From Kofleriaceae bacterium (GTDB lineage Bacteria > Myxococcota_A > Polyangia > Haliangiales > Haliangiaceae), in NCBI GenBank assembly GCA_013368795.1, contig JABFXX010000184.1:1-64000 (forward strand): a stretch of 64,000 nt of DNA, written 5' to 3'. Position 1 is the first letter of the stretch, and each line of letters begins with the position of its first letter. Both the position numbers and the translations under genes were made by a program. Shown here in pieces: positions 1-64,000 of this stretch. The notes beneath the pieces were generated by a model. The model did no database searches, was not told where the DNA came from, and worked only from the letters and a program-made list of their open reading frames with translations.

Positions 1-195
1 GTCGAACGTCGCATTGCCCTGGTGACGCCGTGCAGTAGCGGTCTTCTCGTCGTCGGTAGCCTCTCGAACAAGGCCGGTCTCGTCGAACGTGCCGTAGACG
101 CCACGCAGTGGCGTCTTGCCGGTCGCCACCCGGTAGAGGAGCGCCCTGCTGCTGACGACCGACGAGAGCCTGCCGAGCGGCAGTGGATCCTTCAC
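1..195 (-). CDS. Partial hypothetical protein (N-terminal part only)
   Basis: The minus strand is open from a GTG at 195 to the window edge (65 codons). Codons end almost always in G or C, unlike the plus-strand ORFs over the same bases, which is why I favour this strand. No signal peptide, motif or family is recognisable in the visible residues, and there is no clear ribosome binding site before the GTG, so the true start may lie further upstream. The remainder of the gene is outside the window. Confidence 0.35.
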   Translation of the reverse strand, partial: MKDPLPLGRLSSVVSSRALLYRVATGKTPLRGVYGTFDETGLVREATDDEKTATARRHQGNATFD

Positions 196-470
196 GCGGG
201 GGGCGCCTCGGGATGTGGGACGGTGGCCTCGAGGCCTGCTCGCCGGGACGCGCGTCGGATCCGGTCGCGCGACTCTCCGATCGGTGCCATGTGCGGCATG
301 AAGCCAAGCTTTGCGGGGCCGACAATGCACCTGGCGACGAACACGAGGAGGAACACCGACCTGCGCACGCGGATGTGACCTGAGCTCGAAGGCGGGTGTT
401 GTCCCGGCTTTCGAATCACGTTGGCGCAGCGGTCGGACCGCGCGTTCGCTGCCGTGAGCTACAACTGGGT
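196..470. other. Intergenic stretch, no gene seen
   Basis: The ORFs called here on both strands have coding-unlike composition and no recognisable domain. The region presumably holds the promoter of the DapB-like gene, but I see no convincing promoter element or hairpin. Confidence 0.4.
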
Positions 471-1271
471 ATGTCGATCAGAGTCAGTGTTGCCGGCGCG
501 ACCGGCTGGGCCGGCTCCGAACTCGCGCGCGGAATCGCGGCGACCGATGACATCGATCTCGTCAGCGCGGTGTCGCGCAGCGCTGCCGGCAAGATGCTCG
601 GGGACGTGCTCGACGAGCCGCGCCTGAAGGCGCCGGTGTTCACATCGGCGCGCGAGGCGATGGCGACGGCATGCGACGTGTTCGTCGAGTACACGACCGC
701 CGCGACCGCGAAGACGAACATCCTCGCCGCGCTCGAGCACGGCGCGCACGTCGTCGTCGGCTCGTCCGGCGTCACCGACGAGGAGTACGCCGAGATCGAT
801 CGCGTCGCGCGCGCGGCGAACCGGGGCGTGCTCGCGTGCGGCAACTTCGCGATCACGATGGTGCTGATGCAGAAGTTTGCCGAGCTCGCTGCGAAGTACG
901 TTTCGAGCTGGGAGATCATCGATTACGCGTACGAGGCCAAGCCCGACGCGCCGAGTGGTACTGCGCGCGAGCTCGCGACGAGGCTCGCGAAGGTGCGCGC
1001 GCCGGAGCAGGCCGTTCCCGTCGAGAAGACGCTCGGGATCGCGGAAGCGCGGGGCGCGACGCTCGCCGGCACGCAGGTGCATTCGCTGCGACTGCCTGGC
1101 TTCGTGATCGGCGCCGAGGTGATCTTCGGCATGCCGGATCAGACGCTGTCGATGCGTCACATCGCCGGCAGCAGCGCGAAGCCGTACATCGACGGTGCGC
1201 TGCTCGCGATTCGCAAGGTCTCGACGCTCGTCGGTCTGCACCGCGGCCTCGACGTCGTGCTCGATCTGTAG
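471..1271 (+). CDS. DapB-family (4-hydroxy-tetrahydrodipicolinate reductase-like) protein with altered active site
   Basis: This is a 266-residue protein of the size expected for dihydrodipicolinate reductases, which make tetrahydrodipicolinate for lysine and diaminopimelate. The N-terminus carries a Rossmann dinucleotide motif (VAGATGWAG, residues about 7-15), and the C-terminal half has the family signature KPDAPSGTA. The ATG at 471 puts the Rossmann motif at the usual distance; the track's start at 396 only adds non-conserved residues. Oddly, the segment before the signature reads EIIDYAYEAK where DapB has an EAHHxxK pattern, so both histidines, including the general-acid one, are missing while the lysine is kept. 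It may therefore be a paralogue with another NAD(P)H-dependent substrate. It stands apart from other lysine genes. Confidence 0.75.
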   Translation: MSIRVSVAGATGWAGSELARGIAATDDIDLVSAVSRSAAGKMLGDVLDEPRLKAPVFTSAREAMATACDVFVEYTTAATAKTNILAALEHGAHVVVGSSGVTDEEYAEIDRVARAANRGVLACGNFAITMVLMQKFAELAAKYVSSWEIIDYAYEAKPDAPSGTARELATRLAKVRAPEQAVPVEKTLGIAEARGATLAGTQVHSLRLPGFVIGAEVIFGMPDQTLSMRHIAGSSAKPYIDGALLAIRKVSTLVGLHRGLDVVLDL

Positions 1272-1403
1272 ATCGCGCACGTCTTGCACGAACGCGCAGC
1301 GGGAGCTGCGTGGCTGTTCCGGAGCGAGCGCGGTCGCGATGACCGCGGGTGGCATACGCCATGCTCGTCGGCTTGGGCTCAACGCAAACGGAAGGAGCTC
1401 GCG

Positions 1404-2228
1404 ATGGGCATGTTCAACATGAAGGACAACACGGCGATCTATTACAAGGACTGGGGCAAGGGCACGCCCATCGTGTTCAGCCATGGCTGGCCGCTCAACG
1501 CGGATGCGTGGGACGAGCAGCTGATGTTCTTCGCGAACAACGGCTATCGCGCGATCGCGCACGATCGCCGCGGTCATGGGCGCTCGGGTCAGCCGTGGAT
1601 GGGCAACGAGATGGACACGTACGCCGATGACCTCGCGACCGTGATCGAGCGGCTCGACCTCAAGGGCATCGTGCTCGTCGGCCACTCGACGGGCGGCGGC
1701 GAGATCACGCGCTACATCGGCCGTCACGGCACCAAGCGCGTCGCGAAGGCGGTGCTGGTCGGCGCCGTGCCGCCGCTGATGCTCAAGACGGACTCGAACC
1801 CGATGGGCACCCCGCTCGCGGCGTTCGATCAGATCCGGCTCGGCGTCGCGAACGACCGCTCGCAGTTCTACAAGGACCTCAGCGCCCCATTCTACGGCGC
1901 GAACCGCACGAGCTCCCGGGTGTCGCAGGGCCAGCGCGATCAGTTCTGGCTGCAGAGCATGCAGGTTGGGCTGAAGGCGGCGTACGACTGCGTCAAGGCA
2001 TTTTCGGAGACCGACTTCTCGCAGGACCTGAAGCGGATCGACGTGCCGACGCTCATCATCCACGGCGACGACGATCAGATCGTTCCGATCGGTGCATCGG
2101 CGAGGCGCAGCGTCGAGATGGTCAAGAACGCGATGCTGAAGGTCTATCCAGGAGCGCCTCACGGTCTGACTGCGACGCACCGCGACCAGTTCAATGCGGA
2201 CTTGCTCGCGTTCCTGCGCCAGAGTTGA
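1404..2228 (+). CDS. Alpha/beta hydrolase, non-heme chloroperoxidase/arylesterase type
   Basis: A 274-residue cytoplasmic alpha/beta hydrolase. The nucleophile elbow is VGHSTGGGE, followed by ITRYIGRHG, which is characteristic of the cofactor-free bacterial haloperoxidase/perhydrolase-esterase group. The acid is in [10 protein letters not shown] and the histidine in GAPHGL. HGWPLN near residue 30 supplies the oxyanion-hole region. The start at 1404 is preceded by a strong GGAAGGAG site; the track start at 1284 ignores it. Family members hydrolyse small esters and can make peracids; the physiological substrate cannot be told. The next gene begins two bases after its stop, so the two are probably cotranscribed. 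Confidence 0.88.
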
Positions 2229-2230
2229 TC

Positions 2231-3316
2231 ATGATCGAGGCTCGTCTTCGCGACTACGTCGAGCGCCTGTATCCGGGACGGAGGGTCGTGAAGGTCGAGC
2301 CACTCGCGCCGGACTCCGGGGCGACCGCGGGCGGCGCGGAGAAGGCGGCGGGCTACGGCAAGCCGGTGCGGCTCGTCCTCGAGGGCGCGCGCGAGAGCGA
2401 GCGAGTCGAGCTCGTGTGGAGGGTCGCGTCCGCGAACGTGTTCGGTCACGAGCGCCGCGCCGATCGCGCTGCGAACGCGATCCAGGCATTCGACGACTTC
2501 TTGCGCGTGCCGGCGCACGTCGAAGCGGTCGACCTCGGCATCGTCCGCGCAGACGGGACACTCGTGTCGGTCCGCGACGTGACCGAGCATTTCCTCGTCA
2601 CGACGTTCGCGCCCGGGACGATGTACATCGAGGACCTCCGCCGGATCGCGACGACCGGGCGTGCGACCGACCACGACCTCGAGCGGCTCGATCGTCTCGC
2701 GGGATACCTCGCGTCGCTCCACGTGCGGCTCGACGACCGCGTCGCATATCGCCGGGCGATCCGCGATCTCGTCGGCAGCGGCGAGGGCATCTACGGGATC
2801 GTCGACGGCTATCCAGACGCCGTGCCGGGCGCATCGCAGGCGCGGCTGTGCGAGATCGAGGAGCGCTGCGCGACCTGGCGATGGCGGCTGCGCGGCCGCG
2901 GCGATCGGCTGACGCGCACGCACGGAGACTTTCACCCGTTCAACATCGTGTTCGGCTCGGCCGGCGAGCTCGCGCTGCTCGATGCCAGTCGCGGCGCGTG
3001 CGGCGATCCGGCCGATGATCTCGCGGCGCTCGCGATCAACTTCGTGTTTCTTGCGATCGAGCGGCGCGAGAGCTGGAAGCAGGGGCTCGGCGTGCTGTGG
3101 CACCAGTGGTGGACGCGCTACCTCGCGTACCGCGACGATCCCGAGGTGCTCGAAGTCGTGCCGCCGTTCCTCGCGTGGCGCGCGCTCGTCGTCGCGAACC
3201 CGGTGTTCTACCCGCAGCTGTCGGAGCGAGGCCGGCACGCGCTCCTCCAGCTGGCCGAGACCGTGCTCGAGGACGATCGCCTCGATCCCGCGGTCGCCGA
3301 GGAGCTGTTCACGTGA
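2231..3316 (+). CDS. APH-fold phosphotransferase family protein
   Basis: A 361-residue protein of the aminoglycoside phosphotransferase / protein-kinase-like fold. The catalytic loop THGDFHPFNIVF (about residues 232-243) has the HGDxxxxN pattern of the family, followed by LLDASRGACGDPADDLA, which contains the metal-binding aspartate. The ATG at 2231 is chosen over the TTG at 2225. There is no signal peptide. It overlaps the next gene (APS-kinase-like) by four bases, indicating translational coupling. APH-plus-P-loop-kinase pairs or fusions occur in various bacteria with unknown substrates; there is no reason to call this a drug-resistance gene. Confidence 0.8.
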   Translation: MIEARLRDYVERLYPGRRVVKVEPLAPDSGATAGGAEKAAGYGKPVRLVLEGARESERVELVWRVASANVFGHERRADRAANAIQAFDDFLRVPAHVEAVDLGIVRADGTLVSVRDVTEHFLVTTFAPGTMYIEDLRRIATTGRATDHDLERLDRLAGYLASLHVRLDDRVAYRRAIRDLVGSGEGIYGIVDGYPDAVPGASQARLCEIEERCATWRWRLRGRGDRLTRTHGDFHPFNIVFGSAGELALLDASRGACGDPADDLAALAINFVFLAIERRESWKQGLGVLWHQWWTRYLAYRDDPEVLEVVPPFLAWRALVVANPVFYPQLSERGRHALLQLAETVLEDDRLDPAVAEELFT

Positions 3317-3810
3317 TCGTGTGGTTCACCGGCCTGCCTGCGTCGGGCAAGACGACGCTCGCGCGCGCGGTCCGCGACCGGTTGATCTCGTCGCACAGCT
3401 GCGTGCTGCTCGACAGCGACGAGATGCGCGACGTCCTCGGCGTGCACGGCTACGAGGAGGCGGACCGCGATCGCTTCTACGCGGCGCTCGGCCGGCTCGC
3501 GCTCGTGCTCGCGCGCCAGGGTCACCTCGTGCTGGTCGCTGCGACGGCGCCTCGCCGGGCGTATCGCGACAGCGTGCGCCGCGAGATGCCACGCTTCATC
3601 GAGGTCCACGTCGCGACCTCGGCCGCCGACAGCGAGGCGCGCGATCCGAAGGGTTTGTACGCGAAGGCGAGGGCAGGCGGAGCACCGAACCTTCCCGGCG
3701 TCGGTGTCGAGTACGAGCCGCCCGTCGACCCCGAGGTGACCGCGCACGGTGGTCACGATGCGCACGCCGCGAGTACGGTCGAGCGCATGGTCCTGTTGAT
3801 GCAGCACTGA
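3313..3810 (+). CDS. Adenylylsulfate-kinase-like P-loop kinase
   Basis: A 165-residue P-loop kinase starting at the GTG that overlaps the stop of the APH gene. Walker A is GLPASGKTT (residues about 6-14), LLDSDEMRDVLG corresponds to the LDGDxxRxGL region of APS kinases, and RDPKGLYAKARAG is the strongly conserved CysC motif that contacts the substrate. The usual ENIRR helix motif is replaced by a segment reading RFYAALG, and the ISPYR motif by TAPRRAY, so phosphorylation of APS is not assured. No cysN/cysD or other sulfate-assimilation gene is nearby. The coupling to an APH-fold kinase suggests a joint, uncharacterised role. Confidence 0.75.
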   Translation: MIVWFTGLPASGKTTLARAVRDRLISSHSCVLLDSDEMRDVLGVHGYEEADRDRFYAALGRLALVLARQGHLVLVAATAPRRAYRDSVRREMPRFIEVHVATSAADSEARDPKGLYAKARAGGAPNLPGVGVEYEPPVDPEVTAHGGHDAHAASTVERMVLLMQH

Positions 3811-3815
3811 TCTGC

Positions 3816-4418
3816 ATGCTCCTGCGGATGATTCCGCGGATCGCGATCTTTCTGACGGCGCTCGCGCAGATGGCGTCGGGGGACGTTCTCTACGGGGTGT
3901 TCTGCTTGTTCGCGCTCGCGATCACGCTCATTCCAGCGATCGCGACCGGTCGGCTCGACGCAGGCATCCCGCTCGTCCTCGAGCTCGGCCTGCTCTGCCT
4001 GATGATCACCGACATGACGCTCGGCAACCTGTGGGGCTTCTATCGACTGCCCTGGTACGACAAGGCGATCCATCTCGGCAGCTCGCTGCTCGTCGGCATG
4101 ATCGGCCTGCTCGCGATCTACGTGCTCGACCAGACCGGCAGGGTGCGGTTTCACCCGTGGCTCGCCGGGCTCGCGATCCTGCTCGTCACGCTCGGCGTCG
4201 GCGCGCTGTGGGAGATCGCCGAGTACATCATCGACCAGCTGTTCGATCGCGCCGCCCAGACGTCGCCGGGTATGAGCGAGATCGACGACACGATGATCGA
4301 TCTGATCCTCGACGGTGTCGGCGGTCTGGCGGCGGCTCTCGTCGGTCCGTACTTCATTCGCCACTCGCACCGAACGCAGGTGGAGTTGCGCGAGCTCGCC
4401 GACCTGCTCCCGGCTTGA
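3816..4418 (+). CDS. DUF2238 (YjdF-like) integral membrane protein
   Basis: A 200-residue inner-membrane protein with about six hydrophobic segments. The pattern WYDKAIHLGSSLLVG, then LWEIAEYIIDQLF, then DTMIDLILDGVGGLAAA is typical of the DUF2238/YjdF family, whose function is unknown. The start is the ATG five bases after the previous stop; the ATG at 3828 is an alternative. The track entry 2982..4418 is this gene fused in frame to shadow sequence of the two upstream genes. It is probably in the same transcript as the APH and APS-kinase-like genes. Confidence 0.8.
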   Translation: MLLRMIPRIAIFLTALAQMASGDVLYGVFCLFALAITLIPAIATGRLDAGIPLVLELGLLCLMITDMTLGNLWGFYRLPWYDKAIHLGSSLLVGMIGLLAIYVLDQTGRVRFHPWLAGLAILLVTLGVGALWEIAEYIIDQLFDRAAQTSPGMSEIDDTMIDLILDGVGGLAAALVGPYFIRHSHRTQVELRELADLLPA

Positions 4419-4479
4419 ACGCAACGCGTGCGCGCTCCCGCTTTGTCGTCGAGGAATACTCGTTGCACGTCCGGGCGAG

Positions 4480-5070
4480 ATGCCCAAGTCCACTCCCCAG
4501 ACCGAACGACGCGAGGCGAGAACTGCGCCGAAGCCGCCGGGCAAGATCGGCGGCACCGAGAAGGTCTCGTTCAACGTGAATCGCAAGCCGTTCAGTCTCG
4601 ACCTCGATCCACGCACGACGCTGCTCGACGCACTTCGCGAGCACCTGCACCTGACCGGCACGAAGAAGGGCTGCGATCACGGTCAGTGCGGCGCGTGCAC
4701 GGTGCTCGTCGAGGGTCGACGCATCAACGCGTGTCTGACGCTCGCGGTGATGCACGAGGGTCAAGACATCGTGACGATCGAAGGTCTGGGCACGCCCGAC
4801 AACATGCACAAGATGCAGGCGGCGTTCCTCGAGCACGACGGGTTTCAGTGCGGCTATTGCACGCCGGGCCAGATCTGCTCCGCCGTCGCGATGCTGCGCG
4901 AGGCGAAGGCTGGCTGGCCGAGTCACGTCACCGAGGATGTCGGGGCGCATCACATCGAGCTCAGCGACGCCGAGCTGCGCGAGCGCATGAGCGGCAACCT
5001 GTGCCGCTGCTGTGCGTACCCGAACATCATCGCTGCGATCCGCGACGCCGCGAGGGGAGATGGAATGTGA
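4480..5070 (+). CDS. paoA: Aldehyde oxidoreductase iron-sulfur subunit (PaoA type)
   Basis: The small subunit (196 aa) of a xanthine-dehydrogenase-family enzyme that carries two [2Fe-2S] clusters and passes electrons from molybdenum to FAD. The plant-type ferredoxin cluster ligands are in [10 protein letters not shown] plus a later Cys in NACLTL; the second cluster is in QCGYCTPGQ and [12 protein letters not shown]. The extra cysteine in CRCC (usually CRCG) is unusual. The ATG at 4480 gives a polar N-terminal extension without an obvious Tat twin-arginine signal, so I expect a cytoplasmic enzyme, unlike periplasmic E. coli PaoA. The stop overlaps the next start by four bases. Confidence 0.9.
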
Positions 5071-6059
5071 AGCCGTTCACCTACCAACGGACGACCGACG
5101 CGACCGCCGCGCTCGCCGCGCTGGCAGCGGCGGGGCCCGGCGCGAAGTTCATCTCCGGCGGCACGAACCTGCTCGACCTGATGAAGCTCGATATCGAACA
5201 GCCGACGCACCTCGTCGACATCAGCCGGCTGCCGATGGCCGCGATCGAGGAGAGGCCGGGCGGCGAGATGCGGATCGGTGCGCAGGCCCGCAACTCCGAT
5301 GTCGCTGTCGACGATCGCATTCGCGCTCGCTACCCGCTGCTCTCGCAGGCGCTGCTCGCCGGTGCGTCGACGCAGCTGCGCAACATGGCATCCACCGGCG
5401 GCAACCTGATGCAGCGGACGCGGTGCGGGTACTTCTACGACACGACGACGCCGTGCAACAAGCGCACGCCGGGCGCCGGGTGCGCCGCGATGGACGGGTT
5501 CAACCGTTCACACGCGATCCTCGGCGCGAGCGACGCGTGCATCGCGACGAATCCGTCGGACATGGCGGTCGCGCTGGTCGCGCTCGGTGCCCGTGTCGAG
5601 CTGCTGTCCTCCGGCGGCAACGCGCGCAACGTGCCGCTCGTCGACTTCCACCTGTTGCCCGAGACGACGCCGCATATCGAGACGGTGCTCGCGCCGGGCG
5701 AGCTGATCACCGCGGTCGTGCTGCCGCCGCCGCCGCAGGGCCGGCAGCTCTATCGCAAGGTGCGCGATCGCGCGTCGTACGAGTTCGCGCTCGTCTCGGT
5801 GGCAGCGATCGTCGCGCGCCAGAACAGCCACATCCTCGATGCGCGCGTCGCGCTCGGCGGCGTCGCGCACAAACCGTGGCGCTCGCTCGAGGCCGAGGCG
5901 GTGCTGCGCGGGCGCCCGGCGACGATGGAGACCTACGAGGCGGCCGCGGATGCCGCCCTCGCGCGCGCCGTCGGCCGCGGTCACAACGACTTCAAGATCC
6001 CACTGGCGAAGCGGACGCTCGTCGACACGCTCGCGCGCGCGGCCCAGGAGCAGACATGA
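5067..6059 (+). CDS. paoB: Aldehyde oxidoreductase FAD-binding subunit (PaoB type)
   Basis: The medium subunit (330 aa) of the molybdenum hydroxylase, binding [16 protein letters not shown] is the FAD pyrophosphate-binding loop and [15 protein letters not shown] the second FAD motif. Cysteines in RCGYFYD, PCNKR and PGAGCAA match the segment that binds the extra [4Fe-4S] cluster in the PaoB/4-hydroxybenzoyl-CoA-reductase-like subgroup, followed by the conserved [15 protein letters not shown]. The GTG start at 5067 overlaps the PaoA stop; the stop overlaps the next ATG as ATGA. The track's longer ORF (4428) is read-through of shadow frame. Confidence 0.9.
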
Positions 6060-8278
6060 TCGGAGCACCCATCAATCGCGTCGATGGCCCGCAGAAGGTC
6101 ACCGGCACCGCGGAGTACGCGTACGAGGACTGGAGCGTCGGCCAGCCGCTCTACGGAGCTATCGTCGGCGCCTCGATCGGCCACGGCCGCATCACGGCGA
6201 TCTCTGCGACGCGCGCCGAGCAGGCCCCTGGCGTGCGTCGCGTGATCACGCATCGCGACAACCTCTACAGACCGCCTGTGCCCCCGCCGCAGTTCGACCG
6301 ATATCGTTCGCCGTATCCGGTGATGACGAGCGCCGAGGTGCCGTTCTTCGGCGCACCCGTCGCGCTCGTCGTCGCGTCCACGCTCGAGCAAGCGCGCTTC
6401 GCGGCCGGGCTCGTCCAGGTCGAGTACGAACGGATCGACGGTCGCTACGATCTGGACGCGCACGCCTCCGACGCGCGCCTGGCGAAGCGCGTGAATGCCG
6501 AGCTGCCGGCCGAGACAAAGGTCGGTGACCTCGCCGGCGCGTTTGCGAGCGCTCCGGTCAAGATCGACCAGGTCTACGCGACACCGTACGAGTTCTCGCT
6601 GCCGCTCGAGATGCACAGCTGCATCGCGTCGTGGGACGGCAGGGTGCTCACCGTCCACACGGGGACACAGATTGTCGACTCGGCGCGCCTCCGCATCGCA
6701 GCGACGCTCGGCATGGACCCCTCACAGGTCAGGGTGATCTCGCGGTTCATCGGCGGTGGCTTTGGCTCCAAGCTCGGCGTTCATGCCGAGACCATCCTCG
6801 CCGCGATCGCCGCGCGCGAGCTCGGTCAGCCGGTGAAGGTCAGCCTGACGCGCCAGCAGGTCTTTCAGCTCGTCGGCAATCGGCCGGCGGAGCGCCAGCA
6901 CGTGCGGCTCGGCGCGAATCGCGACGGAACGCTCGTCGCATTCGGGCACGACGCGGTCATGAAGGCGAGCGTCGGCGACGACTACATCGAGCAGTCTGCG
7001 CACTCGGGGCGCGCGCTGTACGCGGCTCCGAATCGACTGACGAGGCACCTCGGCGTCGACCTCAACCTCATGTTCTCCGAGGACGTACGCGCACCGGGTG
7101 AGGCGCCGGGACTCATCCCGATCGAGTGCGGGATGGACGAGCTCGCCCACGAGCTCGGGATCGATCCGATCGAGCTGCGGATCAAGAACGAGCCGAAGGT
7201 CCATCCCGAGACGAACGTGCCGTACAGCGATCGGCATCTCGTCGAGTGCTACCGCATCGGCGCAGAGCGGTTTGGCTGGGCGCGCAGGCAGCAGACGCCG
7301 CGCAGTCTCCGCGAGGGTAAGTGGCTCGTCGGGTACGGCATGGCGGCCGCGATCCGAGGCCACTTCCAGGGGCCGACGACGGTCGCCGTTCGCCTCGAAC
7401 GGGACGGCTCGGCCGTCGTGCTGTCCGACATGACCGACATCGGCACGGGCACCTACACGATCCTCGCGCAGGTCGCCGCGCAGGCGCTCGGGTATCCGCT
7501 GCACCGCGTACGTGTCGAGCTCGGTGACTCCGAGTTCCCGACGAGCCCGGGCTCGGGCGGCTCGTGGGGGGCGTGCAACTCGACGACCGCGGCATACCGG
7601 GCCTGTCTCGCGCTGCGCGACAAGCTCGTTGCCGCGGCGACGAAGGACCCGACCTCGCCGCTGCACGGCCTCGATCCGAAGGAGGGTGTCGAGGTCGCCG
7701 ATGGGTTCATCGCGATCGGCTCCGCGTCGGAGACGATCACCGACATCGTCGCGCGGAGCTTTCCCTCTGGCCTCCAGGCCGAAGGGACGGTGAAGAACAT
7801 GATGGAAGACCCCAACTATGCCGCGTACTCGTTGAGCTCCTACGGCGCTCACTTCGCCGAGGTTCACGTCGATGCTACGACCGCGGAGATTCGAGTGCGC
7901 CGCATGCTCAGCGTGTTCGACTGCGGGCGTGTGCTCAACGCGAAGACCGCGCGCTCGCAGCTGATCGGAGGAATGATCTGGGGCATCAGCGCGGCGCTGC
8001 ACGAGGACGGCGCGCTCGACGTGCGCTACGGCTCGTTCGTGAACCGCGACTTCGCGCAGTACCTCGTGCCGGTCCACGCCGACATCCCGGAGATCGACGC
8101 GATCATGCTCGACTCGTTCGATCCGAAGGCGAACGAGCTAGGCGCGAAGGGCCTCGGCGAGGTCGGCATCTGCGGCGCAGGCGCGGCGATCGGCAATGCC
8201 GTGTTCAACGCGACCGGCGTTCGCGTTCGCGACTTCCCGATCACCGTCGAGAAGCTCTTGCCGCACCTGCCGCACTAG
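6056..8278 (+). CDS. paoC: Aldehyde oxidoreductase molybdenum-binding subunit (PaoC type)
   Basis: The large catalytic subunit (740 aa), which binds molybdopterin cytosine dinucleotide and hydroxylates aldehydes to acids. Visible family features are an early [15 protein letters not shown] segment, [11 protein letters not shown] (cofactor loop), RAPGEAPG, and the C-terminal [18 protein letters not shown], whose glutamate is the base of the reaction. Length agrees with PaoC. The ATG overlaps the PaoB stop. No paoD-type XdhC/CoxI maturation factor is present nearby, so cofactor insertion must depend on a gene elsewhere. It shares a CTAG stop overlap with the convergent SIMPL gene. Confidence 0.92.
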
Positions 8279-8925
8279 CTGACGCGATAGGCGAGATCCA
8301 CGCGCACACCGATCTGTTTGGTCGGCGCGAGGTCGATGCCCGCGAGCTCGTCTCCGATCGAGCGGCGCTTGGCGAGGCCGACCTGATACATCGCATCCGC
8401 GCCCGTGCGCGCGATCGGCTCGGGCTCGCCGATCTCGGACTCGCGGACCTCGTGGACTGCGCCGAGCGTGACGCCGAGCGCAGCGGCGAGTCGCTTTGCC
8501 TTCGCCGCGGCGCGCGTCGCACAGAGCGCGAGGAGGTCGTCGCCCGTGCTGCTGCCTCGGTGGTCCCACGTGATGTGGGTCAGCGTTGCCTGCTTGGCCT
8601 CCGAGATGACCTCGAGAACGGACGCGACTAGATCGAGATCGGTGATCTGGATCTGTACGCGATAGGTCACCGTCGACGAGCGCGTGAACAGCCCCGTCGA
8701 CACGTCGACCATCGCACCCTCGAGCGTCAGCGCATCGGGCGACAGGCCGCGTTCGCGGAGCGCCTCGGCGAGCTTGCGCAGCTCCTCGCTCTTCGTCAGC
8801 GCGGCGCGGCCGGAGAACAGCTTCGAGGCGGCGAGATGGACATGGAGCGTCGCCGTGCGCGCGCGGACGGCGCCCCAGGCTTGCTCGGAGACATGGAGGA
8901 GCGGCGGTTCCGTGGTCGTCGTCAT
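8275..8925 (-). CDS. SIMPL-domain (DUF541) protein
   Basis: A 216-residue protein with the SIMPL/DUF541 arrangement: LHVHLAASKLFSGRAALTKS near the start, ALRERGLSPDALTLEG in the first half, then a domain ending TRAAAKAKRLAAALGVTLG and terminating in a beta strand (IGVRVDLAYRV). Members are often periplasmic or signalling-associated, but here the N-terminus has no signal peptide, so a cytoplasmic location is likely. The function is unknown in this family. Convergent with paoC and overlapping its stop by four bases. Confidence 0.75.
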   Translation of the reverse strand: MTTTTEPPLLHVSEQAWGAVRARTATLHVHLAASKLFSGRAALTKSEELRKLAEALRERGLSPDALTLEGAMVDVSTGLFTRSSTVTYRVQIQITDLDLVASVLEVISEAKQATLTHITWDHRGSSTGDDLLALCATRAAAKAKRLAAALGVTLGAVHEVRESEIGEPEPIARTGADAMYQVGLAKRRSIGDELAGIDLAPTKQIGVRVDLAYRVS

Positions 8926-9041
8926 GCTCCACCAACGCAGACGACCGAGCGCTTGTGACAGCCGTTTTACCTCGCACGCAAGCTACGAGAATCAAAGGCG
9001 CATGTCGATTGCACGGCGATCCGCAGGGAAAGTGAGGACAC

Positions 9042-9473
9042 ATGGCCAACACAATGCAAACGAGGACCTCAGCCGACCTCAAGCAGAGGCTGCAGACGCG
9101 GCTCGACGAAGCCCGCCAGCGGCTCGACGGCGTCCAGAAGGACCTCCAGAACTTGCGCGAGGAGGACAAGGAAAGCGTTCGCGCGAAGGCCGCCGAGATC
9201 CGGAAGCGGATCGACGAGCACCAGCAGAAAGCGACGGAGCTGAAGACGCAGGCCGCGGAGTGGCTCAAGGAGAAGAAGGAGCAGACCGAGGACGCGATCT
9301 CCAGCTGGCGTCAGAAGCTCGAGATCAAGCGCCTGATCCATCGCGCGGAGAGGGCCGAGGACTATGCGGTCAACGCCGTCGCCGTCGCGATCATGGATAT
9401 CCAGAATGCGGAGATGGCGATGCTCGAGGCGCTCGAGGCTCGGCTCGATGTCGAGGCAGGCGCTGCGACGTGA
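9042..9473 (+). CDS. Coiled-coil hypothetical protein
   Basis: A 143-residue, highly charged soluble protein. Residues about 10-90 form a long predicted coiled coil rich in Lys, Arg, Glu and Gln with heptad spacing, followed by a shorter amphipathic helix (DYAVNAVAVAIMDIQNAEMAM). No family name can be assigned. The start ATG follows an AGTGAGGACAC segment with a GAGG ribosome site. Its last 83 bases overlap the end of the convergent transporter gene. Confidence 0.75.
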   Translation: MANTMQTRTSADLKQRLQTRLDEARQRLDGVQKDLQNLREEDKESVRAKAAEIRKRIDEHQQKATELKTQAAEWLKEKKEQTEDAISSWRQKLEIKRLIHRAERAEDYAVNAVAVAIMDIQNAEMAMLEALEARLDVEAGAAT

Positions 9474-10725
9474 CATCGGGATAGGCCCGCCCGAGCTGCG
9501 CCGCGCACGCGATCCAGATCGCGAGCGCACCCAGCGCGATCGCGAGCGAGATCGCGATCGAGACTCCCGATGCCGCGATCGCGATCATCAGCGCGACCGA
9601 CGACAAGCCCTTCGCGAGGCGATCGACGAGCATGTCGATGAACGCCTTCGCCTTGTACTTCTCGGTATCCGAGAGCGGCACGTAGAGGGTTTCCTTCGTC
9701 GATTGCTGGAGCGAGTAGTTGAGCCCCCGGTCGGCCGAGGTCATCACGAACGCAAAGACCGCGACGGGTGCTACCGCGAATCCGACCGTCGCGACCGTCA
9801 TCACGAGCGGCGGCACGAGCAGCGCGAGCCGCTTCCGCGGCAGGAGCACGGGGACGACGAACAGCTGCGACACGAGCGCCGCGCCGCTCACGACCCAGCC
9901 GAGTCGGCCGAACATCTTCGCGAGCAAGTCCTTGTCGGTGTACGCCCGCTCGAACACGACGTTGACGACGAAGTCGGTCGTCGCGGCTGCGAATTCGTAG
10001 CTGAGCACGATGCCGACGATCAACAGCAGGTAGCGGCTGTGCATGACCAGCCGAGCGCCGTCGAGGGCAGACGCACCGTGCGCGCCGTCGCGCTCGATCG
10101 TGCGGGCGGGCGGATGCAGCAGCGACTCGCTCTTCGCGACGATCGATGCGCACACGAGCATCAGCCCGATGCAGACCAGCAGGATGTCGACCTGACCGAT
10201 CCACAGGACGAGCCCGTCGACGAGCGCGCCGCCGGCGATGCCTCCGAGGATCCCGCCGAGTCCGATCGGTCCGTAGATGCGGTCGGCCTCCTCGCGCGTG
10301 CAGACGTCGTTCGTGTACGTCCAGAAGATGCCGACCATCACCGTCGAGTAGATGTCGACGAGGATGAACACGAGCCAGACGAACCAGCGCTCTCGTCCCA
10401 GCTCGTCGCCGCCCAGACGCAGCGCGGTCCACAGCACGACGAGGACGGCCGCGAACACGAAGTTGGCGCCCTTGGCCACCTGCAGCCGCGAGAGCCGATC
10501 GACGACGCGCGAGTAGATCGCGACGATCAGCGCGACCGCGATCACGGATCCGAACCTGACGTACGGCAGCTCTCGTGCACCGAGATGCGCGAGCAGCGAT
10601 GCCTGACGGATCGGCTTGAGCAGCCACAGCGTCGCGATGGTCACGAAGAACCAGCTCGACAGCAGCAGCGCCTTTGTACGCGATTCGCGCGACAGGCCGC
10701 GCATCGCCGCAATGCCGCCGTTCAT
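9391..10725 (-). CDS. NTP/NDP exchange transporter-like MFS protein
   Basis: A 444-residue polytopic membrane protein with about twelve hydrophobic segments. The first helix region (SWFFVTIATLWLLKPIRQASLL), the motif FWTYTNDVCTREEADRIYG PIGLGG and the later DRGLNYSLQQSTKETLYVPLS are typical of the ATP/ADP translocase (Npt1/Npt2)-related family. True nucleotide exchangers occur in obligate intracellular bacteria; free-living homologues probably carry other substrates. ATG at 10725 (MNGG) or 10704 (MRGL) are better starts than the track's 10773. The last about 28 residues are basic and Pro/Arg-rich, overlap the coiled-coil gene, and look non-conserved. Confidence 0.75.
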   Translation of the reverse strand: MNGGIAAMRGLSRESRTKALLLSSWFFVTIATLWLLKPIRQASLLAHLGARELPYVRFGSVIAVALIVAIYSRVVDRLSRLQVAKGANFVFAAVLVVLWTALRLGGDELGRERWFVWLVFILVDIYSTVMVGIFWTYTNDVCTREEADRIYGPIGLGGILGGIAGGALVDGLVLWIGQVDILLVCIGLMLVCASIVAKSESLLHPPARTIERDGAHGASALDGARLVMHSRYLLLIVGIVLSYEFAAATTDFVVNVVFERAYTDKDLLAKMFGRLGWVVSGAALVSQLFVVPVLLPRKRLALLVPPLVMTVATVGFAVAPVAVFAFVMTSADRGLNYSLQQSTKETLYVPLSDTEKYKAKAFIDMLVDRLAKGLSSVALMIAIAASGVSIAISLAIALGALAIWIACAAQLGRAYPDVTSQRLPRHRAEPRAPRASPSPHSGYP

Positions 10726-10784
10726 GACGCACCCGGGCTGCAACGCGCAAGCCACGCGGCACGTGGACTGCACGAACCACCGGC

Positions 10785-11204
10785 ATGCGTAACTTAATTA
10801 TTGCTGCACTGGGGGTGTCGGCTCTTGCGGGCTGTACCACGCCGTCGGGACAGGGCGCTGCGCTCGGCGGCGGCGGTGGCGCAATCATCGGTGGCCTCGC
10901 GGGCGGCGGGACCGGCGCACTGATCGGCGCGGCCGCCGGCGGTCTCTTGGGCTACGGCGCCGGCAGGGTCGTCGAGGAGCAGGATCGCGAACGCGCTGCG
11001 ATCGCGCTCGAGCAGAACCGCCAGTACGAGTGGCAGAACAGCGCCGGCAATCGGTACCGGGTGGTGCCGGGACCGACGCACTACTACTCCGGCCGTGAGT
11101 GTCGCGACTTCCGGATGTATGCGGACATCGAGGGGAGGCCGCAGGAGGTCACGGGAACAGCGTGCCGTCGTCCCGACGGAAGCTGGGAGCAGATTTCGGG
11201 CTGA
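10785..11204 (+). CDS. Glycine-zipper lipoprotein (17 kDa surface-antigen type)
   Basis: A 139-residue lipoprotein. The signal peptide ends in the lipobox LAGC (Cys16). A glycine-zipper membrane segment follows (GGGGGAIIGGLAGGGTGALIG...), then a charged helix and a C-terminal domain reading YEWQNSAGNRYRVVPG...RECRDFRMYADIEG with a final TACRRPDGSW. This is the outline of the rickettsial 17 kDa antigen / SlyB-like family that sits in the outer membrane and binds or stabilises the envelope. It lies divergently from the transporter. Confidence 0.82.
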   Translation: MRNLIIAALGVSALAGCTTPSGQGAALGGGGGAIIGGLAGGGTGALIGAAAGGLLGYGAGRVVEEQDRERAAIALEQNRQYEWQNSAGNRYRVVPGPTHYYSGRECRDFRMYADIEGRPQEVTGTACRRPDGSWEQISG

Positions 11205-11247
11205 CTCGTCGAGCCTTCCGCCTTGCCGGGGTTGCCCTTGCAGTGGC

Positions 11248-11694
11248 ATGAAGCGGCGTATGCGAACGCTCGTGCTGCTCGGTGCTCTGATAGGTAGCCC
11301 CGCGTACGCGGCTCCCGCCGCGAAGGCGAAGCTGGTGTTCGGCACGCCGACGGTGAAGGCCGGGCTCGACGCGAAGGCGGTCGCGACGGTCGTCCAGCGC
11401 TACGGCGCCAAGCTGCTCGCGTGTTACACCGCGGCGCTCGCGAAGACGCCCGAGCTCCAGGGGACCGCGACCGCGACGTTCAGCGTCGGCATCGACGGCA
11501 ATGTCATCGAAGCGGCGGCAAGGGGTCTCAACCACGACGCGCACGCGTGCATCAGCTCGGTGCTGATGAAGCTCGAGTTCGCGAAGCCAAGCGACGGCAA
11601 GCCGGTCGATGTCACGTACCCGATGACGTTCCAGGCCATCGACCGCCCAGCGCCCTCGAACTATCCATTCACGTTCCGCCCAGGATCCGAATAG
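11248..11694 (+). CDS. Exported AgmX/PglI-type C-terminal domain protein
   Basis: A 148-residue protein with a basic N-terminus and a signal peptide ending near AYA-AP. The rest matches the myxobacterial AgmX/PglI C-terminal domain, a TonB-like fold: LLACYTAALAKTPELQGTATATFSVGIDGNV, then HACISSVLMKLEFAKPSDGKPVDVTYPMTF. The two cysteines are conserved in that domain and probably form a disulfide. Unlike AgmX itself it has no long N-terminal region, so it is a stand-alone periplasmic module. The ATG at 11248 replaces the over-long track start. The next gene starts nine bases downstream. Confidence 0.75.
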   Translation: MKRRMRTLVLLGALIGSPAYAAPAAKAKLVFGTPTVKAGLDAKAVATVVQRYGAKLLACYTAALAKTPELQGTATATFSVGIDGNVIEAAARGLNHDAHACISSVLMKLEFAKPSDGKPVDVTYPMTFQAIDRPAPSNYPFTFRPGSE

Positions 11695-11703
11695 GATCGC
11701 CGG

Positions 11704-13020
11704 GTGTCGGCAAGGCTCGCGCTCGTTTGCATCCTCGCGTCGGCGTGCGGCACCGAGCCGCCGCAGCCCGGGACGTGGTACGGCGACGTCGGCGCGATCG
11801 TCCGCACGAAGTGCGCCGGCTGTCATCGCCCCGGCGGCATCGCACCGTTCTCGCTCCACGACTACGCCGATGCGGTCGAGGAGATGCGGCGCATGATCGA
11901 TGCCGTCGACAAGGGCATCATGCCGCCGTTCTCGGCGAACGACACGCCAGACTGCGTGCCTCGCCATCGCTGGCGCGGCGATCCGCGACTGACCGATGCC
12001 GAGAAGCAGACGCTGCGCGACTGGGTCGCCGCCGACGGCCCCGAGGGTCTCGTGCGCGATCTGCCCGACGTACCGTCGACGACGCTCGAAGGTTCGAACG
12101 TCGAGCTCGTTCCCGCGCAGCCGTTCGAGTCGAGCGGCACTCGCGATCAGTTCGTTTGCTTCCTGTTCGATCCGGCGGTCACGCACGAGCAGTGGCTGAC
12201 GGGCTCGCAGGTGTTCCCGACGGCACCGGAGTTTGTCCATCACGTCAACGTCGATCTCGTGCCGCCCGGGGATGCGGAGGCGACGATCGCCGCGCTCGGT
12301 GGTATCGGCGTGCCGAAGACCCAGTGCGACAACCCGCCCGGCTTGCCGATCCAGAGCTGGCTGCCCGGCAATCCCGCGCTCGTGCTGCCGAAGGACGTCG
12401 GGATTCCCATCGAGCCGGGCACGCTCGTCGCGATCCAGGTCCACTATCATCCGGCGGGCGGCATCGGGACCGACGCGACGTCCGTGTCGCTCCGCCTGTC
12501 CGACGACAAGCCGGCCTGGAACTACGAGCTCGGCGTGTACGGCAACGCGGCAGGGCCGCCGAACCTGCAGCCGGGTCCCGGCGATCCGGCGAGCGGGCCT
12601 GCGTTCATCATTCCGGCAAACTCGCCCGATCACGTCGAGACGATGATCATGACGCACCGGGCGGACCTGTCGCGCGAGCTCCGCGTCCTCAGCGTCACGC
12701 CACACATGCACCTGCTCGGCACGTACCAGCGCGCCAGCGTGTTGCACGCGAACGGCGATGACGAGTGCCTGATCGACAGCGGATGGAACTTCGACTGGCA
12801 GCGCTCGTACACGTACGACGCTGACCTCGACGAGCTGCCGCTGTTCGACGCGAGCAGCAAGGTGACCGTGACGTGCCGGTGGGATAACTCGTTCAGCAAT
12901 CCGAACCTGCCGCGCCTGCTCTACGACAAGGGGCTCGCCGCGCCGTACGACGTCCGGCTCGGGCTCACGACCGCCGACGAGATGTGCCTCGCCGACTTCG
13001 GCGTCGTCACACCGAACTGA
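11704..13020 (+). CDS. Copper type II monooxygenase-like lipoprotein with N-terminal cytochrome-c motif
   Basis: A 438-residue protein starting at GTG, with a short signal peptide and a lipobox (LASAC). Residues about 35-45 hold CAGCHRPGG, a CxxCH heme-attachment site, followed by a cytochrome-c-like region. The C-terminal part resembles peptidylglycine alpha-hydroxylating/copper type II ascorbate-dependent monooxygenases: FVHHVNVDLVPPGD, AIQVHYHPAGG and VTPHMHLLG supply candidate copper ligands. Such fused proteins occur in Myxococcota and Planctomycetes; substrates are unknown. Likely outer-membrane anchored or periplasmic. It overlaps the convergent acyl-CoA dehydrogenase by 14 bases. Confidence 0.8.
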   Translation: MSARLALVCILASACGTEPPQPGTWYGDVGAIVRTKCAGCHRPGGIAPFSLHDYADAVEEMRRMIDAVDKGIMPPFSANDTPDCVPRHRWRGDPRLTDAEKQTLRDWVAADGPEGLVRDLPDVPSTTLEGSNVELVPAQPFESSGTRDQFVCFLFDPAVTHEQWLTGSQVFPTAPEFVHHVNVDLVPPGDAEATIAALGGIGVPKTQCDNPPGLPIQSWLPGNPALVLPKDVGIPIEPGTLVAIQVHYHPAGGIGTDATSVSLRLSDDKPAWNYELGVYGNAAGPPNLQPGPGDPASGPAFIIPANSPDHVETMIMTHRADLSRELRVLSVTPHMHLLGTYQRASVLHANGDDECLIDSGWNFDWQRSYTYDADLDELPLFDASSKVTVTCRWDNSFSNPNLPRLLYDKGLAAPYDVRLGLTTADEMCLADFGVVTPN

Positions 13021-14155
13021 GGATCTCGCGCGCGATCACGAGGCGCTGGATCTCGCTCGTGCCCTCGTAGATCCGCGTGACGCGCGCATCGCGGTAGAGC
13101 CGCTCGATCGGAAACTCGCGCGAATAGCCGTAGCCGCCGTGGAGCTGCAACATGCGATCGACGACGCGGCCGCATGCCTCGGTCGCGAACAGCTTGGCCA
13201 TGCTGCACTCGGCGCCGGCGCGCTCACCGGCATCGAGCGCGCGTGCCGCTCGCAGCATCAGCAGCCACGCCGCGTCGAGCTCGGTGCGCGAGTCGGCGAG
13301 CACGAACTGCGTGTTCTGCATCGCCGACAGCGGCTTGCCGAACACCTCGCGCTCTGCCGCGTACGCGACGCCTGCGGCGTAGGCAGCCTCCGCGAGCCCG
13401 AGGCTCAGCGCGGCGATGCCAACGCGGCCGCCGCCGAGTGCCGATAGCGCGACGCCATAGCCGCCGCCGCGGCGTCCGACGAGGTTGGTCGCCGGCACGC
13501 GGCAGCCGTCGAACGCGAGCGTCGCGGTGCCCGAGCTGCGCTGGCCCATCTTGTCTTCCTCGCGGCCGACGGTGAGGCCGGGCGTGCCTCGCTCGACGAG
13601 GAAGCAGCTGATGCCGTCCTTGCCGTCACCGTCGCTGCGCGCGAACACGAGGTGAAACCCGGCGTGCGTCGCGCTCGTGATCCACACCTTCTCGCCGTCG
13701 AGCACCCAGGCGTCGCCATCTCGCGTCGCACGCGTGCGGATCGCGGCGGCGTCCGAGCCTCCTCGCGCCTCGGTCAGCGCGAAGCTACCCGGCCCGAGCT
13801 CGCCGCGTGCGTAGCGAGCGAGGAGCGTGCGCTGGTCGCCGGTCGCGTGCTCGGCGAGGATCTTCGCGGTGAGGTTACTCGACGCGAGCACGACCGCGGT
13901 CGACGCGCATGCCTTCGCGATCGCCTGCATCGCGAGCGCGTAGCCGACGTTCGAAAGCCCGGCGCCGCCATCCTGCGCTGGGACCTTCATCGCGAGAAAG
14001 CCGAGCTTCGCCAGCTCCGCGAGGATCTCCGCCGGGAACCGTCCCGTGCGATCGCGCTCGGCCGCGCCCGGAGCCACGACACGCGTCGCGAGGTCCGCAG
14101 CGACCTCGGCGATCTGCGTCTCCTCGTCGGTGAGCTCGTAACCGAAGTGCTTCAT
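13007..14155 (-). CDS. Acyl-CoA dehydrogenase
   Basis: A 382-residue FAD-dependent acyl-CoA dehydrogenase of the short/branched-chain size class, catalysing alpha-beta desaturation of acyl-CoA with electron transfer flavoprotein as acceptor. ALTEARGGSDAAAIRTRA is the first family signature, WITSATHAGFHLVFAR the FAD-binding region, and QLHGGYGYSREFPIERLYRDARVTRIYEGTSEIQ carries the C-terminal signature with the catalytic glutamate in YEGTSE. The ATG at 14155 begins at the usual N-terminal helix; the track start adds shadow sequence. It is divergent from a MarR-type regulator with a perfect palindrome in between. Confidence 0.93.
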   Translation of the reverse strand: MKHFGYELTDEETQIAEVAADLATRVVAPGAAERDRTGRFPAEILAELAKLGFLAMKVPAQDGGAGLSNVGYALAMQAIAKACASTAVVLASSNLTAKILAEHATGDQRTLLARYARGELGPGSFALTEARGGSDAAAIRTRATRDGDAWVLDGEKVWITSATHAGFHLVFARSDGDGKDGISCFLVERGTPGLTVGREEDKMGQRSSGTATLAFDGCRVPATNLVGRRGGGYGVALSALGGGRVGIAALSLGLAEAAYAAGVAYAAEREVFGKPLSAMQNTQFVLADSRTELDAAWLLMLRAARALDAGERAGAECSMAKLFATEACGRVVDRMLQLHGGYGYSREFPIERLYRDARVTRIYEGTSEIQRLVIAREILSSV

Positions 14156-14208
14156 GGCTCGGTTATGGCGGAGCCGGCACGGCGGTGGAAGCAGGGCAGG
14201 CGATGAGG

Positions 14209-14227
14209 TTGACAGGTAACCTGTCAA
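14209..14227. promoter_or_regulatory. Perfect 9+1+9 palindrome, candidate MarR operator
   Basis: TTGACAGGTAACCTGTCAA is a perfect inverted repeat with 9-bp arms and one central base. It lies between the divergent acyl-CoA dehydrogenase (start 14155) and the MarR-like gene (start 14245), 17 bases before the regulator's ATG. There is no T-run, so it is not a terminator. Size and position fit an autoregulatory operator of a dimeric winged-helix regulator. This is inference; binding is untested. Confidence 0.65.
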
Positions 14228-14244
14228 GAGTCAGCCTTTCGCCG

Positions 14245-14751
14245 ATGCGACGAACACGCGCGCCTCGCCGGCGACGCAAGACGCCCTCGTCACGAGAGCC
14301 GGTGCAGGAGGTCGTCGACGAGACGATCGCGCTGTATCAGTGGCTCGCCTGGGTCGCCGACGACCTCTACGGTCCCGACGCACGTGGTGCCGCGCGGCGG
14401 TGGACGCTACGTCGACTCGCGCGCGAGGGCGCGCAGACGGTGCCGGCGCTTGCGAAGGGCCGCGCGGTGCGGCGGCAGACGCTGCAGCCGATCGTCGACG
14501 CGCTCGCCGCCGAACGGCTCGTGACGCTGGAGCCGAACGCCGCGCACGCTCGCTCGCCGCTCGTCACGATCACCGGGCGCGGGCTCGCGATGGTCGACCG
14601 CTTCGATCGCGTCGACCGCGCGGTACTCGGCGCGGTGTCGCGCGGCATCGGCGCGCGGGAGCTTGCGGTCACGGCGACGACGTTACGCGCGCTCAGGACC
14701 GCCTTCGAGCTGACCGCGCGGTGGCGGCCAGCGGCGCTCGCTGCCGTCTAG
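14245..14751 (+). CDS. MarR-like winged-helix transcriptional regulator
   Basis: A 168-residue DNA-binding protein with an Arg-rich N-terminal tail. The middle reads RWTLRRLAREGAQTVPALAKGRAVRRQTLQPIVDALAAERLV, a helix-turn-helix, and SPLVTITGRGLAMVDRF is the wing followed by the dimer helix; this is MarR-family architecture. I choose ATG 14245, downstream of the palindrome, because an upstream start would place the operator inside the coding region. It probably controls itself and the divergent acyl-CoA dehydrogenase. Its TAG stop shares CTAG with the stop of the convergent hydrolase. Confidence 0.75.
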   Translation: MRRTRAPRRRRKTPSSREPVQEVVDETIALYQWLAWVADDLYGPDARGAARRWTLRRLAREGAQTVPALAKGRAVRRQTLQPIVDALAAERLVTLEPNAAHARSPLVTITGRGLAMVDRFDRVDRAVLGAVSRGIGARELAVTATTLRALRTAFELTARWRPAALAAV

Positions 14752-15656
14752 AACTCGTCCTGGAGCCAGCGCTCGACGGTCCGCACCGCGGCCTGCTTGC
14801 TCGTCGGATGCGAGAAGCCCTTGTGGCCGGAGTGCTTCAGCAGCTCGAACGAGACGTCGGGCGAGCTCGAGAACAGCGCCGAATCATCCTGCGGCACGAA
14901 CAGGTGGTCGTGGTCCGCCTGCATGAGGAGGACAGGAACGTCGATCTGCGAGCGGAACGGCGCGCTCTCGTTGCCGAGTGCCGACAGGATCTCGGCGCGG
15001 GGGACGAGGTTGCGCGTCGCGTTGTCGAGCGCGATCACCCAGCTGTTCGCCCACGGCTCGGCGTAGAAGAAGTCGGTGCGGAAGTCGACGCCGAAGTCGA
15101 AGTACGGACCCTGTGCGAGCCACGCGCCGACGTCGACCTCGAACAGCGCGGGCTGGAGCTGTGCCGTGTTGAAGCTCACGACGACGCCGTCGACGTCGTG
15201 ATACGTGCCGGCCTCGGTCATCACGATGTCGGCGCCGACCGACGGACCGAGCAGCACGATCTCGTCGGGGGTGAAGCCAAGCGCGCCATCACGGACCTGC
15301 GTGACAACATCGTGGAGCTGTGCCGCCTGTGCCGCGAACGTCAGCGTGTCGCCGTTGGGATGGCTCGACGCTCCGTAGCCAACGCGGTCGACCGTGAGGA
15401 CGCCAAAACCTTTCTGCGCGAGATCGCGTGCGGCGGTATAGCCCGGCGCGAAGTCAAAGACAGTGTGACTGTCCGATGCACCGTGAACCATGATGACGAG
15501 CGGCTTGTGCCGACTCTCGCCGTAGACGTAACCAGCCATCGTGTTGCCGTCGCTCAGCTGGAACGAGACCGTCCGCGGCGTCGAACGTTCCGCGCGTGCT
15601 CCGTCGACAACTCCGAACATCAAGACGCAGACGCAAAACAACATTCGCTTGGTCAT
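14748..15656 (-). CDS. Secreted alpha/beta hydrolase
   Basis: A 302-residue protein with a signal peptide (hydrophobic core CVCVLMFGVV, cleavage near ARA). The mature part is an alpha/beta hydrolase: MVHGASDSHTVF gives the oxyanion region, LLGPSVGAD the nucleophile elbow (GxSxG with Pro before Ser), MQADHDHLFVP the acid strand, and HSGHKGF the histidine. Likely periplasmic or extracellular esterase or peptidase-like enzyme; the substrate is unknown. A purine-rich TAGGGGGAG precedes the ATG at 15656. The track ORF extends it wrongly to 16187. Confidence 0.82.
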   Translation of the reverse strand: MTKRMLFCVCVLMFGVVDGARAERSTPRTVSFQLSDGNTMAGYVYGESRHKPLVIMVHGASDSHTVFDFAPGYTAARDLAQKGFGVLTVDRVGYGASSHPNGDTLTFAAQAAQLHDVVTQVRDGALGFTPDEIVLLGPSVGADIVMTEAGTYHDVDGVVVSFNTAQLQPALFEVDVGAWLAQGPYFDFGVDFRTDFFYAEPWANSWVIALDNATRNLVPRAEILSALGNESAPFRSQIDVPVLLMQADHDHLFVPQDDSALFSSSPDVSFELLKHSGHKGFSHPTSKQAAVRTVERWLQDEF

Positions 15657-15867
15657 GACTCCCCCTACAACACCGGTTACTCCGGCGAACGCCCAGCATG
15701 CACGGCTGTACTGCCGCTCTCCGTGGCGGCTCTTACGTTTGCCAATCTGTGGCTGCCGCAAAATGCTGCACCACGGCGCCAGAGTGCTGTCGCTTGACGA
15801 CGGTGAAGCGGTGTGGCTTCGTGTAGTTCGGGGTGGCGATGGTGTGGAGGTCAAACGAGGTGTTTGT

Positions 15868-17574
15868 ATGGGTGACGAGAGAGTGGAGCTGTCCGAGACC
15901 GGTGAGCTGCTCGCGCGGCTGACTGCGAGGCTGGCATCGACGGCGCGTCTCGACGAGATCGTCGACGCCGTACTCGACCAGATCGTCGATCTCGGATTTG
16001 GCGCGGTCTGGATGGCCGCCCTCGACGAGCCGACCGGCAACCTCGTCACGTTGAAGGAGGTCATCGACGGCGTCGACACGACGCACGAGATGCCGCCGAT
16101 CTTCATGCTCGACATGCGCCAGCCGATCGGCCACGGCTTTCGCGAACGCCGGATGATCAACATCGCCGACCCCGCGTCGCTGCACATCTTCGATCACAAC
16201 GACGAGCTGGTGCCGCCGGGCAAGATGGCCCTTCCGCGTGTCATCTACGACCACATGCGCGGACATCCGTTCGCGTGTGGCCCACTGCTGGGCAGTCGCG
16301 GCCAGCCCGTCGGCGCACTCGGCCTGTCGTCGTATCTCGGCAAGCAGCCGATTCCGGACAGCGTGCTCTCGCACGGCCTGTTGCGCGCGTTCATGGATCA
16401 TCTCGGCATCGCGATGGAGCGCGCGTCGAACATTGCGCGGCTCGAGCGGCTGAATGCGGACCTCGTGCGCGCCCAGACCACGATCGCGAACGATGCTCGC
16501 ATCAAGGCGGTCGGCGAGCTCGCGTCGGCGGTCGCGCACGACCTCAACAACCTCGCCGGCGTCGCGCTGATGGCGGCCAGCATCGGCCGTCGCTCGCCGC
16601 AGGATGCGCACGAGGCGTTGCCGCGGATCGAGCGTGCGAACCGCGCGATCGGCGATCTCGTCTCGCGCCTGCAACGCGTGTCGCGCGAGGGTGCGAGCGA
16701 CGAGACCGTCGAGGACACCGCGAAGCTCCAGGAGGTCGTCGACGACGTCCTCGTGCTCGTGAGCCCGATCCTGCGCGAGGAATCGATCGTGCTCGACCTC
16801 GAGATTCCGACCGGGGGCGTCGTGTGCGTCGATCCGGTGCTGCTCCATCGCATCGTCCTGAATCTCGTGCTCAACGCGCAGGCCGCGCTCGCCGAGGTGC
16901 CGTCTTCGGCTCGCCGGCTTCGCGTACGGCTGCGCGAGCAGACCGACGAGATCACGCTGATCATCGCCGACACGGGACCGGGCATCGCGCCACAGGTGCT
17001 ACCCCACCTGTTCCAGCCGTTCGTGACGACGAAATCGGGACATGCGGGCCTGGGACTCGCGGCGGCCCACTCGGCGCTCAAGCACTTTGGTGGCCATATC
17101 GAGGGCCGCAACGCGAGCGGCGGTGGTGCGATCTTCGAGGTCACGCTCCAGCGCGCGACGCGGCCCGAGGTCGCGGCCGCGCCGAGCGTCGAGGCCGTCG
17201 AGCAGACATCGCGTGCGGCACGGATCCTCGTCGTCGACGACGATCCGGACATCATCGTCATCACGCGCGCGTTCCTCGAGCCGTACGGCTACCAGGTCGT
17301 CAGCGTGCTCGATTCCGATCAGGCGATCGCGCTCGCGAAGACGCAGCACTTCGATCTCGTGCTGTGCGACGTCGGGATGCCGAAGCGCAGCGGACTCGAC
17401 GTCTGCGAGATGCTGCGCGGCGCGGGCTATCGCGGCCGCATCGTCGTGATGACCGGCTGGGAGACCTGGCGGGTCAAGGCGGATCGCCGCGCGGGGAACT
17501 TCGACACGCTGCTCGCGAAGCCGTTCGTCGGCGCGGATCTGCTCAAGGTCATCGACTCCGTCCTCGGCTCCTGA
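15868..17574 (+). CDS. GAF-domain hybrid sensor histidine kinase with receiver
   Basis: A 568-residue cytoplasmic hybrid kinase. Residues about 10-185 are a GAF-type sensor with no transmembrane segment; the H-box is AVAHDLNNLAGVALM (about residue 226), the N-box VLNLVLNAQAAL, G-boxes DTGPGIAPQ and GHAGLGLAAAH. The C-terminal receiver (from about residue 450) starts ILVVDDDPD, has the phospho-acceptor Asp in VLCDVGMPKRSG and the conserved Lys in AKPF. The ATG at 15868 is used. The ligand is unknown. It is followed after 21 bases by a coiled-coil gene. Confidence 0.9.
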   Translation: MGDERVELSETGELLARLTARLASTARLDEIVDAVLDQIVDLGFGAVWMAALDEPTGNLVTLKEVIDGVDTTHEMPPIFMLDMRQPIGHGFRERRMINIADPASLHIFDHNDELVPPGKMALPRVIYDHMRGHPFACGPLLGSRGQPVGALGLSSYLGKQPIPDSVLSHGLLRAFMDHLGIAMERASNIARLERLNADLVRAQTTIANDARIKAVGELASAVAHDLNNLAGVALMAASIGRRSPQDAHEALPRIERANRAIGDLVSRLQRVSREGASDETVEDTAKLQEVVDDVLVLVSPILREESIVLDLEIPTGGVVCVDPVLLHRIVLNLVLNAQAALAEVPSSARRLRVRLREQTDEITLIIADTGPGIAPQVLPHLFQPFVTTKSGHAGLGLAAAHSALKHFGGHIEGRNASGGGAIFEVTLQRATRPEVAAAPSVEAVEQTSRAARILVVDDDPDIIVITRAFLEPYGYQVVSVLDSDQAIALAKTQHFDLVLCDVGMPKRSGLDVCEMLRGAGYRGRIVVMTGWETWRVKADRRAGNFDTLLAKPFVGADLLKVIDSVLGS

Positions 17575-17595
17575 CGATCCGGTATCGTAGGCACG

Positions 17596-18453
17596 ATGAC
17601 GCTCGATGTCCGCCTCGCCCAGGCTCGTGCCGATCAGCGCGAGCTGGCGTGGGTGAAGCGGCGGCTCGCCGAGGCACGGACCGATCGCGAGCGCGTGACC
17701 GAGCACCTCGAGGTCGCCGAGAAGGCGCGCGGTTACGAGGATGCCGACGGGCTGACCGCGGCGCAGCTTCTGTGCGACGAGCTCGCCGACGAGCTACGCG
17801 CAGTCGACGCATACATCGCCGAGCTCACCGCTCGCGCGGCCAGGGTCGCCGATGCCGACGCGCGCTACGCCGCGGCGCTGGCCGAGGCCGAGGATGCCGC
17901 GCGCGTCGACGGCGCGCTCGACGAAGAGCTCGACACGCTCGCGGTCGCAGAGGCTGACCTCGGCTGGCGGCGCGTCGAGCTCGGCGAGGTGATCGCGATC
18001 GGCATCGGCGTGCAGAAGACGTTCGTCCGCGTCGTCGATCTCGTTCGCGAGCTTTCGCCACAACACTACGTTGAGCCGATGTTCGGCGAGCACCTGTTCC
18101 CCGCGCTCACCGGCAAGACGCAGGCGACCTACTCGGAGCTAACAGCGTCGCTCGCTCACGCGACGCACGGCTTGCGCCAGTTCACGCGCGCCTGCGCCGA
18201 GCTCTCGACCCCGACCAATGGCCTCGAGCCGCAGTTCGACGCCCTGCCGAGCGTCGACAGCTTCGTGCTGCGCGACGTCGTGTGGACGAACCGTCCCGCG
18301 CTCGAGTCGCTTCTGCCGGAGATCTCGCGCGTGTCGAGCACGCTCGCGGCAACGGTCGGCGAGCTGCGCGCCCGCGAGGCGAGCCTTGCCAGCGCCGTCG
18401 CGGAGTGCGCACGGATGAGAGCGCGCCTGCTCGATCCGGCTTCCGTGCGCTAG
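17596..18453 (+). CDS. Coiled-coil hypothetical protein
   Basis: A 285-residue soluble protein dominated by long Ala/Glu/Arg-rich helices with coiled-coil character (residues about 1-125 and 255-280) and a less repetitive middle containing VRELSPQHYVEPMFGEHLFPAL. No family could be recognised. It sits between the hybrid kinase and peptide deformylase with 21- and 9-base gaps, so it may share their transcript. Codon use matches the neighbours. Confidence 0.7.
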   Translation: MTLDVRLAQARADQRELAWVKRRLAEARTDRERVTEHLEVAEKARGYEDADGLTAAQLLCDELADELRAVDAYIAELTARAARVADADARYAAALAEAEDAARVDGALDEELDTLAVAEADLGWRRVELGEVIAIGIGVQKTFVRVVDLVRELSPQHYVEPMFGEHLFPALTGKTQATYSELTASLAHATHGLRQFTRACAELSTPTNGLEPQFDALPSVDSFVLRDVVWTNRPALESLLPEISRVSSTLAATVGELRAREASLASAVAECARMRARLLDPASVR

Positions 18454-18462
18454 GGTAGGGCC

Positions 18463-19062
18463 ATGGCCCTCCTCGAGATCGTGCAGGTCGGAGATCCGGT
18501 CCTGCGGCAGCGCGCACGGCCGCTCGAGCTCGCCGAGCTCGCGACCGACCGGATCAAGAAGCTCGTCGACGACATGCGCGACACGATGCGTGCCGCACCC
18601 GGGGTCGGCCTTGCCGCACCGCAGATCGGTCAGTCGCTCCAGCTCGTCGTGATCGAGGATCCGCCCGCGTACCACGCGAAGATGACCCCCGAGGAGCTCG
18701 CCGCGCGCGAGCGCGAGGCGGTGCCATTTCACGTCCTCGTTAACCCGGTGCTCACCGTGCGCACGACCGACGTCGTCGCCGCGTTCGAGGGCTGCCTCTC
18801 GTTCAACGGCTTCAGCATGATCGTGCCGCGCGCCCGCAAGGTCCGCGTCGAGGCGTACGACGAGAACGGCGAGCGCGTCGTCAAGGTCGCGACCGGCTGG
18901 TACGCGCGCATCCTCCAGCACGAGGTCGACCACCTGAACGGCATCGTCTGTTGCGACCGGATGGAGTCGCGCACGCTGACCACGACCGCCAACTTCAGCA
19001 AGCACTGGAGCCAGAAGGGAATCTCAGAGGTCCGCGAGGCAGTCGCGCTACCCGAGTCCTGA
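18463..19062 (+). CDS. def: Peptide deformylase
   Basis: A 199-residue peptide deformylase, which removes the formyl group from nascent N-termini. All three motifs are present: GVGLAAPQIG, EGCLSF and QHEVDHLNG (HExxH), giving the Cys, His, His metal ligands and the catalytic Glu. The segment MTPEELAAREREAVPFHVLVNP between motifs 1 and 2 is of usual length. The ATG follows TAGGGTAGGGCC, a plausible ribosome site. It is not beside fmt, where def often lies, so it may be a second copy; that cannot be decided here. Confidence 0.95.
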   Translation: MALLEIVQVGDPVLRQRARPLELAELATDRIKKLVDDMRDTMRAAPGVGLAAPQIGQSLQLVVIEDPPAYHAKMTPEELAAREREAVPFHVLVNPVLTVRTTDVVAAFEGCLSFNGFSMIVPRARKVRVEAYDENGERVVKVATGWYARILQHEVDHLNGIVCCDRMESRTLTTTANFSKHWSQKGISEVREAVALPES

Positions 19063-19069
19063 GCACGCT

Positions 19070-19813
19070 ATGATCGGGGGTCGGATGAAGCAGCGGGATC
19101 ATGTAGCGGCGACGGTGACGCGCAATACGAAGCGCGAGAGCGGCACGTTCGCGATCCGCGACCTCGCGCCGGGCGGCGCGCGGCTCGTCGGTCAGCTCGA
19201 CGTGTTCGAGGGCGAGCGCGTGCAGCTTCAGATCGAGCTCGACGAGCCGCTGCAGCTCGTCGCCGACGTCGTCACCGTCGATCGCCAGCGCAAGGTCGTC
19301 GAGGTCGCGTTCCGCGGCGTCACCGGCGAGGCGCTCGCCAAGATCGAGCGGTCGATCGCCGACATGATCGACCGCGTCCGTGCATCGGCGCCGCCGACCG
19401 TGCTGATCGCCCATCCCGTCGTCGACATCTCGAGCGCGCTCGAGCGAGACCTCGCGCGCGTCGGTGTCGCCGCTCGCGTGTGCGCGACGCTCGCCGAGGT
19501 TGGCGACCTGCTCGCGGATCGCACGACAAGGTTCGTCGGCGTCGTGCTCGCCGGCTCGTTCGGCGAGGATCTCGGGCCGGCGCTCCAGCACCTCGAGGAG
19601 ACGCGCAGCGAGTTGCGCCGCGTGATCCTGTTCGGCGATCAGATCGAGAAGGTCGAGCACCCCGCCGCACGCCGCGTCGATGCGGTGCTGCGCACGCCGT
19701 GGCGATTCAAGGGCCTCGCGCGTGCGCTCGATGTGCCGTCGGAGAGCGTCGTCACGACCTACGACCAGCTCGTCGCGCTCCAGATGCCGATCGGCACCAA
19801 GCCTCGAGGATGA
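19070..19813 (+). CDS. PilZ-like domain protein with degenerate receiver-like C-terminus
   Basis: A 247-residue protein. Residues about 5-90 resemble a PilZ domain (KQRDHVAATVTRNTKRESG, then IRDLAPGGARL, in the place of the DxSxxG motif), suggesting c-di-GMP-related or structural function; the RxxxR motif is weak. From about residue 100 (TVLIAHPVVDISSALERDLARVGVAA...) it looks like a CheY-like fold that lacks the phosphorylatable Asp. The stop overlaps the MazF start as ATGA, so the two are translationally coupled. The ATG at 19070 gives MIGGRM; the ATG at 19085 is possible. Confidence 0.6.
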   Translation: MIGGRMKQRDHVAATVTRNTKRESGTFAIRDLAPGGARLVGQLDVFEGERVQLQIELDEPLQLVADVVTVDRQRKVVEVAFRGVTGEALAKIERSIADMIDRVRASAPPTVLIAHPVVDISSALERDLARVGVAARVCATLAEVGDLLADRTTRFVGVVLAGSFGEDLGPALQHLEETRSELRRVILFGDQIEKVEHPAARRVDAVLRTPWRFKGLARALDVPSESVVTTYDQLVALQMPIGTKPRG

Positions 19814-20166
19814 CCGTGCGGATCCATCGCGGCGACATCTACTGGATCGCGCTCGACGAGTCGCGAGGGACGCCGGGGCTCGCGCACCCTCATGTTGTCG
19901 TCCAGGACGACGTGTTCAATCAGTCGAGAATCGCGACGGTCGTCGTGTGCGCGCTGACGACGAACCTCGATCGCGCGACCGAGCCCGGCAACGTCCTCCT
20001 CGACCCGGGCGAGGGCGACCTCCCACGGCAGAGCGTCGTCGTCGTGTCGCAGATCGCGTCCGTCGAGAAGGCGCGTCTGGGCGAGCGAATCGGCGTGCTG
20101 TCGGAGGCGCGCATCGAGCAGATCCTCGACGGCCTGCGCTTCCAGCAGCGCTCGTTCGGTCGGTAG
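19810..20166 (+). CDS. mazF: PemK/MazF-family endoribonuclease toxin
   Basis: A 118-residue MazF-like protein. RGDIYWIALDES at the start, HPHVVVQDDVFN, TVVVCALTTN, GNVLLDPGEGDLPRQSVVVVSQ and a final helix are the standard MazF layout; the Arg and Ser/Gln around LPRQSVVVVSQ correspond to the active region of this mRNA interferase family. It begins within the stop of the PilZ-like gene. No small MazE/AbrB-type antitoxin is seen immediately upstream or downstream. It may therefore be a solitary toxin, be controlled by an unlinked antitoxin, or be coupled to the PilZ-like protein. Confidence 0.85.
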   Translation: MTVRIHRGDIYWIALDESRGTPGLAHPHVVVQDDVFNQSRIATVVVCALTTNLDRATEPGNVLLDPGEGDLPRQSVVVVSQIASVEKARLGERIGVLSEARIEQILDGLRFQQRSFGR

Positions 20167-20167
20167 C

Positions 20168-21046
20168 TCAACGCGTCGCCGCGGCAATCACCGCCGCGAT
20201 GTACGCAGGATCCGTCTCTGGAAGAAACAGCAGCGTCCCGCCATGCTGGGTCGTCGTCGTGCGCGTCAGCGTGGCCTCGTGGGACGGCGTCGGATACAGC
20301 TTCGCGCACAGCGCGTGATCGAGCTCGTCGATATCGACGCCACCCGGGATGGGCTCGCCATCGACCGTGAGCTCGCCGGAGATCTGGTAGCACATGATCG
20401 AGTTGGGGTCGGGCGTCGTGGCGCGGAGGGACGACTCCTCGATCGGCGTCAGCACCTGCGCTCGGACCTCCTCCTTCGTCCAGCCCTGCGTCGCCATGAA
20501 GAACGAGATCGCCTTCTCTTCGTCGATCTTCGCGACGAGCGCGCGACGCATGTGCTCGTGAATGAAGCCGAGCGTGTGGCCGGCTTCGTGGCGCACGACC
20601 CGATGAAACTCGGAGTCGGGTGTGTTCATCGTGAACGAGTCGAGATTCATCGTCGGCTCGTTCGATGGGATCAAGCCGATGTCCGTGCCGACGTACGACC
20701 AGTATCCGTCACCCTTCGTGAACGCGATCCGGACCTGTCCCTTCTGCTGGGTCTCGACGAACGACACGTTCGCATCGCGATTCCACGCGTTCATGTGCGA
20801 CAGGATGCGCGTGCGAAGCGCGGCGCTCGTCGTGTCCATGAAGCTGACGGTGAGCTTCACGCCTTGCGCGCCCCAGTACTTCGTCGTCATCGCCGCGATG
20901 AACTCCTTGGTCGGCTTGAAGCCGGACAGCTGCGAGAGCGCGAGCGGCGGGGCGTTTGCGGGGTTCTGCTCCGAGGCGTGACGAGCAGCCTCCTCGAGCC
21001 GGGTATGGGGTAGCGACTTGGGGGTACAAGCGATCAGCTTCTGCAC
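20168..21046 (-). CDS. Astacin-like (M12A) zinc metallopeptidase
   Basis: A 292-residue metzincin. HEAGHTLGFIHEH is the astacin zinc-binding motif HExxHxxGFxHE, and SIMCYQI supplies the Met-turn. The upstream part (WGAQGVKLTVSFMDTTSAALRTRILSHMNAWNRDANVSFVETQQKGQVRI) is the usual N-terminal lobe. There is no Sec signal peptide, although astacins normally act outside the cell; the start may be mis-set or export may be non-classical. The C-terminus is short. One base separates its stop from that of mazF. Confidence 0.85.
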   Translation of the reverse strand: MQKLIACTPKSLPHTRLEEAARHASEQNPANAPPLALSQLSGFKPTKEFIAAMTTKYWGAQGVKLTVSFMDTTSAALRTRILSHMNAWNRDANVSFVETQQKGQVRIAFTKGDGYWSYVGTDIGLIPSNEPTMNLDSFTMNTPDSEFHRVVRHEAGHTLGFIHEHMRRALVAKIDEEKAISFFMATQGWTKEEVRAQVLTPIEESSLRATTPDPNSIMCYQISGELTVDGEPIPGGVDIDELDHALCAKLYPTPSHEATLTRTTTTQHGGTLLFLPETDPAYIAAVIAAATR

Positions 21047-21188
21047 GGTGGCCTCCTTCGTGGGGCCTCCTGCAAGAACCAGTGCCGGTGAAGTGGGCTT
21101 GCGCCGGGACGACGGTGTCGGCAGGAACTGACCGGCGTCGAACGAGTGTCGCGTCGAGCTGACACCGAGCTACTATGGGGGCGGGGTG

Positions 21189-24100
21189 ATGTTGGCAGAG
21201 GAGACTTCGGAGATTCACCCGAAGCTACGTCTCGATTCGGTGATCGCACGCGGATCGTTCGGGGTGGTGTTCAAGGCGAGACAGGTCGCGGTGGCTCGCG
21301 ACGTCGCGGTCAAGGTGCTGCACACGGGCCTCGGCCTGCAGACGGAGGCCGGGCGGCTCTTTCGCGAGGAGATCCGCGCGATCGGGACGCTCGATCACCG
21401 GAACGTCGTGCGGATCTTCGATGCCGACGAGACGCGCGACGGTCGCCTCTACTTCGTGATGGAGCTACTCGACGGCCCGACGCTCCAGCATGTCGTCGAT
21501 GCTTCACCCATCGCCCCGGCTCGCGCGACCGCGCTCGTCGCGCAGCTCCTCGATGGACTGGCGGCGGTGCACGCGGCCGGTCACATTCACGCCGACGTCA
21601 AGCCGGCGAATGCCGTCATCTGCGGAGCCGGCGACGACGAGCGCGTGGTGCTGATCGACTTCGGGTTATCGCGCGTGCTGCCGATCGATCGACCGGCGGA
21701 GGCAGTCGGCGGAACGCGTGCATACATGGCTCCCGAGCAGCTGCGCGAGTGGAAGGTCGAGGCTGGATCGGACGTGTATTCCGCCGCGCTGATCCTCGTG
21801 AAGCTGCTGACGGGGGGCGAGCGTCCGCCGAATGCGGCGATGCCAGCGCTCGACGGGATCGCTGATCCGATCCTGCGCGTCGCGATCGAGCGTGCGCTCG
21901 CCGAGGATCCGGCACAGCGCCCGAGCGCCTCGGACTTTGCGCGAGCGCTGAGGCGCGAGACCTACGATGCAGCAGGGCCAGCGCCGCAGTCGCCGTTTCG
22001 CGAGCTAACGCCGCTGACCGAGCGCGACCGGCTCCACGGACGCGCGGATGATCTGCATCGCATCGCGCGTCGAATCGAGAGAGCGCGCCCCGTCGTGCTC
22101 ACCGCTCCTTCGGGGACGGGCAAGACGTCGCTCCTCCGTGCGGGACTGATCCCGTATCTCGATGCGAGCGGGCGTCCGTGGGTGTATCTCGCGTGCGAGC
22201 CCGGCGCCGCGACGAGGCTGGCGGCGCTCCTCGAGCCGGAGGCCGCGTCCCTCGAGCACGCACTGCAACAGCGTGCGTCGCGAGGGCAGCCGCTGGTCGT
22301 GATCCTCGATCAGCTCGAGGTCGCACTGGCGAACGGGGAGGCAACCGCGTTGCTCGACACGTTGCTCGCCGCGGACGTGGCGACCGTACTTGGCGTGCGC
22401 GAGGACTTCGTCGCACGCCTGCTCGCCGCATCGCGGTTCCTCGTCGAGGGTGTGCCGCAGGTTCGACTGCCGCCGCTCGATCGCGAGGGCGCACGCCGTG
22501 CGATCGTTTCTCCACTCGCAGAGCGCGGCATCGAGCTCGCCCCGGATCTCCTCGATCTGTTGCTGGACGACCTCACGAACGCCGGGCGCGCGATGGGCCT
22601 CGACGACACGGGCACCGATGCCGCGATCTATCCACCACAACTGCAGCTCTCGGGTGGCGCCCTGTTCGACTCGCTTGCCGCCGACGAACGCATCATCACG
22701 CGCGAGCACTACCATCGCCTCGGCGGCTTTGCTGCGATCGTCGGCGAGCACCTCGAGCGCACACTCGGCGAGCTGGCCAGCGAAGACCGCGAGGTCGCGC
22801 GCGAGCTCTTCCTCGAGCTCGTGACGTCGACCCACACGCGCGCGCTCAGGACCGAGCAGGAGCTCGTCGACGCGGTCGGCGGGCGACATGGCGACGTCGC
22901 GGTACGGCGCGTTCTCGCTCGGCTCGAGGCGCGTCGCCTGATCGCGCGGACGAGCAGCCTCGACGGCATTCCGAGCTGGAGTCTCGTGCACGATACGCTC
23001 GCTCCTCGCATCGAGGCGTGGCTCACCGTCCATGACCTCGATCGGCGTCGCACCGCCGAGCAGCTGCGTTTCCATCTTCGCGTCTCGCAAGCCGACGCTC
23101 CGGCGACGCTATCGGCGCGCCAGCTCGCGACGCTCGCGAAGTTTCCCGGGCTTGTCGAGGAGCTCGAGGTCGAGTGGACTCGTCGAACCGAGGCCGTCTG
23201 GACGCCGCGCTCGCTGGTCGACCGCTCGCGGAGACAGGTCCGTTACCGCCGCGGCGTCATCGGCACGACCGCGGTCGCGATGCTCGCACTGACCGCAGTC
23301 CTCATCGGAACCTGGCTCGCGCAACGCCACAAGGACAATCTCCGGCTCTCGAACATCGGTCGCATCGACCTGAGGATCGAGGCGTTCGACTTGAAGCTCG
23401 ATGCAGCCGGTGCGCTCGTCGACGAGCATGTCGATGCACCGGATCTCAGGTGGGAGCTGTTCGACCCCGCCGCTGACGATCCGGACTCGGCTGGAAGCAA
23501 AACGCCCGCCGATCGCTTCGAGCCCGGAGAGCGCAGGTTCGAGCATGGAACCCTCGTCGAGACCGGCATCGAGGTTCGTGGCGGTGACGCGTTCTTGAAG
23601 GTGTACGGCCGCGTCGGGACCTGTGAACCGTCCGTCATTCCACTGCGCCGGCTCCCTGGCAACGACGAGTACGACAAGCCACGTGAGATTCGGATTCGCG
23701 TTCCCACGTGCAGCGCATCGGCGTTCGATACGGTGCTCGTGCCTGCGGGTCCATTCGTTTTCGGCGGCGTCGGCGATCCTCCGTCGGGGCTCGGTGCCGA
23801 CTACCTGCCGATCGAAGAGGTGGTGAATCTGCAGGCGTTCTCGATCGATCGCACCGAGATCACGAACGCAGCGTTTGCCGTGTTCGCGAAGCAATACGAG
23901 GTGCACGAGGTCGAGGCCGAGGCCTACACGGATGCCTTCGCGATCGCCGGGGGCCAGAACTATCCTCGGAGCGCACTCGACTGGTTCGACGCGCGCGCGT
24001 ATTGCCGATTCCTCGGCAAAGACCTGCCTACGAGTCGCCAGTGGCAGAAGGCACTGCGTGGCGGCCTCGTGCTCCCGTCAGGCGCACCGAACCCGCACCC

Positions 24101-24509
24101 TCGTCGGAACGTTCCATGGGACGACGCCCCACCGACCGCGCCTGATTACGCGGGCATCGTCTCCGCTGCGGTGACGAACGCGCACATGCAGCTCGGCCAG
24201 AACTCCGATCCTCGACATCCGTATCCGGTCGGCTCGCATCCGAAGGACACGAGCGTCTACGGCGTCGTCGATCTTGCGGGCAACGTGCAGGAGTGGACGG
24301 CCGACTTCGAGCAGCGGGACGATGGCAAGTTCGATCGCCGGGCATCGCGGGTGACGCGCGGTGGTAACTGGTTCGACACCACCGCCGAGCTGCTCGATTC
24401 GTATACGGCACTCGAGAACCCGCGCAGCCCGCACACCCGGTTTCAGTTCGTCGGCGCGCGCTGCGCGATGGCGATCAAAGCGGAAGCGGTGCCATCGGCC
24501 GAACGATGA
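21189..24509 (+). CDS. Ser/Thr kinase - STAND NTPase - TM - FGE/sulfatase-modifying-factor-domain receptor
   Basis: A 1106-residue multidomain protein. Residues about 15-265: Hanks-type kinase with RGSFGVVF, DVAVKVL, HADVKPAN (non-RD), DFGLSR and APEQL, so catalysis is possible. About 275-650: STAND-type P-loop module (LHGRADDL, Walker A APSGTGKTSLLRAGL, Walker B VVILDQLEV). About 688-710: one transmembrane helix. About 845-1100: FGE-sulfatase domain with FSIDRTEITNAAF, CRFLGKDLPTSRQWQKAL, LAGNVQEWTADF and VTRGGNW, ending VGARCAM; the active-site cysteine pair of true FGE is absent, so it probably binds ligand. Topology would be kinase and STAND inside, FGE outside. It converges on a sigma-54-controlled operon. 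Confidence 0.88.
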   Translation: MLAEETSEIHPKLRLDSVIARGSFGVVFKARQVAVARDVAVKVLHTGLGLQTEAGRLFREEIRAIGTLDHRNVVRIFDADETRDGRLYFVMELLDGPTLQHVVDASPIAPARATALVAQLLDGLAAVHAAGHIHADVKPANAVICGAGDDERVVLIDFGLSRVLPIDRPAEAVGGTRAYMAPEQLREWKVEAGSDVYSAALILVKLLTGGERPPNAAMPALDGIADPILRVAIERALAEDPAQRPSASDFARALRRETYDAAGPAPQSPFRELTPLTERDRLHGRADDLHRIARRIERARPVVLTAPSGTGKTSLLRAGLIPYLDASGRPWVYLACEPGAATRLAALLEPEAASLEHALQQRASRGQPLVVILDQLEVALANGEATALLDTLLAADVATVLGVREDFVARLLAASRFLVEGVPQVRLPPLDREGARRAIVSPLAERGIELAPDLLDLLLDDLTNAGRAMGLDDTGTDAAIYPPQLQLSGGALFDSLAADERIITREHYHRLGGFAAIVGEHLERTLGELASEDREVARELFLELVTSTHTRALRTEQELVDAVGGRHGDVAVRRVLARLEARRLIARTSSLDGIPSWSLVHDTLAPRIEAWLTVHDLDRRRTAEQLRFHLRVSQADAPATLSARQLATLAKFPGLVEELEVEWTRRTEAVWTPRSLVDRSRRQVRYRRGVIGTTAVAMLALTAVLIGTWLAQRHKDNLRLSNIGRIDLRIEAFDLKLDAAGALVDEHVDAPDLRWELFDPAADDPDSAGSKTPADRFEPGERRFEHGTLVETGIEVRGGDAFLKVYGRVGTCEPSVIPLRRLPGNDEYDKPREIRIRVPTCSASAFDTVLVPAGPFVFGGVGDPPSGLGADYLPIEEVVNLQAFSIDRTEITNAAFAVFAKQYEVHEVEAEAYTDAFAIAGGQNYPRSALDWFDARAYCRFLGKDLPTSRQWQKALRGGLVLPSGAPNPHPRRNVPWDDAPPTAPDYAGIVSAAVTNAHMQLGQNSDPRHPYPVGSHPKDTSVYGVVDLAGNVQEWTADFEQRDDGKFDRRASRVTRGGNWFDTTAELLDSYTALENPRSPHTRFQFVGARCAMAIKAEAVPSAER

Positions 24510-25317
24510 CGCCCCCGGGATGGGACGCCGGATAGATCCGGATCCAACGGCCACCGAACAGCGAGGTGACGCGGTGAACGCGTCCGGTTGCCGCTGGGTA
24601 CAGCAGCTCTCGGTCGGGCAGCTGGAGGAGGCCGGGTTCTTCGCGGACGTCCTGGATGTTGGCGAGGAGCTCGCTCAGCCTCTGCTGACTGTCCGGTACC
24701 TCGCGAAGCAACCACGGTTCTGGACCGAGGTACTTGCTCACGTCGCGCGCCGCGTCGACGGTCGTCTCGGCGACCAGAGATCCGAGATCCACATTCGGGA
24801 CCTGCCGCATGCTGCCGAATGCTGTGTCCCAGTTGACCAGTGCCGATAGTGGCTCCGGGGGCAAGGTCCCGAGCTCGAGCGCGAGCGCGTCATCGAGCAG
24901 ACCGTTCGGCCCGAAATGTCGGGATCCGAGGATCCTGCGAGTTCCGTAGACCTTCGGGTACCCGAGGTCTTTGAGGTGCTGCATCGCTGCGCGGCCTTTC
25001 CCGCGTGCAGTGAAGCAACCCAGGAGTCGAATCGATTTGATCCGACCACCCGCGGTCTGCAGGATTCCGGCGGCCTCGGTCTCGAGTGCGGAGATGAGCC
25101 ACTGCCCGACATGCAGCTCGCCATCGCGAGCGTGAGCGATGAGGTCAACGTGCAGGTCGCCGGTCGTGGCTGCAACAACCTCCCGTACGCCGTCGACCGA
25201 CTCGTTGCCTCGCAGGAGCACGCGAGCGCCACCGACCAGGGACTCTCCGTTGATGTTGTCCTGCGTCTTCTGCAGTGTCGCGTCGCCGTCGATCACGCTG
25301 ATGTTGAGGGGCGCCAC
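24475..25317 (-). CDS. Putative clan-CD (DUF4347/CHAT-like) cysteine peptidase or unknown protein
   Basis: A 280-residue soluble protein from a GTG at 25317 with a good GAGGAG site. The N-terminal half has VDLIAHARDGELHVG (His62) followed 39 residues later by IRLLGCFTARGKGR (Cys101) and YGTRRILGSRHFG. That His...Cys spacing, each after a hydrophobic strand, with HxxDGxLxxG and GCxTAxGxG, resembles DUF4347/CHAT-type clan-CD peptidases. The C-terminal 130 residues are unrecognised. The assignment is inference from pattern only. It is two bases downstream of the preceding unknown gene, in a sigma-54 operon, and overlaps the kinase gene's end by 35 bases. Confidence 0.5.
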   Translation of the reverse strand: MAPLNISVIDGDATLQKTQDNINGESLVGGARVLLRGNESVDGVREVVAATTGDLHVDLIAHARDGELHVGQWLISALETEAAGILQTAGGRIKSIRLLGCFTARGKGRAAMQHLKDLGYPKVYGTRRILGSRHFGPNGLLDDALALELGTLPPEPLSALVNWDTAFGSMRQVPNVDLGSLVAETTVDAARDVSKYLGPEPWLLREVPDSQQRLSELLANIQDVREEPGLLQLPDRELLYPAATGRVHRVTSLFGGRWIRIYPASHPGGVIVRPMAPLPL

Positions 25318-25319
25318 GT

Positions 25320-26096
25320 CTACTCCTCGAACCCAACGGGCAGCTTTGGGCCGCGCGCGCCCACGGTTTTTCCGGTGAGGTCTTTGAACTTCGTGAGTGC
25401 GGTCATGAGCTCGACAAACAAGATCCCCGTCTTACCGGGATTCAGCATGGCCGCGAGCGACTGCGCTGGATCGACGGCCTCCTTCGGTGGATTGTGGTCA
25501 TAGCTCGAATCGGTACGTGCGAACGTCCAGGTGAGAGGGTTGCCCTTGTCGTCCGTTTCATTGTCGAGCTTGACGGTGACGTCGCCGTTCGCGGCGACCG
25601 CGGTCACCGTCGCCACGAACCCGTGGTAGCGAGTCCGCACGTCCATATCGTTGATGTACGTGATCGAGGTGAGCTCCTCGGCCCGGTACTTGTCCCCGGG
25701 CCACTTCGGGAAGTTCGTTGGCAGCAGATTCTTGTGCGTTTCGTGTTCGAGATACACGGCGCCGATGAACGACCCATGTGCGGGTTCCTTCGTTTTTCCT
25801 GCGACCCCGATCGACGTGATCGCGAGCGGGAACTGCAAAGCCATCGGCTCGGTTCCGATATCAGATCCATCGTTCTTGATGCCCCGATCGTCGAGCTCGA
25901 CAGAGTCCCAGTTCGCGAACCCACATTCGGACGGGCACAGCTCCTGTTTGATCGGAAATCGAAGCCCCGGCTTACTGACGAAGTCGATGACATCGTCGTC
26001 CGAGATGATCGCGATTACGTCGAACGTCGAGTTGCTCGTGACCTCGGCGACGACGGCGCCGACACCATGAAAGACCTTGCACTTCGTGACTGCCAT
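25320..26096 (-). CDS. Hypothetical protein, first gene behind a sigma-54 promoter
   Basis: A 258-residue protein without signal peptide, transmembrane segment or recognisable family. It appears beta-rich (VFHGVGAVVAEVTS, YHGFVATVTAVAANGDVTVKLD) with cysteines at 6 and a CPSEC pair near 55. Codon choice is somewhat less GC-biased than in neighbouring housekeeping-like genes. It starts 17 bases or so after the predicted sigma-54 transcription start with a GGGGG ribosome site and is coupled to the putative peptidase gene. It may be that protein's substrate, adaptor or partner; this is a guess from position. Confidence 0.7.
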   Translation of the reverse strand: MAVTKCKVFHGVGAVVAEVTSNSTFDVIAIISDDDVIDFVSKPGLRFPIKQELCPSECGFANWDSVELDDRGIKNDGSDIGTEPMALQFPLAITSIGVAGKTKEPAHGSFIGAVYLEHETHKNLLPTNFPKWPGDKYRAEELTSITYINDMDVRTRYHGFVATVTAVAANGDVTVKLDNETDDKGNPLTWTFARTDSSYDHNPPKEAVDPAQSLAAMLNPGKTGILFVELMTALTKFKDLTGKTVGARGPKLPVGFEE

Positions 26097-26123
26097 TTGA
26101 ACCCCCGTTTCGTGAGCGCCTCA

Positions 26124-26140
26124 TGCATCGCTCGCGCCAG
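26124..26140 (-). promoter_or_regulatory. Sigma-54 (-24/-12) promoter
   Basis: On the minus strand the sequence reads CTGGCGCGAGCGATGCA, close to the YTGGCACGrNNNTTGCW consensus, with exactly ten bases between GG and GC. It lies right after the stop of the sigma-54 activator and just before the 258-residue gene; transcription would start near 26113, leaving a short leader with a GGGGG ribosome site before the ATG at 26096. Confidence 0.7.
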
Positions 26141-26142
26141 CG

Positions 26143-27663
26143 TCATTCCGGGCGTCGGAGCCCGAACGCGGCGAGCAAGTCGTAGAGATGCTGGCGGCTC
26201 ATGTCGAGCTCTTCCGCCGTCCGCTTGATGTTCCAGGCGTGACGCGCGAGCGCGTCCTCGATGTGTCGCTTCTGGCTGCGCATCGTCATCTCGCGAAACG
26301 TCGGCGGCGCGTCGTCTTCCCGCGGCGCCGACGGAAAGAGGTGGTGCTCGTCGAGCGCCTTCGCACGCTCGAATGCCGCGCGGGCGACGCCGGCTTCGAC
26401 GGCATTTGCGAGCTCGCGTACCTGCCCGGGCCACGGCGCTTCTCGGCACGCCCACAGCGCGCGCCGCGTCGGTCGTACCGCTTCGATCTCGAGGCGCGCG
26501 CACGTCTCGACACAGCAGCGCTCGACGATCGCCGGGATGTCGTCGCGCCGCTCGTCGAGTGACGGCAGGCGGATCGGCAGCACGGCGAGCCGGTAATAGA
26601 GGTCCTCGCGAAACGCGTTCTTCGCGACGAGCGCCTTCAAGTCCTTGTTCGTCGCGCTGATCACGCGGACGTCTGCGGCGACGGGCGAAGACGAGCCGAG
26701 CGGATAGTAGCGACGCTCCTGAAGCAGCTGGAGGAGCTTCGCCTGTGCGGCGAGTGACAGCTCGCCGACCTCGTCGAGGAACAGCGTCCCGCCGCGCGCG
26801 GCCGCGACCTTGCCGGGCATTTTCCGCGTCGCGCCGGTGTACGCGCCGGCCTCGGCGCCGAACAGCTCGCCCTCGAGCAATGCCTCGGGGATCGCGGCGC
26901 AGTTGAGATCGACGAACGGGCCGCTCGCGCGGGCACTGTTCGATGCGATTGCACGCGCGAGCGCCGACTTGCCAGTTCCCGTCGGCCCGGTGAGGAGGAC
27001 CGTGATCGGCAGTGGCGCGACCTGCGCTGCTTCGCGCAGCACCCTCGCGAACGCCGGCGAACGTCCGACGAGGTCATCGCAGCGGAAGTGGCGCCGGATC
27101 TCGACGGTCGCGTCGCCGTCCTGCAAGCCATCGCGCTGGCGCAGCAGGCGATCGGCGACGATCCCGAGCTGCCGCGCGAAGACCTCGACGGCTTCGCGAT
27201 TGCGCGCCGGGAACGCGTCGCCCGCCTGGGTTCCTTGCAGATACACGACGCCAAAGGCTGGCTTGCCGATCGGCGCACATAGCACCGCCTGGATGGCGTT
27301 GCGCAGCACGCTCGGCTGGTCGCGATACTCGGGATCCTCGACGGCAGACGGAGTCGCGATCAGGCGGCCTTCGTCGAGTGCTCGCGCGACGATGCCGCGC
27401 GAGATCGAGGCCCGGATCGCGGCAACATCGTCGTCGGTGCAACCGTGGGCCTTCCAGTAGCGCGGCGGTCCATCGCGGAGATCATCGGGCTCGCGCAGCT
27501 CGAGGTAGACCATCCGCGCACCGCTCGCCGACACGATCGTGGTCAGCGCACTGGCGAGCAGCGGTTCGGGATCCTCGGCCGCGACGAGCTCGAGGAGTCG
27601 AAGATAGAAGTCTCGTTCCGCGGCCGGATCATTCTCCGCCCGCGTCTGGTCCGCACTCGCCAT
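26143..27663 (-). CDS. Sigma-54-dependent transcriptional activator (GAF - AAA+ - Fis HTH)
   Basis: A 506-residue enhancer-binding protein. Residues about 15-180 form a GAF sensor; about 200-440 the AAA+ domain with Walker A TGPTGTGKSALARAI, ELFGAEAGAYTGA (the sigma-54 contact loop, GAYTGA for the usual GAFTGA), Walker B GGTLFLDEVGEL, and FREDLYYRLAVLPIRLPSL; the C-terminal HTH_8 is HIEDALARHAWNIKRTAEELDMSRQHLYDLL. The ATG at 27663 (MASADQT) has a GGGTGG site and is preferred to 27711. It precedes a sigma-54 promoter and two unknown genes and is divergent from an exported-protein pair, so it probably controls both sides in response to a small ligand. Confidence 0.92.
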   Translation of the reverse strand: MASADQTRAENDPAAERDFYLRLLELVAAEDPEPLLASALTTIVSASGARMVYLELREPDDLRDGPPRYWKAHGCTDDDVAAIRASISRGIVARALDEGRLIATPSAVEDPEYRDQPSVLRNAIQAVLCAPIGKPAFGVVYLQGTQAGDAFPARNREAVEVFARQLGIVADRLLRQRDGLQDGDATVEIRRHFRCDDLVGRSPAFARVLREAAQVAPLPITVLLTGPTGTGKSALARAIASNSARASGPFVDLNCAAIPEALLEGELFGAEAGAYTGATRKMPGKVAAARGGTLFLDEVGELSLAAQAKLLQLLQERRYYPLGSSSPVAADVRVISATNKDLKALVAKNAFREDLYYRLAVLPIRLPSLDERRDDIPAIVERCCVETCARLEIEAVRPTRRALWACREAPWPGQVRELANAVEAGVARAAFERAKALDEHHLFPSAPREDDAPPTFREMTMRSQKRHIEDALARHAWNIKRTAEELDMSRQHLYDLLAAFGLRRPE

Positions 27664-27821
27664 TGGTACCACCCAACGCTCATCATCGCTCGATCGTTCG
27701 GCGCCGGGCAATCGCCGCGAACCGTGTCCGCAGTGTCAGCTCGACCCGACATCGGCTCGCAAGCCATCAGCCGCGGATGACATCGCATTTCGTCATCGCG
27801 AGGCTTGCCTGCGACTTTGCG

Positions 27822-27838
27822 CTGGCCTGCTGGCTGCA
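27822..27838 (+). promoter_or_regulatory. Possible second sigma-54 promoter
   Basis: CTGGCCTGCTGGCTGCA has the invariant GG and GC ten bases apart and a TGGC/CTGCA core, but the centre departs from consensus. The predicted start (about 27849) would leave almost no leader before the ATG at 27853. Weaker than the promoter at 26124-26140; its position upstream of the divergent pair makes it worth testing. Confidence 0.35.
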
Positions 27839-27852
27839 CTGCGGGCGCGGTC

Positions 27853-28278
27853 ATGCCGCTCGCACTTCACACCCCGACCGCCAAGACGGTCGGCCCGCCG
27901 CCGATCCGCGAAACGGATCTAGATCGGATCCTCAAGCTGATCCCGACGGAGATCCTGGCGTTCTACACGGCGGCGGTGCCGATTTCGCCGCAGGTCCCGT
28001 GGAAGCTGTTTCCGTTCGCGCTGTTCGTGACCGGACTCGTGCTCGTCCCGCTCGTCCTCTTTCTCGACGGTCGCAACACCAGCCAACCGGCGTCCCCGGC
28101 GCAGTACGTGGTTCGCATCCTGGCGTTCGCGGCGTGGGCGATGGCCATCTCGTGGCCGTTCTCGGCGTGGTCGAGCGGCGAAGACCTCAACTGGGTCAGG
28201 TCGCTCGCGGTGTTGATCGTTCCCCTGATCGGCGCGCTCGTGTTGCGCGGCGACAAGCTCCCAACCCCGTCCTTTTGA
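27853..28278 (+). CDS. Small integral membrane protein (about three TM segments)
   Basis: A 141-residue protein with a polar N-terminus (about 35 residues) followed by about three hydrophobic helices (WKLFPFALFVTGLVLVPLVLF, VVRILAFAAWAMAISWPFSAW, LAVLIVPLIGALVL). The motif LIPTEILAFYTAAVP before the first helix is distinctive but I cannot name a family. The ATG at 27853 is used rather than the track start. It is followed after 13 bases by the 611-residue exported protein, so the two probably form an operon divergent from the sigma-54 activator. Confidence 0.75.
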   Translation: MPLALHTPTAKTVGPPPIRETDLDRILKLIPTEILAFYTAAVPISPQVPWKLFPFALFVTGLVLVPLVLFLDGRNTSQPASPAQYVVRILAFAAWAMAISWPFSAWSSGEDLNWVRSLAVLIVPLIGALVLRGDKLPTPSF

Positions 28279-28291
28279 ACGGAGTCTCCTC

Positions 28292-30127
28292 ATGCGATTC
28301 ATCTCCTTCGCGCTGGTCCTCCTCCTCACCGGCCACGCAGTCGCCGGTGGTCTCAAGCCGGATCCGGGCGTGGACGCGCTATGCGTGTTCGACCATGCGA
28401 GCAAGACGTTCACCGGCGAGATCCTGTCGCTGCCCGCTGGATGCACGGGACAGTGCCTCATCGTCGCGGCCAACATCTGCGGGACCCTGAAGGATCGTCC
28501 CAAGGCCGCGATGGATCCTTCGGCGCAGCGGAGCTCGTCGATCGCCGATACCTCGTGGCAGTCCGCGGTCGTCACGAGCCTCGGCCAGCTCGTCGGTGAT
28601 CGCGCACGGCAAGAAGTGGAGGCGTGGTTCGAAGACGTGGTGCGCAAGCGGCTGTGCGACCTGAAGACCGGCGACCAGCTCTGGTTGCCGGCTACATGCA
28701 AGCTTCTCGGCGACGAGCTCGGGGCCGGCCAGCAGCTGGCGTCGGGAATGGTGATCGAGGCGGTACGCAGCGACCTGCCGTACTTCGTCGGGGGGCTGGT
28801 CGCAACGATCACGACCAAGCTTTCGCCGCAACTTCGCCCCGTGATCGATGCGGTTCCGTTCCTCCTTCGTATCGGCAGCGAGCTCGCGAGCGGCAAGAAC
28901 CCACTCCAGCTTCTGAGCGAAGGTGCCCGCGATCCAGTGGTCCAGAAAGCGTGCCGCAGCCGAGCCAATCCAGACGAGCTCACCGGGCCGTGCTTTCTCG
29001 TGTTCGTCGGCGTGACGATCGACTACTACGGTCCGATCATCGCGAAGGGGACGGCCGGGACGCTCGAGGACCTGCAGCGCCTCGCGGTCAAGCTCTTCGC
29101 GAGTGGCGAGTACCGCAAGGAGATCTGCGTCGCGTTCAATGACGGAGCAGAGTGCCCGGAGGGCGAATGGGGCAAGGTGCCGAGCGCGTTGCATCCGCTG
29201 GTCTCGGCGACGGTCCTGGTGTCGGAGAAGAAGGTACAGCAGCTGTTCGCCGTGATCCGCGACGCGGGCGCCGTCGAGGCATACCTCGCCAGCGTCGCGC
29301 ACGGCTCGAACACGAGCGAGACCGCGACCGAGCAGCTCGCGAAGACGCTCGATCTCCTCGACCCACTGTGGAGCGACTTCGGCAAGCTCGTGTGGGATGA
29401 CAAGGCCCCGCGTGCTTACACGGAATTCCGTCACGCGTTCGCCGCGGGTAGCGCGTTGGCGCGGAAGCAGTATCGTGCGCTCGCTCTTCATCTGGTGAAC
29501 CTCGCGAAGGACTCCGGCGCAAAGCTCCCGGAGTGGGCCACGCGTCTCATGCCTCTCGTCGTCGACATCGTCGAGGCCGAGGACTCGGCCGACGTCGCGG
29601 CGGCATTCAATCGCGCCGCTGCGCCGATCGGTGGCTGGCGTGCGAAGCGGCAGAAACCGATGCTGAGCTTCACAGCGCTCGTCGGCGCGGGCGGCGGGTA
29701 CGAGCTCCCTCTCGATGGGACGATGGACGGGCGCACACTGAAGCCCGGCTGGGCCGGTGGCCTGATCGCTCCGATCGGAATCCACGGATCGCTGGCGGTG
29801 AACACGTGGTCGATCGGCGCGCTCATCTCCCTGCTCGATCTCGGTCAGATCACGTGGTCGCGGATCGGGACGACCGACGCCTCGTCGACCGAGGCCGGCA
29901 CGAAGCCGCTGCCCGACGCCAAGCTGTCTCAGGTGTTCTCGCCCGGCGCGTACGTCGTCGTCGGCATCGGCATGTCGCCGTTCACGTTCGGCTTCGGTGC
30001 GTCGCTGGCGCCCGAGCTGCGCGAGTACACGTTCGATACGAGCGGCTCGATGGTCGATCAGAGCGTGTCCGTGGTGCGAGTCGGTGCGTTCCTCGCCGTC
30101 GACGTCACGCTACTGCCGCTGCTCTGA
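28292..30127 (+). CDS. Exported hypothetical protein, 611 aa
   Basis: The N-terminus is a signal peptide (ISFALVLLLTGHAVAGG, cleavage near AVA-GG). Residues about 20-430 are mostly helical with several cysteines (for example CTGQCLIVAANICG, KRLCDLK, ATCKLLG). The last about 150 residues look like beta strands of an outer-membrane or periplasmic barrel: LSFTALVGAGGGYELPL, APIGIHGSLAVNTWSIGALI, FSPGAYVVVGIGMSPFTFGFGASLAPELREY. No family recognised. The ATG has a GGAGTC site. Context suggests an envelope component of the sigma-54-linked locus. It overlaps the convergent doxX by 23 bases. Confidence 0.75.
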   Translation: MRFISFALVLLLTGHAVAGGLKPDPGVDALCVFDHASKTFTGEILSLPAGCTGQCLIVAANICGTLKDRPKAAMDPSAQRSSSIADTSWQSAVVTSLGQLVGDRARQEVEAWFEDVVRKRLCDLKTGDQLWLPATCKLLGDELGAGQQLASGMVIEAVRSDLPYFVGGLVATITTKLSPQLRPVIDAVPFLLRIGSELASGKNPLQLLSEGARDPVVQKACRSRANPDELTGPCFLVFVGVTIDYYGPIIAKGTAGTLEDLQRLAVKLFASGEYRKEICVAFNDGAECPEGEWGKVPSALHPLVSATVLVSEKKVQQLFAVIRDAGAVEAYLASVAHGSNTSETATEQLAKTLDLLDPLWSDFGKLVWDDKAPRAYTEFRHAFAAGSALARKQYRALALHLVNLAKDSGAKLPEWATRLMPLVVDIVEAEDSADVAAAFNRAAAPIGGWRAKRQKPMLSFTALVGAGGGYELPLDGTMDGRTLKPGWAGGLIAPIGIHGSLAVNTWSIGALISLLDLGQITWSRIGTTDASSTEAGTKPLPDAKLSQVFSPGAYVVVGIGMSPFTFGFGASLAPELREYTFDTSGSMVDQSVSVVRVGAFLAVDVTLLPLL

Positions 30128-30548
30128 ACAGCCGGTGGTAGTAGCGATACGAGATGGTCAGCAGTCCAAGGAAGATCAGCGGGTCGATGATGTACATCGC
30201 GTAGAGCGGCGGCCTCGCAGCATCACCGACGGAGAAGTGCGCCACGCTCGCCGAGATCAACGTGATGCCGAATCCGACGTATGCGATCTCTCGGATGCGG
30301 TGCGGGACCGCCGGCACGACCAGCGCGATGACGCCGAGGAGCTTGGCGATCGTGAGCTCGACCTTGAAATAGGGCGGCAACCCGAGGTGCGCGAAGGCCG
30401 ATTCGGTGCCATTCGGGAACGGAAAGCGGTCAATGAACGTGAAGCTGATGATGCTGAAGATCATGACCGCGGCGATCAGGCCGGTGCTCGTCCAGTAGAC
30501 GATCAGGTCTTTGCGGAGGGGCCGGATGGGCCGGATGGGAGTGTGCAT
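30105..30548 (-). CDS. DoxX-family membrane protein
   Basis: A 147-residue protein with four hydrophobic segments in DoxX arrangement (VYWTSTGLIAAVMIFSI, LGLPPYFKVELTIAKLLGVIALVVP, REIAYVGFGITLISASVAHFSVGD, MYIIDPLIFLGLLTISY). The PYF..E...AKLLG...L..P pattern is typical of DoxX/DoxD-like proteins, which are linked to quinone or thiosulfate redox chemistry in some species but mostly uncharacterised. Divergent from an ECF41-type sigma factor 83 bases away, which may regulate it. Confidence 0.8.
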   Translation of the reverse strand: MHTPIRPIRPLRKDLIVYWTSTGLIAAVMIFSIISFTFIDRFPFPNGTESAFAHLGLPPYFKVELTIAKLLGVIALVVPAVPHRIREIAYVGFGITLISASVAHFSVGDAARPPLYAMYIIDPLIFLGLLTISYRYYHRLFRAAAVA

Positions 30549-30595
30549 ACACTCCAGGACCAGGCCGCCCGCCCCGACGTGACGTGTCGATTTGT

Positions 30596-30622
30596 TGTCA
30601 CGCCGGGCCGAGGTATCTGGTC
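30596..30622 (+). promoter_or_regulatory. Candidate ECF41-type promoter for the sigma gene
   Basis: TGTCACG, sixteen bases, then GGTC resembles the reported ECF41 target TGTCACA-N16-CGTC. It lies just upstream of the sigma factor's GTG at 30632 and would give a nearly leaderless mRNA. A second TGTCACG is present on the minus strand at 30631-30637 without a good -10. Low confidence from a short motif. Confidence 0.35.
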
Positions 30623-30631
30623 TGTATCTGC

Positions 30632-31513
30632 GTGACAGACCATCGCGACGACCTCGAGCTGTTCGAGCAGCACCGGCCAGCGCTGCGGGCACTGGCGTAT
30701 CGCATGCTCGGCGATACCGCGAGCGCGGACGATATCGTGCAGGAGGCGTGGATCCGCTGGCAGGCGAGGGACGTCGAGGTCGACAACCCTCGTTCGTACC
30801 TGCTGACGATCGCGACGCGGCTGTGCTTGAACCAGCTCTCGTCGGCGCGCTCTCGCCACGAGCAGCTGCGGGCGCGGCTGCCCGAGCCGCTCGAGGCTCA
30901 GAGCGAAGGCGCGCTCGAGATCATCGAGCAGGTATCGATGGCATTCCTCGTCGCGTTGCAGCGCCTATCGCCGGCCGAGCGCGCCGTACTGCTCCTGCAC
31001 GAGGTGTTCGACGTCAGTCACGCGGATATCGGCCGGCTCCTCGACAAGACCGAAGCGGCGAGCCGGCAGTTGCTCAAGCGGGCGCGCGAGGGCGTCGCGG
31101 AGACGCGAGCGGTCGCGCCGGTCTCGCACGACGAGCATCGGCGTCTACTGCGCGCGTTCGCCGACGCAGCACAGGCCGGCGACGTCGACTCGCTCATGAG
31201 AATGCTAGCTGCCGACGCGGTCCTCATCACGGACGGCGGCACGGCCGGCGTGCGATCGGGCAGGGTCCGGACCCTCGTGCGCCCGCTCCTCGGCGCGAAG
31301 AAGATCGCGGCGTTCGTCACGGCGACCGACGGCGCGGAGTGGCGGGACCAGCGCGAGCACGTTCTCAATGGCCAGCCAGCGCTGGTCGCATATCGCGATG
31401 GACGGCCGTACGGCGTGCTGCAGCTCGGGATCGCCGACGGCAGGATCCTCGAGGTCTACATCCAGGCGGATCCGAGCCGCCTCGGCCACGTCGGAATGCC
31501 CACCGGCAGCTAG
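30632..31513 (+). CDS. ECF41-type RNA polymerase sigma factor with C-terminal SnoaL-like domain
   Basis: A 293-residue extracytoplasmic-function sigma factor. Region 2 reads LRALAYRMLGDTASADDIVQEAWIRW; region 4 is LSPAERAVLLLHEVFDVSHADIGRLLDKTEAASRQLLKRARE. Instead of an anti-sigma partner, ECF41 proteins have a fused C-terminal SnoaL-like domain that tunes activity; its landmarks appear here as RLPEP (for WLPEP), DGGT (for DGGG) and DPSRL (for NPDKL). The GTG at 30632 gives the normal short N-terminus. Neighbours (DoxX, an oxidoreductase) fit the usual ECF41 target types. Confidence 0.88.
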   Translation: MTDHRDDLELFEQHRPALRALAYRMLGDTASADDIVQEAWIRWQARDVEVDNPRSYLLTIATRLCLNQLSSARSRHEQLRARLPEPLEAQSEGALEIIEQVSMAFLVALQRLSPAERAVLLLHEVFDVSHADIGRLLDKTEAASRQLLKRAREGVAETRAVAPVSHDEHRRLLRAFADAAQAGDVDSLMRMLAADAVLITDGGTAGVRSGRVRTLVRPLLGAKKIAAFVTATDGAEWRDQREHVLNGQPALVAYRDGRPYGVLQLGIADGRILEVYIQADPSRLGHVGMPTGS

Positions 31514-32430
31514 CTCTGCCGGACGTTCAGCACGATCTTCTCGGAGCGGCCGGACTCGTAGAGGTCCTGCGCCTCGCGCGCAGCGACGAGCGGCAGCACG
31601 CGGCCGACGCGAGGCGACTTGACCGTCCCGGCATCGACGAGGCGCGCGAGCTCGCGCAGATCGTTCGCGTTCTTCTGCATCACCATGCGAACGGCCATGA
31701 CCCCGGCGCGCCGCGCCTGATCCTCGGGGACTGCCCCGACGGTCGACACGATGATGCCGCTCCTCTTCACGACCTTGAGCGAGCGCGTCGCGGTGTCACG
31801 ACCGACGGTATCGATCGCGGCATCGACGTCGTGCACGAGCTCGTCGAAGTGCTGCGACCGGTAGTCGATGACCTCTTCGACGCCGAGCTCGTTCAGGTAG
31901 AGCATGTCTTTCGACGATGCCGTCGCGATGACCGTCGCGCCAGTCGCGCGGCACAGCTGGGTCGCGATCGAGCCGACACCGCCCGCGGCGCCGTGGATCA
32001 GGATGCGCTGCCCCTTTCGCACGCCTGCGATGCGCACGCACTGCAGCGCGGTGAGGCCGGGCGTCGGTAGCGACGCCGCCGTCGCATCGTCGATCGTCGC
32101 AGGCTTGTGCGCGAGCATCGACGGTGACACGACGGCGAGCTCGGCATAGGCGCCACTCGCAAAGCCGTAGACGCGATCGCCGACCGCGAACCCGGTGACG
32201 GTGCCACCGACGGCGATCACCTCGCCGGAGAAGTCCTGACCGAGCGTGAACGGAAATGGCCGGGGTGCGACCTGCGCCATGTAGCCCTCGCGAACCTTCC
32301 AGTCGACCGGGTTGATGCCCGCCGCCTTGATCCGCACGAGGACTTCATCGGGCTTGTTGCTCGGGCTCGTGACGTCCTCGACCTCGATCTGATCGGAATG
32401 ACCGTATGCGTGAATCCTGGCCGCCTTCAT
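31510..32430 (-). CDS. NADPH:quinone oxidoreductase-like (MDR zinc-free alcohol dehydrogenase family)
   Basis: A 306-residue medium-chain reductase. MKAARIHAYG start, IKAAGINPVDWKVREG, LGQDFSGEVIAVG, GDRVYGF and LIHGAAGGVGSIATQL (NADPH-binding) are characteristic of the zeta-crystallin/quinone oxidoreductase-like group; zinc ligands are absent. The ATG at 32430 begins the conserved N-terminus. The stop shares CTAG with that of the sigma gene. Possible target of the ECF41 factor. Confidence 0.9.
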   Translation of the reverse strand: MKAARIHAYGHSDQIEVEDVTSPSNKPDEVLVRIKAAGINPVDWKVREGYMAQVAPRPFPFTLGQDFSGEVIAVGGTVTGFAVGDRVYGFASGAYAELAVVSPSMLAHKPATIDDATAASLPTPGLTALQCVRIAGVRKGQRILIHGAAGGVGSIATQLCRATGATVIATASSKDMLYLNELGVEEVIDYRSQHFDELVHDVDAAIDTVGRDTATRSLKVVKRSGIIVSTVGAVPEDQARRAGVMAVRMVMQKNANDLRELARLVDAGTVKSPRVGRVLPLVAAREAQDLYESGRSEKIVLNVRQS

Positions 32431-32539
32431 ACGGGAGAAACGCTGCAACAGCGAGACCACCGTCGTCGGCGATTTCGCGATGGCGTCGAACTCTGTCAGG
32501 CGCTGTAGCAGCGCTTCGATCGCACGCTATGCTTTGACG

Positions 32540-33514
32540 ATGGGCGCGCGCATGCTCGTGCTGCTGGTGGTGTGCTCGGCGACGCTTGCGAGTGCCACGA
32601 CGACGACGCGCCAGGTCACCGTCTGGAAGGCGCAGGCCAAGGCCGACGACGGCAGCTACAAGCCGATCGTCTTCATCGGCGAGACGCCCGACGACCTGTT
32701 ACCGCCGTGCCGCTGTGTCGCCGGCACGTGGAAGATCGCGGCAAAGAATGGCGAGACCGCGACCCACTTCATCGGCACGCTCGACGCGCTTTCGTTCAAC
32801 CATGCGCGCGCCGCGAAGAAGCGCCTGTCGATCAAGATCCGCAAGACACGCGACCTCATGGGCGTCCACCGCGACTATCGGCCCGCGCTGCTCGCGATCG
32901 TCCGCGGCTCCGGCCAGCTCGTCCTGCGCGAGGTCAAAGGCGGCGACTGGGAGGTCGTCGGCTACGCGCCGTCGTCGGTCGGCAAGCTGTTCGCGAACAA
33001 CCCGCGGTGGAAGGCCGATCCCAAGGCGTCACCCAAGCCCGCCGCGGCGACCCCCGTCGTCGATCCGAAGGCCGACGCGGCCGCGCTCGCGAAGCTCATC
33101 AACGACTACCGCGCGACGCTCGAGCTTCCGCGCGTGCCGCTCTCCGTCGCGCTGACAAAGGTCGCACAGGCACACGTCCGGGACCTCGCGCAGAACGCGC
33201 CGGTCAAGGACGGCTGCAACCTCCACAGCTGGTCGGCGAAGGGCGCGTGGTCGGCGTGCTGCTACGACTCGAGCAAGGAGGCCGCGCGCTGCATGTGGGT
33301 CAAGCCGAAGGAGATCGCGGGCTACCGCGGCAACGGCTACGAGATCGCGGCGACCGCGAGCGGCATCACGCCCGAGCAAGCGCTCGAGCTCTGGCAGAAG
33401 AGCCCCAAGCATCACGAGGTGATGATCAACAAGGGCATCTGGACCAAGCCGTGGGCCGCGATGGGCGTCGCCGTCGAGGGCGATTACAGCGTCGCGTGGT
33501 TCGCTGATCGGTAG
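32540..33514 (+). CDS. Secreted CAP-domain (SCP/PR-1) protein
   Basis: A 324-residue protein with signal peptide (MLVLLVVCSATLASA). Residues about 20-165 form an unassigned N-terminal region with a CRC pair; after a Pro/Ala linker (KASPKPAAATP) the C-terminal 140 residues are a CAP domain: LAKLINDYRATLELPRVPLSVALTKVAQAH, HSWS, GYEIAA and LELWQKSPKHHEVMINKGIW...AMGVAV. The His in the HSWS region and the HH motif are the usual CAP cavity residues. Role unknown; CAP proteins are secreted lipid- or calcium-binding or stress-related. ATG 32540 is used. Confidence 0.85.
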   Translation: MGARMLVLLVVCSATLASATTTTRQVTVWKAQAKADDGSYKPIVFIGETPDDLLPPCRCVAGTWKIAAKNGETATHFIGTLDALSFNHARAAKKRLSIKIRKTRDLMGVHRDYRPALLAIVRGSGQLVLREVKGGDWEVVGYAPSSVGKLFANNPRWKADPKASPKPAAATPVVDPKADAAALAKLINDYRATLELPRVPLSVALTKVAQAHVRDLAQNAPVKDGCNLHSWSAKGAWSACCYDSSKEAARCMWVKPKEIAGYRGNGYEIAATASGITPEQALELWQKSPKHHEVMINKGIWTKPWAAMGVAVEGDYSVAWFADR

Positions 33515-33527
33515 CCGCGCTCGATCC

Positions 33528-34250
33528 TCAGACGAGAACCTCGCGGATGTCGACCTCGTTGTCGCCGAGGATGCCGGCGTACTCGATCGTGAAGCGCTTC
33601 GCGTCGTCGAGCGACGGCACCTCGAGGACCGAGAACCCGGCGACGAGCTCCTTCGACTCGGTGAACGGACCGTCGATCCACGTGCGCTTGCCACCGGTCG
33701 CCTTGTAGCGGACCGCGGTCTTCGTCGGCTTCAGGTTCGTCTCCGACGCGAGCACGCCATCGCGCTTCCACTGATCGAGCAGCGCGCGCACTGCCGGCGG
33801 CTGCGCGGCGCCCGATTCGAATGCGGCATCGCCCTTGGTCAGCAGGAGGAACCGGTGCGGCGCGTTCGCGGGACGCGCCTTGCCGGTCAGATCCCAGCCC
33901 TCGACGACGGGACCGATCTCGATCTCGCGCCGGCCGGCCGCCTCGCCGAGCTGCGTCGCGTACTCGATCGCCTCGTCGAAGCCGGTCGTCGTGATCAGCG
34001 CGAGGCTCGCGGTTAGCTCGTTGCCGCCCGCGTACGGGCCGCGCTGCACGCTCGGCTTGCCGCCGGGGAACGTCACGCGCGCCCGCTTCGCGCTGGGATG
34101 CAGCCCGGCGCCGTCCTTGAAAATGCCTTCTTTGATCGACCGGCCGATCAGCTGGCCCATGTCCTGGACGATGGTGGGCGAGGGCGGCTCGCCGGCCTCC
34201 ATCTTCGCGTCGACCTTGTGCATGATCATGTAACGCATGTTCGTCGTCAT
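33528..34250 (-). CDS. Tandem YCII-related domain protein
   Basis: A 240-residue protein made of two YCII-related (DGPF) halves. The first has MRYMIMHKVD near the start and GGKPSVQRGPYAGGNELTASLALITT; the second HRFLLLTKGD and GGKRTWIDGPFTESKELVAGFSVLEV, the standard DGPFxExKE motif. Such proteins are often encoded with ECF sigma factors and are of unclear enzymatic function. ATG at 34250 gives MTTNMRYM. It is only three genes from the ECF41 factor. Divergent spacing to the next gene is not applicable; the next lipoprotein gene is co-oriented 42 bases upstream. Confidence 0.85.
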   Translation of the reverse strand: MTTNMRYMIMHKVDAKMEAGEPPSPTIVQDMGQLIGRSIKEGIFKDGAGLHPSAKRARVTFPGGKPSVQRGPYAGGNELTASLALITTTGFDEAIEYATQLGEAAGRREIEIGPVVEGWDLTGKARPANAPHRFLLLTKGDAAFESGAAQPPAVRALLDQWKRDGVLASETNLKPTKTAVRYKATGGKRTWIDGPFTESKELVAGFSVLEVPSLDDAKRFTIEYAGILGDNEVDIREVLV

Positions 34251-34292
34251 GCTCTCACGACGAACGACCACCGGTCAGATCGACACTCCGAT

Positions 34293-35582
34293 TTACGGAA
34301 CGATCGCGCGCACTTGATCGCCGAGCGACGTCGACCGGAACTCGGCCAGCTCGTGGACGCGGACCGGGTCCTTCCGAACCTCGTCGAAGCTGGTGATGGT
34401 CTGGCCGTCGATGAGCATGAGGGCCAGGACGCTCGCGGGTGCCGCCGGGAGCAGCGACGCGGGGACCTCCGGAAAGCGCACGACATTCTGCGGCCGTGCC
34501 GCGATCAGCCAGCGACCCGCATTCGCGAGCACGATATCGGCCGCTGGCACCGAGCCCGGGACGGTCCACGTGATGGTCGGGCGCGGCAGCGGTGCGGTGA
34601 GCTGTGCGGAGAGCATCGGCATGAAATCGGTCCCGACCGTCAGGTCGAGCGAGGTCGGCGTCGCCTGGTCGCGGGCGATGGCGAGCATCGCGCGCGGGCT
34701 GGCGTTGGTGCCGACGGCCACCGTCACGTGATTTCTCCACGTCGGCGGCAAGTCACGCGGCGGGATCGTCGCCGGATCCGTCGCCCCGGATGTGCTCGAG
34801 AGATGGGTGACGGACTGGAATCCACTCGCCGCACCGGGGCTGAACCCGGCGTACTTCAGGTCGAAGCCGGCCGCGCCACGGAGCGTGATCGTCGGTCGCG
34901 CAGGTGTCATCCACGGTCCGACCGTCAGCGTCGTCGTACCGGTTGTCGCGATCGGCGTCACCGCCGAGACCGCGATCTGCGGCGAGTCAGTCGCCTCCGT
35001 GATGACGTAGGCCGCGATGCTCGTCGATGTCGGCGGGCACTCGAGCGCGCGCGTGTACGCACCGGCAGGTGCTGATTCGCCGAGGCCGCCGCCGCCGTGC
35101 TCGCACTGGAGGAAGACCTCGTACGATCCGGCCGTCGGCACCGTCGGAATGGTCAGCGCGACTTGCACGGTCTGCGGACTCAGGTCGTCGCGCACGGGCG
35201 ATGGGAACGCGAGCTCGTCGCCGGGCTGCACCTCCGTCCACGTGAAGAGGCCGCGACCTTGACGGTTCGTATCCTCGACCATCGTGACCATGCCACCGGG
35301 CGGCACGTCGATCATCATGCGCTCGCCGGAGTCGCCGCGGCCGGTCACCGTCGAGCACATCGCGCCCGACGAGTCGTGCGAGACGACCGCGAGTCCGGTG
35401 ATCCGGAGCTCTTGATCGGGAGGGATCACCGGACCGCGCACGGTGACAGCGCCGGCACCCGCGCACCCCGAAGCATCCGCTGGAACATCAACCGGAGCGT
35501 CCGCACCGCCCGACGCATCCGGTTTCGGCGACGACGACGACGACCCGCACGCGATCAACAACACGCACATCCATTCCTTCAC
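34293..35582 (-). CDS. Hypothetical lipoprotein, Ser/Asp-rich linker
   Basis: A 429-residue lipoprotein with a very short signal peptide and lipobox LLIAC (Cys12), followed by a Ser- and Asp-rich linker with PDASGGADAPVDVPADAS. The body has alternating beta-strand patterns (MMIDVPPGGMVTMVED, TVQVALTIPTVPTAGSYEVFLQCEHGGGG, TTTLTVGPWMTPARPTITLRG) that suggest Ig-like or jelly-roll domains. No catalytic motif is apparent. Typical of the abundant surface lipoproteins of Myxococcota. Confidence 0.75.
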   Translation of the reverse strand: MKEWMCVLLIACGSSSSSPKPDASGGADAPVDVPADASGCAGAGAVTVRGPVIPPDQELRITGLAVVSHDSSGAMCSTVTGRGDSGERMMIDVPPGGMVTMVEDTNRQGRGLFTWTEVQPGDELAFPSPVRDDLSPQTVQVALTIPTVPTAGSYEVFLQCEHGGGGLGESAPAGAYTRALECPPTSTSIAAYVITEATDSPQIAVSAVTPIATTGTTTLTVGPWMTPARPTITLRGAAGFDLKYAGFSPGAASGFQSVTHLSSTSGATDPATIPPRDLPPTWRNHVTVAVGTNASPRAMLAIARDQATPTSLDLTVGTDFMPMLSAQLTAPLPRPTITWTVPGSVPAADIVLANAGRWLIAARPQNVVRFPEVPASLLPAAPASVLALMLIDGQTITSFDEVRKDPVRVHELAEFRSTSLGDQVRAIVP

Positions 35583-35661
35583 GCGCGTCAGTATAGGCGC
35601 CGCGATCTACGCGCGAACCTGACGAACATGGCAATGGCGGGTAGTCGCGCAGTGTCGTCGA

Positions 35662-36519
35662 TCACAGCGCAGACGGCTGCTGCACGATCGCGGGCGTCTC
35701 TCCGAGTGCCTCCATGCACGGGCCGAGCTCGGCATTCGCCTCGCGCGCTCTCTCTCGCAACATGGCCGCCGTGCCGCTGCCGAACCAGTCGAGCTCGTCG
35801 CACAGCGGATCGAGCAGCGACGGTTGCGCGACGACGATCGCGCACGCGAACGTGGCGGTCGCGAGCAGGGCGCCGATGATTCGCGCGAACGTGCGCCCTG
35901 GATGCGACGGATAGACGGGCAAGCGCCGCGACGTGCTCGCCGACGCGAACGATCCGGGCGATGTCGCGTCGGGAGACCACCGCGATGGCATCAGCCCCGG
36001 CGCCGCTGCAAACGAAGGCGGCGCCGGCCGAATCGATGGCGGCGCCGGCACCGAAGCCTGCGCCTGTTTCACAGGCACCGCTGGTGGCGCGGCGCGCGGA
36101 GGCAAGCTCGGCGGCGCTGGCGCGCGCGGAGGCAGTCCCGGAAGCGGAGGCGGCGAGGCTCGTCTGGGTGCCACCGGTCGCGCCGGTTCGAACGAGGTCT
36201 CGGCGGTGCGCGACAGCGCGCTCGGCAGCGACGGTGGTGACGGCGGCTTGGCGACGGCCGCGACCGCGTTTGCGGGTCGCGCAGGAATCGTCGCTTCTTC
36301 GGTGTCGAACGTCCCCGGCTTTGCGCCGGCGCGCGGGTTCGCTGTCGCCATCGCGATCGGCGGCGTGAGCGCGCGAATGATGCGCTTCAGCGGCGGCGTA
36401 TCTGCCGGCATCGGCAGCTGTGGTGGTCGTAATGCGGAAAACACGATCATCACGATGAACAGGACCCCGGCGGCTGCAGCACAACCACCGAGGATGTAGA
36501 GCGTGATGACGGGGGCCAT
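35662..36519 (-). CDS. Proline-rich two-TM hypothetical protein
   Basis: A 285-residue protein. An N-terminal hydrophobic helix (VITLYILGGCAAAAGVLFIVMIVFSAL) is followed by a 140-residue Pro/Ala-rich linker (PPPLPGLPPRAPAPPSLPP), a second helix (IIGALLATATFACAIVVAQPSLL) and a short C-terminal helix with CDELDWFGSGTAAML. The ATG at 36519 is preferred; the track start at 36534 is a TTG. No family recognised. The long proline linker may span the periplasm. Confidence 0.65.
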   Translation of the reverse strand: MAPVITLYILGGCAAAAGVLFIVMIVFSALRPPQLPMPADTPPLKRIIRALTPPIAMATANPRAGAKPGTFDTEEATIPARPANAVAAVAKPPSPPSLPSALSRTAETSFEPARPVAPRRASPPPLPGLPPRAPAPPSLPPRAAPPAVPVKQAQASVPAPPSIRPAPPSFAAAPGLMPSRWSPDATSPGSFASASTSRRLPVYPSHPGRTFARIIGALLATATFACAIVVAQPSLLDPLCDELDWFGSGTAAMLRERAREANAELGPCMEALGETPAIVQQPSAL

Positions 36520-36759
36520 GGTCGACGGGTCCAACGCGCACCGGCTGGTGCAAGTTGGTCGCCACGACGAGACGCATCACGGCGCGACGAGACGCCAACG
36601 ATCTGCGCACTCTTCGGCCAGGTGCTCCGCGCTCCCACTGGGGATGAACGCATCTCGCGCGCGTGTTCCACCCCCGCTCGTCGAAGAAGGACGCTCGTTG
36701 CCCGCGACGGCGGCTGTTCGAGATGCGGCGTCGCTTACGAAGCGATCACGCCGCGTCGA

Positions 36760-37593
36760 TCACTTCGAGTTCGGCGCCGAGCACGACATCGCCTTGCAGC
36801 GCGTCGTGATGTTCGTGCGGTACGCGAAGTTCGCGCTCATGAGCCGCATCATCGCCGTGTTGCACTCGGTCTCCGCCGACATGCGCGCGGCCGCTTCCGT
36901 CGAACCAAAGCCGAGCATCATCGTGCTCTGCGGATAGCAGGTGTAGCCCTGCGTCTCGCACTTCTGCCACCAGCCCGTCGCGTTGCAGACCCACTGCGTT
37001 CGCTTCGCGGGAATGTTCGAGCTGTCGGTCGACTTCGAGCTGTCGGTCGACTTCGAGCTGTCGGCTGGCTTCGAGCTGTCGGTCGACTTCGAGCTGTCGG
37101 CTGGCTTCGTGCTGCTGGTCGATTTCGACGGCTGTGGCGTGGACGCCTGCTTCTGCTCGGGCTGCGGCGCTGGATCTTGCGAGAGCTGTGCGAGGCGCTC
37201 GCAGCTCGCCTGCGCGAGATCGGCGAGCATCGCGGGGCCGTTCTGCTGCTGCTCGAGGTTCGATGCGCGGCACTGCTGCATGCAGTCGGAGCTCGGACCC
37301 AGATCGCAACGGACGACGTTGCTGCAGAACGCTTCGCACGGCGATGCCGCCGGCGGCTGGTTCTGCGCGTAGCCGTTCTGGTTCGGGTACGTGCCCTGGT
37401 TCGCGTACGTGCCCTGGTTCGGGTACGTGCCCTGGTTCGGCGCATTCGGATCGGCCGCCGGTTGACCGCCAGCCTGTTGCTGCGGACGCGGGTAGTAGCC
37501 GGTGGGCTGTTGCTGCGTGGACGTCGCCGAGCCGGCGGCCGCCACGACAGCGCCTCCGACGATCAGGACGCGTAGGAACGATGAGAGCTGCAT
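36760..37593 (-). CDS. Exported Gln/Ser-rich repeat protein
   Basis: A 277-residue protein with an N-terminal signal-like segment (FLRVLIVGGAVVAAAGSAT). Two low-complexity zones are visible: NQGTYP repeats (residues about 53-75) and SSKSTD/SSKPAD repeats (about 160-190), both encoded by 18-bp DNA tandem repeats. Between and after them are cysteine-rich parts: CEAFCSNVVRCDLGPSSDCMQQC and a C-terminal domain WVCNATGWWQKCETQGYTCYPQ...ECNTAMM...CKAMSC. Paired cysteines suggest disulfides outside the cytoplasm. No family recognised. Start ATG 37593 begins the signal segment. Confidence 0.7.
   Translation of the reverse strand: MQLSSFLRVLIVGGAVVAAAGSATSTQQQPTGYYPRPQQQAGGQPAADPNAPNQGTYPNQGTYANQGTYPNQNGYAQNQPPAASPCEAFCSNVVRCDLGPSSDCMQQCRASNLEQQQNGPAMLADLAQASCERLAQLSQDPAPQPEQKQASTPQPSKSTSSTKPADSSKSTDSSKPADSSKSTDSSKSTDSSNIPAKRTQWVCNATGWWQKCETQGYTCYPQSTMMLGFGSTEAAARMSAETECNTAMMRLMSANFAYRTNITTRCKAMSCSAPNSK
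37019..37126. repeat. 18-bp tandem repeat, five copies plus one degenerate
   Basis: The unit GAGCTGTCGGTCGACTTC recurs in phase five times (37019-37108), with a GCTGGC variant in copies 3 and 5, followed by a decayed sixth copy. In the minus-strand gene each unit encodes a KSTDSS or KPADSS hexapeptide. Length is a multiple of three, so copy-number change keeps the frame. Confidence 0.85.
37381..37440. repeat. 18-bp tandem repeat, three copies plus partial
   Basis: The unit GTTCGGGTACGTGCCCTG (second copy GTTCGCGTACG...) repeats three times, then a GTTCGG remnant. It encodes NQGTYP/NQGTYA hexapeptides in the minus-strand exported protein. Confidence 0.85.
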
Positions 37594-37878
37594 TTTCGAG
37601 CCGGCCACTGTACTCAGCGGCGATCCAGCGTGAAGACGCGAGCACCAAAAACGGCGGCCGTCGTGAGCGCCGTCACCGAACGCGGTTCGCGGCATCACCG
37701 CGACTAACTTTCGCGGCCTCACAGGTCGCGAGGTTTGGCGTTTACGGAGAACAACGCCCCGTCATGGTGACAGCTCGGCGCACTGAATCGGTGCGTGCGC
37801 GAACTGTGCAAGGCGCGATTTCTCGACGAGGAACCACTGCACGACCTGCGTGGCACGCGGCGTGATTAGTGCGACGCC

Positions 37879-39087
37879 ATGCGCACCACGACGATCCTCG
37901 CCAGCCTCCTCGTCGTCGCTCCCTCGCTCGCGTTCGCGGACCGCGACGACATCTATCTGTCGCCGCCGACGGACGCGCAGATCACGTTCGCGCGGAAGCT
38001 TTTACCTCCAACGAATCAGCCCGTCGCGGCCGTCGCGCAGAGTCGGATTATCTATCTGAATCACACCGGCATCACGCTCACGCCGGGCAACGATGATTCG
38101 CGGACCAACAAGTCGTCGATCATCAACTCGCAGAAGACCGTACCGGCGTGGAACACGAGCGCCGCGAACTGGGCCGCGACGGTCGCGTGCATGAAGGACA
38201 TGTTCGCGCGCTGGGACGTCACCGTCACCGACGTCAATCCCGGCAACGTGCCGCACATGGAGGCCGTATTCGGCGGTTCGCCGCAGAACATCGGAATGCA
38301 GGCGGGCGTCGGCGGTGTGTCACCGTTCACCGAGGACTGCGGGATCATCGAGAACTCGATCGTGTTCACGTTCACGAACGTGTTCCCCGATGACCCGCAG
38401 ACGGTCTGCGAGGTGATGGCCCAGGAAGTCGCGCACAGCTACGGCCTCGACCACGAGATGCTCGCGTCGGATCCGATGACGTACCTGAACTACAACGGCG
38501 ACCGTACGTTCAAGGATCAGACGGTGTCGTGCGGCGAATATCAGGCGCGGCAGTGCGGCATCGGCGGCTCGGTGTGCCGGGCAAACCAGAACTCGGTGCA
38601 GCTCCTCAACCAGCGGCTCGGCATCGCCGACAACGTCGCGCCGACGCTCGGCATCACGAGCCCGCAGGACGGCTCGACCGTCGAGCCCGGCTTCTCCGTC
38701 GCCGCGATGGCGAGCGACAACATCGCGGTCACGAATGCGACGCTGCTCGTCGACGATCAGCCGGTGACGATGACGCCGGGCGCGGGGCCGTACACGTTCG
38801 CGACCGACGCGCTCCTCGCGGAGGGCCCGCACTCGATCACGGTCGAGGTCACCGATGGCCGCAACGAGCAGAGCCAGACGATCCACATCACCGTCGCGAA
38901 GGCCGGCACCGGAAGCGGCAGCGGCAGCGGGTCCGGCAGCGACACCGACGGCGACGGCAATCCCGACGATGGCGCCGACGGAAACGGCGGCGGCGATGGC
39001 GGGCTCGGAGGCGGTTGCTCGACCTCGGGAGGCGCCGGCCTGGCGCTTGGCCTGCTCGGCCTCGCCGTACGGCGCCGCCGGCGTTAA
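37879..39087 (+). CDS. Secreted metzincin-like protein with MYXO-CTERM-like tail
   Basis: A 402-residue protein with signal peptide ([20 protein letters not shown]). Residues about 85-240 resemble a metzincin peptidase, but the zinc motif reads [11 protein letters not shown], with Gln in place of the first His; DPMTYLN is like a Met-turn. A beta-sandwich (Ig-like) follows: [13 protein letters not shown]...[13 protein letters not shown] Gly/Ser then Asp/Gly-rich stalk leads to [26 protein letters not shown]-type tail: Cys, glycine-rich hydrophobic helix, Arg cluster, i.e. the MYXO-CTERM sorting pattern for surface anchoring. Peptidase activity is doubtful because of the Gln. Confidence 0.8.
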
Positions 39088-40094
39088 GGCGCGATCTCGC
39101 GGATGCTGCCGCGCTTGTAGACGAGACCGTCGGTCCCGACGCCGTCGCTGCGGAAGTAGATCGTCAGGTTCGGCTTGCCGCTCTCCGAGTCGGAGCGCGT
39201 CGCCGTCGAATTCAGGCGAACCGCAGGATCGACGCCGAGCTTGCATGGCGTGCCGCCGATGCCGAAGTTCGAGCCGTTATCGACGAGCTCGGAGAGCTTG
39301 GTCCACGTGCCGCCGTTCGCGCCGTCGGTCGTGTCCATGTACAGCTCCTGCTTCACGGTGCCGTCGGGCAGATCGTAGACGAGCTGCTTGTAGCCGATCC
39401 AGACGTTCTTCGGCATGCCGCCGGACCACAGCACCTGGCTCTTCACCGCGACCGAAGCCGGATGGCTCGTCTCCTTTTCGAAGTCGATGCGGCCGTCGTA
39501 GCGCATGCGCGCGTCGATGCCGCGCGTATCGCAGAGGTTCGTCGTCTCCTGGCCGATCGTGCCGTGGTTCGTGCGCGCCATCGCGACGAGCCCACCCCAG
39601 GGCGTGCCGCTGTCGGCGACGCGCATGAAGTACATCGTGATCTCGACGTTGCGCCACTGCTTCTGCAGCGCGGGATCGTGGACGTACATGCGCGGCGTCG
39701 AGCCGGAGATCTTCAATAGACCCTGGCCGTCGACCCGGTAGCTCGCATTGCCGTGGTTCGCGTCGAACCACGAGTCCGACGGATCGGCGCCCGTGAACGT
39801 GCGCGCGGCTCCGTTATCCCACTTCGAGAACCACTCCATGCCGCCTGTAACGGTCGGACGCAGCTTCGTGATGCCGAAGCGATCCGCCGCCGCTTGCTCG
39901 ACCGGCGCATCGACCGGTGGGTCGACCCGTGCATCGTGCCGTTTGTCGATCGACGAATCGATGTCCGTGTTCGCGTCGGGCTGGTCGTCTGTCGCGACCG
40001 GCCCCCCGTAGTCGGGCCCGCGCGTGTCATCCACCGGACCGCTGCACGCGGCCGCAAGAAGCACGATCGAGACGCACGAAAGTCGTGTGCTCAT
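39084..40094 (-). CDS. Hypothetical lipoprotein, possible concanavalin-like fold
   Basis: A 336-residue lipoprotein (lipobox LAAAC, Cys17) with an Asp-rich linker. The body carries features of a jelly-roll polysaccharide-lyase or carbohydrate-binding sandwich: [73 protein letters not shown]. Trp- and Asp-rich strands fit carbohydrate binding, but no catalytic signature can be named. ATG at 40094. The stop shares TTAA with the metzincin-like gene. Confidence 0.65.
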
Positions 40095-40211
40095 CACCCA
40101 CGGCCTCAATAACAGCTCGATTCGAGCGGGTCTATTGGGTGTATCCCCGAGGCCGACTACCACCTTGATCACGACACGTTGCGAGCCGACGTGTCGCGTT
40201 ACCTACACTGC

Positions 40212-40958
40212 CTACTCTGTCTCCATCGACGTTTCCCACCCGTCGTAGTCGCCGCCGTCGGGTGCCGCGAGGTCGACGAGCTCCATCGCCACGGCGTGAA
40301 TGTGCTCGAGCTCGACCGGATCGACGCGATGGAGCTGCGCCCCGAATGGCAGCGCGCCGCCCTCGACCGTCGCCGCACGTTCGAGCTGAAACCCCGCCTC
40401 CTGTGCCGCGCGGACGAACCGATCGCGTGCCTCCGCGGTCGCGAAGTGCACCCAGTGATCGACGCGCCTCGGCTTGGTCAGGGCGTCACCTCGATCGGCG
40501 AGCGCCTGGACGACCCGCCGGTCCTCCATCCACATGCGCCGCTCTTCGTCCGGCAACAGGAACTCACGATAGAAGCCCCACGCTGGATCGGGCCGGATGT
40601 CGGCATACGTGCGGCGCTCGCCGAACACCTCGCGGAGCGACTGGAACGTGTCGGTGCGAGCGGCGGGTCCATAGAAGACGATCTCCCACTCTGCACGGCT
40701 CCGAATGCGTGCGACGTACACGAGTCCCCCGGACTCGGCGCGCAGGCACATCTCGTCTTCGAGCGCGTTGACCCTCTGTGCTTCGGCTGCGCTGCCCATG
40801 CCGTGATCCTCGGGTTCGACCATGGGAAGCCGGATCCGATAGAGCGTGTCCGCGTCGGCAGGCGGCTGGTCGTGCTCGTAGCGAAGGTTCAAGAAGATCG
40901 ATGCGGCGACGTGATCGATCTCGCACGGATAGAAGTCCCATTCGTCGGTCTCTGCCAC
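40212..40958 (-). CDS. DUF695 - RraB-domain protein
   Basis: A 248-residue cytoplasmic protein. The N-terminal half fits DUF695 (WDFYPCEIDHVAASIFLNLRYE...ALEDEMCLRAESGGLVYVARIRSRAEWEIVFYG). The C-terminal part resembles RraB, the regulator of RNase E (VDHWVHFATAEARDRFVRAAQEAGFQL, ELEHIHAVAMELVDLAAPDGGDYDGWETS). The combination occurs in several bacterial phyla and is functionally undefined. ATG at 40958. Confidence 0.78.
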   Translation of the reverse strand: MAETDEWDFYPCEIDHVAASIFLNLRYEHDQPPADADTLYRIRLPMVEPEDHGMGSAAEAQRVNALEDEMCLRAESGGLVYVARIRSRAEWEIVFYGPAARTDTFQSLREVFGERRTYADIRPDPAWGFYREFLLPDEERRMWMEDRRVVQALADRGDALTKPRRVDHWVHFATAEARDRFVRAAQEAGFQLERAATVEGGALPFGAQLHRVDPVELEHIHAVAMELVDLAAPDGGDYDGWETSMETE

Positions 40959-41169
40959 AGCGCGTCGACATTAGCATCTTCGAGCGACGTAACTTTGATT
41001 ACCCATCTGACTTCGGGCGTGAATCGCAATTTCGTTCAACACACGACTGTGCGCTGACGCTCGTGTCGCAGCCGCGACTTCGATTGATCACTGCTGACAG
41101 CAAATGGTCACGCCAATAAGTTGAGTAACTGATGCACTTCGCGCGATGACCTCCATCGGGAGGCAGTCC

Positions 41170-44100
41170 ATGCGAAGTAGGTTCGCGGTTCCGTGGGCCC
41201 TGGTGGCCCTCGTGTTGATGGTCTCGTTCGGGAGCGCACTGGCGCAGCCAAGGCCGAAGGGCAGGGAGGTCGCCGGCACCGTCGTCGATGCCGACCAGAA
41301 ACCGATCGCAAATGCGACGGTGACGGTCAGCGACGGCGGACCGAGCGCGGTCACCGCTGCAGACGGCACGTTCAAGCTCACCGGGGTCGCGACGACGAAT
41401 CTGGTCGTCGAGATCAAAGGCGATGGCTTCACGACGCGCACGATTCCTCTGCTCGCTGCGCCGACGGCGCTGTCGCTGCAGGTCGTGCTCGTCAAGCCGC
41501 CGCCGCCCGCGGAGGCACCGCAGCGCACCGTCGCCGGCGTCGTCACCGACGGCAAGCGCCAGCCGCTCGCGGATGCACGCGTCGTCGTGCGCGGCACGCA
41601 GCTCACCGCGACGACCGCCGCCGACGGTACGTTCGCGATCGCGGGCGTTCCTGCCGGTGAGCTGACGCTCGATGTCGAAGCCGCGAACCAGCCGCCGACC
41701 GCGTTCCCGGTCGGTGCCGACAAGACGGCCGTGGCGGTCGTCGTCGGCCAGGTCGAGCCAGCGGCGCCGCCGAAGCCGACGACGCGCACCGTGATCGGTC
41801 GCGTGCTCGACCCCGAAACCGGCGAGCCCGTCGTCGCCGCACAGATCCTCGTGCCCGCCACCGGCGCGGTGATCTTCACCGAGGCCGATGGCTCGTACGC
41901 GATCCCAGACGCGCCGGCCGAGAAGTTCGTGATGGAAGTCAGCGCCGGTGAGCGCGAGACGCGCACGCTGGACGTTCCGGCGGGTCAGACGACGTACGAC
42001 GTCAAGCTCGCGATCGTGCAGGGCGAGCAGATCGTGATCGAGGGCCGTGCGCCCGCGATCCTCAAGACGAACCTCGCGAACGGCGCATCGGTCATCAGCG
42101 ACAAGGACCTCAACCGCGTCACCTCGGCGACGGTCGACGGCGCGATGCAGGGCAAGCTCGCCGGTGCGAACCTCCAGTTCAACTCGGGCGCGCCGGGCGG
42201 TGGTGCTCAGCTCCGCCTGCGCGGTATCTCGACGATCAACGGTCAGTCCTCGCCGCTGTACGTGGTCGACGGCGTGATCATCTCCAACGTCGCGGTTCCC
42301 TCCGGCGCAAACGCGATCACCGCGGCCGCTGCCGGCGGTAACGCCTCGAACCAGGACAACGCGGTCAACCGTCTGGCCGACCTCAACCCGAACGACATCG
42401 AGAACGTCGAGGTGCTGAAGGGCGCCTCGGCCGCCGCGCTGTACGGTTCGAAGGCCGCAAACGGCGTCGTCGTCATCACGACGAAGCGCGGCCGCAACGG
42501 CGAGAACAAGGTCGAGGTCACCCAGCGCTTCGGCATGGCGCAGGTGTCGAACACACTCGGTTCGCGCCACTTCGATTCGGCGCAGGAAGTGATGGACGCG
42601 TTCGGCGCGATGTCGCCGCTCGTCAACATCTATAACGAAGCGGGTGGCCGCACGTTCGATCACGAAGCCGAGATCACGCGCACCGCGTTCACGACCGAGA
42701 CGGTCGCGAGCGCGTCGGGTGGCGTCGAGAAGGGCAACTACTACGGCTCGGTGCTCGTCCGCGACGAACCCGGCGTCGTCATCGGCACGTTCTACAAGAA
42801 GCAGACCGGACGCGTCGCCGTCGGCTACAAGCTCGGCGAGCGCGTGAATCTCTCGTTCACCGCGAACCTGCTCCACTCGACGTCGGATCGCGGCCTGACG
42901 AACAACGACAACACCGGCACGTCGTACTACGTCGCGCTGTCGGGCACGCCGAGCTTCGTCGATCTCACCAAGAAGAACGGCGTCTTCCCGGCGAACCCGG
43001 CCATCGGCAGTGGCACGAACCCGCTGCAGTCGGTCGAGCTGCTCCAGAACCGCGAAGACGTGTGGCGCTTGATCGGCGGTGGCAACCTCTCGATCGACGC
43101 CTACAAGTCGAAGACCAGCAACGTCCGCCTGCTCGGCAACTTCGGCGCCGATAGCTTCACGCAGAAGAACAACCTGCTGTCGCCGCCCGAGCTGTTCTAC
43201 GAACCGACCGACGGCCTGTCGGGTACGTCGATCGACGCGACGACGTCGAACCTCAACTGGAACAGCGGCGCCGGTATCACGTGGGGCTACACCCCGGAGG
43301 ACAAGAAGTTCGAGAGCGCGCTGTCGGCCGGTCTCACCTACGAGAGCGTCGATCTCAACTCGGTCTACGTCACGGCGCAGAACCTCACCGCCGGTCAGCC
43401 GAGCGTCGACTCCGGTACCTCGGTCAACATCCAGCAGAACCGTCTCCGCACGAAGGACAGCGGCCTCTACTTGCAGGAAGAGCTCGCGCTACTCGACCGC
43501 AAGCTGAGCGTCCTCGGCGGCATCCTCGGTGAGCGCTCGAGCCTCAACGGCAACACCGAGAAGTACTTCTTCTATCCGAAGGTCGCCGCCGTCTACTCGC
43601 TGATCCAGAACGACAGCAGCGACGACAAGCCGGGCCCCAAGCCCGTGTTCGAGACCGTGCGCGTGCGTGGCGCATACGGCGAGGCAGGCAACCGCCCCAA
43701 CTACGGCCAGAAGTTCACCCCGCTCAACGCGACCGGCAACATCGACGGCAACGCGGGCATCGTGCTCGGTCTCAACGCCGGTGACTCGGACATCGAGCCC
43801 GAGCGCCAGCGCGAGGTCGAGGTCGGCACCGACATCGTGTCGCGCGACCAGCGCGTCGCCGCCGAGGTGACGATGTACCAGCGCAGCATCTCGAATCTGC
43901 TCCTCCAGCGCGCGCTGCCGACGTCGACGGGCTTCACGAACGAGTTCTTCAACGGCGGCTCGATGCGCAACCTCGGCCTCGAGATGGCGCTTCAGGTCCG
44001 TCCCGTCCAGGGCAAGGTCGACTGGACCTCGCGGGCGATTCTCACGCTGAACCGCTCGAACGTGACGAGCCTCCCCGACGGCATCGACAAGTTCGACGTC

Positions 44101-44673
44101 ACCGCGGTCGGCTTCGGCACGGGTCTCGGCGCGTATCGCATCGAGAAGGGCAAGAGCGCGACGCAGATCGTCTCGACGATCAACGAGGACGGCGACGTCG
44201 CCGTCGTCGGCAACGGCGAGCCCGACTTCCGCGTCGGCTGGTCGAACACCGTCACCGTCGATCGATTCACGTTCGGCTTGCTCCTCGACTGGCAGCAGGG
44301 CTCCGACATCATCAACCTGACGCGTCTCCTCTACGACGGCAGCAACAACTCGCCCGACAAGGAGGCCGCGGCGAAGCGCCTCGAGGCGCTCTCCAAGAAC
44401 GACTTCCGCCCGTACATCGAGGACGGCACGTTCGTGAAGCTGCGCGAAATCTCCGTCTCGTACGATCTGCCGAAGAAGCTGGCCGAGCAGATCGGCCCGC
44501 TCAAGACGCTGCAGTTCGGCCTCATGGCGCGCAACCTGCTGACGCTCACCAACTACAGCGGCCTCGATCCGGAAGTCTCGAACTTCGGAACGCAGCCGAT
44601 CGGACGCAACTACGACGTCGCCCCTTACCCGCCGAGCCGCAGCTTCTGGCTGTCGATCACGGCAGGACTGTGA
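41170..44673 (+). CDS. SusC/RagA-type TonB-linked outer-membrane protein with three N-terminal CarboxypepD-reg-like domains
   Basis: A 1167-residue SusC-like receptor. Signal peptide (ALVALVLMVSFGSALAQ) is followed by three consecutive carboxypeptidase-regulatory-like beta domains (GTVVDADQKPIANATVTV; GVVTDGKRQPLADARVVV; GRVLDPETGEPVVAAQILV), where most SusC proteins have one. The plug has GASVISDKDLNRVTSATVDGAMQGKLAGAN, LRLRGISTINGQSSPLYVVDGVI and IENVEVLKGASAAALYGSKAANGVVVITT; a beta-barrel makes up the rest. The ATG at 41170 has a clear GGGAGG site. It imports a bulky nutrient with the downstream SusD, powered by TonB. Cognate glycanase genes are not adjacent. Confidence 0.93.
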   Translation: MRSRFAVPWALVALVLMVSFGSALAQPRPKGREVAGTVVDADQKPIANATVTVSDGGPSAVTAADGTFKLTGVATTNLVVEIKGDGFTTRTIPLLAAPTALSLQVVLVKPPPPAEAPQRTVAGVVTDGKRQPLADARVVVRGTQLTATTAADGTFAIAGVPAGELTLDVEAANQPPTAFPVGADKTAVAVVVGQVEPAAPPKPTTRTVIGRVLDPETGEPVVAAQILVPATGAVIFTEADGSYAIPDAPAEKFVMEVSAGERETRTLDVPAGQTTYDVKLAIVQGEQIVIEGRAPAILKTNLANGASVISDKDLNRVTSATVDGAMQGKLAGANLQFNSGAPGGGAQLRLRGISTINGQSSPLYVVDGVIISNVAVPSGANAITAAAAGGNASNQDNAVNRLADLNPNDIENVEVLKGASAAALYGSKAANGVVVITTKRGRNGENKVEVTQRFGMAQVSNTLGSRHFDSAQEVMDAFGAMSPLVNIYNEAGGRTFDHEAEITRTAFTTETVASASGGVEKGNYYGSVLVRDEPGVVIGTFYKKQTGRVAVGYKLGERVNLSFTANLLHSTSDRGLTNNDNTGTSYYVALSGTPSFVDLTKKNGVFPANPAIGSGTNPLQSVELLQNREDVWRLIGGGNLSIDAYKSKTSNVRLLGNFGADSFTQKNNLLSPPELFYEPTDGLSGTSIDATTSNLNWNSGAGITWGYTPEDKKFESALSAGLTYESVDLNSVYVTAQNLTAGQPSVDSGTSVNIQQNRLRTKDSGLYLQEELALLDRKLSVLGGILGERSSLNGNTEKYFFYPKVAAVYSLIQNDSSDDKPGPKPVFETVRVRGAYGEAGNRPNYGQKFTPLNATGNIDGNAGIVLGLNAGDSDIEPERQREVEVGTDIVSRDQRVAAEVTMYQRSISNLLLQRALPTSTGFTNEFFNGGSMRNLGLEMALQVRPVQGKVDWTSRAILTLNRSNVTSLPDGIDKFDVTAVGFGTGLGAYRIEKGKSATQIVSTINEDGDVAVVGNGEPDFRVGWSNTVTVDRFTFGLLLDWQQGSDIINLTRLLYDGSNNSPDKEAAAKRLEALSKNDFRPYIEDGTFVKLREISVSYDLPKKLAEQIGPLKTLQFGLMARNLLTLTNYSGLDPEVSNFGTQPIGRNYDVAPYPPSRSFWLSITAGL

Positions 44674-44684
44674 GGAGTACCACC

Positions 44685-46055
44685 ATGCGTAATACGTGCA
44701 TCCTCGTCCTCGCGGCCACACTGGCCGCAGCACCCGCCTGCGATCTCGATGTCGGTGATCTCAACAATCCCGGCATCGATCAGCTCGAAGACAACCCCAC
44801 GCCGTCCGGCGTCTCGTCGGCGTGCACCGGCCTCTTGATCGGTACGCGGCGCAACCACGCTGCCAACAACGGCTACGTCGTGCAGCTCGGTATCCTCGGT
44901 CGCGAAGCCTACGACTTCGATACCGCCGACCCGCGCTTCTTCACCGAGCTGCTCCAGGCCAAGCTCAACGCCGGCAGTCCGTTCGGCGGGAACTTCTGGC
45001 AGCTGCCGTACTCGAACATCCGCCTCGCAAACACGATCCTCAAGGCCGTCGAGAAGGTCAGCGAGTTCTCGGACACGGACAAGGCGGGCATCCGTGGCTT
45101 CTCGAAGTCCATCATGGCGCTCGATCTCCTCGAGGTGATCAACACGCGCGATGACATCGGCGCGGTGATCGACACCGACAAGGACATCCACGACCTGGGC
45201 GCGATCGCCACCAAGACCGAAGTCCTCGCGAAGATCGCGAGCCTGCTCGACGAGGGCGCGACGGATCTCGCCGGCGGTGGCGACGCGTTCGTGTTCCAGC
45301 TGTCGAGCGGCTTTGCCGACTTCGACACGCCGGAGACGTTCCGCAAGTTCAACCGCGCGCTTCGTGCACGCGTCGCGGCCTATCAGAAGGACTATGCGAC
45401 CGCGCTCACGGCGCTCGGCGAGTCGTTCATCACCGACACGGCGGTGAACCAGGCGGCACTCGACGTCGGCGTCTACTACTCGTACTCGACGGCGTCCGGT
45501 GACGCGACGAACGGTATGGTCAACCCGAACATCTTCGCGCATCCGTCACTGGCGACCGATGCCATGATGAATGGCACGACGAAGGACCTCCGCTTCACCC
45601 GCAAGGTCGAGACGACCGACTCGCAGGGCGGCGCGGGCGTGATGTCGGACCTCGCGTTCACGCTCTACAAGAGCCCGGACTCGCCGGTCGCGCTCATCCG
45701 CAACGAGGAGCTCCTCCTCCTGCGCGCCGAGGCGAAGTTCTTCACCAGCGACGTTCCGGGTGCGGTCGCCGATCTCAACATCGTGCGCACCGTCTCCGGT
45801 GGCCTCCAGCCGATCGCCGGCACGCCCGCCGAGGCGGCGTTCGTCACCGACCTCCTCTACGAGCGCGAGTTCTCGCTCCTCATGGAGGGCCATCGCTGGA
45901 TCGACTGGCGCCGGTTCGGAAAGCTCGACTCGCTGCCGCTCGACATGCCGACGGGCGACAACCCGCAGCACGTGCGCAACAAGCGCTACCCGATCCCGCA
46001 GGCCGAGTGCAATGCGCGGACGGGCGAGCCGCAGTGCGAGCTCGATAGCATCTGA
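44685..46055 (+). CDS. SusD/RagB-type nutrient-binding lipoprotein
   Basis: A 456-residue lipoprotein partner of the SusC protein. Lipobox AAPAC (Cys17) is followed by DLDVGDLNNPG, a SusD-like start; NFWQLPYSNIRLANTILKAV, a TPR-like helical core, NEELLLLRAEAKFFTSDVPGAVADLNIVR and the RagB motif LLYEREFSLLMEGHRWIDWRRFGKL are diagnostic. It lies 11 bases after SusC with a GTGAGGAG site. The position +2 Asp is notable for a protein expected in the outer membrane. Binds the substrate at the cell surface and caps the SusC barrel. Confidence 0.92.
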   Translation: MRNTCILVLAATLAAAPACDLDVGDLNNPGIDQLEDNPTPSGVSSACTGLLIGTRRNHAANNGYVVQLGILGREAYDFDTADPRFFTELLQAKLNAGSPFGGNFWQLPYSNIRLANTILKAVEKVSEFSDTDKAGIRGFSKSIMALDLLEVINTRDDIGAVIDTDKDIHDLGAIATKTEVLAKIASLLDEGATDLAGGGDAFVFQLSSGFADFDTPETFRKFNRALRARVAAYQKDYATALTALGESFITDTAVNQAALDVGVYYSYSTASGDATNGMVNPNIFAHPSLATDAMMNGTTKDLRFTRKVETTDSQGGAGVMSDLAFTLYKSPDSPVALIRNEELLLLRAEAKFFTSDVPGAVADLNIVRTVSGGLQPIAGTPAEAAFVTDLLYEREFSLLMEGHRWIDWRRFGKLDSLPLDMPTGDNPQHVRNKRYPIPQAECNARTGEPQCELDSI

Positions 46056-46155
46056 GGCCTCGGTCGCAGCTGCGACTGCGACATCGCCGAACGCGAGCGG
46101 ATAGCAGACGAGTCGTCTGCGAGCGCCAACGGCGATGCTCGATGATGGGTCGAGC

Positions 46156-47121
46156 ATGCGTCGCTCGATCCTCATCCATCTCGGCCTCGCGTTGCTCGTC
46201 GTTGCGAGCGCGTGTCGTCGCGTAACGCACGAGTCGCAGGACAGCAGCGCACCGCCACCGGTCCTGCTGCCTCCGCCGATCCGCGCGGCTTTCGAGGCTG
46301 CGAATGCCCGGCCGGAGCCGTGGACCGTGACCGCGTACGACATCATGCCCGGCGATGCGGGTAGCGCCGCGGCACGATTCGAGACGTACGCGATCGATCG
46401 CACGATCAGGGTCCCATCGGCGCGCACCGCCGAGCTCGTCCGCTTGCTCGGCACGGACGCCGGATACCGCGCAGGTAAGACCGCATGTGGTGATACGACG
46501 TTGCCACCGCTGTTCGGAATTCGGGTCGCTCGCGGCCCGGTCAGCCTCGACCTCGTAGTCCGGTGCGGCAGCAGGGTTGCGCTCGCTGCTGCGGTGGACA
46601 ATCCCGCAGAAGGGAACCTGACCGAAGAGGCAATGAGGTTCGTCGAGAGCCTGCGCCCACCGCCACCGCCGCCGCCGCCCACGGTGAGCCATGTCCCGCC
46701 GCCTCCCTCGATCCGCGCAGCGTTCGGGGCGGCGAACGAGCGGTCCGAGCCGTGGACCGCGACCGCCTACGATCTCGTGCTCACCAAACGGCGCAGCCGC
46801 CGACCCCAGTTCGCGACGTTCACGATCAAGCGCACGATGTCCGTTCCGGCGCAGCGCATCGACGAGCTCGTTCGGTGGCTCAGCACCGACGCGGGGTACG
46901 TGAACGACGGCTACGCGTGCTGTCCAGTGGCCAGCTGGCCAAACGCGCTGGGGCTTCGGCTGGCGCGCGGGCCGGTCGTGCTCGACTTCGTGATCCAGTG
47001 CGGGCAGATCGCGCTCGGGGCTCCACCGACACTCGATGATGCCTCAGCCGTCGAGACCGGATACCTCGCCAGCGAGGTGATCCCCGTCCTTGCGAGCCTC
47101 TACAAACGCGGTTGCTCCTAG
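46156..47121 (+). CDS. Hypothetical lipoprotein with two tandem homologous domains
   Basis: A 321-residue lipoprotein (lipobox VASAC, Cys20). Two repeats of about 120 residues are clear: IRAAFEAANARPEPWTVTAYDI and IRAAFGAANERSEPWTATAYDL, each followed by a strand TYAIDRTIRVP / TFTIKRTMSVP, then LLGTDAGY / LSTDAGY with a Cys and ...RVARGPVSLDLVVRCG / RLARGPVVLDFVIQCG. They are joined by a run of proline (PPPPPPPP). This is an internal duplication of an unknown domain. The ATG at 46156 starts the signal peptide. Confidence 0.72.
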   Translation: MRRSILIHLGLALLVVASACRRVTHESQDSSAPPPVLLPPPIRAAFEAANARPEPWTVTAYDIMPGDAGSAAARFETYAIDRTIRVPSARTAELVRLLGTDAGYRAGKTACGDTTLPPLFGIRVARGPVSLDLVVRCGSRVALAAAVDNPAEGNLTEEAMRFVESLRPPPPPPPPTVSHVPPPPSIRAAFGAANERSEPWTATAYDLVLTKRRSRRPQFATFTIKRTMSVPAQRIDELVRWLSTDAGYVNDGYACCPVASWPNALGLRLARGPVVLDFVIQCGQIALGAPPTLDDASAVETGYLASEVIPVLASLYKRGCS

Positions 47122-48122
47122 TAGTGCGCGAATAGATCGGTCAGCGCGACACGCGTGCGATTCCACATCTTGTCGAGCGTGACCTTGCCCATCCGGCGAT
47201 AGCCGAGCTCGGCGTCCCACACGGTGTCGTAGAGGCCGTTGTTGTTGAAGTCGGGCGCCGGGTACTCGATGAGTGCCGCCGGGACGCCTCGCGCGCGCGC
47301 CCACTGCGCGAACATGCCGACCGTCATGCTCGTGGTGCCGTGGAAGATGCCACCGAGCGTCGAGCCGCAGTTCATCACGCCATTCGACGCGGTGTAGCAG
47401 TACTTCGTCGGCTTGCCGGTGTAGCTCGCGTTGAACGAGCGCTGGAAGAAGCCACCGATCTTCGCGTCGCCGTAATACGTGTTGTACCAGCCGTGAAAGT
47501 CGATCGCGATCGTCGGCTTCACCTGCTCGAACAGATCGACGAGCAGGCGCTGCTCTTTCGACGTGTCGCTGCCGACGTTGCGGTTCATGTCCTTGCCTTG
47601 CGACTGGCAGCGGCCGTACGCACCCGCGCTCTCGCGCCAGTTGTTCGTGCCGTAGCGCATGCCGTCGGGGTTCGCGGTCGGAATGATGTAGACGGTCCAG
47701 CCCTTCAGCAGGTCGAGGTGGTTGCCGTAGTAGTCGATCGTGCTCTTCGCGATCGAGTACAGCGCGCGGCCGTCCTGCTTCCACGCGTCCTCGAACCCGT
47801 GGAGCGCGAACGTCAGGAACGCCTTCTTGCCGTTCGGGTTCGGCGGCGTGATCTGGTAGTAGACGAGCGACTGGCCCTTCACGCTCGTTCCGTACGTGTG
47901 GCTCTTCACGGCGGGCACGGTGGCAGCGATCGTGCCGATGTCTTCGGTGACATCGAACTCGACGTCGAGGTCGACATCGAGTGGATCGTCGGCGACGTCG
48001 GTCTGGTCGGGCGGGTCGACCTCCTCGCCGGACTCGTCGGGCGGGGACACCTCGTCGTCGGCCGGCATGGCACACGCCGCGGCGAGGAGGAGCGGGGCAA
48101 GGAGCAGGGCAGAGGTACGCAC
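47118..48122 (-). CDS. M14-family zinc carboxypeptidase lipoprotein
   Basis: A 334-residue lipoprotein (lipobox LAAAC, Cys17) with an Asp/Glu-rich linker. The M14 peptidase domain has HGFEDAW (HxxE zinc ligands), IPTANPDGMRYG, GKDMNRN and IDFHGW (third ligand His and substrate-binding region), and a later ALIEYPAP with the catalytic Glu. It probably cleaves C-terminal residues or peptidoglycan-type amide bonds on the outside of the cell. Cys pairs CYTASNGVMNC suggest a disulfide. Confidence 0.88.
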   Translation of the reverse strand: MRTSALLLAPLLLAAACAMPADDEVSPPDESGEEVDPPDQTDVADDPLDVDLDVEFDVTEDIGTIAATVPAVKSHTYGTSVKGQSLVYYQITPPNPNGKKAFLTFALHGFEDAWKQDGRALYSIAKSTIDYYGNHLDLLKGWTVYIIPTANPDGMRYGTNNWRESAGAYGRCQSQGKDMNRNVGSDTSKEQRLLVDLFEQVKPTIAIDFHGWYNTYYGDAKIGGFFQRSFNASYTGKPTKYCYTASNGVMNCGSTLGGIFHGTTSMTVGMFAQWARARGVPAALIEYPAPDFNNNGLYDTVWDAELGYRRMGKVTLDKMWNRTRVALTDLFAHY

Positions 48123-48157
48123 GCCGCATCATTCAGCAACCGACGTGCCGCGCCGAA

Positions 48158-48238
48158 CTACATGCAATCGCACGGCAGTTCGCCGGCGATGTAGCGCCGG
48201 CCGTTACAGGTGCACACGGGGGTAGGCCGCGTGATCAA
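48158..48238 (-). CDS. Possible 26-residue Cys-rich micro-ORF
   Basis: A TTG overlapping the stop of the barrel gene (48235) opens a frame ending at TAG 48158. The peptide contains PVCTCNGRRYIAGELPCDC, reminiscent of a half-Kazal loop (VCxCxGxxY). Start is weak and no ribosome site is obvious, so it may be chance. Confidence 0.2.
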   Translation of the reverse strand: MITRPTPVCTCNGRRYIAGELPCDCM

Positions 48239-49593
48239 CGCGTCCACGTGCGGCTGCCCGCGTGCTGGACGGTGAGCCCGACGTTCGCTGCAAAGCCCGT
48301 CGTATCCGGCGCGAGCCCGTCGAGCGCGGCGTAGTAGCTGCGCCCGAGCTCGAGGCTGAGCTTGGAGCTGAAGCCATCGCGCGCGTAGCTCGCGCCGAGC
48401 CCGATGCCGGCCGTCGACTCGTGGCGCAGCTCGTCGTCGACGAGTCGCGTGGTCCGCGCACCGAACACGCTCGCCACGAGTCCGAGCGCGCGCGGCACGT
48501 AGACCTCGCCGCTCACGCGATCCTCGAGTGCGACGGCACCGGTCATCGTCACGAACGGCTCGCGCTTGTACTGCGCGCCGAAGCCGCCCCACGTACGCGA
48601 CGAGTACCAACCGACGCCGCCGATCGTGATGCTGCCTTCCTCGGGATCGAGGCGCCGCGCGAGCTCGTCGCGATCGGGCATCGCGATCACCTCGCCCCAC
48701 CCGGCGTAGTACTGGGTTCCCGTGTACGGATCGACGCCGTCGACGCGCGTCATCCACACCGTGTCGAGATCGGTCGGGGCCGCCATCGGAAAATCGATCC
48801 GGCGGTGCTCGATGCCGAAGAACTCGAGCGACATCCCGGTCGTGTGCTCGGTGACACCGAGCATCGAGCCGCCGATCGTCGTCTCGAATCGCGTCGTGTC
48901 CTGCATCGCGATGTCGAGCCCGCCATGCAGAGGAATCACGTCGACGGCCCACGCGGTTGGCTTCTTCGGCTGCGTCTGGCCGGGCGCGCCGGTCTGCGCC
49001 TTCTCGCCGGCACCCTCGACGCGGATGAGGCGCGTTGCCAGCTCGATGCGCTCGCGCCCGTACAGCGAGCGTGCGAGCTCGGGACGTGCACCGAGGCGCG
49101 GCCGCGCCGCGAGCTCGCCGACGTGCGCGATCTCCATCGTCAGCGGGAAGAACGCGATGTTGCCGCGACCCTCGTCGATCACCGACTCCCTCATCTGCGC
49201 GGGCCCGATCTGCGCACCGGCGCGCGTGATGAGGCCCGTCGCACTCACGTCGCCGCCGACGCGCGAGCCCGCCACACCGGCGGTGAGCTCGACCTCGTAG
49301 CTCGGCTGTGTGTCGTCGCCACCGAACTGCAACCCGTAGCCGAGCTCGAGTCCCGCGTAGCCGGTCGCCGTGCTGCCGATACCGCTCTGGCTCGTGCCGC
49401 CGGCGCCGACCACGTAGCGAACTTCGAGCGACTGGCGCACGCGACTGAAGTCGACCTCGTTCATGCACGGCGAGCTCGTCGCCGGACCCTCGTCGGTCGT
49501 CACGTCCGTCGCGACGGTGTCGGGACATGCACTCGCGTGGCTCGCGACGAGGCTCGGGGCGGCAGCAGCAATCAGCAGGGCGGCGCGACGCAT
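48235..49593 (-). CDS. Exported outer-membrane beta-barrel-like hypothetical protein
   Basis: A 452-residue protein with a signal peptide (ALLIAAAAPSLVASHASA). The mature part has many alternating strands ending with aromatic residues (SLEVRYVVGAGGTSQ, ELGYGLQFGG, SITIGGVGWYSSRTWGGFGAQYKREP, AGIGLGASYARDGFSSKLSLELGRSYY, LTVQHAG), the pattern of an outer-membrane barrel. No porin or enzyme family can be named. Two Cys near the new N-terminus (ACPD, SSPC). Confidence 0.72.
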   Translation of the reverse strand: MRRAALLIAAAAPSLVASHASACPDTVATDVTTDEGPATSSPCMNEVDFSRVRQSLEVRYVVGAGGTSQSGIGSTATGYAGLELGYGLQFGGDDTQPSYEVELTAGVAGSRVGGDVSATGLITRAGAQIGPAQMRESVIDEGRGNIAFFPLTMEIAHVGELAARPRLGARPELARSLYGRERIELATRLIRVEGAGEKAQTGAPGQTQPKKPTAWAVDVIPLHGGLDIAMQDTTRFETTIGGSMLGVTEHTTGMSLEFFGIEHRRIDFPMAAPTDLDTVWMTRVDGVDPYTGTQYYAGWGEVIAMPDRDELARRLDPEEGSITIGGVGWYSSRTWGGFGAQYKREPFVTMTGAVALEDRVSGEVYVPRALGLVASVFGARTTRLVDDELRHESTAGIGLGASYARDGFSSKLSLELGRSYYAALDGLAPDTTGFAANVGLTVQHAGSRTWTR

Positions 49594-49702
49594 CGGGGTC
49601 GGCCGAATTGCAATGGCTGCTCCAGCCCCTGAGCCAAGCGTTGCGGCTACTTACCGGGCCGAGGTGTGCAGTTTCAACCGCCACGGCGGCAGGAACCGGC
49701 CA

Positions 49703-51370
49703 TCACTGCCAGTAGCGCGCGATCGCGAAGTCGTTGTCCGCGGAGCCGACGACAATCGCGCGCACCGCCGGGATCTGCGAATCGGTCTGGAGCGCGATCG
49801 CGTTCGCCTGATCGGGCTGCCCCGCCTGGGCCATCTCCGTCACCACGCGGCCACCGGTGCCGAACGAGTTGTCGAGCGTCCCGTCGGTGTTCAGGCGAAC
49901 GAGCGCGAAGTTGGGCGACTGGCTCGCTCCCTCGTACACCCAGCCGGCGAGGATCGGCTTGTTTCCGTCGAGGACGATCCCGTACGCCTCGTCCGAGTTC
50001 GTCGACGTGACCGCGGCGATCGAGCGGCCAAACGGCATCGCGACTGCACCCGACGGCGAGAGCTTCACGGCCGCGAAGTCGTGATTGATGTGACCGGCCA
50101 CGAACAGCTCGCCCGTCGGCGTGACCGCGATCGCGCGCGCCGCGCCGACCGTCGACTGGAACACGCCCGTCACGAGGCCCTGCATTCCGAACGTGGTGTC
50201 GAGCTGACCGTTCGCCGAGTAGCGCGCGACCGCGAAGTCGTTGTCGCCACCGACCGCATAGAACTTCTCGTTGCCAACGGGGTCACCGGGGTTGCTGGCG
50301 TCGCGCGCGACCGCGAGCGCGAAGATCACGTCGCGTCCAGTGCCCGCCCTGACCGGCGTGATCGCGATGCCCTGTGCTCCGAACGTCGTGTCGAGCGAGC
50401 CGTCGGGGAGAAAGCCGACCAGCGCGAAGTCGGTGTCGTACGGGATCGTGGCGCGATTGGTCTCGCCGCCGAGCACGATGCGGCCGTTCGCCTGCACGAT
50501 GACCGCGTACGCCACATCGAGGCCGCCGCCGACCGCCACCGTCGCCTTGCCATCTCCGCTGAACGTCGTGTCGGGCGATCCGTCGCTGTTGTAGCGCGCG
50601 ACCGCGAAGTCGAAGCTCGAACCCGGCATGGTCGCCATGCCGGCGACGACGATCTTACCGTCGGGCTGCACCGCGACCGCGTACGCGCTGTCGAGACTGC
50701 CGAAGTCGGTGAACACCTTGCCGTTAACGCCGAACGTCGTGTCGACGTTGCCGTCGCGATCGAGGCGCGTGACCGCGAAGTCACCACTGTGCACGGCGGA
50801 TGCGAACCCGGCGACGATGATCTTGCCGTCGGGCTGCACGGCCGTCGCGTACGCGGTGTCGCTGGCGCTGCCCATCGGCACCAGCTTCTTGCCGCCCGCG
50901 AAGGTCTGATCGATCGAACCCGGAAGACCGCGCACGGTCATCGTCGCCGTCGCGATGGACGTCAGCGTATCGGCGGTGCCTTTGATCGTGACCGTCGTCG
51001 GCAGCGAATGCGCCGCGGTCGTGGCGGTCATGAGCTCGAGCGTTCCCGTCGTCTCGCCAGCCGCGACCGTGACCGGCGGCGCGACGACGCCAGCGGGCAG
51101 TCCAGCGGCCTCGAGCGTGACAGCGCCGGCAAACGCGCCGTGCCGCGTGACATTCACCATCAACGATGTCGTCGTACCGGTGACGAGCGGGTGCTGCGAC
51201 CTCTGGAGGTTGACCTCGAACGAACCGGGATCCTCCGGCACCGCGGCGTCGGGGTCGCCGCTGCCACTGCCGCTGTCGACGGTGACGCCGGCATCCGGCG
51301 TATCTTGTTGAACAGGGGCCTCGGAGCACGCGACAAGAGTAAGCAAGGACAAGGCAAATCGAGACGTCAT
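49703..51370 (-). CDS. Delta-60 repeat (DUF5122) lipoprotein
   Basis: A 555-residue lipoprotein (lipobox TLVAC, Cys15). After a Ser/Gly/Asp linker and an Ig-like domain (QHPLVTGTTTSLMVNVTRHGAFAGAVTLEAAG), about seven delta-60 repeats follow, each like FAVTRLDRDGNVDTTFGVNGK plus AYAVAVQPDGKIVVAG. Such repeats form beta-propeller-like surface structures of unknown function, common in Myxococcota. ATG at 51370; the longer track ORF is a shadow. Confidence 0.85.
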   Translation of the reverse strand: MTSRFALSLLTLVACSEAPVQQDTPDAGVTVDSGSGSGDPDAAVPEDPGSFEVNLQRSQHPLVTGTTTSLMVNVTRHGAFAGAVTLEAAGLPAGVVAPPVTVAAGETTGTLELMTATTAAHSLPTTVTIKGTADTLTSIATATMTVRGLPGSIDQTFAGGKKLVPMGSASDTAYATAVQPDGKIIVAGFASAVHSGDFAVTRLDRDGNVDTTFGVNGKVFTDFGSLDSAYAVAVQPDGKIVVAGMATMPGSSFDFAVARYNSDGSPDTTFSGDGKATVAVGGGLDVAYAVIVQANGRIVLGGETNRATIPYDTDFALVGFLPDGSLDTTFGAQGIAITPVRAGTGRDVIFALAVARDASNPGDPVGNEKFYAVGGDNDFAVARYSANGQLDTTFGMQGLVTGVFQSTVGAARAIAVTPTGELFVAGHINHDFAAVKLSPSGAVAMPFGRSIAAVTSTNSDEAYGIVLDGNKPILAGWVYEGASQSPNFALVRLNTDGTLDNSFGTGGRVVTEMAQAGQPDQANAIALQTDSQIPAVRAIVVGSADNDFAIARYWQ

Positions 51371-51483
51371 GGCCCGCCAAGTGATGCGAGCCGGCGTTTC
51401 GTTACACGTTCTCGTTTGGTGTGCGCCACGCCACATCGATCTCGCGTAGGGCGGTACCCTGGCGCGAGAGGGAGGGGATCGAG

Positions 51484-51849
51484 ATGACGGTGAAGCATGT
51501 GGTCGGGAGCCTGGCGCTGGTCCTTGCGCTCGGTGCCTGCAAGAAGGGCGGCGGCAGCGCCGACGTCGAGGCATTCATGAAGCTCGACAGCGACAAGGCG
51601 GTCGCGTTTGCGGCGGGCGGCACGGACTGCGAGGCGAAGGCGAAGAGCGTCGGCAACTGGCGCAAGGCGCACACGGCCGAATACAAGGCGCTGCAGAAGA
51701 AGCTCAACGAGCAGTGGCCGAAGGGTCAGCCGAAGGACGTGCTCGAGAAGTACGGCGCGAAGATGAAGGCGAACAAGCAGGTCGTCGTCGACGCGATGCT
51801 CGCGTGCAGCAACATCGGCAAGATGATGGACGAGACGAAGACCGAGTAA
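51484..51849 (+). CDS. Small hypothetical lipoprotein
   Basis: A 121-residue lipoprotein (lipobox LALGAC, Cys19) with a Lys/Ala-rich helical body containing two Cys (GGTDCEAKAK, MLACSNIGK). The ATG at 51484 is preceded by GGGAGGGGATCGAG. No family recognised. It precedes a duplicated exported protein in the same direction (72-base gap). Confidence 0.75.
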   Translation: MTVKHVVGSLALVLALGACKKGGGSADVEAFMKLDSDKAVAFAAGGTDCEAKAKSVGNWRKAHTAEYKALQKKLNEQWPKGQPKDVLEKYGAKMKANKQVVVDAMLACSNIGKMMDETKTE

Positions 51850-51921
51850 CCGGTCGTAGACGAGCGCGCGCGCCGAAAATTCACCTTAGATCCATATCGC
51901 TTGTGCCCCGTCTCAACCGGC

Positions 51922-52761
51922 ATGAGCACTCTGTTCTGGCTATCGTTCTTCTTCTCGCACTCGCCGAACGCGCACGCGTGCGAGGTGCGCGGCACGCCGC
52001 TCCTCGAGATCAAGCAGGGCTCCGAGGTCGATTCCACGACGACGACCAGGCGCATCTACAACACGGGCGCGTGGACGTTCGAGTCCGACAACGCGACCGC
52101 GCGCGGCTGCTTCTCGCGCACCGAGCTGACCTCGATCCGCCGCGCGCTCGCGCAGGCGACGTGGAAGGTCACGTCGAGCCAGATCGCATGCTTCGCCTAC
52201 GATCCGAACTTTACCGAGTACACGCTGAACGGCCGCCTCCGTTACACGCACCGCCTGTGCAGCGGCAAGACCGCCGACGCGGCGACGCTCGACGCGATCC
52301 ACTTCGTCGAGCAGGAGCTCGCGAACGACCTGCCTCCGCCGCCGCCTGCGCCCAAGCCGCCCGTCGACTCGTGTCGCGCGACCGGCACGCCGATCTTCGA
52401 GATCCGCAAGCGCTCCGAGGCGAAGGAGCCGACCTCGACGGTCGCGATCTACTCGACGGGCGCGTGGACGTTTCAGCCGATCGACGCCAGCGGTCGCGCC
52501 GGCGCACTGACCACCGGCTGCTTCGACAAGCCGACGCTGCGGTCCATTCGCAGCGCGGTGACTGACTCGCCGTGGACCGTCACGCGCAACGAGATCGTGT
52601 GCATGGCGTACTCGGCGTCGTTCACCGAGTACTACGTCAACGGCAAGTACGAGTACACCGCGCGCATGTGCGGCGAGCAGCGCCTCGACGCGACGAGCGC
52701 GGCAGCGATCACGAAGATCGACGCCGCGCTCGCGAAGGTGCTGCCGAAGCAGACTCGTTAG
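51922..52761 (+). CDS. Exported protein with two tandem homologous domains
   Basis: A 279-residue exported protein with a short signal sequence (TLFWLSFFFSHSPNAHA). Two similar halves: CEVRGTPLLEIKQ ... YNTGAWTFESD ... RGCFSRTELTSIRRALAQATWKVTSSQIACFAYDPNFTEYTLNGRLRYTHRLCSGK and CRATGTPIFEIRK ... YSTGAWTF ... TGCFDKPTLRSIRSAVTDSPWTVTRNEIVCMAYSASFTEYYVNGKYEYTARMCGEQ, joined by PPPPPAPKPP. Each has four equivalent Cys, so disulfides are likely. The domain is unrecognised; the design (duplication, polyproline hinge) parallels the lipoprotein at 46156. Confidence 0.75.
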   Translation: MSTLFWLSFFFSHSPNAHACEVRGTPLLEIKQGSEVDSTTTTRRIYNTGAWTFESDNATARGCFSRTELTSIRRALAQATWKVTSSQIACFAYDPNFTEYTLNGRLRYTHRLCSGKTADAATLDAIHFVEQELANDLPPPPPAPKPPVDSCRATGTPIFEIRKRSEAKEPTSTVAIYSTGAWTFQPIDASGRAGALTTGCFDKPTLRSIRSAVTDSPWTVTRNEIVCMAYSASFTEYYVNGKYEYTARMCGEQRLDATSAAAITKIDAALAKVLPKQTR

Positions 52762-53402
52762 TTCACGTTCGTCGGTACTTCGTAGAACCGCAGCTGCGCG
52801 ATGCGCAGGCCGTTGTTGTCGTACTGCCAGAAGTAGTCGCTCAGGCGGTCGTCGAACAGCGGCACGCGTTCGACCGTACCGTCGCCGTCGATATCGGCCA
52901 TCACGTACAGCAGTGCCGACGAGACGTTCGTGAACTTCGACTTGCCCTTCGTGCGCAGGAGCAGGCTCGACTGGTTGCTGCAGATGGTCTCGCCCGTCGT
53001 CGGATCGGTCGCACAGGTGGTCGTCGTCGACGATCCGCCGGGCGTGCCGAGTGCGCGCGAGTACACGGAGTACGACGTGACGCCGTCGTTGTCCGCATCG
53101 GGTGCGGGTAACTGGAATGCACCGGTGCCATCGGTCGCGTTCGCGTCGATGACCGCGAACTCGCCTTCGCCGAGGTTGATCTTCGCGCTTCCTGAGAGCG
53201 GGACGAAGATCCGATGACCATCGCCGCCAGTCAGGTTGGGTGACTTACCCTTCTCGACGCCGATGATGTTGAGGTTGTAGTGGGCCCCCGACGGCGCGCC
53301 ATTTCCCGCCGCGAGCTCGTCGAGGCCGATTTGTGTGTCGTCGCCCGTGGCACAGGCGGAAAGCGAGACGGCGAGCGTGACGATCGAAAGCAGACGTTGC
53401 AT
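52758..53402 (-). CDS. Hypothetical lipoprotein
   Basis: A 214-residue lipoprotein (lipobox LSAC, Cys17) with AGGAGGT ribosome site before the ATG at 53402. The C-terminal region has acidic runs and ALLYVMADIDGDGTVERVPLFDD, resembling a calcium-binding (DxDxDG) loop; PAPDADNDGV is another. The fold is not recognised. Shares its stop with the convergent gene (TTAG). Confidence 0.72.
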   Translation of the reverse strand: MQRLLSIVTLAVSLSACATGDDTQIGLDELAAGNGAPSGAHYNLNIIGVEKGKSPNLTGGDGHRIFVPLSGSAKINLGEGEFAVIDANATDGTGAFQLPAPDADNDGVTSYSVYSRALGTPGGSSTTTTCATDPTTGETICSNQSSLLLRTKGKSKFTNVSSALLYVMADIDGDGTVERVPLFDDRLSDYFWQYDNNGLRIAQLRFYEVPTNVN

Positions 53403-53660
53403 CGAGGTACCTCCTGACCGTCGGCCTCGTGCAAGACGAGCGCCCGACGAGAACGCGCGCGTTCGCCATCGATCGCGCGTCGACTGGGGAGAACACATCC
53501 CGCTCGCCGAGGAACGACTACCCACGTCGACGAGAATTGGTCGGCACGATCACGGCGCTCGTCGACGTTGCGAAGCCGATGCACAAGTGCCGCGTCTTAC
53601 GGGCTCATCTGCGGTGTGCGTGAAAATCCGAGTATGCACCGCGAGTGTTAGGCTCGCGGC

Positions 53661-54134
53661 GTGTTGTCATCGGCCGCGCCGTCTACGGTCGCCTCGTCTC
53701 TTCAGCGCTGGATTCTCCCGTCCGCCGAGATCCTCACCGTCGGGATCCCGTTCTGCGCGTTCAAGCTGCTCACCGGGCACATCGCGCTCGGCTCGCCATT
53801 CGCGCCGCTCGGCTACGCGCTGCTCGCGCTCGGCAGCATCGACCTCGTGCTCAACCTGGTCAACCTCGTCGCGCTGCTCGCGATGCGTCGCCGGATCAGC
53901 GCGGTGTGCCTGACCGAGGCTGCGCTGCGCCGGCGGGGCAGTGACGATATCGGCCTCGCGCTCGACGTCTTCCTGTCGTTCGGCCTCGTCGCGCTCGTCG
54001 TCGGCTGCGGCTTGCTCCTGCGTCTGCCTGCGTGGGCACTGCCGATCTGGAACATCGCCGTCGTGCTCAACGTCCTCGGTGCCGGCGTCGGCCGCCTGTT
54101 CGACGCCGTGCGCCGCGACCGCGCAGCGGCGTAG
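53661..54134 (+). CDS. Four-TM hypothetical membrane protein
   Basis: A 157-residue protein from GTG 53661 with hydrophobic segments around ILTVGIPFCAFKLL, YALLALGSIDLVLNLVNLVALLAM, VFLSFGLVALVVGCGLLL and WNIAVVLNVLGAGVGRL. Basic residues (RRR) lie between segments 2 and 3. No family recognised. It is followed by a small cytochrome-c-motif lipoprotein. Confidence 0.65.
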   Translation: MLSSAAPSTVASSLQRWILPSAEILTVGIPFCAFKLLTGHIALGSPFAPLGYALLALGSIDLVLNLVNLVALLAMRRRISAVCLTEAALRRRGSDDIGLALDVFLSFGLVALVVGCGLLLRLPAWALPIWNIAVVLNVLGAGVGRLFDAVRRDRAAA

Positions 54135-54210
54135 GTGTACGAATGCTGCACCATGCAGCTGTCACATGTTGTGAGGGCAGCTAGGTCGGGCCGTGACCGA
54201 AGATCGGGGC

Positions 54211-54558
54211 ATGGGGACCTTCGTGAAGATCGTGGCGTCGCTGGTACTGGTGACGGCGTGTGCACAACCGAACGAGAGCTCGACGACGGCAGAGCTCACC
54301 GCGTGGGACGAGGCGCTGCCGGCGCTCTCGTCGACGTGCGCGGCTTGCCATGGCGGGTCTGGGCAGGTGGCGGGAATCGACTTCCTCGCCGGTAGCTCGA
54401 GCGAGGAGATCCGGCAGACCCTCATCGCGTCGGGCGTGATCGACTTCGCGAATCCGTACGCCAGCCGGATCCTGACCAAGGGAATTCACGAAGGCCCGTG
54501 GTTCAGCGCCGAGCAGGTCGACGCGATCCTGGCGTGGATCGAGAGCGAGCAGCCCTGA
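54211..54558 (+). CDS. Small lipoprotein with one cytochrome-c heme motif
   Basis: A 115-residue lipoprotein (lipobox VTAC) with CAACHGG, a CxxCH heme-attachment site, and the typical C-terminal EQVDAILAWIE helix of c-type cytochromes/planctomycete-type domains. ATG 54211 gives a proper signal peptide; the GTG at 54193 is alternative. Possible electron-carrier or heme-binding sensor at the membrane. It overlaps the convergent gene by 56 bases. Confidence 0.72.
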   Translation: MGTFVKIVASLVLVTACAQPNESSTTAELTAWDEALPALSSTCAACHGGSGQVAGIDFLAGSSSEEIRQTLIASGVIDFANPYASRILTKGIHEGPWFSAEQVDAILAWIESEQP

Positions 54559-55084
54559 GCCCAGCGTCGAGCTGAGAAAACATCTGCGCGAGCCTGCCGC
54601 GTCCTTCGCGACGAGCCGGCATGCGCCCCACGAGCTTGCGAAGCGGCGGCGTCGCGCGGCGGAGCGCCAGCTGGAGCTCCTTGTCTCCGACGCGCGGATC
54701 ATCTGCCGCGAGCTCGCGCGCGTGTGCCGCATACACGATCGGTCCGAGGAGATGATTGATCTGATGCGGCGTGGCGATCGGGTGCGTGTACGCGCTCGCC
54801 GCGGCGAGGCCTGCTGCGCGAGCGGCGGCAGAGGCGATCGGGTCGCGGACCTCGCGCGACGCCGCGAGTGCGCCCCACGCCAGTGCTCGCAGGCTCGCCG
54901 TGCGCTTGCCGCTGCGCGCGAATGCTCTCGCTCCCTCGATCGCGTTGCGCGCACGCGTGTCGGAACGGGCCACCGCTTCGAACAGCGGCAGCGCTCGCGC
55001 GGCGGACGCGGCAGCCCAGCGCGCGACGACGCGGAGATCCGTCTCGGTCAGCGTCAGCCGCTTGGCGGGTTTCTTCGCTTGCAT
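54503..55084 (-). CDS. Imm-5-like putative immunity protein
   Basis: A 193-residue alpha-helical protein. DLRVVARWAAASAARALPLFEAVARSDTRARNAIEGARAFARSGKR and the following ALRALAWGALAASREV resemble the Imm-5 type immunity proteins that neutralise toxins of polymorphic systems. No toxin gene is adjacent. The C-terminal 20 residues overlap the neighbouring gene's end and look unconserved. ATG 55084. Confidence 0.55.
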   Translation of the reverse strand: MQAKKPAKRLTLTETDLRVVARWAAASAARALPLFEAVARSDTRARNAIEGARAFARSGKRTASLRALAWGALAASREVRDPIASAAARAAGLAAASAYTHPIATPHQINHLLGPIVYAAHARELAADDPRVGDKELQLALRRATPPLRKLVGRMPARREGRGRLAQMFSQLDAGLRAARSRSTPGSRRPARR

Positions 55085-55124
55085 CGTGGCGCGCAGCTTA
55101 CTCGCTGCGAGCGCCTCGGCCGAA

Positions 55125-55505
55125 CTACTGCTTCGTGCTCGCGTCGACCTTCTCGTTCGCGGCACGGGCCTTCGCGGCTGCGCTGAAGACCGGGCAGTCG
55201 GAGTTCGTCAGCACCCAGACCGCATCGTTGAGGCAGAGATCGAGGTCGAACAGGTCGCAGGTAGCGCCGGTCTCGTCGATCACGCGCGCGTCGAAGGTGT
55301 CGCACCCAACATCGAGGCTGAACGACTCGCCAGGAAGCAGGACGTCACCGTGGAGAAGGTTGGGGCCAAAGTCCGGGTTGTCGATCTCGGTGAGTCGAAT
55401 GTCCACGATCGCAAAATCGGAGTGGTTCTCGACCGTCAGGGAGCCCGAGTCATCAGTGCACGAAGCGAGCGCAACGACCAGAGCAAGACAGATGTTGAGG
55501 CGCAT
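55125..55505 (-). CDS. Small Cys-containing lipoprotein
   Basis: A 126-residue lipoprotein (lipobox ALASC, Cys17). The body contains SGSLTVENHSDFAIVDIRLTEID and an acidic Cys-bearing region (CDTFD, ATCDLFDLDLCLND, NSDCPVF) that may form disulfides. ATG at 55505 preferred to the ATG at 55529 because it starts the signal peptide. No family recognised. Confidence 0.65.
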   Translation of the reverse strand: MRLNICLALVVALASCTDDSGSLTVENHSDFAIVDIRLTEIDNPDFGPNLLHGDVLLPGESFSLDVGCDTFDARVIDETGATCDLFDLDLCLNDAVWVLTNSDCPVFSAAAKARAANEKVDASTKQ

Positions 55506-55666
55506 CCAGCACGGAACAGCAATGTCCATGCCGGGCAAATCGCATCCATGCATTGGACGTGCATCGCGCGGAGCGTGCGCAGATGCCGCAGCCGCCTCTC
55601 CGGCGCTCGGTCGCAGTACCGAAGTGTCGACTCGCGGTGGGCACGCTGGTGGCATCAATCGAATCG

Positions 55667-56599
55667 GTGACAGCGCACATCAAGACGGGAACTGCAGCGT
55701 GGGCAGACCGCAGCCTCGTCGAGAGCGGCTTCTATCCCGACGACGTGCGTAGCCCCGAGGCCAAGCTGCGCTACTACGCCTCGCAGTTTCCGATCGTCGA
55801 GAACGACTCCACCTACTGGGCGTTTCCAGATGCCGACCGCATTGCCACCTGGGCCAACCGCGCACCCGATGGCTTCACGATGAGCATCAAGGCGCATGCA
55901 CTACTGACGCAGCACTACGCGAGCGCGCGCGGCCTTCCCCGTGATGTACGCGATGGCCTGTCACGCGAGCTGCGCGCGAAGCCGCATCTCTATCCGAAGG
56001 ATCTCGGCCCCGAGGTCATGCGCGAGCTCACGCGCCGGTTTCGTGACGCCCTCGCGCCACTCGAGGACGCCGGCAAGCTCGGCGTCGTGCTGTTTCAGTT
56101 CCCGGTCTGGTTCCCGATCTCCGCGGCGAACAAGGCCGAGCTCGAGCGCATCCGCGATGCATTCGCCGATCTCCGCGTCGCGATCGAGCTGCGCAACGAG
56201 ACCTGGATGTCCGAGGACAATCGTAACGAGACGCTCGAGCTCCTCGCCGACAACGATCTCATCTATGTCTGCGTCGACGAGCCGCAGGGCTTCGTCGCGT
56301 CGATTCCACCCGTCGTTGCCGCGACCAGCGAGACCGCCGTCATCCGCATGCACGGCCGCAACCCCGCGCGCTGGCGCGACCGCTCGCATGGCCGCCGCAG
56401 TCCCGGCTGGCCGTACCTCTACTCGCACGACGAGCTTGCCGAGTGGGCGTCGCGCATCCGCGCCCTGGCCTCACGCACCGACGAGGTGCACGTGATCTTC
56501 AGCAACGCGCCGCTGCCCAATGCCGTCCGCAACGCGCAGGAGCTCGCCGACATGCTCGCGCACCCGGCGATCGAGCCCACCGAGCACCACGCCCGCTGA
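55667..56599 (+). CDS. DUF72-family protein
   Basis: A 310-residue TIM-barrel-like DUF72 protein. Diagnostic pieces: KTGTAAWADRSLVESGFYP, LRYYASQFPIVENDSTYWAFP, APDGFTMSIKAHALLT, LGVVLFQFPVWFP, AIELRNETWM, and VIRMHGRNPARW. DUF72 proteins are widespread and of unknown enzymatic role. GTG 55667 (VTAHIKTG) is the best start since conservation begins there. Eight bases separate it from the convergent lipoprotein. Confidence 0.9.
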   Translation: MTAHIKTGTAAWADRSLVESGFYPDDVRSPEAKLRYYASQFPIVENDSTYWAFPDADRIATWANRAPDGFTMSIKAHALLTQHYASARGLPRDVRDGLSRELRAKPHLYPKDLGPEVMRELTRRFRDALAPLEDAGKLGVVLFQFPVWFPISAANKAELERIRDAFADLRVAIELRNETWMSEDNRNETLELLADNDLIYVCVDEPQGFVASIPPVVAATSETAVIRMHGRNPARWRDRSHGRRSPGWPYLYSHDELAEWASRIRALASRTDEVHVIFSNAPLPNAVRNAQELADMLAHPAIEPTEHHAR

Positions 56600-56607
56600 C
56601 CAGAGCG

Positions 56608-57342
56608 CTATTGCTGTTGAATGCCGTGCGGCGGTGCCGCGTTGACGAGCACGCCGGCACGACAGCGCACATTCACGGTCGAGAACGTCAGCCCGTCCTT
56701 CGCTGCCGAGAGCGTGTATTCCCCGACCGGGACGTTCGTGAACACCACGCCGCCATCGATGGACGTCGCGGTGAGCGCGCGGTCTGGAAACGGCACTTCC
56801 CCGTACGCGAAGTAGATCGGCCCGGAGCTCGCGGGCAGCGGCGGGTCGATCGTGACGGTTGCGCCCTCGACGCCCAGCGCATCGCCGCCGTAGGGCTCGG
56901 TGCCGGCACGCGATACGGTGGTGCTGATCTGGCAGCGCGTCGGATCCACCGTCACGCGCACGAGCGTCGCCAGGAGGTCGACCGTGTCATGGGTCGGGAC
57001 CTGGAACCCGAGCATCGCGATGCCGTCGCTCGTGATGTCGAGCGTCGCGCTCTGGTTCGGATAGAAGCCCTCCTGCGCGACCGAGAACGTCGCGGGGCCG
57101 CCGCTCGGGGCTTCGATCGAGAAGGTCCCATCGGTCGCGATGGTGGCGGTGACGGTCGGCGATTCGGTGACCGAGACGGTCGCGCCGCCGAGCGTGAGCC
57201 CCGCGGTATTTGGGCCGAACACGAAGGCATGGCCGGTGATCATCGCGGGCGGACCATCGTTGGGGAGCCAGCTCGCGGTCGGATCGGCGGGGTCACCACA
57301 CGCAGGGACAAGCAAGGCGAAGATGGCGGCTACTTTGTGCAC
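56608..57342 (-). CDS. Hypothetical lipoprotein with CarboxypepD-reg-like strands
   Basis: A 244-residue lipoprotein (lipobox LVPAC, Cys15). Repeats of short beta motifs resemble carboxypeptidase-regulatory/Ig-like modules (GGATVSVTESPTVTATIATDGTFSIEAP; GATVTIDPPLP...GGVVFTNVPVGEYTLSAAKDGLT). Likely a surface adhesin-like or structural lipoprotein; no catalytic site. Confidence 0.72.
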   Translation of the reverse strand: MHKVAAIFALLVPACGDPADPTASWLPNDGPPAMITGHAFVFGPNTAGLTLGGATVSVTESPTVTATIATDGTFSIEAPSGGPATFSVAQEGFYPNQSATLDITSDGIAMLGFQVPTHDTVDLLATLVRVTVDPTRCQISTTVSRAGTEPYGGDALGVEGATVTIDPPLPASSGPIYFAYGEVPFPDRALTATSIDGGVVFTNVPVGEYTLSAAKDGLTFSTVNVRCRAGVLVNAAPPHGIQQQ

Positions 57343-57442
57343 GGCGGCACGCTATCTCGAATTGGTCGAGGAGGCGCGCCGGCGCTGCGCCCGACGAACA
57401 CCGTAACGCCCGACGCTACACGTGCTCACCCGTTCGGGCACC

Positions 57443-59017
57443 TCACGACGCGAGCGCAACGACCTCGTCGGCCGCCTCGCTCGTCGGTGCGGGGTGTGTT
57501 GCCTCACCGCCGAGCGTCGGCAGCTCGCGAAGCCGGAACCACACCAGCGTCGCGACGCTCGCGATCAGCGCACCACACGCGAGCGCGAGCACGGTGATTC
57601 CGTGCGTGAACGCGTCACGTGCCGCGACGAGAACAGCGTCACCGACGGCGGTCGGCAGCGTGCGCGCAACTTCGATCGCGCCGCTGATCGTGTCGGTCGC
57701 AGCAGCGCGCGCGGTCGTCGGCAGCCCGTCGGGGAGCGCACCGCCGACCGAGCCGCGATAGATGAACGTGAACAGCGAGCCGAACGTCGCGATGCCGAGC
57801 GCGAACCCGAGCTCCGCGCAGGTCTCCGAGATCGCTGCCGCAGAGCCGGCCTTCTCGGGCACGACCGAGCTCATCACGATGCCGCTGCTGAGCGTGACGA
57901 TCGGCGCGCAGCCTGCCTGGAACAGCACCAGCGCGATCACGACGGGCACGACACCCGAGGACGCGTCGAGCCTCGCGAGCAGCAGCACGCCCGGCAACGA
58001 GGCGACGAGCGCGATCGTGATGAGGTACGCCGGCCGGATCCGCTTCGCGAGCACGGGCGTCGCGAGCAGCATCACGACCATCGCGGCGACGCCGGGAAGC
58101 GTCAACAGTCCGGCCTCGAGCGGCGACAGCCCGACGACGAGCTGCAGATACTGGCTCGTGAATAGCATCGTGCCGCCGGTGAGCGAGATGCCGAACATCG
58201 CCGACACCGCGGTCGTGAAGCGCTTGTTGCGGAACAGCGCGAGGTCGAGAAGTGGGTCGCTCAGGTGTTGCTGGCGGCGTACGAACACGAGGCCGACGCC
58301 GATGCCGGCCGCGATCGCCAGGAGCGGCACGCCCGCCGGTCCGTGCTTCGCGATCTCCTTGAGGCCATAGATCGTCGGGAGCAGTGCACCGAGCGACAGC
58401 GCGACGCTCGCGAGATCGATGCGGCCGGCGTTCGGTGCCTTGTACTCGGGCAGCAGCACGGGCGCGGTGACGAGCAGCAGCAACATCACGGGCACGCCCA
58501 TCAGGAACACCGAGCCCCACCAGAACCGCTCGAGCAGCGCGCCGCCGGCGAGCGGACCGATCGCCATGCCGCCCATGAAGCACACCATCCAGATCGAGAT
58601 CGCAAAGCCGCGCTGCCGCTCGTCGCGAAACATGTTCGTGATGAGTGCGAGAATCGATGGCGCGATCGTGGCGCCGGCGATGCCGAGTAGCATGCGCGCG
58701 ACGATCAGCAGCTCCGCCGTCGGAGCGAAGGCCGCCGCGATCGAGGCGAGCCCGAAGCCGGCGCCGCCGCACATCAGCAGCTTGCGTCGCCCGATGCGAT
58801 CGCCGAGCGTGCCCATCGTGACCATGAAGCCCGCGAGCAAGAAGCCGTAGCTGTCCATGATCCACAGCTGCTGCGCGCTGTCGGCGCCGAGGCTCACGCT
58901 GATGTGCGGCAGCGCGAGAATCATCACGGACACGTCGAGCGAGACGAGCAGGGTAGGCAGGGCAAGGATCGCGAGGCCGATCCATTCACGAGTACCAGCG
59001 CGGGCAGGGGCAGTCAT
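57443..59017 (-). CDS. MFS transporter, DHA2 (14-TM) family
   Basis: A 524-residue polytopic protein of the EmrB/QacA drug:proton antiporter group. Motif A GTLGDRIGRRKLLMCGG, motif D1-like LDVSVMILALPHI near the start, motif C PLAGGALLERF, and about fourteen hydrophobic helices are visible. Substrate unknown; DHA2 proteins expel lipophilic and cationic compounds. It is divergent from the metallothionein-like gene with a 209-base shared upstream region. Confidence 0.9.
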   Translation of the reverse strand: MTAPARAGTREWIGLAILALPTLLVSLDVSVMILALPHISVSLGADSAQQLWIMDSYGFLLAGFMVTMGTLGDRIGRRKLLMCGGAGFGLASIAAAFAPTAELLIVARMLLGIAGATIAPSILALITNMFRDERQRGFAISIWMVCFMGGMAIGPLAGGALLERFWWGSVFLMGVPVMLLLLVTAPVLLPEYKAPNAGRIDLASVALSLGALLPTIYGLKEIAKHGPAGVPLLAIAAGIGVGLVFVRRQQHLSDPLLDLALFRNKRFTTAVSAMFGISLTGGTMLFTSQYLQLVVGLSPLEAGLLTLPGVAAMVVMLLATPVLAKRIRPAYLITIALVASLPGVLLLARLDASSGVVPVVIALVLFQAGCAPIVTLSSGIVMSSVVPEKAGSAAAISETCAELGFALGIATFGSLFTFIYRGSVGGALPDGLPTTARAAATDTISGAIEVARTLPTAVGDAVLVAARDAFTHGITVLALACGALIASVATLVWFRLRELPTLGGEATHPAPTSEAADEVVALAS

Positions 59018-59226
59018 GACAGGCTCCTTCGTTGGAGGCCGTCAGCCGGGCCTCTGTACGCACGACGAACCAGCCGGCGCCCGATCGACACGCCGCGGGC
59101 GAAAAGTTCGGTCTCGCTCGAACGGTTGTGATTTCCAGGACATCGGCGCGCTGTAATGCCGGCCGACCCGTCGCGTCTCCTAGACGAACGCACGCACTAC
59201 CGCGTGCTTCCAACCGGAGAAGAGAC

Positions 59227-59349
59227 ATGACCACGAACAAGAATCGGGAACAGAACCAGAAGTGTCGTTGCGAGCAGGGCGAGCGTTGCACCTGCGGTAC
59301 GAGCTGCGCGTGCAAGGCGTGCGGTTGCGGCAAGCAGTGCGGTAAGTAA
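59227..59349 (+). CDS. Metallothionein-like Cys-rich peptide
   Basis: A 40-residue peptide, too short to have its own line in the track; it is the 3' end of a 105-codon ORF. It starts at an ATG after CGGAGAAGAGAC (GGAGAAG site) and has nine cysteines in 28 residues, mostly as CxC: KCRCEQGERCTCGTSCACKACGCGKQC. Such spacing fits a small metal-binding metallothionein or metal chaperone. It is followed directly by a strong terminator, which supports it being a real monocistronic gene. Confidence 0.75.
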   Translation: MTTNKNREQNQKCRCEQGERCTCGTSCACKACGCGKQCGK

Positions 59350-59372
59350 GTCAGCTTTGCGATGAAGCGAAG

Positions 59373-59404
59373 GGACGCGCGAGAAGGCGCGTCCTTCTTC
59401 GTTT
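59373..59404 (+). terminator. Rho-independent terminator after the metallothionein-like gene
   Basis: GGACGCGC, a six-base loop (GAGAAG), GCGCGTCC, then TTCTTCGTTTT. Eight perfect stem pairs followed by a T-rich tract, 24 bases after the stop codon. The clearest intrinsic terminator in the window. Confidence 0.85.
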
Positions 59405-59447
59405 TCGGCGCAGGGCCGCTGACGAACTACACTGACGGCAGGAAGCC

Positions 59448-59918
59448 ATGACGAACGAAGAACGATTCCTACGCGAAGCCATCGAGCTCGCCCGCGCCAA
59501 TGTCGCCAGAGGCGGACGGCCCTTTGGGGCGGTCGTCGTCAAAGACGGTGCGGTCCTCGCAACGGGCGTCAACGAAATTTTGAGCTCCAACGATCCAACC
59601 GCGCACGCGGAGCTGAACGCGGTCCGCGCGGCAAGCCAGAAGCTCGGTTCGCCCGACCTCCGAGGCTGCGCCGTCTACGCGAGTGGTCATCCATGTCCGA
59701 TGTGCATGGCCGCGATGAGGCTCGCTGGCATCGCGGAGGTCACATACGCCTATTCCAACGAGGACGGCGAGGCGTTCGGCCTCTCCACGGCCGCGCTCTA
59801 TGCAGAGCTCGCCAGACCCTTCTCCGAACAGTCGATGCGGATCAGACACGTGCCAGTTCGCCTGGAGTCGGGCCCAGATCTCTACGCGGAGTGGCTGCAT
59901 AGGCAGCCGAAGTCGTAG
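59448..59918 (+). CDS. Nucleoside/guanine deaminase (CDA fold)
   Basis: A 156-residue zinc-dependent deaminase. GGRPFGAVVVKDG, the HAE of TAHAELNAVRAA (zinc His and catalytic Glu) and PCPMCMAAMRLAG (two zinc Cys) are the complete active site. DPTAHAE with GRPFGAV favours guanine deaminase/nucleoside deaminase over tRNA adenosine deaminase TadA. The ATG has a GGCAGGAAG site. Substrate choice cannot be settled from motifs alone. Confidence 0.88.
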   Translation: MTNEERFLREAIELARANVARGGRPFGAVVVKDGAVLATGVNEILSSNDPTAHAELNAVRAASQKLGSPDLRGCAVYASGHPCPMCMAAMRLAGIAEVTYAYSNEDGEAFGLSTAALYAELARPFSEQSMRIRHVPVRLESGPDLYAEWLHRQPKS

Positions 59919-59998
59919 GGTGCCCGCACCGCAACAGCGGCGCTCGCACGCGGCGTCGGCGGCCCCGCCATTGCACTCGCAGGTGCGGGAAGGTCTTC

Positions 59999-61234
59999 TT
60001 GTTCGAGCTTGCCAAGAATGGCGTGGCGATCGCGATCGTCGCCCACGCTCTGATCGGCATTTCACTCGTGTGGGACAAGGTGCTGCTCCAAAGTCCCGGC
60101 ACCCGCAATCTATACAGCTACACGTTCTGGCTCGGCGCGATCAGCGTCTTCGGGTTGCTTCTCATCCCCTTCGGCTACGAGTCGCCGCCCGTCGCGGTGA
60201 TCGCCCTCGCGTTTGTCGCCGGGTTCGTGCACCTCGTCGGCATCTACTTCTACTACGACGCGCTGAAGCGCGGCGAAGCGTCCGAGTCGCTGGCGGTGAT
60301 GGGCGGCTTCTCACCCGTCGCCACCGGAGCAATCGGTTACTTCCTGCTCTCCCGACAGATGTCCTCGGGACAGCTCATCGGATTCGCGTTGATGACGGGC
60401 GGCGGCTTCGTGATGTTCTTTTCCGAGAACATGCATCTGAAACGGCTCCTGCCGCCGATGCTGCTCGCTTCCGGGCTCCTTGGCCTGGTCAACGTTCTGG
60501 GAAAGCTCGTGTACAACCGGACTGACTTCGTCAGCGGCTACGTCTGGTTCACCATCGGCACGTTCGTCGCCGCGGTCGGAATGCTGGCTCGACCCTCGTG
60601 GCGTCGACAGATCTTCGCCGAATCCGGCCAGGCGAAGCCGCGTAGTCGCTTCTGGTACTTCGTCAACCGCTTCATCTCCGGGGTGGGCTCGTTCCTGGTG
60701 TTCTACGCGATCAGCCTCGCCCATCCGGCGATCGTCGACTCGATCATGGGAGTTCGTTACGCGATCATCTTCATCGCGGCATACCTCCTCACACGGCTGC
60801 GACCCGACTGGCTGAAGGAGAACTTCGGCGGCTGGCAGCTCGTCACCAAGGTCGCGGCCACGTCTCTCGTTGCCGCCGGGCTCGTGATCGTGGGCCTCGA
60901 GGGCAAAGGCACGGGCGGTGGCAGTCCAACCGCGTCGATGGAATCCCGTGCGCGCTCGCCGCATTCACTGGGCGAGGTGCGCCACCAACACGATCGTAAC
61001 AAAGCGCGCGATGCGCCCGGCGATGTCGATCGAGATGAAGGTCCGGAAGCGGATTCCGATCACACCGGCGAACAGCGCGACGACCACCTGTGGCGGAATC
61101 CCGACGGTCGCGCCCAGCGCGATCATGAGCAGCTCGCTCTTCTGCCACCTGGCACCGAGCTCGCGAGCCTTCGCGATGCGGGCCTCGAGCTTCGGGCGTC
61201 TCTTCGCGCCCGCCTTGGCGAGCCCGCGCGCTGA
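59999..61234 (+). CDS. EamA/DMT-like transporter with an atypical C-terminal tail
   Basis: A 411-residue ORF from a TTG start with GGGAAGG upstream. Residues about 1-305 hold about ten hydrophobic helices typical of EamA-family permeases (YFYYDALKRGEASESLAVMG, GQLIGFALMTGGGFVMFFSE, FISGVGSFLVFYAISLAHPAIVDSIMGVRYAIIFIAAYLL). The remaining 100 residues are hydrophilic and basic/acidic with no conserved pattern (HQHDRNKARDAPGDVDRDEGPEADSD) and are antisense to the convergent DedA-like gene. The functional protein probably ends near residue 305; a lost stop codon or frameshift is possible. Confidence 0.75.
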   Translation: MFELAKNGVAIAIVAHALIGISLVWDKVLLQSPGTRNLYSYTFWLGAISVFGLLLIPFGYESPPVAVIALAFVAGFVHLVGIYFYYDALKRGEASESLAVMGGFSPVATGAIGYFLLSRQMSSGQLIGFALMTGGGFVMFFSENMHLKRLLPPMLLASGLLGLVNVLGKLVYNRTDFVSGYVWFTIGTFVAAVGMLARPSWRRQIFAESGQAKPRSRFWYFVNRFISGVGSFLVFYAISLAHPAIVDSIMGVRYAIIFIAAYLLTRLRPDWLKENFGGWQLVTKVAATSLVAAGLVIVGLEGKGTGGGSPTASMESRARSPHSLGEVRHQHDRNKARDAPGDVDRDEGPEADSDHTGEQRDDHLWRNPDGRAQRDHEQLALLPPGTELASLRDAGLELRASLRARLGEPAR

Positions 61235-61465
61235 CAGATACAGCGACGCGTGCGTCACCGACTGACCCAGCGCTGTGATCACGGCGAGGACGATCAGCTT
61301 TGGAACGCTGTACGAGGACGCAGCGCCGAGCGCGATCATCGCGGCCTCGCTGTTCGCGAGCGGGAACACCCCCGACAGGATCGCGAACAGGAACATCGCG
61401 ACGTAGATCCCGCCAAAGCTGTCGAGCGTCTGCAGGACCGACTGCACGCTCAAAGGGCGTAGCAC
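60965..61465 (-). CDS. DedA/SNARE-associated-like small membrane protein
   Basis: A 166-residue protein with hydrophobic helices (GGIYVAMFLFAILSGVFPLANSEAAMIALGA, PKLIVLAVITALGQSVTHASLYLSARGLAK, LLMIALGATVGIPPQVVVALFAGVIGIRFRTFISIDIAGRIARFVTIV). PxxNxE at the first re-entrant region and GIPP near the second are typical of the VTT/DedA-like YqaA group. Antisense overlap of 270 bases with the EamA tail. Codon bias favours this strand in the overlap. Confidence 0.72.
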   Translation of the reverse strand: MLRPLSVQSVLQTLDSFGGIYVAMFLFAILSGVFPLANSEAAMIALGAASSYSVPKLIVLAVITALGQSVTHASLYLSARGLAKAGAKRRPKLEARIAKARELGARWQKSELLMIALGATVGIPPQVVVALFAGVIGIRFRTFISIDIAGRIARFVTIVLVAHLAQ

Positions 61466-61553
61466 GGGCGGAAGCGGTGCACACGATTGTGGGCACCGGG
61501 TCGACCTATTTTCTCAGATTGCGCTCGGCGGTTTCCTCGCCGTATGAGACGGC

Positions 61554-62672
61554 ATGCCGAACGTTCAAGGTCTGCTCGAGAAGGCATTTCGTCGCTCTGC
61601 CATGTGGGCCTACGCGCTCAACCAATCGCGCGCAAAGGTCGTGATGGATCCGATCTATCTCGCCGTCGCGAAGCGACTACTGCGCGGCACGAGCGGACCG
61701 AGCGCGAAGCTGCTCGCCGAACGGTTTCCGCAGAACCTGTACTTCCCGTATCGCGCGCAGTCGCGAAAGCTCGCGTACTTCATCGAAGACTGGGACTGGA
61801 GCGAAGCGCGTCCCGAGCTGCTCACGTCGCGTCAGCGCCAGATGATGCACACCGTGGCGCTCGGCGAGACCAGCGGCTCCGCAGTCTCCGACGGTTTTCT
61901 CCGCGCATTCCGGACCAACCCCGAGCTCGCCGCGTTCTTTGGCACCTGGTTCACCGAGGAGCTCAATCACTTCATCGGCTACCACATGTACTTGCGGCAG
62001 ATGGGCGAGCCGTGGCCGGCGGCGCGTGGTCTCGCGGTCGCCGAGACCGAGGTGCTGCCGTATGCCGACAATCCGATGGAAGTCGCGGCGTGCAACATGT
62101 ACCAGGAGCTGCTCGGCTTCCTGATCTATCGCTCGTTCTCGAAGCAGGTGAAGGATCCGTTCCTCGCGCGCATGCTCGACCAGTTCGCGAAGGACGAGTG
62201 CCGGCACTTCCGCTTCTATCAGGATGTCGTCGCGCGGCACCTGCAGGAGAATCCGGCGTTCCGGCCCGTCATCCTCAAGGTCTTCCTCAAGGCAACGTCG
62301 CCGTACAACCAGATCTCCGGCGGTCCGGCGAACGTGCTCGATCACCTGACGATGGGTGCGTTCTATTTCCGCAAGCGCGAGTTCGAGTACTTCCTGCGCG
62401 AGATCGAGTATCTGCTCGGCACGAACCTGCGCTCGTTCTGGGACTGGTACTTCGAAGGCGTCGTCGAGGCATGCACGTTCTGTTCGCGTCAGCCGCATCG
62501 CTGCGACTGCGAACACTTCGAGGACGGCAAGCCCGCGCCGGTCAAGAACCCGTCGTGGTGGAAGCAGGTGACGACGGCGAAGACGTACGACAAGCGCATC
62601 GACATCGACGAGTGGGCGAAGGCACTGATCGCGATGCAAGGCGGCCGGCGCGACACCAACGCGCGCGCGTAG
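61554..62672 (+). CDS. Acyl-ACP desaturase-like ferritin-fold di-iron protein
   Basis: A 372-residue protein of the fatty-acid desaturase type 2 / ferritin-like class. Di-iron ligands appear in FTEELNHFIGYH (ExxH), YQELLGF and AKDECRHFRFYQ (ExxH), separated as in stearoyl-ACP desaturases. A C-terminal cluster CTFCSRQPHRCDC adds four cysteines (CxxCx5CxC) not found in plant desaturases; it may bind an iron-sulfur or zinc site or accept electrons. Soluble. ATG 61554. Abuts the convergent lipoprotein gene with no gap. Confidence 0.78.
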   Translation: MPNVQGLLEKAFRRSAMWAYALNQSRAKVVMDPIYLAVAKRLLRGTSGPSAKLLAERFPQNLYFPYRAQSRKLAYFIEDWDWSEARPELLTSRQRQMMHTVALGETSGSAVSDGFLRAFRTNPELAAFFGTWFTEELNHFIGYHMYLRQMGEPWPAARGLAVAETEVLPYADNPMEVAACNMYQELLGFLIYRSFSKQVKDPFLARMLDQFAKDECRHFRFYQDVVARHLQENPAFRPVILKVFLKATSPYNQISGGPANVLDHLTMGAFYFRKREFEYFLREIEYLLGTNLRSFWDWYFEGVVEACTFCSRQPHRCDCEHFEDGKPAPVKNPSWWKQVTTAKTYDKRIDIDEWAKALIAMQGGRRDTNARA

Positions 62673-63836
62673 TCAGGGCGCGTCGCAGCGGAACCCGACG
62701 TAGAAGGTATCGTCGTTGTTCACATCGCCGTCGGGGCTGAGACCGAACATCTGCACGGTCGCCGCGCCCAGGGTCATCGCGGTGCAGGTGTCGTCCGCGC
62801 CGATCCCGTTGGCGCAGGAGGCGATCGACACCTTGCCCCACTTGGCCGGCGCGGTCGTGCAGGCGTCGCAGCTGTCTCGCCAGCCGAAGAACAGCGAGCA
62901 GTGATTCGCGAGGTAGTCGGCGAAGATCTGGCTCGGATCGCCGCACTTGATCGTGCCGTCGACGTCGGTGCCGATCACGAATTTGCCGTCGGGGCACTGC
63001 CCCGTGGTGGAGTCGCCCGAGGATGGGGTGGTGTCGCAGGAGAGGCCGATATGGAACTTGTCGTTGCCGTCGACGTCGCCGCCGGTGTTGAGGCCGAAGA
63101 GCTTCACGGTCTCGCCGGCGAGGGTCGCCGTGGTGCAAGTGTCGTTGGCGCCGGCGCCGTTGACGCACTCGACATCGTTCGCGTGGCCCCACTTCGTCGG
63201 CGGCGACGTGCAGCCATCGCAGCTGTCGTTCCAGCCGAGGTACACCGCGCAGCGCGAGCGCACGTAGTTGACCGCAGCCTCGGAGATCGGCGCGCACCAC
63301 CACGCGTTGTTCCGGCGGCCGGTGATCGCCCAGCCGGGCGCGCATGGCGCGGGCGCGAGCGGTCGCGCCGCGGTGATGCAGTGGAGGCCGGCGTAGAGCT
63401 TGTCGTCGTCGTTGACGTCGCCATCGAGATCGAGCGTCGCGAGCTGGACCGGCGTGGCAGGATCGTCGAGCGTCGCCGAGACGCAGGTGTTGCCCGCGCC
63501 GGTGCCCGGCGTGCAGCCGAGCGGATCGCTCTTGCTCCACTTGGTCGGCGCATCGCTGCAGCCGCCGCAGCTGTCGCGCTGCCCGAGGTACACCGAGCAA
63601 CGCGAGCGCACCGCGACCGCCGTCGCCTCGTCGAACGTGGTGCACGTCATGTCGCCCGACGCCGAGATGCTCGTCGCGTAGCTGCCCGGGGCGCACGAGC
63701 CCGCGGTGGCGGCATCGATCGAGGGCACGGTGGGCGCGTCGACGGTCCCCACCGTCGCGTCCACGCCGCCATTTCCCGACGACGAACAGGCCACACAACC
63801 CAGGACGAACGCCGCCGCGATCGAGATCCGCTCCAT
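62673..63836 (-). CDS. Triplicated Cys-rich hypothetical lipoprotein
   Basis: A 387-residue lipoprotein (lipobox CVAC, with GCVACSSS) with an acidic linker. Three homologous modules of about 115 residues each contain SRCSVYLGQRDSCGGCSDAPTKWSK (variants CAVYLGWNDSCDGCTSPPTKWG and CSLFFGWRDSCDACTTAPAKWG), then GxGAxxTCxxATL and a final LDLDGDVNDDDKLYAGLHC / NTGGDVDGNDKFHIGLSC / SPDGDVNNDDTFYVGFRC. The aspartates fit calcium binding; paired Cys fit disulfides. ATG 63836. Confidence 0.78.
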   Translation of the reverse strand: MERISIAAAFVLGCVACSSSGNGGVDATVGTVDAPTVPSIDAATAGSCAPGSYATSISASGDMTCTTFDEATAVAVRSRCSVYLGQRDSCGGCSDAPTKWSKSDPLGCTPGTGAGNTCVSATLDDPATPVQLATLDLDGDVNDDDKLYAGLHCITAARPLAPAPCAPGWAITGRRNNAWWCAPISEAAVNYVRSRCAVYLGWNDSCDGCTSPPTKWGHANDVECVNGAGANDTCTTATLAGETVKLFGLNTGGDVDGNDKFHIGLSCDTTPSSGDSTTGQCPDGKFVIGTDVDGTIKCGDPSQIFADYLANHCSLFFGWRDSCDACTTAPAKWGKVSIASCANGIGADDTCTAMTLGAATVQMFGLSPDGDVNNDDTFYVGFRCDAP

Positions 63837-63899
63837 GCGGCGGACGTTAATGCAGTTGCGGAAAAGTGGCCAGACCAATTCGACGCCGGTTGGCCGACC

Positions 63900-64000
63900 T
63901 CACTTCAGGCAGACCGTACAGTACGGATCCGGGCTGCGGTGATCGTAGAGCACGTTGCCCGTGAACGCGTCGAACGTTCGCACCCAGCCGATGTGGGGAT
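63900..64000 (-). CDS. Partial hypothetical protein (C-terminal end only)
   Basis: The minus strand is open from the window edge to a TGA at 63900-63902. The visible C-terminus ends in FDAFTGNVLYDHRSPDPYCTVCLK, with a CxxC pair. No family can be identified from 32 residues. The start lies outside the window. Confidence 0.45.
   Translation of the reverse strand, partial: PHIGWVRTFDAFTGNVLYDHRSPDPYCTVCLK

Follow-up and report, generated by a model that had tools for sequence, protein, structure and literature searches.

The locus raises the question of whether a short open reading frame beside a kinase-STAND gene encodes a caspase-like (clan CD) peptidase, and what such an enzyme would do in this setting. 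In the window, the 64,000-nucleotide stretch of DNA that was analysed as a whole, the frame runs on the minus strand from 24475 to 25317, starts with GTG, ends with TGA and encodes a DUF4347-type putative cysteine peptidase of 280 aa. The predicted catalytic histidine, His62 (codon 25132–25134, minus strand), is held in VDLIAHARDGELHVG, and the predicted nucleophile, Cys101 (codon 25015–25017, minus strand), in IRLLGCFTARGKGR. The ORF translation bears out what the sequence-only reading had claimed for these motifs: the two residues are spaced by 39 residues, and each follows a hydrophobic strand. The catalytic-type core occupies approximately residues 1–150 and is followed by a conserved C-terminal part (P-G-L-L ... 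G-x-x-x-R). The source genome, which is myxobacterium-like, carries a second copy of the peptidase family on another contig.

Pfam returns DUF4347 (PF14252) as the sole match for the peptidase, covering residues 32–141 with E=5.6e-5 and scoring 23.4 bits where the curated cut-off is 24.6. In the genome search, scored against the same cut-off of 24.6, the match reaches 24.4 bits, or 24.7 with in-frame neighbours. Profile-profile comparison (hhalign) yields 80% against ten DUF4347-like proteins and 54% against one canonical DUF4347 sequence, while CHAT gives 10% and four unrelated control families give 0.05–2.6%. In both the DUF4347 and the CHAT profile alignments, His falls on His and Cys on Cys. 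Because the comparison stands at 80% versus 10%, we assign the protein, from its sequence, as a clan-CD-like putative cysteine peptidase of DUF4347 type, nearer DUF4347 than CHAT. The placing of His and Cys had been likened to DUF4347 and CHAT peptidases together. The DUF4347 half of that proposal stands, but membership in CHAT (PF12770) is rejected: none of 11 members gave a Pfam hit to CHAT, even with the E limit at 1. CHAT peptidases (PF12770; for instance PDB 8tl0, Csx29) likewise place His and Cys after hydrophobic strands, and 8tl0 matches the profile of the window family with E=0.0049; however, the core in the window is much shorter.

A separate and widespread DUF4347-like family of approximately 200 aa occurs in the same bacteria, with the pattern WGHGKWG ... 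WFRTCETFGA ... HTYVIGFHQSGLH (loci L124, L126, L127, L129, L131, L132, L136, L138, L139 and L140). Neither a sigma-54 gene nor a STAND gene adjoins these genes of the WGHG...RTCET type, and the sigma-54/STAND context is therefore specific to the peptidase family of the window. We also notice that two related genomes have very long open frames (L157, L160; 2620 and 1627 codons) within which lies a DUF4347-like His/Cys domain (VVVHGT ... IRLLSCDTGAH). One genome of the same genus (G015) has 34 CHAT-domain matches, far above its neighbours.

The order β-α-β-α-β(His)-α-β(Cys)-α-β is the clan CD arrangement of caspases and legumain. Based on the 40-sequence alignment, AlphaFold2 produced a confident model of residues 1–160 (pLDDT 85.9, pTM 0.82), which we used instead of an earlier, weak run on 11 sequences (pLDDT 64, with meaningless Foldseek matches). 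Its elements follow the order E4-8 H13-21 E26-28 H41-50 E55-60 (His62) H81-87 E93-99 (Cys101) H106-117 E123-126. In this model the core is a caspase-like α/β/α sheet in which His follows one core strand and Cys follows the next, the defining layout of clan CD and the fold that had been anticipated from the letters. Foldseek against the PDB ranks clan CD enzymes first: legumain makes up most of the best 22 matches, followed by caspases, CED-3 and GPI transamidase, with weak E-values (best 0.019) and poor rmsd for most legumain alignments.

The only high-probability Foldseek match is chain G of PDB 9qpe, the Hcp3-Tce1 complex (prob 0.98, 107 columns). The same chain, labelled 'DUF4347 domain-containing protein', comes first when the 40-sequence profile is compared with PDB sequences (E=5.7e-5), and a CHAT protein comes second. 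His62 aligns with chain residue 77 and Cys101 with chain residue 131; taking the chain to start at residue 110, its resolved part, they correspond to His186 and Cys240, the pair proposed to form the catalytic dyad of Tce1 (PMC13323088). Tce1 and Tce2 were termed putative cysteine proteases by their authors, and mutation of the predicted site relieved the toxicity of Tce2 to yeast (PMC13323088). Tce1 (PA0256, Pseudomonas aeruginosa) resembles the window protein as a DUF4347 protein with an aligned His/Cys pair. In contrast, Tce1 is carried in Hcp3 as a cargo of type VI secretion, whereas the window peptidase lies in a chromosomal kinase-STAND/sigma-54 cassette, with no secretion genes seen alongside and with a C-terminal part of its own. 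The DUF4347 literature is sparse: Tce1 is the one member with a solved structure that we found, and the literature searched held no report of direct proteolysis by any DUF4347 protein.

Searching with the single sequence revealed peptidase relatives in 9 of 144 genomes, the window's own genome counted, and profile search revealed them in 14 of the 35 genomes of the order. More distant relatives are present in the class and phylum beyond the order, and a contig scan with the close-subset alignment gave five loci, every one on already known contigs. His62 is kept in 22 of 22 close family members and Cys101 in 21 of 22. In the wide alignment (n=40, mean pairwise identity 23%, distant DUF4347-like proteins included), His62 is invariant (40/40) and Cys101 nearly so (39/40), and they are the top two columns for conservation, bearing in mind that the profiles used to gather relatives contain both motifs and favour motif-bearing sequences. 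The invariance on which the sequence-only reading had staked its proposal was thus found, with a sole loss. The exception at Cys101, L010 (locus L020, 2022–2906), has RLLGSCTA in place of RLLGCxTA. It is an orphan that stands alone, with no mid (see below), sigma-54 or STAND neighbours, and since these partner genes are absent beside it, it may be a decaying copy.

The peptidase gene ends a minus-strand run that starts with a sigma-54 activator (26143–27711) and continues with a gene that we call mid (25320–26096). The gaps are 46 and 2 bp, and because the three genes share a strand at these distances, they probably form one operon. The activator has a GAF–AAA+–Fis HTH layout (Pfam Sigma54_activat 2.5e-63, GAF, HTH_8) with intact Walker A and GAYTGA motifs, and an alternative start is possible at 27663. 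The sigma-54 promoter pattern shows no enrichment (23 matches versus 25.6 expected). Convergent with the peptidase gene, tail to tail and with a 35-bp overlap, a plus-strand gene (21186–24509) encodes a 1107-aa protein of Ser/Thr kinase–nSTAND1–TM–FGE/FGS layout (Pfam Pkinase 2.3e-36, nSTAND1 1.5e-42, FGE-sulfatase 9.1e-36). Its kinase motifs VAVK/HADVKPAN/DFG are intact, and one TM helix (approximately residues 688–712), preceded by a basic stretch, lies between ATPase and FGE. The positive-inside rule would place the kinase and ATPase in the cytoplasm and leave the FGE domain outside. The STAND and sigma-54 neighbours named in the sequence-only reading are both real by Pfam; mid, between activator and peptidase, had been omitted.

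The mid protein has 258 aa and no TM segment, and across relatives it is the most constant partner of the peptidase. It gave no Pfam or NCBIfam match, no PADLOC match and no convincing PDB match. Among the PADLOC defence models the peptidase was not matched either, and the matches of the kinase and AAA+ domains are generic. Nothing observed here ties the cassette to phage or to cell death. The pair resembles bacterial gasdermin-protease operons, in which a partner gene of 230–260 aa lies directly before a caspase-like protease gene, but mid has no sequence match to solved gasdermins or to PADLOC models. A gasdermin identity was rejected for want of sequence support, the mid profile retrieving no gasdermin chain from the PDB even with an E limit of 10.

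These genes belong to a recurrent Myxococcota cassette, composed of the sigma-54 activator, mid, the peptidase and the convergent kinase-nSTAND1-TM-FGE protein. The full set of four, in the same relative orientation, is found at L012, L013, L015, L019, L054 and L055, with mid and peptidase swapped in L019. At L014, L016, L017 and L018 the FGE protein is cut off by the contig end, and at L060 the contig stops before any sigma-54 gene is visible. Partial sets consist of mid, peptidase and the big protein (L021) or of activator, peptidase and the big protein (L185). At L056, L057 and L190 the set has a shorter middle gene. Elsewhere in the phylum, in a different family (L063, L064, L187, L188, L189), the peptidase neighbours one or two kinase-nSTAND1 genes, most of which include FGE; a beta-rich small protein is present, and a sigma-54 activator is not adjacent. 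For the partners at L063 and L187–L189 and for the shorter middle genes, homology to the window mid protein was not detected, with profile comparison at 7–28%.

Every big protein scanned beside peptidase relatives is a kinase-nSTAND1-FGE protein. Seven genomes, which are related and not independent, were scanned for nSTAND1; 14 of their 16 peptidase-family genes have such a gene no more than 6 kb away, where 0.19 would be expected. A search of 115 genomes located the mid family at 19 places, at 18 of which a peptidase-family gene is adjacent; the remaining one (L184) holds mid, a sigma-54 activator and a STAND gene. The sequence-only reading had spoken of a new small peptidase in a kinase-STAND context. 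That context holds and was understated, because it is a recurrent cassette, and the peptidase stays putative, as judged from sequence.

In the relatives, the kinase-STAND-FGE proteins carry an extra conserved N-terminal region of approximately 235 aa before the kinase (A-L-L-V-A-G ... Y-P-x-D-A-x-L-P-L-x-W-L), which is absent from the window copy (L012 at 10750–14868, L013, L015, L019, L054, L055, L059, L060 and L184). No Pfam model matches it, and the idea that it is another caspase-like domain was rejected, with a profile comparison of 0.16%.

Proteins that join an effector or kinase to an nSTAND1 NTPase and an FGS domain have been described as putative invader-sensing or cell-death systems (Kaur et al., 2021; PMC8195603). 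The big protein in the window shares this layout, with an N-terminal Ser/Thr kinase, nSTAND1 and a C-terminal FGS. Unlike in those systems, however, a TM helix lies between the ATPase and FGS, and no trypsin or TIR partner, nor a reverse transcriptase, was noticed at the locus, which has the DUF4347 peptidase, mid and the sigma-54 activator instead. In the literature searched, outside which lie many subscription journals, we found no description of such partners of a kinase-STAND-FGE protein. The layout is already known, whereas its DUF4347, mid and sigma-54 partners are apparently undescribed.

We consider it fairly likely that this DUF4347-type protein is soluble, resides in the cytoplasm and works as a cysteine peptidase, using a His62-Cys101 dyad set in a clan-CD-like fold, and that it acts as the proteolytic effector of the four-gene signalling cassette in the following way. 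The membrane kinase-STAND protein would sense a signal outside the cytoplasm via its lectin-fold FGE domain. The cytoplasmic nSTAND1 ATPase and Ser/Thr kinase would then assemble, phosphorylate partners, or both. The peptidase, held with the co-encoded mid protein, would be switched on and cut a limited set of cytoplasmic targets, mid being the first candidate for a substrate, an inhibitor or a regulatory subunit. The GAF-sigma-54 activator, once cleaved, phosphorylated or ligand-bound, may set the level of the mid-peptidase pair. The family, the fold, the conservation of the dyad, the co-location of the genes and their domain make-up come from computation, whereas proteolysis, membrane topology, the order of activation, the substrate and any part played in defence, development or regulated cell death belong to the proposal. 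A narrower chain, in which an outside signal read by FGE leads the DUF4347 peptidase to cut mid and so sets off either regulated cell death or a sigma-54 response driven by proteolysis, is speculative and rather unlikely in that exact form.

In myxobacteria, development is regulated by abundant sigma-54 activators and Ser/Thr kinases. This general knowledge lends some weight to the possibility, which we hold to be the lesser one, that the cassette is an ordinary regulatory module for development or predation, made of a kinase, a sigma-54 activator and a processing protease, and does not serve defence or cell death. Such a reading concerns the role and not the enzyme, and it overlaps with that of a cassette effector. 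It sits less well with the description of nSTAND1-FGE proteins with kinase or peptidase partners as conflict systems (PMC8195603), and the patchy spread over the order (the 14 of 35 genomes noted above) suits an accessory system.

On the other hand, mid and the peptidase might form an autonomous pair of enzyme and regulator, toxin-antitoxin-like or enzyme-inhibitor, to which the kinase-STAND and sigma-54 genes were added later as upstream inputs. Some pairs of mid and a short peptidase have none of the other cassette genes as neighbours (L053, L058, L061, and a second pair in each of L012 and L016), which favours this, as does the near-constant adjacency of the two families. We regard it as unlikely, however, for the full cassette houses most of the pairs, and L184, which keeps mid with sigma-54 and STAND genes and lacks the peptidase, is a misfit for a simple toxin-antitoxin system. 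Most doubtful to us is that the caspase-like fold has no proteolytic function and serves as a scaffold, or belongs to some other kind of hydrolase, in line with the view that many bacterial caspase-like domains are inactive. Approximately 70% of the caspase domains in one effector position are reported to be catalytically inactive (PMC7159879), and Tce1 showed no toxicity, having no effect that could be measured in either E. coli or yeast (PMC13323088). Yet two residues that top the conservation at so low a mean identity are what a catalytic pair would give, and the dyad is lost only in the orphan copy. The reading that we prefer is still that of a proteolytic effector within the cassette.

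The association ties a DUF4347 branch to a recurrent, receptor-like kinase-STAND cassette, and thereby names partners that can be tested, predicts a dyad and puts forward a candidate substrate. It points to a module for signalling or self-killing that is apparently undescribed. Should the proposed mechanism hold, the cassette would represent a sigma-54-wired, membrane-sensing branch of caspase-like signalling in multicellular bacteria, and FGE-triggered cleavage of mid, if true, would give a DUF4347 peptidase a first defined role inside the cell, not as a secreted protein.

Around the cassette, we notice a small and probably membrane protein (27853–28278), which is divergent from the sigma-54 activator and could be a fifth cassette gene. 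Look-alikes occur at L013 (6856–7278), divergent from the activator, and near the activator in L056. Meanwhile, on the other side, an astacin/matrixin-like zinc metallopeptidase (20168–21046; Pfam Astacin 7e-10) is divergent from the kinase-STAND gene, and next to it lies a frame (19810–20166) that reads as a look-alike of a PemK/MazF-type toxin gene.
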